From: a virus
DNA length: 26,535 nt
Strand: one strand, 5' to 3'
IMG/VR virus record: IMGVR_UViG_3300043446_002903
Coordinates: 1 to 26,535 of that record
The translations under genes and the position numbers were made by a program. Positions 1-26,535 of the stretch are shown piece after piece (the first letter of the stretch is position 1; each line of letters opens with the position of its first letter). The notes beneath the pieces were generated by a model. The model had not been told where the DNA came from, ran no database searches, and worked only from the letters and a program-made list of their open reading frames with translations.

Positions 1-60
1 AATAGCTTGATTGTATAAATTTTTAAAATCAGAATTAACTAATCCACTAAATATATTCAT
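1..60 (-). CDS. N-terminal fragment of a phage structural protein (cut by window edge)
   Basis: An ATG at position 60 opens a minus-strand frame that stays open to the window edge. It encodes about 20 residues beginning MNIFSGLVNSDFKNLYNQAI. A GGAAA sequence lies upstream, and the preceding gene's stop (62-64) is adjacent, as expected for the next gene of the virion operon. The 'F-GL---DFK-LYN-AI' opening is familiar from small structural proteins of uncultured tailed phages, but I know no function for them. Only the start is visible, so the product stays unassigned. Confidence 0.6.
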   Translation of the reverse strand, partial: MNIFSGLVNSDFKNLYNQAI

Positions 61-61
61 A

Positions 62-340
62 TTATATTTCCGATAATAATACTTTTTTCCATGTATTGGA
101 AGCAACGCATAAGTATAGATAATTATTGTCCCATCTAATTTCTCCTGGTTGACCAGCATCAACAGAAGATTGTGGAGGTGTTCCGGAGATTAGTCTTGAT
201 AATGATTGTGAACTGGTTTCCACAATTTTAACTTCCGGCATCCTTTCTGATAAAATAGAATTTGTGGTAAGATTACCATCAACATCAGATGTTGTTACAT
301 TAATTAGGGATTGTGATGTATTAACAATAACATTAGACAT
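62..340 (-). CDS. Small phage virion protein, probably tail-associated
   Basis: A 92-residue protein of unknown exact role. I chose the ATG at 340 rather than the one at 346 because a GAGGG ribosome-binding site sits six bases before 340, while it directly abuts 346. The start overlaps the upstream stop as TAATG, suggesting translational coupling. The C-terminal third (about residues 53-92), with PGEIRWDNNYLYLCVASNTW, matches a short beta-rich module common at the ends of phage tail and fibre proteins. The N-terminal half is Ser/Thr/Val-rich and unrecognised. It lies between another virion protein and a further structural gene. Confidence 0.7.
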   Translation of the reverse strand: MSNVIVNTSQSLINVTTSDVDGNLTTNSILSERMPEVKIVETSSQSLSRLISGTPPQSSVDAGQPGEIRWDNNYLYLCVASNTWKKVLLSEI

Positions 341-777
341 TAGCATCCCTCACATGGAGTTTCTTCTGCAATATCAGGAAAGATTGCTGGACTTAATGAA
401 TTGCCAGATAAAATAGTCATTGTTCCTTTAACAAGTTTAGCGATATAGTCCCCAGCGCCATCGTACAATTCATTTGGAGCCTTTAGATCAATATCGTACA
501 ATGCTGAACTAAAATCAAAAGAGCCAGTTGTTGATGATGGTAATTTTAATATGATTTTACCTTCGTCACCATTAATACTTAAACTATATGTAGAATTTGA
601 CTGTCCAGTAAAATAACTAATTGTAGTATTAGCCAATGATCCATCCACTGGACTAAAACTAAATCTTCCTCGCCAATTTGTTAGATTAATAATTTCATTA
701 GTATCATCTAAATATGTAAATGATATATAAAATATGGATCCTTTATCTAGTGCAAAATTATAAACTGGTGCTGACAT
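340..777 (-). CDS. Phage virion protein, paralogue of the 8732-9148 product
   Basis: A 145-residue protein opening with YNFALDKGS-F followed by a beta-strand-rich domain containing INLTNWRGRF (about residues 30-40) and ALYDIDL (about 92-98). The same landmarks, in the same order, occur in the 8732-9148 product (YDFAIEQGSSF, IDLTNWCARL, AKYDLEL), so the two are paralogues by eye. Proteins of this type are frequent in tail/baseplate regions of environmental phages, and their precise role is not known to me. It ends in a Cys-containing tail (CEGC). The start has an AGG-type ribosome-binding site. Confidence 0.75.
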   Translation of the reverse strand: MSAPVYNFALDKGSIFYISFTYLDDTNEIINLTNWRGRFSFSPVDGSLANTTISYFTGQSNSTYSLSINGDEGKIILKLPSSTTGSFDFSSALYDIDLKAPNELYDGAGDYIAKLVKGTMTILSGNSLSPAIFPDIAEETPCEGC

Positions 778-790
778 AATAATTACCTAA

Positions 791-1309
791 TTAGGAGAAA
801 AATGTACGACCTCTTTGGCTTGAATACATGCCAAGAATACTTGGATCAAATTTATTACCAGCAAAGGGACTAAGAATAGCTTTAACAGAAGATGCATTAG
901 CAACATCCCAATGTTCAACAAAATCATTATACAATGCACATGGGCCTTTTTCTAGAATCTCTCTCCATCCTGCTAAACTTCCACCAACTGAAAATGCCGC
1001 TGGGCCAAGGGATGCTCTCAATCCTTCCATCGCTGATTTTGTTCTAAATGTACTTTGATCTATTATACAAGCGGCTTTTAGAGACACTAAACTAATAAAT
1101 ATTTCATCTCTCTCTTGATCGGTTGGATCGGGACTTATAGTATTATTCAATACGTCAACATCATATTGATGATCCAAAACAACATCAAATTGAACATATT
1201 TAGCAGATACTGTTAGTACCTGTATGATTCTTTCATCCGAATATGTTGGATTATCGGCCCAATCATTAATAAGTGTTCTAACGATCACTGGTAATTCTAA
1301 ATTCCACAT
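791..1309 (-). CDS. Putative neck / head-tail connector-type virion protein
   Basis: A 172-residue mostly helical protein starting MWNLELPVIVRTLINDW. A GGAG ribosome-binding site lies seven bases before the ATG. Landmarks include a YSDERI-QVL helix near residues 23-33, a SPDPTDQERDE loop near 58-68, and a LKAACIIDQSTFRTKSAMEGLRASLGPAAF stretch near 77-106. Proteins with this arrangement recur near tail genes of uncultured tailed phages and are often left as hypothetical. A neck or completion role is inferred from helix content and position only. It is followed by the 340-777 virion gene. Confidence 0.65.
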   Translation of the reverse strand: MWNLELPVIVRTLINDWADNPTYSDERIIQVLTVSAKYVQFDVVLDHQYDVDVLNNTISPDPTDQERDEIFISLVSLKAACIIDQSTFRTKSAMEGLRASLGPAAFSVGGSLAGWREILEKGPCALYNDFVEHWDVANASSVKAILSPFAGNKFDPSILGMYSSQRGRTFFS

Positions 1310-1342
1310 AAATTATCTCCAGCAAAATGAATAATATACTAG

Positions 1343-1423
1343 TTAATACACCCAATTCTACACATCTGGAGTTGGGTCTATAATAGTAACAGTACCATCT
1401 TCATTCTAGTAAATTGACCAATT
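1343..1423 (-). other. Possible decayed coding remnant between two virion genes
   Basis: The 112-base gap between the 1422-1832 and 791-1309 genes has no intact gene. One minus-strand frame reads NWSIY, a TAG stop, NEDGTVTIIDPTPDV, a second TAG, NWVY, and TAA. The middle peptide has protein-like composition, which is unusual for AT-rich spacer. There is no start codon or ribosome-binding site for it. It may be the eroded end of a duplicated virion gene. Chance is also possible. Confidence 0.25.
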
Positions 1424-1832
1424 ATATTTGATAAGCTTCTATAAATGCTTGATCTACCTGTTGTTCAGTTAATCCTAATGCCGATGCAAGAGGAATTAAC
1501 ATTGGATGAGTTCTTTCTATATATGGAGCATATTCCCACTCCACTAATGTAGAATCTCTTATAGCTTGATCAGAAATGCTATTTATAGCTGCTTCTACAT
1601 TAGCAAGACTATAGCCATTATTTACTAACCATAATCTAATTTGTCTCGCAGAAATAGTGGCTGGTACTATGATTTGTTCTGGTGCTCTTTGCCAACCTTC
1701 TGGAAGTTCGTCATCAGCGACTATAGAAAATCCTTCTGGTGGCTCCCAATTTTCTGGCAAATCAATTCTTAAAAATGTTTCTACTAATCCTTCTGAATTA
1801 ACTAATGCCCATGAGGTTTGATTGCTTCCCAT
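1422..1832 (-). CDS. XkdW-like / tail-fibre chaperone-type protein
   Basis: A 136-residue protein. The frame can be extended to 1856, but the ATG at 1832 follows a strong AAGGAG at proper spacing, so I use MGSNQTSWALVN as the start. The C-terminal half contains ISARQIRLWLVNNG, a two-helix segment, then LVEWEYAPYIERTHP and ALGLTEQQVDQAFIEA. That order (RQIR-L---G / I-AI / EWE / R-HP / LG-T---D-F) is typical of XkdW-like domains and tail-fibre assembly chaperones. It follows the glycine-rich adhesin gene directly, fitting a role in folding or attaching that fibre tip. The function is inferred. Confidence 0.65.
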   Translation of the reverse strand: MGSNQTSWALVNSEGLVETFLRIDLPENWEPPEGFSIVADDELPEGWQRAPEQIIVPATISARQIRLWLVNNGYSLANVEAAINSISDQAIRDSTLVEWEYAPYIERTHPMLIPLASALGLTEQQVDQAFIEAYQI

Positions 1833-1846
1833 ATTATTCTCCTTTA

Positions 1847-2770
1847 TCAATACCATACATAAATACGAACAAGTCCATCGCCACCATTACCACCAGCGCC
1901 ACCAGTAAATCCATTTAATCCACCACCACCACCGCCTCCACCACCGCCGGGGAAACCTCCATTACCTCCTGCTCCACCACCACCAGAAGGATTACCACCA
2001 CCACCTCCTCCACCCATACCATATCCGCCGGGAAGAGCGGTTGTCGCATTACCACCATTACCTCCAGTATTTGCTCCACCAGCAGGATTAAGAATAGTTG
2101 GTGCTCCTCTAACTATTTCTGTTCCATAACCAACAGCACCAGCCGTTGCAGTATTAGAAGCATTTACTCCACCTCCACCAGCACCTGGATTTGGTGCTAC
2201 GGTTCCTCCAGCATTGGTCGCAGCGGCTGTTCCATTAGAACCAGCGCCTCCAGCAACACCCGCATACATAGATACCCAAGCTGGAGAACCTCCAGTTCCA
2301 CCAGCAGCAGATGTCCCTCCAGTAGAAGCAGTCGAATTCCAAGCATGACACAAATAAAATAATGAATTTTGTACTAATCTTACTATAGAAGCATTACCTG
2401 GTGATCCAGAATTGCCGTTTGTATCATCTGTTGTAACACCAGCGCCACCAGCACCACCAGCACCAACAGTAATAACGAGCATTTTAGAGGGAGCGAAGTC
2501 TACTATATCTTGAACTAAAAAGTTATATCTTGATCTTCCACCAGTTGCTCCGCCAGCACCACCGCCTCGTATAGTACCAGCGGCACCTCTTCTGCCACTT
2601 GCTCCACCACCACCACCAGCGACTGCTTCAATTTCAATATATTTAGCGCTTTCTGGGATACTCCAGTAATATGTGCCACCAGATCCAGTAGCACTATCTG
2701 GTTTACTATTTCTAGTAAATAAAAAACTTTCTACGGTAGATTTATTTAAAGAATAAATTCCATTGTTCAT
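1847..2770 (-). CDS. Glycine-rich tail-tip adhesin
   Basis: A 307-residue protein dominated by Gly, Ala, Asn and Pro. Long glycine runs occur around residues 50-80 and through 150-300, including a run of ten glycines near residue 280. It ends GGDGLVRIYVWY. Glycine-rich C-termini of this type form polyglycine-II sandwiches in receptor-binding adhesins such as those of some T-even phages, and the GG-GLV-I-V ending is common in phage glycine-rich tail proteins. The N-terminal 50 residues (MNNGIYSLNKSTVESFLF and YYWSIPES-KYIEIEAVAGGGGG) are the likely attachment part. The start overlaps the upstream stop as ATGA, with GGGGG upstream. A host-recognition role is inferred. Confidence 0.8.
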   Translation of the reverse strand: MNNGIYSLNKSTVESFLFTRNSKPDSATGSGGTYYWSIPESAKYIEIEAVAGGGGGASGRRGAAGTIRGGGAGGATGGRSRYNFLVQDIVDFAPSKMLVITVGAGGAGGAGVTTDDTNGNSGSPGNASIVRLVQNSLFYLCHAWNSTASTGGTSAAGGTGGSPAWVSMYAGVAGGAGSNGTAAATNAGGTVAPNPGAGGGGVNASNTATAGAVGYGTEIVRGAPTILNPAGGANTGGNGGNATTALPGGYGMGGGGGGGNPSGGGGAGGNGGFPGGGGGGGGGGLNGFTGGAGGNGGDGLVRIYVWY

Positions 2771-3150
2771 AGATCAGCCCCCAAAACTGCAATATTAAAA
2801 GTTTCAGCATTATGTGTTGATGCTCGTATGCTCCAACTATTACTTGGTAAAGTTAAATTTTCATAAACTTTTGAACCCCTGTAAACTGGAGTCGAAGCAG
2901 CAGCTGTAACGGCAACTACTACAAACTCATCAAATAGTCTAGCGTTTGTTCCATCATGTAAATAAATTCGTACCATTCCTGCTGTTGTTGTGGCAGTTCC
3001 TTCAACAACAATTTCATTAATTCTTGTTCCAGAAGCACCACCTGTTAGTATAGTAGCTATTGTGCCAGTACCATCACGATTAGTATTCGCTGTACTAACT
3101 TGTCCTAGTCCTATTCTTGGTGTTGTTGCAAAAACTGGTTGATTAGCCAT
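2767..3150 (-). CDS. Conserved beta-rich phage virion protein
   Basis: A 127-residue protein starting MANQPVFATTPRIGLGQVSTANTNRDGTGTI. The 'P--F-TTPRIG--Q-STANT-RDGTGTI' opening and the central TTTAGMVRIYLHDGTNARLFDE segment (about residues 55-75) are hallmarks of a small beta-sandwich protein found beside tail fibres in many environmental phages. Its exact role is unknown to me. A strong GGAG ribosome-binding site precedes the ATG. A near-consensus sigma-70-type promoter lies just upstream (3170-3198), so this gene and those after it can be transcribed independently of the long fibre gene. Confidence 0.75.
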   Translation of the reverse strand: MANQPVFATTPRIGLGQVSTANTNRDGTGTIATILTGGASGTRINEIVVEGTATTTAGMVRIYLHDGTNARLFDEFVVVAVTAAASTPVYRGSKVYENLTLPSNSWSIRASTHNAETFNIAVLGADL

Positions 3151-3169
3151 ATTAAATCTCCTTTGTATT

Positions 3170-3198
3170 ATTATATTAATAGTTTGTTAAATAGTCAA
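3170..3198 (-). promoter_or_regulatory. Sigma-70-type promoter inside the virion operon
   Basis: Read on the minus strand, TTGACT (3193-3198) is followed after 17 bases by TATAAT (3170-3175). The -10 box lies about 20 bases upstream of the start codon at 3150, with GGAG in between. It sits right against the stop of the 3200-6148 fibre gene. It is the best promoter match I found on the minus strand. Confidence 0.7.
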
Positions 3199-3199
3199 G

Positions 3200-6148
3200 T
3201 TATCTAAAATTTGACCATAAGTAAAGCATTTCGCCAGGTGATCGTAAAGCTCCGTTAATGAAAACATTACCGTTGAGATTAATCTGATTGCTAATATTAG
3301 AAGTTATATCTATTGTTCCATCGCCAGTTAAAACAAAACCAATACCACCAGCATCAACAGTAATATTAGTTGGATCATTATTAGTAACATTTAATCCATT
3401 AAGATTTAAATAACCATTAGTACTATCTCCAATAGATCCATTAACATCTAATCTATAGTTAGAATTTGGAGAATTTGTTCCTATACCAATACTACCAGCA
3501 TTGCTGGCTGGTTGTAAAATCAAATTTGAAGTATCAGCATCTATAGTTATTCCATACTGAGAAACTAATTGCATCGCTGATAAATCACTAATTATCCATA
3601 ATGGATTAGTAGTTGTGCTAAATAATCCGTATTGATCAAAAGTTGTATTAAGTCCTAATGTTACATTACCCGCTCCAGCGTTTACACTATTAAACACCCC
3701 ATCTCCAAGTTGATTAATATTCCAATTAATATGAGATAACTTAGTATAGTTACCTATTGTTAAATCAGTATTTGTATTAGTATTGTCTCCTGACGAAAGT
3801 ATAGAGGTAAATCTTAAAATACCATTATCATTATAAACATTATCTCCATCAAAAGTCCATCCATTAATATTAGTAATTGTACTATTTAGATTAGTAGTAT
3901 CTCCACCAGCACCACCGATAGTAATAACTCCATCTCCCGCTGTTCCAGCTAATAACTGAATAACCTGTGTACTATAAGTTTCTAATGTTATTCCTAGTCC
4001 ATCAACAGTTATTTTAGATCCTTCATTATTTGCAATATTATTGTTAAGAGTTAAATTACCATCTACTTGAATATTTCCATTTATATGAAGTTTTTCAGAT
4101 GGGTTGGTAGTTCCTATTCCAACATTTAAATCAGTATTTAAAAATAATTGAGCATTATATCCAGCAGCAAAGCATATTGGAGTGTATGCTGTAACATTCT
4201 CATTAAAACCCTCAAACATATAGAAGGCAGCGGCGCTACCTAATGCTCCACTATTAGCATGATGAGCACCAATACCAACACTGCCATCATTTTTACCAAA
4301 CCATGTATATCCTTTTAAAATAGTTGCTGGAGATTGGCCTCCATATGTTAAATCGTCTCCGATTACTGCAAATACATTTTCTGCTCCATTTACTGTTAGT
4401 TTACTAGACGGAGAGTTGGTGCCTATACCAACTTTGCCATCAGATGCTACAACAATATTTTCATTTCCTGGATACCCACCACCATATCCAAATGATCCAT
4501 CAGAATTTTTGTTAGCAATAACAGTCTGATCAGAAAGTAGTAGTCCTAATTCTCCACCAAACCAATCATCAGATATATATAAATATTGATTATATCCAAA
4601 TCTAACACTCTGACTACCATCATCAACAATACTACTATTAACTAGTCCACTAGAATTAGTCCACTTTGATATATAATTAGCAATACCAGTACCAACAACA
4701 GGATTAGTAAGAGTGGCCTGTTTATTATTTAGTTGAGTTTGAATGGAACTAGTAGTTCCTTTTACATAACTTAGCTCTGTTAAAGATGGATAAGTTCCAG
4801 TACTCAATGAAACAATATTTTTATTGCTATCAAAACTTGCTATGGTACTTGCTGTTTGATTACTTATATTTAAGCCGCTAGTAAATAATCCGCTACCTAT
4901 AACATGAAGTTGAGATGTTGGACTTGATATTCCTATACCAAGTCTATTATTAGTACTGTCCCAATATAACTGACCACTATCAGCAACTATACCGCTACTA
5001 CTATTCCAATAAGCAATGTGATTAGCAACTCCGATTCCTGTTACTGGATTACTTAATAATGGTTGATAACTGGTACTATCAACGCTTCCATCAGCTTTGA
5101 GAAATTGAGTACTAGTTCCACCACTTTTAATAAAACTACTAGATGTAAGATTGCCTATACCTATTAAATCATCAGCATCAAATATCCAAGCATCATTATT
5201 TATACTCGTATAACCATATATATTTATACTTGGATAATATGATCCTATGCTACCAAAATTAATAGTACCTCCACCAATATTAGTAATATTTGTTAGATTT
5301 CCATCATTATATCCAAGATTTAAAGTACTATCACCTTCAGTACCGGCATAAATACTAATATTATCAGAATAGTATGTAGATAAATTAACAGTTCCTCCAG
5401 CATCTATAGTAAATAAGCATCCTTCATTATTATTTGGATCGCTATTTAGATTTAATGGACCATTAATATTTAAAGTTGTAAAATTTCCACTACTACTAGC
5501 AACCCATAATCCACTAGCACTATTATATTGCAGAAATTGACCGTTGGTTGCTCCAGTGGTAGCCACATTATGAAGTTCTTCTAATTCATATCCATTCTGA
5601 ATTTTAACATTAATAACTCCCTGATGAGAGTGTTTTCTTATTAATGTTCCTACAAATACACTATGATAAGGAGCGTATGGCTTACTAGTAGTAATGCCAC
5701 CAGATACTGTTGGACTAAGCCAAAGTGCTGTTCCTTCATTAACACCATTAAACTGAGTAGATGTATTAAGATTTCTTAATGTTCCATCAACAATGACAGA
5801 ACCAATATTTCCTGTAGGGATATCATTTACCACAAAACCATAAGTTTTACTACTATGAGCTTCACCACTAGCTAAAGCTAAACTTATTCTTGGAGTATCT
5901 CCTTGAGCCCCATTAATATAAACAACGCTCATTTTATTAATAGTACTGCCAGTATCATTACGAACAATTGTTACTAAACTATCATTTATAGCCGGTAAAT
6001 CACTCCATTGTTTAGTTCCATCACCAATTTTGAGTATATTAAAATTTGTTATAAAACCGGGTTCACCACTAGATAAAACGGTACTACTACTACTATCCCA
6101 TTGAGTATATGTTCCTTGACGAAGTTGAATTAATGAATTTCTTGGCAT
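3200..6148 (-). CDS. Long tail fibre with Mtd-like N-terminal domain
   Basis: A 982-residue fibre protein. Residues 1-55 (LIQLRQGTYTQWDSSSS, GEPGF, LKIGDGTKQWSDLP) match the N-terminal domain seen in major-tropism-determinant-type and other phage fibres, which anchors them to the virion. The shaft is Asn/Ser/Thr/Gly-rich. It contains at least four 'GIG(T/I)-(S/N)P---L-(V/I)-G' fibre repeats near residues 409, 579, 683 and 894, plus LTNPV-G-G-ANYI-type repeats between them. No C-terminal intramolecular chaperone motif (SGE.. / catalytic Ser-Lys) stands out, and the protein ends LYLWSNFR. It shares its N-terminus with the 6226-8415 fibre, so the two may occupy the same type of attachment site. 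Confidence 0.85.
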   Translation of the reverse strand: MPRNSLIQLRQGTYTQWDSSSSTVLSSGEPGFITNFNILKIGDGTKQWSDLPAINDSLVTIVRNDTGSTINKMSVVYINGAQGDTPRISLALASGEAHSSKTYGFVVNDIPTGNIGSVIVDGTLRNLNTSTQFNGVNEGTALWLSPTVSGGITTSKPYAPYHSVFVGTLIRKHSHQGVINVKIQNGYELEELHNVATTGATNGQFLQYNSASGLWVASSSGNFTTLNINGPLNLNSDPNNNEGCLFTIDAGGTVNLSTYYSDNISIYAGTEGDSTLNLGYNDGNLTNITNIGGGTINFGSIGSYYPSINIYGYTSINNDAWIFDADDLIGIGNLTSSSFIKSGGTSTQFLKADGSVDSTSYQPLLSNPVTGIGVANHIAYWNSSSGIVADSGQLYWDSTNNRLGIGISSPTSQLHVIGSGLFTSGLNISNQTASTIASFDSNKNIVSLSTGTYPSLTELSYVKGTTSSIQTQLNNKQATLTNPVVGTGIANYISKWTNSSGLVNSSIVDDGSQSVRFGYNQYLYISDDWFGGELGLLLSDQTVIANKNSDGSFGYGGGYPGNENIVVASDGKVGIGTNSPSSKLTVNGAENVFAVIGDDLTYGGQSPATILKGYTWFGKNDGSVGIGAHHANSGALGSAAAFYMFEGFNENVTAYTPICFAAGYNAQLFLNTDLNVGIGTTNPSEKLHINGNIQVDGNLTLNNNIANNEGSKITVDGLGITLETYSTQVIQLLAGTAGDGVITIGGAGGDTTNLNSTITNINGWTFDGDNVYNDNGILRFTSILSSGDNTNTNTDLTIGNYTKLSHINWNINQLGDGVFNSVNAGAGNVTLGLNTTFDQYGLFSTTTNPLWIISDLSAMQLVSQYGITIDADTSNLILQPASNAGSIGIGTNSPNSNYRLDVNGSIGDSTNGYLNLNGLNVTNNDPTNITVDAGGIGFVLTGDGTIDITSNISNQINLNGNVFINGALRSPGEMLYLWSNFR

Positions 6149-6225
6149 ATTTTTACTTTTCCATAATTGATTATTTTCCTATTATATAGTAATTACAAGA
6201 CAAAAATCGTCTAATAATTAATATA
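6149..6225. other. AT-rich spacer between the two fibre genes
   Basis: A 77-base spacer with no gene. On the minus strand it contains a TATAAT-like hexamer without a convincing -35, and a weak AGAC/GTCT hairpin near 6200-6215. A GGAAAAG ribosome-binding site precedes the start at 6148. I see no firm promoter or terminator. Confidence 0.4.
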
Positions 6226-8415
6226 TTATGGACTACCACCATTAATCCAGCCCCAATAGGACACCACTCCATCTGTTTGTAAAATCATTCCGCTAGTGGC
6301 AGTTCCAGCATATACTCCTGTTACAGAAATATTATATAGACCGCTCATTCTTCCAGATGCTACAATTCCTGTGCTTAAATTTGATGCATTTAAACCAGTT
6401 AATGAAGCTCCATCTCCAGAAAAACTGGTTGCTGTTAATCTTCCTGTTGAAGGATTAAAAGTTAATGACGAGGCCACTCTCTGAACATTATATCCTGTAG
6501 TATTATCTACAAATGTTAAATATCTACTAGCATTAGTAGAATCAGAAACAATAGTAGTTTGTGTGGCATTTGTTGCTACTCCACTTAATGTTGCTGTAAT
6601 TGTTCCGGCGCTGAAGTTTCCGGATGAATCACGAGCAACTACTTTACTACCAGTATTAGCATCTGTTGCATCTACGCCTAGAGTTAATGTTGCTCCTTCA
6701 CTACCTCCATTTCCACCAGTAAGATAATTTCCATTGGTGATACTCTCTACATAATTACCTGTGGTATCGCTGCCCAAAGCCACACTATTTAAAGCTATGG
6801 TGGTTGCTATAGTAGCTGTTCCATTGCCAAGATCTGTTAATGTTGCTGATGCTGAACCTGATACGTCTCCTGTAAGGGTTACAGTAACAACAGGATCTGG
6901 AATACTTCCAGTAATATTACTCCAATTTAAATATGCATCAATTTCGCCCTTTGTTCCACTAAATACTTCATTAGTATTAGTAGCTTGCCTTAAAAAGATA
7001 AACTTATCACTACTATCTTGATAACCAAAAAATCCAATTCTTGATGATCCATCATTATATTTAAACTCAATACCTCTGTCTTTGCTATCATTAAGAGCAG
7101 TGCCTGAGCCCCCTAATGTAAAAATAGGATCATCAATAACAACCACTGTACTCTGTACCAAAACTCCAGTACCATTAATTAAAACATTTCCACCTACTCT
7201 AAGATTTCCAGTAACATTAACGTCTGGTGACTCAACAACAATAGATGATCCACTAGCTAAAATTTTACTAGTAGTAATATTTGTAGTTGATAGTGTGTTA
7301 GATGTTAAACTATTTAAACCAGTAATAGTATTATTTAAATTAACTTGGATATTTCCGCCAACACCATCAACATTATTTAATAAAATATTATTATTAGATG
7401 ATGTAATTGCTCTATTATAGAAAGTTCCAGTATTATCTCTTACAAGAATACCGGTCCCAGTAAAATTATGCAGATTTAATGACTGTCCAGAAAGAGCTAC
7501 TGTTAATGAATTAGTTCCAGAAATAAATTGAATACCAGTACCAGCTAATAAAGAAGTATCAACACAATCTGCTACTCCGGAGCAAAAATCTGTAACGTCT
7601 GTCCAAACGTGTTTATGTCCACTTAAACTTACTCCTGTAGCATTTATTCCTCCATTGCCTGTTGGTCCAACTTTCGGAATATTATCAAAATAAACATCAC
7701 CTTGAAATCTTGTTGGATTACCAGAATATATTATTGATCCTTGAGCTAAAATTGCTGCTGCCAACTCTATACTTATTCCATTTCCAACATATAGTGTTCC
7801 ATCAACATCTAAGTCATCAACAGAAACTACTCCAGCACCAGCATTTAATGACATGCCACTAGCTGTAGAAATTGTGAAGCCGTTAACTCCGCTAATACTA
7901 TTTAATCCGGTAATATTACTATTAATACCAATAGTTGGATTACCAGATACTCCATTAGCATTTGTTAAAATTATATTAGATCCACTGCTTAACACTCTTT
8001 CATAGATATTAGACAATCCATCTGTTACAATAAATCCTTGTCCGCTTAAAGCTGCTATATCCCTCAGTTTTTCATTAAGAGAAATTGAATAATACGAACC
8101 AGAAGGATCTGATGTTCCTAAATTAATAACGTTTGCAGATAATCCATTTCCTGATGCTGTTATAACATTATGAAATATATATGAATTTGTTCCGGATGGA
8201 TCTAATATTATACCACTTCCAGGTATTAATTCTGATCCACCTGCTGACCCTAAATTAGTCCAATGCGTACTGCCGTCACCGATTTTAAATATCTTTTTAT
8301 CTGTATCATACCCTAATTCACCTTCATATAATATACCATAACCCAAACTATTGGCAGCAGCAGCCCATTGGGATGTTGTACCTCTTCTTATCTGAATTCT
8401 TGTTTGAACTGGCAT
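6226..8415 (-). CDS. Second tail fibre with Mtd-like N-terminal domain
   Basis: A 729-residue fibre. Residues 1-58 (RIQIRRGTTSQWAAA, YEGELGYDTDKKIFKIGDGSTHWTNLG) form the same virion-anchoring domain as in the neighbouring 982-residue fibre. The rest is a repetitive Gly/Ser/Thr/Asn/Val-rich shaft. Recurring 'GLNS(I/L)SGVNGF', 'LSGHKHVWTDV' (near residue 268) and 'SAGTITATLSGVATNATQ'-type segments (near 610) are typical of phage fibres. A GGAG ribosome-binding site lies seven bases before the ATG. The two fibres are adjacent and cotranscribed, so the particle may carry both, or one may be a layered adaptor for the other. Confidence 0.85.
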   Translation of the reverse strand: MPVQTRIQIRRGTTSQWAAAANSLGYGILYEGELGYDTDKKIFKIGDGSTHWTNLGSAGGSELIPGSGIILDPSGTNSYIFHNVITASGNGLSANVINLGTSDPSGSYYSISLNEKLRDIAALSGQGFIVTDGLSNIYERVLSSGSNIILTNANGVSGNPTIGINSNITGLNSISGVNGFTISTASGMSLNAGAGVVSVDDLDVDGTLYVGNGISIELAAAILAQGSIIYSGNPTRFQGDVYFDNIPKVGPTGNGGINATGVSLSGHKHVWTDVTDFCSGVADCVDTSLLAGTGIQFISGTNSLTVALSGQSLNLHNFTGTGILVRDNTGTFYNRAITSSNNNILLNNVDGVGGNIQVNLNNTITGLNSLTSNTLSTTNITTSKILASGSSIVVESPDVNVTGNLRVGGNVLINGTGVLVQSTVVVIDDPIFTLGGSGTALNDSKDRGIEFKYNDGSSRIGFFGYQDSSDKFIFLRQATNTNEVFSGTKGEIDAYLNWSNITGSIPDPVVTVTLTGDVSGSASATLTDLGNGTATIATTIALNSVALGSDTTGNYVESITNGNYLTGGNGGSEGATLTLGVDATDANTGSKVVARDSSGNFSAGTITATLSGVATNATQTTIVSDSTNASRYLTFVDNTTGYNVQRVASSLTFNPSTGRLTATSFSGDGASLTGLNASNLSTGIVASGRMSGLYNISVTGVYAGTATSGMILQTDGVVSYWGWINGGSP

Positions 8416-8429
8416 TTTATATCTCCGGT

Positions 8430-8735
8430 TTAGGGTGTACCACAGTCAAATTCATAATCATAATCATTTAAAAAGGCGCTTAAGCCGCTAGATCCAATTC
8501 CATAAGGATCTCCAAAATCTATTCTTTGTATAGATAAATTTCCAACAATTTTAGTTATAGGAATATTATCAGGTAGATCACTAGCTAAAACAACAGCACT
8601 ATTAGTAATTTCAACATTAAAAACATCATATCTTTCTATTTCAATATTATCTGTTACAGTATCTAAAAAGCTTGTTTCTATCTCAATAGTATGTACAACA
8701 GGCTCTTGAATTTCAATTATGAATTCAGAACTCAT
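8430..8735 (-). CDS. Small phage virion protein next to the paralogous 8732-9148 gene
   Basis: A 101-residue protein rich in Ile, Glu and Asp. I take the ATG at 8735 (MSSEFIIEIQEPVV) because it has a GGAG eight bases upstream and overlaps the upstream stop as ATGA. The GTG at 8744 has no such signal. No catalytic motif is visible. The pair it forms with 8732-9148 parallels the pair 340-777 and 62-340: a larger 'FA---GS-F' protein followed by a small beta-rich partner. This suggests an old duplication of a two-gene unit. The function is unknown and a baseplate or tail role is inferred from position. Confidence 0.65.
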   Translation of the reverse strand: MSSEFIIEIQEPVVHTIEIETSFLDTVTDNIEIERYDVFNVEITNSAVVLASDLPDNIPITKIVGNLSIQRIDFGDPYGIGSSGLSAFLNDYDYEFDCGTP

Positions 8736-9148
8736 GGTGAGCACTCCAATAATTCTGCTGACTGACTAAATCTCTTAACTATTGTTATTGTTCCATATAT
8801 TAATCTAATAATATATTTACCGCCCTCGGTTAATTGTGATCCATAAAAATAGTCTGGAGATTGTAATTCCAAATCGTATTTAGCTGTGTTAAAAGTAAAG
8901 TTATTTGTTTTTGATGCTGGAATCATCAAAGTTAATTTACCAGAAACACCGTCAATAATGAATTTATATACACCGTAGTCATCGTTCTCTGTTGTGAACG
9001 TTTGTGTGACATTAGTATTAGTTTTCCATACTAATCTAGCACACCAGTTTGTTAAATCAATTGGATCTCCATTAGGATCCTTATAGATTAAAGCTAATTT
9101 GAATGATGAACCTTGTTCGATAGCAAAGTCATACTTGCTTGCAGCCAT
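8732..9148 (-). CDS. Phage virion protein, paralogue of the 340-777 product
   Basis: A 138-residue protein: YDFAIEQGSSFKLALIYKD at the N-terminus, then PIDLTNWCARLVWKT (about residues 29-43) and NTAKYDLELQSP (about 88-99), ending LLECSP. The architecture matches the 145-residue product at 340-777. Related proteins sit in tail/baseplate modules of environmental phages. The ribosome-binding site is weak (AGGG, about nine bases upstream). It is the first gene after the terminator that follows the major capsid gene, so it may begin a new transcription unit. Confidence 0.72.
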   Translation of the reverse strand: MAASKYDFAIEQGSSFKLALIYKDPNGDPIDLTNWCARLVWKTNTNVTQTFTTENDDYGVYKFIIDGVSGKLTLMIPASKTNNFTFNTAKYDLELQSPDYFYGSQLTEGGKYIIRLIYGTITIVKRFSQSAELLECSP

Positions 9149-9198
9149 AATATGGGCCCTATTTTTGTAAATGGCCTAGTTAATAATCGATTATGATG

Positions 9199-9214
9199 AT
9201 TCTTATATAAGAAT
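9199..9214. promoter_or_regulatory. Perfect 16-bp palindrome upstream of tail gene unit
   Basis: ATTCTTATATAAGAAT is a perfect palindrome in the 149-base gap between the capsid and tail gene units, 51 bases upstream of the start at 9148. The minus-strand motif TATTCTTATA reappears just upstream of the protease gene (about 12288-12303), so it could be part of a late promoter. An operator is the alternative. Confidence 0.35.
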
Positions 9215-9233
9215 ACACCAATGAATAATCTAT

Positions 9234-9270
9234 ATAAAAAAAGAAGGACCGGAGATTTCTCTCCGATCCT
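9234..9270 (-). terminator. Rho-independent terminator after the major capsid gene
   Basis: On the minus strand an inverted repeat, GGATCGGAGA and TCTCCGGTCC with a short loop (9246-9269), is followed by TTCTTTTTTT. It lies 28 bases beyond the stop of the capsid gene. It likely separates the very highly expressed capsid genes from the tail genes. Confidence 0.85.
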
Positions 9271-9297
9271 ACTCTTTTTAATTAATTACCAGTAATA

Positions 9298-10326
9298 TTA
9301 GAGAGCGCCTAATAGAACTCTACGATTATCTAGAACAGCAAAGCCTTGCTCTGCCCAACCGTAGAAACCAGCTCTCTTTTGACGATGTAGAGTATCGTCT
9401 TCAAAGATCTGAACTTCTTGGCGAACTGGCATTATGAAACTGTCTCTCTTGCGTAGGTCAAGACCAACAACAAGTTCAACCTTATCATCAGTACCACTAT
9501 AATCTTGTGGTAATGTACCGTTTAATACATTACTATAGAATAGTTGATACTCTTGACCTTCTCCAAGCTCATCACGATCATGGAGATTGATACCAAAGAT
9601 ACGGTTAAGAGTGCCGTCAGCAGCGGTATAGATCTCACGACGAGTAACTTCGTCAACTTGATCAACACCCCAGTTACGGATATCTTCCATAGCTTCTGGA
9701 GAAACATAAAGATCTGTTAGCATACCACGATTGTTACTAGCAGAGTTACCACCACCGTTTCTTCTCATAACAGTCTTCATAAGACTTACGAGTCTCTTGG
9801 TGAATTGGCCTGGAGCAGCATCGCTATCGTATACTACGATATTGCGATCAACACCAGCGGCTAGAAGTGTGTGCCAACCATCATCATTCATCTTCTTAAC
9901 GAAAGAAGCCTCAAGAACTTCCATTGCACGACCGACAACATCCCAACGAGCATCACGAGCATACTTTAAGAGATAGTCGATTGAAGAACCGATGTCATAG
10001 GTTGGAACCATGACATAATCGCCTTCAACGTGACGCTCTGGAATATATCCGTGGTTAGGAATGGTATAAGCAACGAAATTTCTCTCGGTGCCTGGAGCAA
10101 GAAAGTCTAATGGGAATTCAGGAGTGGCACTTTGAGCAAGTTGAATTGGCTCGAAGATACCATCAAGAATATCGCCATTAAGGATACCTTGACGAAGTGG
10201 CAACTCTAGTGCTTTTGCAAATTCAGCATTGGCGGCAAGAGCCTCTTCTTTCTTTAGTGAGCCAGAACGAACAAGAAGATCTGTTAATTCTGGAGTTGGT
10301 TGAAATACTTTAGTGTTACCTGACAT
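9298..10326 (-). CDS. Major capsid protein (HK97-fold type)
   Basis: A 342-residue protein placed directly after protease/scaffold and decoration-like genes, the classical position of the major capsid protein. The sequence has a helical N-terminus (about residues 10-55), a soluble mixed alpha/beta body, and a central segment MKTVMRRNGGGNSASNNRGMLTDLYVSPEAMEDIRNWGVDQVDEVTRREIY (about 183-233) of the kind seen in HK97-fold A-domains. The C-terminus ends RRVLLGAL. Length fits the family. GGGAG precedes the ATG. A strong terminator follows. Codons are visibly richer in G/C-ending triplets than in flanking virion genes, as expected for the most abundant protein. The assignment rests on context and general similarity. 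Confidence 0.85.
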   Translation of the reverse strand: MSGNTKVFQPTPELTDLLVRSGSLKKEEALAANAEFAKALELPLRQGILNGDILDGIFEPIQLAQSATPEFPLDFLAPGTERNFVAYTIPNHGYIPERHVEGDYVMVPTYDIGSSIDYLLKYARDARWDVVGRAMEVLEASFVKKMNDDGWHTLLAAGVDRNIVVYDSDAAPGQFTKRLVSLMKTVMRRNGGGNSASNNRGMLTDLYVSPEAMEDIRNWGVDQVDEVTRREIYTAADGTLNRIFGINLHDRDELGEGQEYQLFYSNVLNGTLPQDYSGTDDKVELVVGLDLRKRDSFIMPVRQEVQIFEDDTLHRQKRAGFYGWAEQGFAVLDNRRVLLGAL

Positions 10327-10344
10327 GTTTTTCTCCCTTATAGA

Positions 10345-10794
10345 TTAAAGATTTACAGAGACTTTTGCGTAGCCATCGGAGTCTTTGGCACTCAAAAACT
10401 GACCGATCTTGACAGCACCAGTTGCTTGTACTGTACTGATATAGCCGCTTGCGGCAACATAAGCATCAGAACCAGCGGCTGGAGTACCAGCTACTAAATT
10501 GGTTGTTACTTGACCGTTACGAAGAAGGGCGACTTTACCGCCGACCTGTACTTCGTCACGATGCCAGTTGATGTGCTGTCTTGTGAGATCAAGACTAACA
10601 ACGTCATTTAATAAAATACCGATTGGTTTGACACCTGATGGATTAGTAGCATAACTGACAACAGCATTTGCGTCATCCATACTAACGCCAGAACCACCTG
10701 TCACTACTGAAACAACACCGCCACGCTCGGCAGCTGAAGTAGCGAAGAATGAGATGTCTGAAAGGAATTCGATACGATCTGGTTTAAGAGCCAT
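10345..10794 (-). CDS. Capsid decoration / head-stabilising-type protein
   Basis: A 149-residue Ala/Val/Gly-rich beta protein without Cys. It starts MALKPDRIEFLSDISFFA and contains ERGGVVSVVTGGSGVSMDDANAVVSYA (about residues 23-49) and a long GYISTVQATGAVKIGQFLSAKDSDGYAKVSVNL C-terminus. It lies between protease/scaffold and major capsid protein, where decoration proteins (lambda gpD position) and similar head proteins are usually encoded. It shares the G/C-rich codon style of the capsid gene, suggesting comparable expression. A GGGAG ribosome-binding site is present. The family assignment is by context plus composition. Confidence 0.7.
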   Translation of the reverse strand: MALKPDRIEFLSDISFFATSAAERGGVVSVVTGGSGVSMDDANAVVSYATNPSGVKPIGILLNDVVSLDLTRQHINWHRDEVQVGGKVALLRNGQVTTNLVAGTPAAGSDAYVAASGYISTVQATGAVKIGQFLSAKDSDGYAKVSVNL

Positions 10795-10796
10795 TT

Positions 10797-11447
10797 TTAT
10801 TCTCCCTTATTGAGTTTTTTACCTAGTCTAGCACAAACGAATTCTACTAATGCTGCACGAGTTGATTCTACTTGAGAATCTTCTTCGCTGCCTACTCCAA
10901 GATTAAGGTCTGTATCAGCCTCAACATTTTCTAGTGCTTCTTCTGTATCAACTTCTGAAGCCTTTGGTTTAGCTTCTTCTTCTTTCTTTTTCTTCTCTAG
11001 CCAAGGAGGCATCTTTGCAGCAAATAGACTTGTCATAGCACTAAAAGCATCGTCATCTAATGACTCAAATTTGTCGGCTGTTGCTGAGGCTGCTTCATTA
11101 TCTAGACCAGCTTCTATTAGAGATGCCATTCTCTTCATCTTCTTTTCTTTCTTGGCCATCTCTTCTTCTTTTTTCATGTAACTGGCAATGATTTCATTGG
11201 CAGCATCAAGTTCTGACTTGACTTTATTCATTTCTTCTTCTTTTTTCTTCATGTCTTCTTCCATCTTTTTGGCAGCAAGTTCTTTCTCTTCTGTAGCTGC
11301 GTCGATGGTTGCTTTAGCTTCTACTAAAGCGGCTTCTTGAGCCTTAATTGTATTTTCTAGTTCGACAGTTTTATCTTTAAGAGCTGAAGCATCAGCAAAT
11401 GAGTTCATTTTTTCTGCGAGTTCAGCGATTTGTTGCTCTAAATTCAT
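10797..11447 (-). CDS. Nested scaffold protein (internal start within protease-scaffold gene)
   Basis: An in-frame ATG at 11447 (Met277 of the long product) begins exactly at the coiled coil, MNLEQQIAELAEKMNSF. It has its own GTGGAG about nine bases upstream. Translation from it gives a 216-residue free scaffold: a coiled coil to about residue 125, an acidic linker, then a basic C-terminal tail. Base composition also changes here. The protease part upstream (11448-12275) is distinctly AT-richer, while the scaffold part uses codons more like the capsid gene. Overlapping scaffold starts are known in lambda Nu3 and other phages. Expression from this start is inferred. Confidence 0.6.
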   Translation of the reverse strand: MNLEQQIAELAEKMNSFADASALKDKTVELENTIKAQEAALVEAKATIDAATEEKELAAKKMEEDMKKKEEEMNKVKSELDAANEIIASYMKKEEEMAKKEKKMKRMASLIEAGLDNEAASATADKFESLDDDAFSAMTSLFAAKMPPWLEKKKKEEEAKPKASEVDTEEALENVEADTDLNLGVGSEEDSQVESTRAALVEFVCARLGKKLNKGE

Positions 11448-12275
11448 AGTGTTATTCTCCACATTTGAGTTAAACTGATTATTAGATACACCTGCTATTG
11501 TTAAATCGTCTTTTTTTTCTGTAGAATTTTTATCGGATTCGTTCATAATCATATTTCGACTAAATATAATACTATCTGGATTAGCTGGTTTATTAACAAA
11601 ACCTTTACCAGAAAATGTTATATTTCTTAATACTCTACCTATTTTATAGTTTTCATGTTCTCCTTGACCGCCATAGGCTCTCAAGAATTTTGTTAAATAT
11701 GCTGTATCTTCATTTCTAGCTAAAACTTTGTAAGATCCAGTACTTTTATCTATAATTCCGTAATCAAAATTTTTAAAATAACATTCCATACTAACAAATT
11801 TTTCACCAGATTCTATTTCGCTAATTAGCTGTGCTGATCTGGATTTTAGTTCTGGACTTGAAAATGTTTTATAAATAACAGATCCTGTTAATATATGAAA
11901 TTTTTCTGGTATATTTTCAATGGGAGTATTTTCGCTTATAAGAATTCCGTCTTCTGTTATTGGCCAATTAGAAGTAATATGGCCGATGATTGTATTTTCA
12001 TCGTGCTCTAAATTAGTTGGTTTATCTTCTGGAGTATTTCTTGCTGCCCAAACTTCTGATTTATCAAAAATATCGTCATTTTTATTCCAACTGGAACTAA
12101 CTAAAATTGATTGAACATAGTATAAATCATCGTCATTAATAGCTGCTATACTTTTTATATGTTTAATTGTTGAGTCAGAATTACATGGCTCAGCCATTGT
12201 TGAATAAGAGATAGAGGCTGATGCTTTAAGTTGTTCTTCTAAACCATCTTGAATTTCTTGAGCAAAAATTTTCAT
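10797..12275 (-). CDS. Prohead maturation protease fused to scaffold domain
   Basis: A 492-residue protein. Residues 1-240 look like a herpesvirus-type prohead protease. A conserved-looking His91 lies in PTNLEHDENTIIGHI and Ser162 in GEKFVSMECYF, matching the His/Ser arrangement of the T4 gp21/HK97 gp4 class. Residues 277-400 are a long Glu/Lys/Ala coiled coil (NLEQQIAELAEKMNSF onward). The C-terminus (400-492) is acidic and ends in a short basic tail (LGKKLNKGE), as in scaffolds that bind capsid subunits. A protease-scaffold fusion in one frame resembles lambda C/Nu3. An AGAGG ribosome-binding site lies six bases before the ATG. See the nested start at 11447. Catalytic residues are assigned by eye. 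Confidence 0.8.
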   Translation of the reverse strand: MKIFAQEIQDGLEEQLKASASISYSTMAEPCNSDSTIKHIKSIAAINDDDLYYVQSILVSSSWNKNDDIFDKSEVWAARNTPEDKPTNLEHDENTIIGHITSNWPITEDGILISENTPIENIPEKFHILTGSVIYKTFSSPELKSRSAQLISEIESGEKFVSMECYFKNFDYGIIDKSTGSYKVLARNEDTAYLTKFLRAYGGQGEHENYKIGRVLRNITFSGKGFVNKPANPDSIIFSRNMIMNESDKNSTEKKDDLTIAGVSNNQFNSNVENNTMNLEQQIAELAEKMNSFADASALKDKTVELENTIKAQEAALVEAKATIDAATEEKELAAKKMEEDMKKKEEEMNKVKSELDAANEIIASYMKKEEEMAKKEKKMKRMASLIEAGLDNEAASATADKFESLDDDAFSAMTSLFAAKMPPWLEKKKKEEEAKPKASEVDTEEALENVEADTDLNLGVGSEEDSQVESTRAALVEFVCARLGKKLNKGE

Positions 12276-12302
12276 AATAACCTCTATTTTATAAGAATAT
12301 AC

Positions 12303-14489
12303 TTAATTCGAATACACCGAAGAATAAAAAGAAGCTTTGGCTTGTTTAAGTTCTTCCACAGATAATTCTTTATGCAGTTGATGTTCTAGGTTATTTAGCC
12401 AATTATTATAAGATGACATTACTGTTGAAAATTCTGGATTATTAATATTAGAAAATGCTGACATAATCTTATCTTCAGTTATCTGGGCGAATGGTTGGAA
12501 ACTAAAAAGTACTTTTGTTCTTATATTTTCGGCCTCTTCAGTTTCTTGCTTAGATAAACTTCTAAAATTTTTCTTTTTATAAAAATCTAATAGAATGGGA
12601 TTTAATGTGTCACTAATTTTATCTTGAGCTTGTGTGGCCCAAATTAAAAGACTTGCTCCTGTTTGTGGGGCAAAATTTTTCTGTTTTCGCTTCTGTGAGT
12701 CTTTTGAAAGTTTGGGTCTGCCTTCTCCTGCTTCTTTTGGCAAAGATTCTGGCGAATCTTTTGCCAACTTTGTTGGAATCTGAGGAGCTTTCATTTCGAG
12801 GGCGGGTTTCTCGCCAGGTTTTTTCTTATCTAATTCCAGTCCAACCTGACTAGGAGCAACAGATCCTGATTGTAGAGCAATCTTTTTAAGAGAGTTTTCT
12901 AACTGAGGATCATGCCATGGTCCTGCTTTCTTAACCATCCTTTCGCTATCTCTTTCTTTATTTTCTCTATTGAGACGGCTCTTTTCCATTTCTGGATCAA
13001 AACCAAATCTACTTTGTAATAATTCATCACTAATAAGATTTCTATCAGCTAATTGAACTAATAATGCTTTTTCTGCATCTTCATTACTAAGATCCATTCT
13101 ATCAAATTCAATTTTAGCTGGATATCTGAATCCCATCGCTTTTTGTACGAGTATAATTTCATTTTCCCAAAATTTCATTAATACATCACGACCATATTGA
13201 AGTCTTTGTGTTAATGTTTTAAGACTGATAAAGTTATTAGTTGTTCCTGATGCTCCGAATGTTCCTGTTAATGTAGGAGGAATTCCTAAGCCAGCGTAAA
13301 TAGAATTAAGATGCGGCACATACTTTGATTCTCCAAGAAAATTATGAACATTAGTATTACTTTCAACCAATTCAATATCTGGTCCCCAAACGATATCCAT
13401 TGTTCCACCGCCAACATTATTTCCTAATATATCTGCTAGTTTTGCGGTAGCTGCCTTGGTGGGAGCGATCTTGTGTTCTAGACTACCTAGTTTAAAAATT
13501 CTAATATTGGAGATTGCACCATCCAAAGCAGCCATATCTGCTAATTTTAATTTTTCTATAATAGAAATATCGTCCATGATCGCATAGATCATAGGATAAG
13601 CCCAACTTTGCCAATCATCTTTTTTATAATGAAATACAAGAGTCTTATCTTGATCTAATGGATATGGTTTTTTGTTTTTAGCTGCTTCAATAATTTGATT
13701 TGGCAAATTACTAATTATAATTTTATCAGCTTCTGTTTTTGGTGAATTGATTAATTTTCTGAGTCCTGCTGGTAAAATAATCTGATATTGTTTCTTCTGT
13801 ACAAATGCTGCTAAAGGACCAGAAGCTACCTCTACAACAAGAGGATCAATAAAAGTATATCTCCAAGGTATTTCTCTTTTCTCTATCCTTATATCATCCA
13901 TGTCATTAATCTGTAGGTCTGGAGAGCCTAAAGTTTTGTATAAAGTTTCTGTTACTTTAAGACTAATTTTAGCTGTTTGTTTATTGATAATAACATTGCC
14001 GGTCTTGTACAAGTTATTTAAGAATCTTTCACTTCTATCTTTACCGTCAATTTTCTTGAACCATTTTCGATAGAATCTTTCAATTCTTTTATTTCTATGA
14101 GATAGTTTGATGCCTTGAACAGCAAAGTCTCCCATGAGGTCGATAATATTTTTGACTAAACCTACTCTTTGATATATCTCTTCAGCTCTGGCTATGATCT
14201 CTTTTTGCTTAACTGGAACTGCTTCATCTGGTCTAAAGTAGTCATAGTCTGATCTTAATAATCCTGGGCGACCTCCGCTATTTGTGGTCAATCCAGAGTA
14301 ATCTCTAAATCTGGCTGTCATACCAGCGGAAGCTTTATTTTGTACCCCAGTAAATTCACTTAATGAATCTGAAGCTGATTTTAATGCTTCCCTTTTACTG
14401 TCTAAATCATCTCCCCAAGCGATATATGCTTGTTCTCCTGCTAAAGAGGCGTCTTTGATAGCTTCACTTTTGGGATATTTTTTAGCCAT
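12303..14489 (-). CDS. Portal protein
   Basis: A 728-residue protein between large terminase and protease/scaffold, where portals are encoded. Residues about 85-150 (RAEEIYQRVGLVKNIIDLMGDFAVQGIKLSH, then KRIERFYRKWFKKIDG) are typical of portal N-domains. The middle includes TLVFHYKKDDWQSWAYPMIYAIMDDISIIEKLKLADMAALDGAIS (about 284-328) and LTGTFGASGTTNNFISLKTLTQRLQYGRDVLMKFWENEI (about 410-448), the wing and crown-side helices. The C-terminal 180 residues are charged (Lys/Pro/Glu-rich linker about 540-610, then helices). No clear ribosome-binding site precedes the ATG at 14489. Confidence 0.85.
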   Translation of the reverse strand: MAKKYPKSEAIKDASLAGEQAYIAWGDDLDSKREALKSASDSLSEFTGVQNKASAGMTARFRDYSGLTTNSGGRPGLLRSDYDYFRPDEAVPVKQKEIIARAEEIYQRVGLVKNIIDLMGDFAVQGIKLSHRNKRIERFYRKWFKKIDGKDRSERFLNNLYKTGNVIINKQTAKISLKVTETLYKTLGSPDLQINDMDDIRIEKREIPWRYTFIDPLVVEVASGPLAAFVQKKQYQIILPAGLRKLINSPKTEADKIIISNLPNQIIEAAKNKKPYPLDQDKTLVFHYKKDDWQSWAYPMIYAIMDDISIIEKLKLADMAALDGAISNIRIFKLGSLEHKIAPTKAATAKLADILGNNVGGGTMDIVWGPDIELVESNTNVHNFLGESKYVPHLNSIYAGLGIPPTLTGTFGASGTTNNFISLKTLTQRLQYGRDVLMKFWENEIILVQKAMGFRYPAKIEFDRMDLSNEDAEKALLVQLADRNLISDELLQSRFGFDPEMEKSRLNRENKERDSERMVKKAGPWHDPQLENSLKKIALQSGSVAPSQVGLELDKKKPGEKPALEMKAPQIPTKLAKDSPESLPKEAGEGRPKLSKDSQKRKQKNFAPQTGASLLIWATQAQDKISDTLNPILLDFYKKKNFRSLSKQETEEAENIRTKVLFSFQPFAQITEDKIMSAFSNINNPEFSTVMSSYNNWLNNLEHQLHKELSVEELKQAKASFYSSVYSN

Positions 14490-14539
14490 AATTTTAATAC
14501 TATTGTAATACTAATGTAATATAATTACTATTATACACC
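14490..14539. other. Spacer between terminase and portal genes
   Basis: Fifty AT-rich bases. On the minus strand it holds a TATAAT-like hexamer close to the terminase stop but no recognisable -35 and no strong ribosome-binding site. A repeated 'AGTATTACAATAGTATTA' pattern is visible. I see no firm regulatory element. Confidence 0.3.
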
Positions 14540-16558
14540 TTATTTTTTGATACTACAGTATATAGCATCATTAGCTGCTGAGGTGAACCATTCTGGCCCT
14601 TTATACATTTGGCCGTCCTGCTTAACCATATCTAATCTATTGCCGCCAACTATATCATAAGATATTGGCTGTAATGTTCTAGTTATTTGTCGTGCTAGCA
14701 TATTTGCTATTAATAATGAACTATATCGGTCTTTTCTTAATCGACCCTTTTTTCCATTTTGTAATTTTACTTCTGGAGTATCCCAGCGATCTCTAGCGTT
14801 TGGCCCGGTGCTGGTTTGTGTCATAACTATAGTTGTTAATTCATTCTTAAGTTCTTCTATTTCTAAAATACATTCACTTAGACTGTCATATAAATTTTCT
14901 AGATTAGCTCCCATAATATCCTTGCCTTCTGCGTCAAGAGCTAATCCTAAAGTTAGATTATCAAATCGTGGAAATAATAATACTTTATCTTCTAAATCTT
15001 TTCTTAAACCATGATTTGCTTGACTTGTCCAATCTGCTTTTGCGAACTGCACTAATTCTATAATATGCAATCCTTGTTGATCATCTGTATCTTTTGGCTT
15101 ATCATAATCTATTACTGGCCATAATAAATTTTCTCCTTCTTCTAGTTTGCTTGGGTCGTGTAAAGCTTCTTCAATAGCAACACCACCACCCTGAGCATCC
15201 ATGCCTATTCTCTCGCATGGAAATATTTTCATTAGATTACGAATTTTTCTAGCACAAAATCCATAAAAATCATGTTCTGCTACGAGTCCAGTTTTCTGTC
15301 TTTCTTTAAAATTATTTCTATTAGTAGTCCAGCAATAAACAACTCTATTATGATCAGGATGAGCTTCTAATATAGTAATGCTAAAATTATCTTGTTCTGA
15401 CGCTGGGTCAATACCATATATATATTTATGATTAAGATTACCTTTAACCATAGGATCAAAAATAATTGATTTTTCTCCGATATATATAGGTTTAGCTTCG
15501 CTGACCACACAACTTTCTATCAAGCTTCTCTTAAAGAAACCATCACTATCTTTGGTAAAACATGCGGCATATTCCATATTATATATACCAGTATGGATAG
15601 TAGCTTTGGCTCGTGAAACTTGTTTATCATCCATGAAGCCCTTGGGAATAAGCTCATAAGGAATACGAATAATACTATAATCTTTCCAGTTAAAATTAGA
15701 TGGAACTTCTCCTTTAAAAAGCTCTTCTAGTTTTCTTGTGTCTCCTTTGCTTTCAATAATAGAATGATATCTATTCCAATACTGAGCAAAATGTTTAAAA
15801 CTATAATCTGCCGTACCAGCTATGATAGCTTGATTTCCCATTTTCTTATCTAAAGATTCTAGATCTTCATTCCATACTCCACTATCTATCATTGCCTGTT
15901 TTTTAGCTTGTTCTTTTACGTTCTGAATAGGATTAGCACTAACGGCAGCGAAGCCTGAGACTACTGTTTCGTATATATCTGGACTAATAGAAGCAAATTC
16001 GTCCGCAATAATAATATGTGCTCTAAGACCTCTGATTTTACTACCATCACCCATAGGAATAGCCATGGCCCAACTATCACCTAATCGTAATGTACATCTA
16101 TCAACATCTCGTCGTGGTCCATCGTCGTTTCCACTAAAAATACTTCTAAGGATCGGACTATTTCTCCATATGGTTTCCATATATTCAAAAATAACTTTAC
16201 TCTGTCGGAAAGCTGCGCCAACAATAACAATTTTTGTTCCTGGTACAAATATACATTTCAAAACAGCATATAAAGATAACATAAAACTTTTACCGAAACC
16301 ACGACTAGCTATATACATAGGAAATGGTCTATACCAGAATTCTTGTAATATAGCAATTTGTATGGGATGAAGTTCTATTCCAAATAAGAGTTTACAAGTA
16401 ATACCAAAGTATGCTGGATTTTTTAAAAGCCTCATTAAATGTAGATCTGGATTTTCTATATCTTCCTTGGTCCGATGAATCATCAGAGTGTGATTTATTT
16501 TTAATAAGGATAAGTCTCCTAGACCTAACCATGCATCATCAAATATTTTCTGTGTCAT
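14540..16558 (-). CDS. terL: Terminase large subunit
   Basis: A 672-residue DNA-packaging motor. The ATPase half shows HPIQIAIL (adenine/Q-type motif, about 64-71), Walker A ASRGFGKS (84-91) and Walker B HIIIADE (181-187, Asp186-Glu187). The RNase-H-fold nuclease half has YGIDPAS (Asp384), IGMDAQGGG (Asp454) and a late KDRYSS segment (Asp610), which together supply the metal-binding acids. It packages DNA into the prohead through the portal, encoded next. Length is typical for TerL. Its start overlaps the end of the ERCC4-type nuclease gene by 20 bases, and no strong ribosome-binding site is visible, so coupling is likely. Confidence 0.95.
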   Translation of the reverse strand: MTQKIFDDAWLGLGDLSLLKINHTLMIHRTKEDIENPDLHLMRLLKNPAYFGITCKLLFGIELHPIQIAILQEFWYRPFPMYIASRGFGKSFMLSLYAVLKCIFVPGTKIVIVGAAFRQSKVIFEYMETIWRNSPILRSIFSGNDDGPRRDVDRCTLRLGDSWAMAIPMGDGSKIRGLRAHIIIADEFASISPDIYETVVSGFAAVSANPIQNVKEQAKKQAMIDSGVWNEDLESLDKKMGNQAIIAGTADYSFKHFAQYWNRYHSIIESKGDTRKLEELFKGEVPSNFNWKDYSIIRIPYELIPKGFMDDKQVSRAKATIHTGIYNMEYAACFTKDSDGFFKRSLIESCVVSEAKPIYIGEKSIIFDPMVKGNLNHKYIYGIDPASEQDNFSITILEAHPDHNRVVYCWTTNRNNFKERQKTGLVAEHDFYGFCARKIRNLMKIFPCERIGMDAQGGGVAIEEALHDPSKLEEGENLLWPVIDYDKPKDTDDQQGLHIIELVQFAKADWTSQANHGLRKDLEDKVLLFPRFDNLTLGLALDAEGKDIMGANLENLYDSLSECILEIEELKNELTTIVMTQTSTGPNARDRWDTPEVKLQNGKKGRLRKDRYSSLLIANMLARQITRTLQPISYDIVGGNRLDMVKQDGQMYKGPEWFTSAANDAIYCSIKK

Positions 16559-17021
16559 TGGATTCTTCTATTTCGAATACTTTTTTCATTAATGATAAGG
16601 CCATTTTGCTAGCATTGACTGGATTATCACAAAATAATATTTTTATATTATTTTTAAGTTGCAGTTCTAATAAGTTTTTGATAATAAATCCTGGAGAGAT
16701 TTTTAATTTATTCCACATGTGTTTTGGAACATTACTGCCAACTGGATATCTATAAATATCATTTAAGCTAAACTCCAGCATTAAAAATGAATATTTATAA
16801 TTATTCATTCTTTCTATAACGTCTTTAAAACGACTTTCTGTAATATTATTAGCAATCTCACTAACGCTCTTTTTGCGTTCTATACATAAAAGATGCTCAT
16901 AACCCTGGACGCTATAATCTCCAGTATCTAATTTCTTATGTTCTGCCACAGTTCGCTCAAATTGCCATGGCTGCTGTTCTCTTGTATCTATAATTACTTT
17001 AAACTTATTATAGTCTACCAT
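16539..17021 (-). CDS. ERCC4-fold nuclease
   Basis: A 160-residue protein with the hallmarks of the ERCC4/Mus81/XPF nuclease core: VIIDTREQ (Asp12, Arg14, Glu15), TGDYS (Gly34-Asp35-Tyr36) and CIERKKS (Glu48, Arg49, Lys50, Lys51). These residues form the metal-dependent active site that cuts branched or flapped DNA. There is no helix-hairpin-helix tail of the XPF kind, so it is a stand-alone core. The gene overlaps both HNH (start) and terL (end). Roles in resolving replication intermediates or trimming packaging substrates are possible. Its placement immediately before terL hints at packaging, but that is inference. Confidence 0.85.
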   Translation of the reverse strand: MVDYNKFKVIIDTREQQPWQFERTVAEHKKLDTGDYSVQGYEHLLCIERKKSVSEIANNITESRFKDVIERMNNYKYSFLMLEFSLNDIYRYPVGSNVPKHMWNKLKISPGFIIKNLLELQLKNNIKILFCDNPVNASKMALSLMKKVFEIEESNDTENI

Positions 17022-17283
17022 TTTTTTGTGCTACTATTTTATAGAAGACACCTTCATAAAGTTCTTCTATACCTTTAATGAGTTTATGATGTAACTTGCA
17101 TAATGTAATTCCGTTATCAACAACGAACCGCAATCCTGGATAATTTGCCCATGTTTTAATATGATGAGCATTTAGTCCAGTTGTTGTATTACACCCAGGC
17201 CACTGACAAGTATGATTATCTCTAGAATAAACCTTTTTTCTCCATTCTTTATATAATGGATCTTTATAGTTTCTGAATGTCAT
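17008..17283 (-). CDS. HNH endonuclease
   Basis: A 91-residue HNH protein: Cys26-x4-Cys31 (CQWPGC), AHH (His40, His41), Asn57 and CKLHH (Cys62, His65, His66). Two Cys pairs form the structural zinc site, and His/Asn/His the catalytic beta-beta-alpha metal fold. The small size and position near terminase match the HNH proteins that assist cos or headful cleavage in many tailed phages. It could also be a free-standing homing-type nuclease. The start overlaps gmd by 20 bases with only a weak GGTAG upstream. The end overlaps the next nuclease gene by 14 bases. Confidence 0.9.
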   Translation of the reverse strand: MTFRNYKDPLYKEWRKKVYSRDNHTCQWPGCNTTTGLNAHHIKTWANYPGLRFVVDNGITLCKLHHKLIKGIEELYEGVFYKIVAQKNGRL

Positions 17284-18244
17284 GATCTACCATATCTTTC
17301 ACCAAATCAATAAAGGATATTTCTGGTTTCCAGTTTAAGTAGGTTTGAGCTTTTGTTGGCATACCTCTTAAATATTCAACTTCTGCTGGTCGATATAGGT
17401 CAGGATCTATTTCAACATAATCTTTATAATTTAATCCTGCATATTCAAACGCTAATTCTAAAAAGTTTTGAACTGACCAAGTGTTACCTGTTGCCACAAC
17501 ATAATCAGTGGGACTAGATTGTTGTAGCATTAACCACATTGCTCTTACATAATCTTTTGCGTGTCCCCAGTCTCTATGGGCACTAAGATTACCTAGCTTT
17601 AATTTTTGTGATGTTTCGCCACTTTTAACTTGACCAATATACTTAGTAATTTTCCTAGTAACAAAGTTTTCTCCTCGTCGTGGACTTTCGTGATTAAACA
17701 ATATTCCACAGCAACCAAATATTCCATAGCCTGTTCTGTAAATTCGCACCATATTGTGAGCCGCCAATTTTGCTACTCCGTAAGGACTCTGTGGCAACAA
17801 AGCGGTGTCTTCGTCTTGATATTTTAGTCCTGTTAAATTAGTACTATAATTAAATCCAAACATTTCGCTAGTGCTTGCCTGATAAAATTTGGTACTAAAA
17901 GAATAATTTTTAATGGCCTCTAGGAGGTTCACAACTCCAATAGTATCAATTTCGAATGTTGTTGTTGGTTGTTTGAAGCTGGTTCCAACATGACTCTGAG
18001 CAGCCAGATTATAAACTTCATGAGGCTGGTGACGATGAATAACGTCGTTGCATCCGCTAGGATCTGTTAGATCAAATTCTTCCAAAATGAAATTTGGATT
18101 GTTTAGCAGATGGGAAACTCTGTCTAGGGTGTTTGTGCTACTGCGGCGATATAGGCCAATCACAGTATAATTTTTCTCTAAAAGTAAGTCGGCCAAATAA
18201 CTTCCGTCTTGTCCATTAACTCCTGTGATAATTGCTTTTTTCAT
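17264..18244 (-). CDS. gmd: GDP-mannose 4,6-dehydratase
   Basis: A 326-residue extended short-chain dehydrogenase that converts GDP-mannose to GDP-4-keto-6-deoxymannose, the precursor of GDP-fucose, rhamnose and perosamine. The Rossmann motif is ITGVNGQDGSYLA (Gly8, Gly11, Gly14), the NADP-type RR follows at 33-34, and the catalytic set is STSE (Thr125, Glu127) with SPYGVAK (Tyr155, Lys159). Substrate-loop signatures NHESPRRGENFVTRKI and GN-RDWGHAKDYV are also present. Length is close to the family norm. In phages, gmd may alter host surface sugars or supply a modified sugar. It has an AAAGGA ribosome-binding site and overlaps its neighbours by 4 and 20 bases, so it is an integral operon member. 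No other nucleotide-sugar gene is in the window. Confidence 0.95.
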   Translation of the reverse strand: MKKAIITGVNGQDGSYLADLLLEKNYTVIGLYRRSSTNTLDRVSHLLNNPNFILEEFDLTDPSGCNDVIHRHQPHEVYNLAAQSHVGTSFKQPTTTFEIDTIGVVNLLEAIKNYSFSTKFYQASTSEMFGFNYSTNLTGLKYQDEDTALLPQSPYGVAKLAAHNMVRIYRTGYGIFGCCGILFNHESPRRGENFVTRKITKYIGQVKSGETSQKLKLGNLSAHRDWGHAKDYVRAMWLMLQQSSPTDYVVATGNTWSVQNFLELAFEYAGLNYKDYVEIDPDLYRPAEVEYLRGMPTKAQTYLNWKPEISFIDLVKDMVDHDIQKL

Positions 18245-19056
18245 GATTCGTCCTTTGCTACGCTTTCTGGTGTGAAAAATGGTCGATCTACTGAATTGTC
18301 TGCATAATTATGATATTCTTCTAATTTATTTTTATATTTTTCGGTTGCTAATTTTAGTATTTCCATCTCTCTTCCTTCTCGTTCCCTAATATCTTCATCC
18401 TCTAACATGCGTATTAATCCTACCCAACTACTTTTACCATCCTCAATTCTTTTAATACGTTGTTCACGGGTGGCCTTAAGATCTTTACTTATTTTTTGTT
18501 GTTCGTTTAGAAGTTTTGTATATTCATTAGTATAATTAGCAATACTATTTCGCGCAAAGCTTAATTGAGTTTCCATATTGATCAGTTTCGCCGTGTCTCT
18601 TTGATCTTCTGGCTTGTCGTATTCTTTATCAACATCCTTTTGTAATTTTTCTGTCATGGTAATATGACGCTTTCGTTCCTTCATGCTTCGATTAATCAAA
18701 ATATCAATAGTAATAAATTGTTTAATTTGTAATTCTTCAGCAGGAAGAACATCTTCTCGGAACTGCTTAATTAATCCTATCCATGTATTTTCAAAGTATT
18801 CTAACTCTCCTGTTTCAGCATCAAACTGACGGGCGATTTCTGGCCAAAAGGTTTTACTATGTAGTTTATATCGTAGTGTTTCGTTATCTTTTTTCTCATC
18901 ACTGCTCAGGTATAAATTATTTTCATCAATGTATCTTTTGATGGGAGCTTCACTACGATTTAATGATTCTGCTATTTGTTCTATGGTTAGATCTTGAACA
19001 TTATCTCTTATGTATTGTTCTTCATCTAAACTTAGTTGTCCTCGTTTTTTGGGCAT
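18241..19056 (-). CDS. HTH/coiled-coil DNA-binding protein, candidate terminase small subunit
   Basis: A 271-residue protein. Residues 6-46 form a helix-turn-helix (LSLDEEQYIRDNVQ, LTIEQIAESLNRSEAPIKRYI). A conserved-looking middle follows (LHSKTFWPEIARQFDAETGELEYFENTWIGLIKQFREDVLPAEELQIKQFI, about 66-116). Long charged helices, probably coiled coil, run from 120 to 250. I recall very similar proteins in environmental phages, usually unnamed. HTH plus oligomerising helices, and a place a few genes before terL, fit a small terminase. A regulator is the alternative, since it directly follows a sigma factor. The start overlaps the sigma gene by 25 bases. Confidence 0.6.
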   Translation of the reverse strand: MPKKRGQLSLDEEQYIRDNVQDLTIEQIAESLNRSEAPIKRYIDENNLYLSSDEKKDNETLRYKLHSKTFWPEIARQFDAETGELEYFENTWIGLIKQFREDVLPAEELQIKQFITIDILINRSMKERKRHITMTEKLQKDVDKEYDKPEDQRDTAKLINMETQLSFARNSIANYTNEYTKLLNEQQKISKDLKATREQRIKRIEDGKSSWVGLIRMLEDEDIREREGREMEILKLATEKYKNKLEEYHNYADNSVDRPFFTPESVAKDES

Positions 19057-19703
19057 GAATAGTCTTTCATAAGAAGTGATATGTGGCTTTTTAATTTATC
19101 TAATAGTGGCTTGTTTACTTTAACTCCGTGCTTCAACTTTAAATAAATTTCTCTATATTCTGCTATAACAATATGATCATCTAAAAAGTTTATAATTTCT
19201 TGATTTTGCAGAAGAAGGTTGGTGTCGTATTTGTCCGGTATGGGGGTATCATTATTTTCATCGTCGTGATGAATACTTTTGGGTTTCATAATATTTTTTT
19301 TATTTTCGTTACGATTGCTCCAACTAGCATATAGTTCACAATCATTTTTATTAGAATATTGTAAACACTGACTTTTACTGGATGAGCAATGTTTATCATA
19401 CAAAGGACAACTCAAGCATGGTTTGTCGGGCCTTTGATAATTATTACGCTTATAATTAAATAAGCGATTTCTTACATGGGTCCAGAGAAAGTTTTCTAAT
19501 GGGCGCTTTTGATCATATTTCTGCAAGCCTTCTATAGCGAATATAGCAGCTTGTTGCTTCATATCATCAAAGTCATGGTAACCAAATTTAAATTTGTATG
19601 CTAATCTTTTGCTAATATTATCTAATACTTTTAAGAAATCTTCTTCTGTGACGCCATATTCTTCATATATATTATTATTCTTGTTTTTGTTTTTCTTCGT
19701 CAT
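19032..19703 (-). CDS. Phage sigma factor, region 2 with Cys-rich insert
   Basis: A 223-residue protein. Residues 30-90 (RLAYKFKFGYHDFDDMKQQAAIFAIEGLQKYDQKRPLENFLWTHVRNRLFNYKRN) match sigma-70 region 2: 2.1/2.2 core-binding helices ending in KYD, and a 2.3/2.4 helix FLWTHVRNRL that would melt and read a -10 element. This is followed by Cys96-x2-Cys99-x6-Cys106-x6-Cys113-x8-Cys122, a probable metal-binding knuckle, and a charged C-terminus without a clear region 4. This resembles T4 gp55-like late sigma factors. It likely directs host RNA polymerase to virion genes. The start overlaps the upstream 51-aa ORF by 29 bases, and the ribosome-binding site is weak. Confidence 0.8.
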   Translation of the reverse strand: MTKKNKNKNNNIYEEYGVTEEDFLKVLDNISKRLAYKFKFGYHDFDDMKQQAAIFAIEGLQKYDQKRPLENFLWTHVRNRLFNYKRNNYQRPDKPCLSCPLYDKHCSSSKSQCLQYSNKNDCELYASWSNRNENKKNIMKPKSIHHDDENNDTPIPDKYDTNLLLQNQEIINFLDDHIVIAEYREIYLKLKHGVKVNKPLLDKLKSHISLLMKDYSCPKNEDN

Positions 19704-19830
19704 CTAATAGTTCCGCTATAGACTTGCCTTCTGGCAACTCTAAGTCTTTTTGAATTTGGTCGTTTAAGCTGGCTTCTGCTTTAGTTTCTAATACAGAATC
19801 AACAAATTGTGGATTTTGATCATTTGTCAT
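19675..19830 (-). CDS. 51-residue acidic leader protein upstream of the sigma factor
   Basis: A short ORF: MTNDQNPQFVDSVLETKAEA followed by LNDQIQKDLELPEGKSIAELLDDEEKQKQE. It starts at the first ATG behind the minus-strand promoter, with AAGAGG about seven bases upstream, the best ribosome-binding site in this part. It overlaps the sigma gene by 29 bases in another frame, so its translation may couple to the sigma factor. The protein is acidic and probably helical at its C-terminus. I do not recognise a family. Confidence 0.7.
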   Translation of the reverse strand: MTNDQNPQFVDSVLETKAEASLNDQIQKDLELPEGKSIAELLDDEEKQKQE

Positions 19831-19840
19831 GATGAACCTC

Positions 19841-19868
19841 TTGCTATTTTGGTCAACAATACTATAAT
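19841..19868 (+). promoter_or_regulatory. Rightward sigma-70-type promoter of the divergent pair
   Basis: TTGCTA (19841-19846), a 16-base spacer, and TATAAT (19863-19868), followed by ACGGAG and the ATG at 19909. It drives the AT-hook gene. Its -10 box coincides with that of the opposite promoter. Confidence 0.65.
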
Positions 19869-19891
19869 AAACAGTTACACATTTTGTGCAA
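19864..19891 (-). promoter_or_regulatory. Leftward sigma-70-type promoter of the virion operon
   Basis: On the minus strand TTGCAC (19886-19891), a 16-base spacer, and TATTAT (19864-19869). It would start the transcript carrying the 51-aa ORF, sigma factor, terminase and downstream genes. Its -10 occupies the same base pairs as the rightward -10, so both cannot open at once. Confidence 0.6.
19875..19891. promoter_or_regulatory. Candidate operator over the leftward -35 box
   Basis: TTACACATTTTGTGCAA is an inverted repeat (TTgCACA / TGTGtAA, one mismatched pair). It covers the leftward -35 box and lies a few bases downstream of the rightward -10. The adjacent AT-hook/HTH protein is an obvious candidate ligand, by inference. 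Confidence 0.45.
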
Positions 19892-19908
19892 TTTACGGAG
19901 TTATAAAA

Positions 19909-20121
19909 ATGGCGAATTACAAGAAATGGCTCGATAATGAACTGGATTTTATCAAAAACAATCAGGATTCTATGAATGATGAAATTTTGGCCACTAAGTT
20001 AAGCGAAATGACTGGTCAAAGTATTACACGAAGCATGATTCGTCGCCAAAGACGAAAGTTGGATATTAAGAAGAAACGAGGCCGTCCACGCAAAGAGAAA
20101 GTGAGTGAAGTTCATGGTTAA
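19909..20121 (+). CDS. Small HTH protein with AT-hook
   Basis: A 70-residue DNA-binding protein. I use the ATG at 19909, eight bases after ACGGAG. An upstream in-frame extension to 19807 would run through the promoter. Residues 1-50 (WLDNELDFIKNNQDSMNDEILATKLSEMTGQSITRSMIRRQRRKL) resemble the small HTH domains that test for DNA in 'DEEL-FI--N---S--EIA--L' phage proteins. They share pattern with the N-terminus of the 18241-19056 product. Residues 52-63 (KKKRGRPRKEK) are an AT-hook with the core GRP. The position at the divergent promoter suggests control of the early/late switch or of itself. This is inference. Confidence 0.75.
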   Translation: MANYKKWLDNELDFIKNNQDSMNDEILATKLSEMTGQSITRSMIRRQRRKLDIKKKRGRPRKEKVSEVHG

Positions 20122-20329
20122 AATGTTATACGCTGCTATCTTTATGTTAGCTTATTGTTCGTCAGAATGTTATGCTAACTGTTGCTGGGTTCAACAACCA
20201 GCTCCTATTGTTGTGCAGGAAGTGAGGCCTGTGGTATATTATCAGGCGATTCCTGTAACATACTATTACTATGTGCCAGTAGCTCTTCCGGCACCAGTAT
20301 ATAACCCTTGGGTTCGATACTGCTACTAA
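20114..20329 (+). CDS. Secreted Cys/Tyr/Pro-rich small protein
   Basis: A 71-residue protein from the ATG at 20114. A GTG at 20105 would add three residues. Residues 1-22 form a signal peptide (MVKMLYAAIFMLAYCSSECYA) with a plausible cleavage after CYA. The mature part, NCCWVQQPAPIVVQEVRPVV and then YYQAIPVTYYYYVPVALPAPVYNPWVRYCY, is Pro/Tyr/Val-rich with paired cysteines at both ends. LAYC is not a canonical lipobox. It overlaps the stop of the AT-hook gene, forming a two-gene operon ended by the 20357 terminator. I recognise no family. A surface or periplasmic role, perhaps in exclusion, is speculation. Confidence 0.65.
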   Translation: MVKMLYAAIFMLAYCSSECYANCCWVQQPAPIVVQEVRPVVYYQAIPVTYYYYVPVALPAPVYNPWVRYCY

Positions 20330-20356
20330 ATTAGCAAACTTCGACCCTAGGATCTA

Positions 20357-20390
20357 AAAGGGGCGGGTGGAAACACTCGCCTCTTTTTTT
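20357..20390 (+). terminator. Rho-independent terminator
   Basis: GGGGCGGGTG and CACTCGCCTC pair (with G-U wobbles) around a GAAA loop (20360-20383), followed by TTTTTTT. It closes the AT-hook/secreted-protein operon. Confidence 0.85.
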
Positions 20391-20462
20391 ATAAATGTTC
20401 ATAAAGAAACTGGCCAATTCTATGTGAGGGTGCTTATTTTTTTTGGACCACCCGGCATTTTT

Positions 20463-20484
20463 ATGAAAATCGTACGATTTCCAT
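20463..20484. promoter_or_regulatory. 22-bp near-perfect palindrome
   Basis: ATGaAAATCGTACGATTTcCAT has one mismatched pair, with a 14-bp perfect core AAATCGTACGATTT. It occurs once in the window, in the gap between the AT-hook operon terminator and dyad A. It looks like an operator for a dimeric protein. No promoter overlaps it visibly. Confidence 0.45.
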
Positions 20485-20526
20485 GCTAAAACAAAAAAAC
20501 CCCCCTTTCGCCCCGCCGTTTTTGAC

Positions 20527-20553
20527 GTAACTCGTTACTGGACAAGGACTTAC
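20527..20553. repeat. 27-bp dyad, copy A
   Basis: GTAACTCGTT, seven bases, then AAGGACTTAC. The arms are inverted repeats (8 of 10). It is the first of seven dyads with the same 10-7-10 layout, preceded by a GC-rich stretch ending in TTTTT. Confidence 0.75.
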
Positions 20554-20589
20554 GACTAATATGCTGATCGACACGATCTTCTGTTTAAG

Positions 20590-20606
20590 AGCAAATGCTA
20601 TGCCAA
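20590..20606 (-). promoter_or_regulatory. Sigma-54-like box, leftward (A)
   Basis: On the minus strand TTGGCATAGCATTTGCT, with the exact ten bases between GG and GC required for a -24/-12 promoter. It points left into dyad A, where no gene starts. With the next box it forms a divergent pair or a long inverted repeat. Confidence 0.5.
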
Positions 20607-20619
20607 AGAAAAAATATGT

Positions 20620-20636
20620 TTGGCACGATATTTGCT
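20620..20636 (+). promoter_or_regulatory. Sigma-54-like promoter (A)
   Basis: TTGGCACGATATTTGCT matches the sigma-54 consensus TGGCACG-N4-TTGCT with GG and GC ten bases apart. It lies 80 bases from the dyad A centre and about 40 bases upstream of the sigma-70-type promoter for the gene at 20731. Confidence 0.7.
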
Positions 20637-20673
20637 GTACATAACCTTACGATATTGTAAGAAAAGATTTTTA

Positions 20674-20701
20674 TTGACTTCTAAAGTTTTTGTGGTATAA
20701 T
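20674..20701 (+). promoter_or_regulatory. Sigma-70-type early promoter, class I
   Basis: TTGACT (20674-20679), a 16-base spacer beginning TCTAAAGT, and TATAAT (20696-20701), then GTCGATATAAG. It serves the gene at 20731. Confidence 0.85.
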
Positions 20702-20730
20702 GTCGATATAAGAAGTAAGAGAGAAAGAAA

Positions 20731-20952
20731 ATGGAAAAGACGATTCACACTAACGACTTCATCAAGAGCCTTCCTAAGATTGTTCAGAAGAAGGTATGGA
20801 AGGTTACCGATAAGAATGGTACGGTTGTTCAGTACGTTGGTGCAACCGATAATCGTAAGAGTACCGCTCAAGAGTATATCAACGAGAAGTATCCTTCTCA
20901 AACTCTTACCCTTACCTTTTCGCATTTCAACGGATTGATTACGATTCGTTGA
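20731..20952 (+). CDS. Small early protein, 73 aa, unknown
   Basis: A 73-residue protein: MEKTIHTNDFIKSLPKIVQK followed by KVWKVTDKNGTVVQYVGATDNRKSTAQEYINEKYPSQTLTLTFSHFNGLITIR. It is moderately basic, with an alpha start and a beta-rich end, and without Cys or a membrane segment. The ATG is first behind a class I promoter. The leader is purine-rich (GAGAGAAAGAAA), a weak ribosome-binding site. Codons favour C-ending triplets, unlike the AT-rich virion genes. I recognise no family. A host-takeover role is inferred only from location. Confidence 0.75.
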   Translation: MEKTIHTNDFIKSLPKIVQKKVWKVTDKNGTVVQYVGATDNRKSTAQEYINEKYPSQTLTLTFSHFNGLITIR

Positions 20953-20970
20953 AAAATATTTTCTAAGGTA

Positions 20971-20999
20971 TTGACAGGCTAAAATCCGATAGGTATAAT
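20971..20999 (+). promoter_or_regulatory. Sigma-70-type early promoter, class III
   Basis: TTGACA (20971-20976), 17 bases including AATCCGATA, and TATAAT (20994-20999). Together with an AAAAATATTTTCT tract just upstream it repeats almost exactly at 21176-21222. Confidence 0.85.
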
Positions 21000-21026
21000 A
21001 GAGCGAAAGAAAGAAAAGGAAATCAA

Positions 21027-21176
21027 ATGACCATCCAAGTTCAGAATACGATCCGCCGCCTTGTTGCTCGCCATGGATATTCGGCCACCTTTGTTCAGCA
21101 TATGGGTGAGGGTATCTGCCTCTATAGCATCGGCGGGATCATGTACCGTATCCGTGGTGATGGTACGATTCTCTAA
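21027..21176 (+). CDS. Small early protein, 49 aa, unknown
   Basis: A 49-residue protein, MTIQVQNTIRRLVARHGYSA then TFVQHMGEGICLYSIGGIMYRIRGDGTIL. An N-terminal basic helix (NTIRRLVARHGYS) is followed by a beta-hairpin-like region. AAGGAAATCAA precedes the ATG, giving a good ribosome-binding site, and the class III promoter lies 27 bases upstream. It has its own promoter and no overlap with neighbours. No family recognised. Confidence 0.75.
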   Translation: MTIQVQNTIRRLVARHGYSATFVQHMGEGICLYSIGGIMYRIRGDGTIL

Positions 21177-21193
21177 AAAATATTTTCTGGGGA

Positions 21194-21222
21194 TTGACAC
21201 GGAAAAATCCGATAAGTATAAT
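21194..21222 (+). promoter_or_regulatory. Sigma-70-type early promoter, class III, for a leaderless gene
   Basis: TTGACA (21194-21199), 17 bases including AATCCGATA, and TATAAT (21217-21222). Only six bases separate the -10 from the ATG at 21229, so transcription should start at or next to the start codon. Confidence 0.8.
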
Positions 21223-21228
21223 AGCAGC

Positions 21229-21354
21229 ATGACACGAATCACCTGGACAACCGAAAGCCGATACCGATACAATCTCTTTGTTGACGGTATCAAGGTAGGA
21301 TACAATCTTTCTCTGGACGATTTCTTTACCCTTCTGAAAAGGTATGATATATGA
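21229..21354 (+). CDS. Small early protein, 41 aa, probably leaderless mRNA
   Basis: A 41-residue protein, MTRITWTTESRYRYNLFVDG then IKVGYNLSLDDFFTLLKRYDI. An in-frame extension back to 21061 would cross the previous gene and this gene's promoter, so the ATG at 21229 is the real start. There is no ribosome-binding site, because the -10 box ends six bases before the ATG. The fold may be a beta-hairpin plus one helix (SLDDFFTLLKRY). Its stop overlaps the next start as ATGA. No family recognised. Confidence 0.65.
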   Translation: MTRITWTTESRYRYNLFVDGIKVGYNLSLDDFFTLLKRYDI

Positions 21355-21539
21355 ATAGCCTCGACAAGATTCTCGCCGCTATGCGTTCTGGCAAGTATGG
21401 TAGCGTTATCGACCCAAAGGGTAACGCTCATGTAGGTATCATCAACGCTATCATGCGAGAAGATGGTAGCGGGAAAAACTGGATCGTGACACTGACCAAC
21501 CGTACAGTAAGTGAACGCGTGTTCATTCATGCCACCTGA
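21351..21539 (+). CDS. Small early protein, 62 aa, unknown
   Basis: A 62-residue protein: MNSLDKILAAMRSGKYGSVI followed by DPKGNAHVGIINAIMREDGSGKNWIVTLTNRTVSERVFIHAT. An N-terminal helix is followed by a beta-rich domain resembling a small SH3-like barrel in pattern (V--G-I-AI-REDGSGKNWIVTL). The start overlaps the previous stop as ATGA, so it is translationally coupled to the leaderless gene. No catalytic residues stand out. It is the last gene before control region B. Confidence 0.75.
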   Translation: MNSLDKILAAMRSGKYGSVIDPKGNAHVGIINAIMREDGSGKNWIVTLTNRTVSERVFIHAT

Positions 21540-21546
21540 GAGGGGG

Positions 21547-21566
21547 TATGGGGCTAATCCCTCATA
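21547..21566 (+). terminator. Possible terminator hairpin before control region B
   Basis: TATG-GGG pairs with CCC-CATA around CTAAT with one bulged base. A second small hairpin (ATCGG-cggg-CCGAT, 21575-21588) followed by TTTT lies just before dyad B. Either could end the upstream transcript. Neither is a textbook terminator. Confidence 0.4.
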
Positions 21567-21594
21567 GGTGGGGGATCGGCGGGCCGATTTTGAC

Positions 21595-21621
21595 GTAACT
21601 CATTACGGCACAACGACTTAG
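21595..21621. repeat. 27-bp dyad, copy B
   Basis: GTAACTCATT, seven bases (ACGGCAC), AACGACTTAG. It has the same layout as copies A and C to G and is followed by GGGCTAAT, as in copy E. Confidence 0.75.
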
Positions 21622-21669
21622 GGCTAATCACATGATCGTATCGAATAAGTGATTAAGAAAATAAAATAT

Positions 21670-21686
21670 TTGGCATGATATTTGCT
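21670..21686 (+). promoter_or_regulatory. Sigma-54-like promoter B1
   Basis: TTGGCATGATATTTGCT, GG and GC ten bases apart. The centre of dyad B lies 62 bases upstream. Confidence 0.6.
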
Positions 21687-21704
21687 ATAAGAATATTTAT
21701 TGTT

Positions 21705-21721
21705 TTGGCATAGCGTTTGCT
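21705..21721 (+). promoter_or_regulatory. Sigma-54-like promoter B2
   Basis: TTGGCATAGCGTTTGCT, GG and GC ten bases apart, 35 bases after B1. It lies 53 bases upstream of the sigma-70-type -35 box at 21758. Confidence 0.6.
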
Positions 21722-21757
21722 GTAGGAAACCTTACGATATTTTAAGAAAGATTTTTG

Positions 21758-21785
21758 TTGACTTCTAAAGTTGGCATGGTATAAT
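21758..21785 (+). promoter_or_regulatory. Sigma-70-type early promoter, class I
   Basis: TTGACT (21758-21763), a 16-base spacer beginning TCTAAAGT, and TATAAT (21780-21785), then GCCGATATAG. It drives the gene at 21814. Confidence 0.85.
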
Positions 21786-21813
21786 GCCGATATAGAAAGT
21801 AAGGAGAAAAGAA

Positions 21814-21942
21814 ATGACAACGCTCATCGTAATCGGAAACAAGTATAAGGTTTATCGTGACATGGAAAACGGAAAGCGTAGACTGCTCGGCACGTTCAAG
21901 AGCAGCGACGAGGCTATCCGATTCATGAACAATGTGCGATAA
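21814..21942 (+). CDS. Small early protein, 42 aa, paralogue of 23056-23196
   Basis: A 42-residue basic protein: MTTLIVIGNKYKVYRDMENG then KRRLLGTFKSSDEAIRFMNNVR. A strong AAGGAG lies in the leader. It aligns end to end with the 23056-23196 product (common core KYKVY--NGKR-LLG-F--S--AIRFMN), so the two are duplicates. The pattern, two or three strands followed by a helix, fits a miniature alpha/beta fold. I recognise no family outside the window. The stop is nine bases before the next -35 box. Confidence 0.8.
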   Translation: MTTLIVIGNKYKVYRDMENGKRRLLGTFKSSDEAIRFMNNVR

Positions 21943-21951
21943 ATATCCCTA

Positions 21952-21980
21952 TTGACGATTCAAGTTTCGATCTGTAGAAT
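21952..21980 (+). promoter_or_regulatory. Sigma-70-type early promoter, class I variant
   Basis: TTGACG (21952-21957), 17 bases, TAGAAT (21975-21980), then CCCGATATAG. It drives the acidic protein gene at 22015. Confidence 0.8.
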
Positions 21981-22014
21981 CCCGATATAGAAAGTAACCC
22001 AAAAGGAAAAGATC

Positions 22015-22218
22015 ATGAGCAACGACTTTGTTTACGATATGAGCGAAATCAACGAAGAGGAAATCATGAAGGGTTGGGAAGAAATGAACGAAGCGGACTA
22101 CATTCCGGGCCTTGATGATGGCGAAGGTTGGGATCCGATCATGGGTGACGATGACGAATGGATCGACACGGATGACGAATGGCTGGACGATTTTGCAGGT
22201 GAGGAGGATTTTGCCTGA
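22015..22218 (+). CDS. Strongly acidic small early protein, 67 aa
   Basis: A 67-residue protein with 15 Asp and 12 Glu against one Lys and no Arg. It starts MSNDFVYDMSEINEEEIMKG and ends in DDDEWIDTDDEWLDDFAGEEDFA, where acidic triplets alternate with Trp/Leu/Phe. AAAAGGAAAAGATC gives the ribosome-binding site. Such proteins in phages often mimic DNA or bind basic host factors (nucleases, RNA polymerase), as with T7 Ocr or other DNA mimics. There is no sequence similarity that I can claim, only composition. It stands alone before control region C. Confidence 0.75.
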   Translation: MSNDFVYDMSEINEEEIMKGWEEMNEADYIPGLDDGEGWDPIMGDDDEWIDTDDEWLDDFAGEEDFA

Positions 22219-22245
22219 CCACCCATTTGGAGGGGTACTATACTC

Positions 22246-22262
22246 TCCCCCATTGTGGGGGA
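22246..22262. other. GC-rich hairpin
   Basis: TCCCCCATTGTGGGGGA forms a perfect 7-bp stem with a 3-base loop after the acidic protein gene. It lacks a T-run, so it may act as a processing or stability hairpin rather than a terminator. Confidence 0.45.
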
Positions 22263-22265
22263 AAC

Positions 22266-22282
22266 AGCAAATGTTATGCCAA
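22266..22282 (-). promoter_or_regulatory. Sigma-54-like box, leftward (C1)
   Basis: On the minus strand TTGGCATAACATTTGCT with correct GG/GC spacing. A degenerate rightward copy (ATGGCATAGGATTCGCG, 22289-22305) lies six bases away, repeating the divergent pair of region A. Confidence 0.45.
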
Positions 22283-22319
22283 ATGCGAATGGCATAGGAT
22301 TCGCGGGGCCGATTTTGAC

Positions 22320-22346
22320 ATAACTCCTTATGGCACAACGACTTAC
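22320..22346. repeat. 27-bp dyad, copy C
   Basis: ATAACTCCTT, seven bases (ATGGCAC), AACGACTTAC. It is preceded by GGGGCCGATTTTG, as copy B is by GGGCCGATTTTG. Confidence 0.75.
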
Positions 22347-22373
22347 GAACAGTATCACCTAATCCTGACAGCT

Positions 22374-22390
22374 AGCAAATCCCGTGCCAA
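22374..22390 (-). promoter_or_regulatory. Sigma-54-like box, leftward (C2)
   Basis: On the minus strand TTGGCACGGGATTTGCT, one of the best sigma-54 matches in the window. It points left into dyad C, and no minus-strand gene follows. Confidence 0.5.
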
Positions 22391-22433
22391 AACACCATCT
22401 GCCTAAAAAATGTCATCCCCGCAGTTGGAGGGT

Positions 22434-22514
22434 GCCGCAAAATGCTACACTATGCTGTTTTTCTCGGGAAAATCGCGTAGCAAAATGCTACACCACTGTA
22501 GCAAAATGCAACGC
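22434..22514. repeat. Three GTAGCAAAATGCTAC-type elements
   Basis: The middle copy (22477-22491) is a perfect inverted repeat, GTAGCA-AAA-TGCTAC. The first (22434-22450) keeps the right arm, and the third (22498-22514) keeps the left arm. Starts are 43 and 21 bases apart, close to whole helical turns, as for a cooperatively bound protein. They lie about 80-160 bases upstream of the sigma-54-like promoter at 22595. Confidence 0.65.
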
Positions 22515-22545
22515 TCAAAAACTGGGCCCACAAAATAGGCATGAC

Positions 22546-22572
22546 GTAAACCCTTGTGGCATAAGGACTTAG
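22546..22572. repeat. 27-bp dyad, copy D
   Basis: GTAAACCCTT, seven bases (GTGGCAT), AAGGACTTAG. The centre lies 36 bases upstream of the sigma-54-like promoter at 22595. Confidence 0.75.
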
Positions 22573-22594
22573 GAAAACCAAAGATTTTTTGAGT

Positions 22595-22611
22595 TTGGCA
22601 CACCGATTGCT
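22595..22611 (+). promoter_or_regulatory. Sigma-54-like promoter (D), sole promoter seen for 22645
   Basis: TTGGCACACCGATTGCT with GG and GC ten bases apart. The start would be near 22622, with AGAGAG and the ATG at 22645 following. No sigma-70-type promoter is visible between here and the gene, making this the clearest functional test case. Confidence 0.7.
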
Positions 22612-22644
22612 CTTATATATGGTATAAGAAAGAGAGAGTTGAAA

Positions 22645-22812
22645 ATGGTTTATATCGAAGATATTCAGAATGAGTTGGTTAGGTTGTATGGTGAAAATGG
22701 TAAGACTTTCGAGATTGTGCCGATTGGGTCGGCTTTTCTGGTTGGTCGATCTGTATATGATGCAGTAGAGATTAGTGGTTGGGAAGATTTTGATCTTCTG
22801 GAAACTTTTTGA
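22645..22812 (+). CDS. Small early protein, 55 aa, behind sigma-54-like promoter
   Basis: A 55-residue acidic protein: MVYIEDIQNELVRLYGENGK then TFEIVPIGSAFLVGRSVYDAVEISGWEDFDLLETF. It has an N-terminal helix, two likely strands, and an acidic aromatic C-terminus. The leader AAGAAAGAGAGAGTTGAAA is a modest ribosome-binding site. It and the next gene (21 bases apart) form a short operon whose only visible promoter is the sigma-54-like box at 22595. No family recognised. Confidence 0.7.
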   Translation: MVYIEDIQNELVRLYGENGKTFEIVPIGSAFLVGRSVYDAVEISGWEDFDLLETF

Positions 22813-22832
22813 GGATAGGAAAGGTAGATAAG

Positions 22833-22991
22833 ATGAGAAAGTTTAGTTATTACCGTGGTTCAGATGATGGATACGATTATTCCCGTGATAATCGGGATGG
22901 ATACGTTGACGAGTTTTTGAAGTCTCTCGACCGTGATCGTGAGATGAAAGAAAGAGAAGAAAAAGCGAAAAACGAAAAAGAAAAATCGTAA
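22833..22991 (+). CDS. Small charged early protein, 52 aa
   Basis: A 52-residue hydrophilic protein from the ATG at 22833, eight bases after AGGAAAGG. A TTG at 22809 would extend it but overlaps the previous gene without a ribosome-binding site. The first half (RKFSYYRGSDDGYDYSRDNRDGYVDE) is Tyr/Asp/Arg-rich. The second half (FLKSLDRDREMKEREEKAKNEKEKS) is an almost pure Lys/Glu/Arg helix, probably a single amphipathic or coiled helix. Likely cotranscribed with the gene before it. No family recognised. Confidence 0.7.
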   Translation: MRKFSYYRGSDDGYDYSRDNRDGYVDEFLKSLDRDREMKEREEKAKNEKEKS

Positions 22992-23000
22992 GTTTTTTGC

Positions 23001-23028
23001 TTGCATCTTCAAGATTAGACGCTAGAAT
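23001..23028 (+). promoter_or_regulatory. Sigma-70-type early promoter, class I variant
   Basis: TTGCAT (23001-23006), a 16-base spacer, TAGAAT (23023-23028), then GTCGATAGATAAG. It drives the gene at 23056. Confidence 0.7.
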
Positions 23029-23055
23029 GTCGATAGATAAGAAAGAAAGTTAGAT

Positions 23056-23196
23056 ATGAAAACTGTGCTGATCATGGTCGGGAAGAAATATAAGGTTTAC
23101 TCGGAAAACAATGGAAAGCGTAAACTGCTCGGAGTGTTCAACACTTCGCAAGATGCTATCCGGTTTATGAATACTTTTTCCGCTTGTGCTGCCTGA
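23056..23196 (+). CDS. Small early protein, 46 aa, paralogue of 21814-21942
   Basis: A 46-residue basic protein: MKTVLIMVGKKYKVYSENNG then KRKLLGVFNTSQDAIRFMNTFSACAA. It shares KYKVY, NGKR-LLG-F and AIRFMN with the 42-residue product at 21814, and adds a short FSACAA tail. The leader is AAGAAAGAAAGTTAGAT with only a weak ribosome-binding site. It is followed after 42 bases by the 23239 gene without an intervening promoter, so the two are probably cotranscribed. Confidence 0.8.
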   Translation: MKTVLIMVGKKYKVYSENNGKRKLLGVFNTSQDAIRFMNTFSACAA

Positions 23197-23238
23197 GAGA
23201 ATCTGATAGACTCCACACTCACCCATAGGAATAGAAAA

Positions 23239-23562
23239 ATGAAAAGCCCGATTCTTGCCGATTTTCAGCGTGGTATTCTGGAGTGGTTTGAAGGTATCGC
23301 CATTCCGCATCAGCCTAGCGTAGCCGATGGGGTATATACCCCCATTCGGAGTGAGAAGGTTATGAAGTTCAATCGGAAGGCTCTCCGCAAGATTGGCAAG
23401 CGGAAGGTGGAAAAGGCCGATCCCCGACTTGTGGGGGGTGAAGATAAGATGATTGTTAAGGTCGGCAAGCCCGGTAGTCGAGAGAGGGTAGAGGCCCTGC
23501 GTAGTCAGTACGAGGCAGTGGCCGCTTGCGGTGAGGAAGTATCCCCCTTCGCGGAGGGGTAG
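23239..23562 (+). CDS. Small basic early protein, 107 aa, unknown
   Basis: A 107-residue protein: MKSPILADFQRGILEWFEGI, then a linker, then KVMKFNRKALRKIGKRKVEKADPRLVGGEDKMIVKVGKPGSRERVEALRSQYEAVAACGEE. The central KFNRKALRKIGKRKVEK helix (about residues 43-59) is strongly basic and could bind nucleic acid. AGGAATAG precedes the ATG. Stop is TAG, showing TAG is a normal stop here. It uses a G/C-rich codon style. It ends just before a pair of direct repeats and a terminator-like hairpin. No family recognised. Confidence 0.7.
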   Translation: MKSPILADFQRGILEWFEGIAIPHQPSVADGVYTPIRSEKVMKFNRKALRKIGKRKVEKADPRLVGGEDKMIVKVGKPGSRERVEALRSQYEAVAACGEEVSPFAEG

Positions 23563-23609
23563 ACTTCTGTACACTACCTCTTGGTGGGGGTAAACTTTTG
23601 TACACTCCC
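23559..23609. repeat. Two direct repeats, 31-bp period
   Basis: GTAGACTTCTGTACACTACC (23559-23578) and GTAAACTTTTGTACACTCCC (23590-23609) match at 16 of 20 positions. Each contains TGTACA and short flanking arms that can pair (GGTAG/CTACC). The first overlaps the 23239 gene's stop codon. Confidence 0.6.
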
Positions 23610-23627
23610 CTTTAGGGGGGTTGTTGT
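23604..23627 (+). terminator. Probable terminator
   Basis: ACTCCCC and GGGGGGT pair (one G-T wobble) around TTTA (23604-23621), followed by TGTTGT. It ends the transcript of the 23056-23239 pair and precedes control region E. Confidence 0.6.
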
Positions 23628-23657
23628 CAAAATGGCAGCCGGCGGGCCGAAATCGTC

Positions 23658-23684
23658 GTAAGTGCTTGTGGCATATAGACTTAG
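23658..23684. repeat. 27-bp dyad, copy E
   Basis: GTAAGTGCTT, seven bases (GTGGCAT), ATAGACTTAG, followed by GGGCTAATGAGGACATCGTA. Together with what follows, it is a recognisable second copy of control region B. Confidence 0.75.
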
Positions 23685-23734
23685 GGCTAATGAGGACATC
23701 GTATCGAAAAGGTGTTTAAGGAAATAAAATATCT

Positions 23735-23751
23735 TTGGCATAGTATTTGCT
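23735..23751 (+). promoter_or_regulatory. Sigma-54-like promoter (E)
   Basis: TTGGCATAGTATTTGCT, GG and GC ten bases apart, 64 bases after the dyad E centre and 42 bases before the next sigma-70-type -35. Confidence 0.6.
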
Positions 23752-23776
23752 GTGTAGAAAATTTTTTATTTTGTTG

Positions 23777-23804
23777 TTGACTTCTAAAGTATGACCTGTA
23801 AAAT
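23777..23804 (+). promoter_or_regulatory. Sigma-70-type early promoter, class I
   Basis: TTGACT (23777-23782), a 16-base spacer beginning TCTAAAGT, TAAAAT (23799-23804), then GTCGATATAA. It drives the gene at 23832. Confidence 0.85.
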
Positions 23805-23831
23805 GTCGATATAAAGGAAAAGGAAAAACAA

Positions 23832-23951
23832 ATGCTTGGACTGGTGTTTTTAATGATTCTGGGCTATATGATGTATGTCGAAATCGTCACCTTTTTTGAG
23901 AATCGACGAGATACGAAAAGAATCCGCGAGTATTTTCAGAATCGTGGTTGA
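23832..23951 (+). CDS. Single-pass membrane mini-protein, 39 aa
   Basis: A 39-residue protein: MLGLVFLMILGYMMYVEIVT then FFENRRDTKRIREYFQNRG. Residues 2-21 are a transmembrane segment, followed by a basic cytoplasmic-type tail (positive-inside suggests N-out, C-in). AAGGAAAAGG is a good ribosome-binding site. The TGA stop lies inside the TTGACA -35 box of the next promoter. Membrane mini-proteins like this in phage early regions may act in exclusion or lysis control. No family recognised. Confidence 0.7.
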   Translation: MLGLVFLMILGYMMYVEIVTFFENRRDTKRIREYFQNRG

Positions 23952-23975
23952 CAAGTAAAGTTTAGCCTGTAAGAT
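23948..23975 (+). promoter_or_regulatory. Sigma-70-type early promoter, class I, containing the previous stop
   Basis: TTGACA (23948-23953), a 16-base spacer beginning AGTAAAGT, TAAGAT (23970-23975), then GTCGATATAAGG. The -35 includes the TGA stop of the previous gene. It is near identical to the promoter at 24510. Confidence 0.85.
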
Positions 23976-23995
23976 GTCGATATAAGGTAAATAAG

Positions 23996-24199
23996 ATGGA
24001 AATCGGACAACAAATCACCGCTACCTATAACGATGGGCGAATCTTTTCTGGTACAATAGTTCAAATCGAAATCGGATCAAATGACGATGTGGTATATGGT
24101 GATGGTTCAATCATGCCTAATCGAACCATGATTAGGATCAAAAAAGAAAATGGAAACTATGCCAGTTTCTATCTTGACAAGTGTTTTTCAGTCGGGTAG
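23996..24199 (+). CDS. Small beta-rich early protein, 67 aa
   Basis: A 67-residue protein: MEIGQQITATYNDGRIFSGT then IVQIEIGSNDDVVYGDGSIMPNRTMIRIKKENGNYASFYLDKCFSVG. The strand pattern, with G-Q-ITATYNDGRIFSGTIVQIE at the start, suggests a small SH3-like barrel. Its last eight codons contain the -35 of the next promoter, and its TAG stop is the first half of the next TAGAAT -10 box. No family recognised. The ribosome-binding site is moderate (AAGG). Confidence 0.75.
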   Translation: MEIGQQITATYNDGRIFSGTIVQIEIGSNDDVVYGDGSIMPNRTMIRIKKENGNYASFYLDKCFSVG

Positions 24200-24202
24200 A
24201 AT
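24174..24202 (+). promoter_or_regulatory. Sigma-70-type early promoter inside a gene end
   Basis: TTGACA (24174-24179) lies in the coding sequence of the previous gene. The 17-base spacer leads to TAGAAT (24197-24202), whose TAG is that gene's stop. CCCGATATAAG follows. Confidence 0.85.
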
Positions 24203-24225
24203 CCCGATATAAGAAAGAGAAAACA

Positions 24226-24321
24226 ATGTATAACGACTTTGCTAGCAACCTTATCGTGTGTTTTTTGCTCGGCTGTTGGGCATACCTTTTTATCTATATT
24301 CCTCTTTATTTTTGGTGCTAA
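24226..24321 (+). CDS. Membrane mini-protein, 31 aa
   Basis: A 31-residue hydrophobic peptide: MYNDFASNLIVCFLLGCWAY then LFIYIPLYFWC. Residues 8-30 form one transmembrane span. Cys residues are at 12, 17 and 31. The leader has AAGAAAGAGAAAAC, a weak ribosome-binding site. The stop TAA is followed at once by the next ATG (TAAATG), so the two are coupled. No family recognised. Confidence 0.6.
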   Translation: MYNDFASNLIVCFLLGCWAYLFIYIPLYFWC

Positions 24322-24513
24322 ATGATTACCAACGACATCACCAACGTAGTGATCATGACCGCTAAGACTCTTTCGGGTACTAAGGTTGTGGTTAACAGTT
24401 TCGACGTTATCATCGAAAACGGAAAGCCGCTGATTATGTTTTTCGTTAAGGATGAAAATGGCCAGTTCGGACTTTTCAATCAGAACGAACTCACCGATTA
24501 TGTGGAGAGTTGA
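24322..24513 (+). CDS. Small early protein, 63 aa, unknown
   Basis: A 63-residue protein: MITNDITNVVIMTAKTLSGT then KVVVNSFDVIIENGKPLIMFFVKDENGQFGLFNQNELTDYVES. Alternating hydrophobic strands suggest a small beta-sheet domain ending in an acidic helix. It begins directly after the previous stop, with no independent ribosome-binding site, so it depends on translational coupling. Its TGA stop lies inside the TTGACA -35 box of the next promoter. No family recognised. Confidence 0.72.
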   Translation: MITNDITNVVIMTAKTLSGTKVVVNSFDVIIENGKPLIMFFVKDENGQFGLFNQNELTDYVES

Positions 24514-24537
24514 CAAGTAAAGTTTAGCCTGTAAGAT
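24510..24537 (+). promoter_or_regulatory. Sigma-70-type early promoter, class I, containing the previous stop
   Basis: TTGACA (24510-24515), a 16-base spacer beginning AGTAAAGT, TAAGAT (24532-24537), then GTCGATATAAGG. The first 40 bases repeat the 23948 promoter almost without change. Confidence 0.85.
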
Positions 24538-24557
24538 GTCGATATAAGGAAAAGAAA

Positions 24558-24653
24558 ATGTATCGTGCTGGTTTCATCTTTTTCGTGTTCATTCTGCCGA
24601 TTCTGAACATTGTGTTTTGCCTTGGATTTCTGGCTGGAAAGGCTGCCCAATGA
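24558..24653 (+). CDS. Membrane mini-protein, 31 aa
   Basis: A 31-residue peptide: MYRAGFIFFVFILPILNIVF then CLGFLAGKAAQ. One transmembrane span covers residues 5-26. AAGGAAAAGAAA precedes the ATG. Its TGA stop overlaps the next ATG as ATGA. Its partner at 24650 is also a membrane peptide, so the two could assemble together, as some two-component spanin, holin or exclusion pairs do. That is only a suggestion. Confidence 0.65.
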   Translation: MYRAGFIFFVFILPILNIVFCLGFLAGKAAQ

Positions 24654-24763
24654 ATCGTGATTTGGCATACGTTGGTTTACTGGTCGCTGGTAGCGTTGTG
24701 CTTTCCACGATCATGCTCTACAGTTTTTTGGTCTATAGCATCATCACGGGAGATTGGTCATGA
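24650..24763 (+). CDS. Membrane mini-protein, 37 aa
   Basis: A 37-residue peptide: MNRDLAYVGLLVAGSVVLST then IMLYSFLVYSIITGDWS. A transmembrane span runs from about residue 7 to 32. Both ends overlap neighbours as ATGA, making a tight three-gene string with 24558 and 24760. No family recognised. Its short length and coupling leave translation likely but unproven. Confidence 0.65.
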   Translation: MNRDLAYVGLLVAGSVVLSTIMLYSFLVYSIITGDWS

Positions 24764-25068
24764 CTCACGCCGAAGCAGTTAAGATGGTTCGTGGTAAGCG
24801 TAATAAGGATAGCCGAAAGATTGGTAATAATACCTACGCGGAAATCCTTAACGATAATACTGTAGGCATTAAGTTGCACAGTACCTACGTTGTAAAGATT
24901 CGGGACGATGGTACTTATACTCTCAATAGCGGTGGCTGGCAAACTGCTACCACTAAAGATAGGATTAACCAGTATAGTCCCGTGAGGGTTTATCAACGCA
25001 AGTTCGAATGGTTTGTTACTATTAACGGTAAAGAGTATCCATTCATTGATGGTATGGTGGTATCATGA
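24760..25068 (+). CDS. Conserved phage protein, GNNTY / LNSGGW family, 102 aa
   Basis: A 102-residue protein. I use the ATG at 24760, seven bases after GGAG. A TTG at 24754 has no support. Signatures are KMVRGKRNKDSRKIGNNTYAE (about residues 8-28), IKLHSTYVVKIRDDGTYTLNSGGWQTATTKDRINQY (about 37-72) and a C-terminal beta segment (KFEWFVTINGKEYPFIDGM). I recognise this as a widespread small phage family, also in actinobacteriophages ('GNNTY...LH-T-VV---DG---LNSGGW-T-TTK-RIN'), with no known function. It is likely expressed with the two membrane peptides before it. Confidence 0.85.
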   Translation: MTHAEAVKMVRGKRNKDSRKIGNNTYAEILNDNTVGIKLHSTYVVKIRDDGTYTLNSGGWQTATTKDRINQYSPVRVYQRKFEWFVTINGKEYPFIDGMVVS

Positions 25069-25121
25069 ATATAACGATTTATGATTTGCTGAAATATTCT
25101 ACTAAACGGTGGCCGAACTAA
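25065..25121 (+). CDS. Possible 18-aa peptide
   Basis: An 18-residue frame, MNITIYDLLKYSTKRWPN, starts inside the previous stop as ATGA and ends 14 bases before the next ATG. The overlap matches others in this string. There is no further support, so it may be only a spacer or a coupling leader. Confidence 0.3.
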   Translation: MNITIYDLLKYSTKRWPN

Positions 25122-25135
25122 AGAAAGGGCCAAGG

Positions 25136-25243
25136 ATGGTCGATATTAACTGGGTACAAATAGGTGTGGGATTTATTGCTGGCATTATTGGTTCTTACCT
25201 TGTTTCTGACCTTGTTTTTCCAGTAAATAGTAATAAGGAATAG
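25136..25243 (+). CDS. Membrane mini-protein, 35 aa
   Basis: A 35-residue peptide: MVDINWVQIGVGFIAGIIGS then YLVSDLVFPVNSNKE. A Gly-rich transmembrane span covers about residues 8-29 (GxxxG pattern, good for helix packing). AAAGGGCCAAGG lies upstream. Stop is TAG. It is followed five bases later by another membrane peptide. No family recognised. Confidence 0.6.
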   Translation: MVDINWVQIGVGFIAGIIGSYLVSDLVFPVNSNKE

Positions 25244-25247
25244 TAAC

Positions 25248-25325
25248 ATGACTATTATGGACAAGTGTACACTGGTGGTGTCGTTTGTGGTAGGGTGTGT
25301 AGCCGCTTGGGTTGTGAACAGTTGA
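25248..25325 (+). CDS. Membrane mini-protein, 25 aa
   Basis: A 25-residue peptide: MTIMDKCTLVVSFVVGCVAA then WVVNS. It is almost entirely one transmembrane span (residues 8-23) with Cys7 and Cys17. AAGGAATAGTAAC provides a ribosome-binding site. Its stop precedes dyad F by a base or two. Very short, so moderate confidence. Confidence 0.5.
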   Translation: MTIMDKCTLVVSFVVGCVAAWVVNS

Positions 25326-25326
25326 C

Positions 25327-25353
25327 CTAAGTGCTTGTGGCGTAAAGAGTTAC
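25327..25353. repeat. 27-bp dyad, copy F
   Basis: CTAAGTGCTT, seven bases (GTGGCGT), AAAGAGTTAC. It starts immediately after the stop of the 25248 gene. Unlike other copies, the GGCGGGCCGCG-T8 stretch follows it instead of preceding it. Confidence 0.7.
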
Positions 25354-25380
25354 GACAAACTCGGCGGGCCGCGATTTTTT

Positions 25381-25397
25381 TTGGCACGATATTTGCT
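25381..25397 (+). promoter_or_regulatory. Sigma-54-like promoter (F)
   Basis: TTGGCACGATATTTGCT, identical to the copy at 20620. The dyad F centre is 41 bases upstream. An opposite box faces it four bases downstream. Confidence 0.6.
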
Positions 25398-25401
25398 ACA
25401 T

Positions 25402-25418
25402 AGCAAGCGCCGTGCCAA
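25402..25418 (-). promoter_or_regulatory. Sigma-54-like box, leftward (F)
   Basis: On the minus strand TTGGCACGGCGCTTGCT, correct GG/GC spacing. It faces the rightward box, so the two make a 38-bp inverted repeat. As convergent promoters they would collide, which leaves a hairpin or protein-site reading open. Confidence 0.45.
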
Positions 25419-25473
25419 ACGACTGCCCGAAACCTTACGACATTGCAACGAAAAAATATTTGTGGTGGTGGGC

Positions 25474-25501
25474 TTGACAGGCCGATATTAGACTGTAGAA
25501 T
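25474..25501 (+). promoter_or_regulatory. Sigma-70-type early promoter, class II
   Basis: TTGACA (25474-25479), a 16-base spacer with CCGATA, TAGAAT (25496-25501), then CAGCGTATCACC. It closely resembles the promoter at 26170. Confidence 0.8.
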
Positions 25502-25526
25502 CAGCGTATCACCCGGAGAGAAAAAG

Positions 25527-25709
25527 ATGATCAACTCTTTTGACGATGTGAATCGGATTCTGGCGGAACTGGCCGAGATGGGCACGATTGAACCGATGGT
25601 CGAGCCGATTGATGAGAACGATTGTCACCCAATGGACTATGCGGACGTTACTGGGTTGTGGGATGAAATGTATCCCGAACCGCTTGACGCAAACGATTTT
25701 GTGTGGTAA
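25527..25709 (+). CDS. Acidic small early protein, 60 aa
   Basis: A 60-residue protein with nine Asp and seven Glu against one Arg and no Lys: MINSFDDVNRILAELAEMGT then IEPMVEPIDENDCHPMDYADVTGLWDEMYPEPLDANDFVW. I use the ATG at 25527 after GGAG. Longer versions would cross the promoter. An N-terminal helix is followed by a Pro/Asp/Glu-rich extended part. Its end carries the next gene's -35, and its TAA stop is the first half of that promoter's -10. No family recognised. It is a possible DNA mimic. Confidence 0.72.
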   Translation: MINSFDDVNRILAELAEMGTIEPMVEPIDENDCHPMDYADVTGLWDEMYPEPLDANDFVW

Positions 25710-25712
25710 AGT
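25684..25712 (+). promoter_or_regulatory. Sigma-70-type promoter inside a gene end
   Basis: TTGACG (25684-25689) in the coding end of the previous gene, a 17-base spacer, TAAAGT (25707-25712) whose TAA is that gene's stop. AAGGAG and the ATG at 25731 follow. Confidence 0.65.
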
Positions 25713-25730
25713 CTAACTAAGGAGAAAAAC

Positions 25731-26057
25731 ATGAGTCACCCTGATCCCCTGTTCGATCCCGATAACTCTTATGAGGATGATAACGTGGACTATAACTACG
25801 ACGATCACGACGATTTCTTCCGCGATGATCTGGATGAGTTGCGTGGTCGTGAAGTCGAGTATGACAGCCCCGATTCCGACCCGGATGGTGATGGCGACTA
25901 CGATCCCGACTATGATGTTTGGGATAGCATGGACGGAGATCACGACAGTGCCATGACCAGTTGCGGCTGGGGAACTGACGAGGACTACGGTTACTATGGC
26001 GATGATGATCGTGAGGATTTCCATAGCGATGACGGCTACGGAAGTTACGACGATTGA
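25731..26057 (+). CDS. Hyperacidic protein, 108 aa
   Basis: A 108-residue protein with 36 Asp and six Glu against four Arg and no Lys. Aromatic residues (Tyr, Trp, Phe) are spaced through DYNYDDHDDFF, DGDYDPDYDVWDS and DEDYGYYGDDD. It has no recognisable domain and is probably disordered or a DNA mimic. Asp-Xaa-Asp runs could also bind calcium. AAGGAG is five to six bases from the ATG, the strongest ribosome-binding site in this region. The large open frames on the opposite strand (His/Arg-rich) are artefacts of GAY codon repetition. Function unknown. An anti-nuclease or polymerase-binding role is speculation. Confidence 0.8.
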   Translation: MSHPDPLFDPDNSYEDDNVDYNYDDHDDFFRDDLDELRGREVEYDSPDSDPDGDGDYDPDYDVWDSMDGDHDSAMTSCGWGTDEDYGYYGDDDREDFHSDDGYGSYDD

Positions 26058-26064
26058 GCCTAAA

Positions 26065-26094
26065 GCCTTGATGCATAACACTTTGCGTCAAGGC
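26065..26094 (+). terminator. Terminator-like hairpin
   Basis: GCCTTGATGC and GCGTCAAGGC form a 10-bp stem with one G-T pair around a 10-base loop, eight bases after the hyperacidic gene. A GC-rich tract, not a T-run, follows, so termination is uncertain. Confidence 0.45.
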
Positions 26095-26112
26095 CGGCCG
26101 CCCCCGTTCAAC

Positions 26113-26139
26113 GTAAACTCTTATCTGCTAATGACTTAT
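26113..26139. repeat. 27-bp dyad, copy G
   Basis: GTAAACTCTT, seven bases (ATCTGCT), AATGACTTAT. No sigma-54-like box follows this copy. The next promoter is sigma-70-type at 26170. Confidence 0.65.
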
Positions 26140-26169
26140 ACCAAAAAAGATTTTTTCAAGAAAAACCTA

Positions 26170-26197
26170 TTGACAGACCGATAATACTTGATAGAAT
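26170..26197 (+). promoter_or_regulatory. Sigma-70-type early promoter, class II
   Basis: TTGACA (26170-26175), a 16-base spacer with CCGATA, TAGAAT (26192-26197), then ACTCGTATCACC. It drives the gene at 26227. Confidence 0.8.
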
Positions 26198-26226
26198 ACT
26201 CGTATCACCACCAACAAGGAGCGATT

Positions 26227-26466
26227 ATGAATACTCTCTGTGCTACGATTTTTGGTATTGCTTGGGCCGTTGTTTTCTGTCTGATCATGAAGATCACTTT
26301 CATGCTGGGCTGGGGAGAGCCTAACGTGATCCCAGAAGCGGGTGAAACCTATGCTGGTTGGTGGGCTATGCTCTTTTTCTGTAATGTTGCCCCTTGGGCT
26401 TTCTGGGGTGTGTTCTTCGATGTTGTTGGATGCGTTCAACGATTTTTTCGTCGTTGCAAGGCTTGA
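26227..26466 (+). CDS. Two-span membrane protein, 79 aa
   Basis: A 79-residue protein: MNTLCATIFGIAWAVVFCLI opening the first transmembrane span (about residues 5-28), an outside loop WGEPNVIPEAGETYAGW, a second span (about 45-68, MLFFCNVAPWAFWGVFFDVV) and a basic tail QRFFRRCKA. I use the ATG at 26227, five bases after AAGGAG. The extension to 26188 would cross the promoter. Both termini inside fits the basic tail. The TGA stop lies inside the next -35 box. No family recognised. A superinfection-exclusion or holin-like role is possible. Confidence 0.72.
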   Translation: MNTLCATIFGIAWAVVFCLIMKITFMLGWGEPNVIPEAGETYAGWWAMLFFCNVAPWAFWGVFFDVVGCVQRFFRRCKA

Positions 26467-26491
26467 CAACTAAAGATTCATCCTGTAAAAT
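26463..26491 (+). promoter_or_regulatory. Sigma-70-type early promoter, class I, containing the previous stop
   Basis: TTGACA (26463-26468) including the previous TGA stop, a 17-base spacer with CTAAAG, TAAAAT (26486-26491), then ATCGATATAAGG. Confidence 0.8.
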
Positions 26492-26526
26492 ATCGATATA
26501 AGGTTATCACCCCAAAAGGAAAGAAC

Positions 26527-26535
26527 ATGACTCAC
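26527..26535 (+). CDS. Start of a further mini-gene (cut by window edge)
   Basis: ATGACTCAC (MTH) follows AAAAGGAAAGAAC and a class I promoter. The remainder lies beyond the window. Its placement shows that the mini-gene array continues to the right. Confidence 0.55.

Follow-up and report, generated by a model that had tools for sequence, protein, structure and literature searches.

The triple element of the window, i.e. the whole 26,535-nucleotide stretch of DNA analysed here, is very probably the upstream activating sequence (UAS) of a sigma-54-dependent phage promoter, served by a host activator and carried in a portable cassette that is exchanged with sigma-70 promoters. Protein binding, DNA looping, the host origin of the activator and the timing of expression are what we infer from sequence comparison.

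The source record of the window is a 26.5-kb uncultured virus whose terminase, portal and head genes lie on the minus strand, while the region from about 20 to 26.5 kb contains small plus-strand ORFs, many of them preceded by TTGACA-like/TATAAT promoters. Upon rescanning, the positions of the three repeats and both distances between them agreed with the first-pass annotation (Table 1). Site 2, GTAGCA-AAA-TGCTAC, is an inverted repeat with 6-bp arms. The scan of the window with GTAGCAAAATGCTAC gave five matches for a shuffle mean of 0.86, and five were reached in 0 of 100 shuffles. Outside 22434-22512, the only match at ≤3 mismatches is at 24936 (3 mismatches), and with up to 2 mismatches allowed the earlier claim that the window has no further copy holds.

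Table 1. Coordinates of the array and its neighbouring features in the window.
Feature	Position	Strand	Remarks
Enhancer (UAS) site 1, GCCGCAAAATGCTAC	22434..22448	+	2 mismatches to GTAGCAAAATGCTAC; first site also in relatives
Enhancer (UAS) site 2, GTAGCAAAATGCTAC	22477..22491	+	0 mismatches; perfect palindrome; 43 bp from site 1
Enhancer (UAS) site 3, GTAGCAAAATGCAAC	22498..22512	+	1 mismatch; 21 bp from site 2
Putative sigma-54 -24/-12 promoter TTGGCACACCGATTGCT	22595..22611	+	exact consensus; TTGGCAC and -12 GC kept in relatives' cassettes
Initial transcribed region and leader with purine-rich AAGAAAGAGAGAG	22612..22644	+	conserved in relatives
Controlled gene (predicted), 55 aa (MVYIEDIQ...)	22645..22812	+	ATG 50 bp past the -24 T; homologues L296, L297
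Divergent sigma-54-like site, far side of array	22375..22390	-	several relatives with a site at the matching place
D1 palindrome copy ('dyad D'), between enhancer and promoter	22542-22577		palindrome at 22545..22573; different sequence here in most relatives
D1 palindrome copy beyond the divergent site	22319..22347		one of about seven copies

The sigma-54-like site at 22595, which had been described as a lone promoter downstream of the array and of a "dyad D", matches the consensus exactly, with the -24 GG and the -12 GC 10 bp apart (TGGCAC-N5-TTGC) as in sigma-54 promoters, but it is not alone: ten exact TTGGCAYN5TTGC sites are found from 20591 to 25418 on both strands, about 0.03 being expected under a first-order random model. 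The other sigma-54-like sites of the region, which the cassette does not account for, occupy both strands and also lie next to D1 palindromes (see below), with some paired in inverted orientation at a distance of about 21 bp or preceding a sigma-70 promoter by about 50 bp; because of these placements, not all sigma-54-like sites are necessarily promoters. No enhancer class was recognised beside most of the ten. The inverted pairs of the window include 20591-/20620+ and 25381+/25403-, several of the ten sites precede a strong sigma-70 promoter by about 50 bp, and those on the minus strand would transcribe antisense to the small genes.

Dyad D itself appears to be one copy of D1, a 36-bp palindromic repeat with a consensus near CGTAAGTCCTTATGGCATAAGGACTTACG, present in about seven copies between gene units at 20523-26144 of the window. 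In relatives (L225, L173 and L168), D1 often occurs as pairs 53 bp apart near sigma-54-like sites; a second enhancer, an operator or a recombination site are candidate functions. Three other contigs (L128 at 1622-1806 of the minus strand, L154 and L150) carry tandem GTTGCAAAATGCAAC-like palindromes with a 21-22 bp period and no sigma-54 site in the stretch checked.

The conservation of the array was then examined in viral contigs. Among the matches listed for a single exact 15-mer many were probably due to chance, and for this reason a two-site pattern (GCAAAATGCWAC then GCAAAATGC) was adopted. It hit 52 stretches of viral contigs, and the match lengths were concentrated around 50-53 bases, corresponding to a spacing of 41-44 bp. 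The aligned contigs present one cassette composed of three sites, a spacer, TTTGGCAC-N6-TGC, TATATA-rich DNA, AAGAAAGAGAGAG and ATG. When the array was combined with the sigma-54 -24/-12 element TTGGCAC-N6-TGC, 59 viral-contig stretches were obtained, marine-like contigs included, for a chance expectation that we estimate at about one or fewer. The virus of the window and that of one record, IMGVR_UViG_3300046804_002424 (L095/L161/L295), are probably one and the same, and this record is not an independent occurrence; more generally, the relatives share ancestry and the conservation counts are not independent events.

From the 59 stretches, 47 distinct arrays of two or more sites were drawn. 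Their sites are mostly spaced by 42-44 + 20-21, 33 + 19 or 12 + 20 bp, and the distance from the last site to the -24 element is 75-79, 85-87 or 96-101 bp in nearly all of them. Enhancer sites roughly 80-200 bp upstream, in helical phase, are what a sigma-54 promoter has, and these distance clusters are about 10-11 bp apart (Rayleigh R of 0.65 at 10.5 bp, a descriptive statistic for which neighbouring periods score nearly as high). In the window, site 3 is 97 bp from the -24 T versus 86 bp in most relatives, and this 11-bp difference would correspond to one helical turn. The array-site consensus extends to TGTWGCAAAATGCWACA, a TGT-N11-ACA motif whose GCAAAATGC centre is fixed. Exactly 50 bp past the -24 T is the commonest position of the start codon, and an ATG stands at +50 in about 20 different cassettes. 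The search of relatives for conserved spacing that the first-pass annotation had proposed finds array, spacing and promoter kept in combination across numerous phage contigs.

Different phages have different genes behind the cassette, the number of families being judged by eye. A frequent one encodes a small cysteine-rich protein with a CCG...CxxC(L/G)EHCE motif (L031, L173, L274, L275, L282 and others, in freshwater-like and marine-like phages). As palindromes repeated at helical spacing within a large intergenic gap, the repeats could also be replication-origin iterons, or a recombination or partition site, with an incidental promoter nearby. This is hardly credible, considering that copies precede different genes, sometimes twice per genome, with the same promoter and leader at set distances, and that the repeats are absent where the gene has a sigma-70 promoter. 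Replication iterons were dropped, the copies tracking promoter and leader.

The window also encodes, at 19032-19703, a protein with a weak sigma-factor (region 2) match, a relative of which is independently carried by several of the two-site contigs. Within 18241-19703 this sigma-factor-like protein adjoins a weakly T5-D5-like transcription regulator, and the two are possibly a late-transcription pair.

Which sigma factor would read the promoter was addressed in the relatives. Using TTTGGCAY alone as anchor, GC is present at N10 from the GG in 127 of 209 distinct sites (61%), against 1-28 of 209 (0-13%) at each of the other gaps tested with the same anchor; GC at N10 after GG reads as the sigma-54 rule. 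Among 52 arrays gathered without any promoter requirement, the element, with its GC at N10, lies at 79-101 bp in at least 36. Most of the remaining ones come from contigs unlike this cassette, and two further arrays have the site farther downstream, behind a terminator-like hairpin. The backward-read control pattern had 0 matches in 38 records, in which the true sites are mostly confined to one few-kilobase stretch per genome.

Palindromic arrays are also typical of repressor operators, and TTGGCA-17-TATGGT at 22595 scores 9/12 as a sigma-70 promoter. The array could then be the operator of a phage DNA-binding protein (a repressor, an anti-repressor or the HTH/AT-hook-like 19909 protein), transcription starting from a sigma-70 promoter that overlaps 22595. 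We consider this quite unlikely. The cassettes do not share a -10 hexamer at 17 bp (e.g. AGAGGT, TCTAGC), whereas they do keep GG-N10-GC, on which ground a sigma-70 promoter at 22595 was dropped, and the array is missing from homologous genes that have a genuine sigma-70 promoter (10-12/12). As for the 19909 protein, proposed earlier as a binder of the array, nothing implicates it; a weak HNH-family match is all that it shows, and this candidate was abandoned.

The exchange of promoters was followed on 26 homologues from two families, that of the 55-aa gene of the window and that of MEKVMSVNGF.... Six of the 26 have the array, and in all six a sigma-54 site lies at -50 and the best sigma-70 promoter does not exceed 9/12, while 17 of the 20 homologues without array have a sigma-70 promoter scoring 10-12/12 (Fisher p about 1e-4, relatedness being ignored). 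For the window gene, the L296 homologue presents the array and the sigma-54 site; the 80%-identical L297 homologue presents TTGACT-16-TATAAT and no array, and its -50 sigma-54 site is also gone. Loss of the array with promoter and gene kept, which the first-pass annotation had named as the outcome to look for in close relatives, was not seen. The array and its sigma-54 site thus appear to swap naturally with a sigma-70 promoter on homologous genes.

In L302/L303, identical in the stretch read, there is no array, but the sigma-54 site is kept at -51 with a different upstream repeat, TGCCAnnnTGACA. This second enhancer class, which we take to resemble a NorR-like GTCA-N3-TGAC site, also occurs upstream of sigma-54 promoters in L202, L323 and L334 and as a tandem run in L326; L270 and L333 combine it with the GCAAAATGC class.

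Taken together, the joint conservation of array, spacing and promoter, the GG-N10-GC rule and the replacement of sigma-70 promoters support, from sequence, the earlier reading of the element as the binding site of a cooperatively bound regulator or enhancer-binding activator. Known sigma-54 activators contain the PF00158 AAA+ domain. No match to this domain (Sigma54_activat) was found in 26 phage records, including contigs of 140-238 kb, nor to the RpoN DNA-binding domain (PF04552) in 23 phage records, these records being fragments in which absence is not proof. Host proteins are therefore the likely suppliers, and the activator of the cassette is probably the host's.

In 398 Pseudomonadota and 326 Bacteroidota genomes, the enhancer with TTGGCAY was at chance level, no more frequent than the backward-read control. 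The two-site enhancer gave 28 loci across all GTDB species, mostly coding repeats or unrelated, and no genome with a clear matching regulon. Three or four of them are suggestive. In a Halodesulfovibrio MAG, an NtrC-type gene (PF00158 + HTH_8) is followed by TTGCAAAATGCAAC repeats and then a TTTTGGCACG site; a Desulfobulbaceae locus has repeats upstream of a histidine kinase and NtrC-type pair, and a Tabrizicola locus has repeats with TTGGCACGAAACTTGC. These three loci are suggestive leads only. The terminase search in 338 Verrucomicrobiota and 343 Planctomycetota genomes was empty, a comparison with 50,697 deposited phages at the DNA and protein levels gave no relative useful for naming the host, the match of marine-like relatives to cyanophages is confined to the GDP-mannose dehydratase gene, and Rfam gave nothing above chance.

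The failure to find a host with a matching regulon among the Pseudomonadota and Bacteroidota genomes searched would also fit a phage-encoded activator not recognised as a bEBP, i.e. a novel protein binding the array and opening the host sigma-54 polymerase, and phages often supply their own activators. Such a protein is nevertheless very unlikely given that PF00158 was missing from the 26 records, the large contigs among them, and that the second enhancer classes of relatives are consistent with phages having adapted to different activators.

With a host activator, the approximately two- and four-turn spacings would place the sites on one DNA face and help the assembly of an AAA+ hexamer, the three palindromes loading three activator dimers by analogy with NorR. 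Through DNA looping, the activator would remodel the host sigma-54 RNA polymerase parked on TTGGCACACCGATTGCT, and the remodelled polymerase would switch on the small gene at 22645. The portable cassette placed before different small genes in related phages would consist of enhancer, promoter and leader. On a broader proposal we are evenly divided: that this widespread freshwater and marine phage lineage has a sigma-54 regulon of exchangeable cassettes (TGTWGCAAAATGCWACA, TGCCAnnnTGACA, sometimes both) replacing sigma-70 promoters at accessory small genes and wiring accessory-gene expression to particular host bEBPs and, through them, to the physiological state of the host.

To our knowledge, phages nearly always depend on the housekeeping sigma factor or one of their own. 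A portable cassette in dozens of uncultured phages would, if true, mean that part of the infection programme depends on a host signalling protein. The swaps between sigma-70 promoter and enhancer cassette on homologous genes offer a ready-made comparison for asking why, and the enhancer sequence a handle on the host, which would be a bacterium with a bEBP that recognises TGTWGCAAAATGCWACA. In a literature search lacking most subscription journals and all preprints, no paper on a conserved, swappable phage enhancer cassette was found, which is weak evidence of novelty.

The use of host sigma-54 by a phage is called "rare" but "not unprecedented" in a passage of PMC5053324, which cites Ceyssens et al. 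2008 for the sigma-54 promoters of Pseudomonas phage YuA. The YuA record (NC_010116) has three annotated promoters with the -24/-12 consensus, and YuA resembles the present phages in using host sigma-54. However, its promoters are in the structural-gene region, while cassettes of the window type stand before small genes in one genome region and do not belong with YuA-type promoters of structural (late) genes. They also have a conserved multi-site enhancer common to many phages, no array of which was found in the YuA record, where there is one isolated GCAAAATGC core.

In the NorR system, the sigma-54 promoter is preceded by three enhancer sites that serve as a scaffold on which the activator assembles into a higher-order oligomer, most probably a hexamer (PMC2941729). 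The window likewise has three palindromic sites upstream of a sigma-54-type promoter, as in norVW (PMC2941729, PMC1274295). The NorR core is GT-N7-AC (PMC1274295), whereas the phage sites are TGT-N11-ACA with the fixed GCAAAATGC centre, a GT-N11-AC core that sets them apart from a NorR-type enhancer. In Desulfovibrio vulgaris, bEBP motif groups are reported whose TGT and ACA half sites are separated by 9, 11 or 12 bp (PMC4641369). They belong to cellular regulons, of which no specific regulator matched the phage sites, but the phage consensus TGTWGCAAAATGCWACA has the same TGT-N11-ACA architecture.
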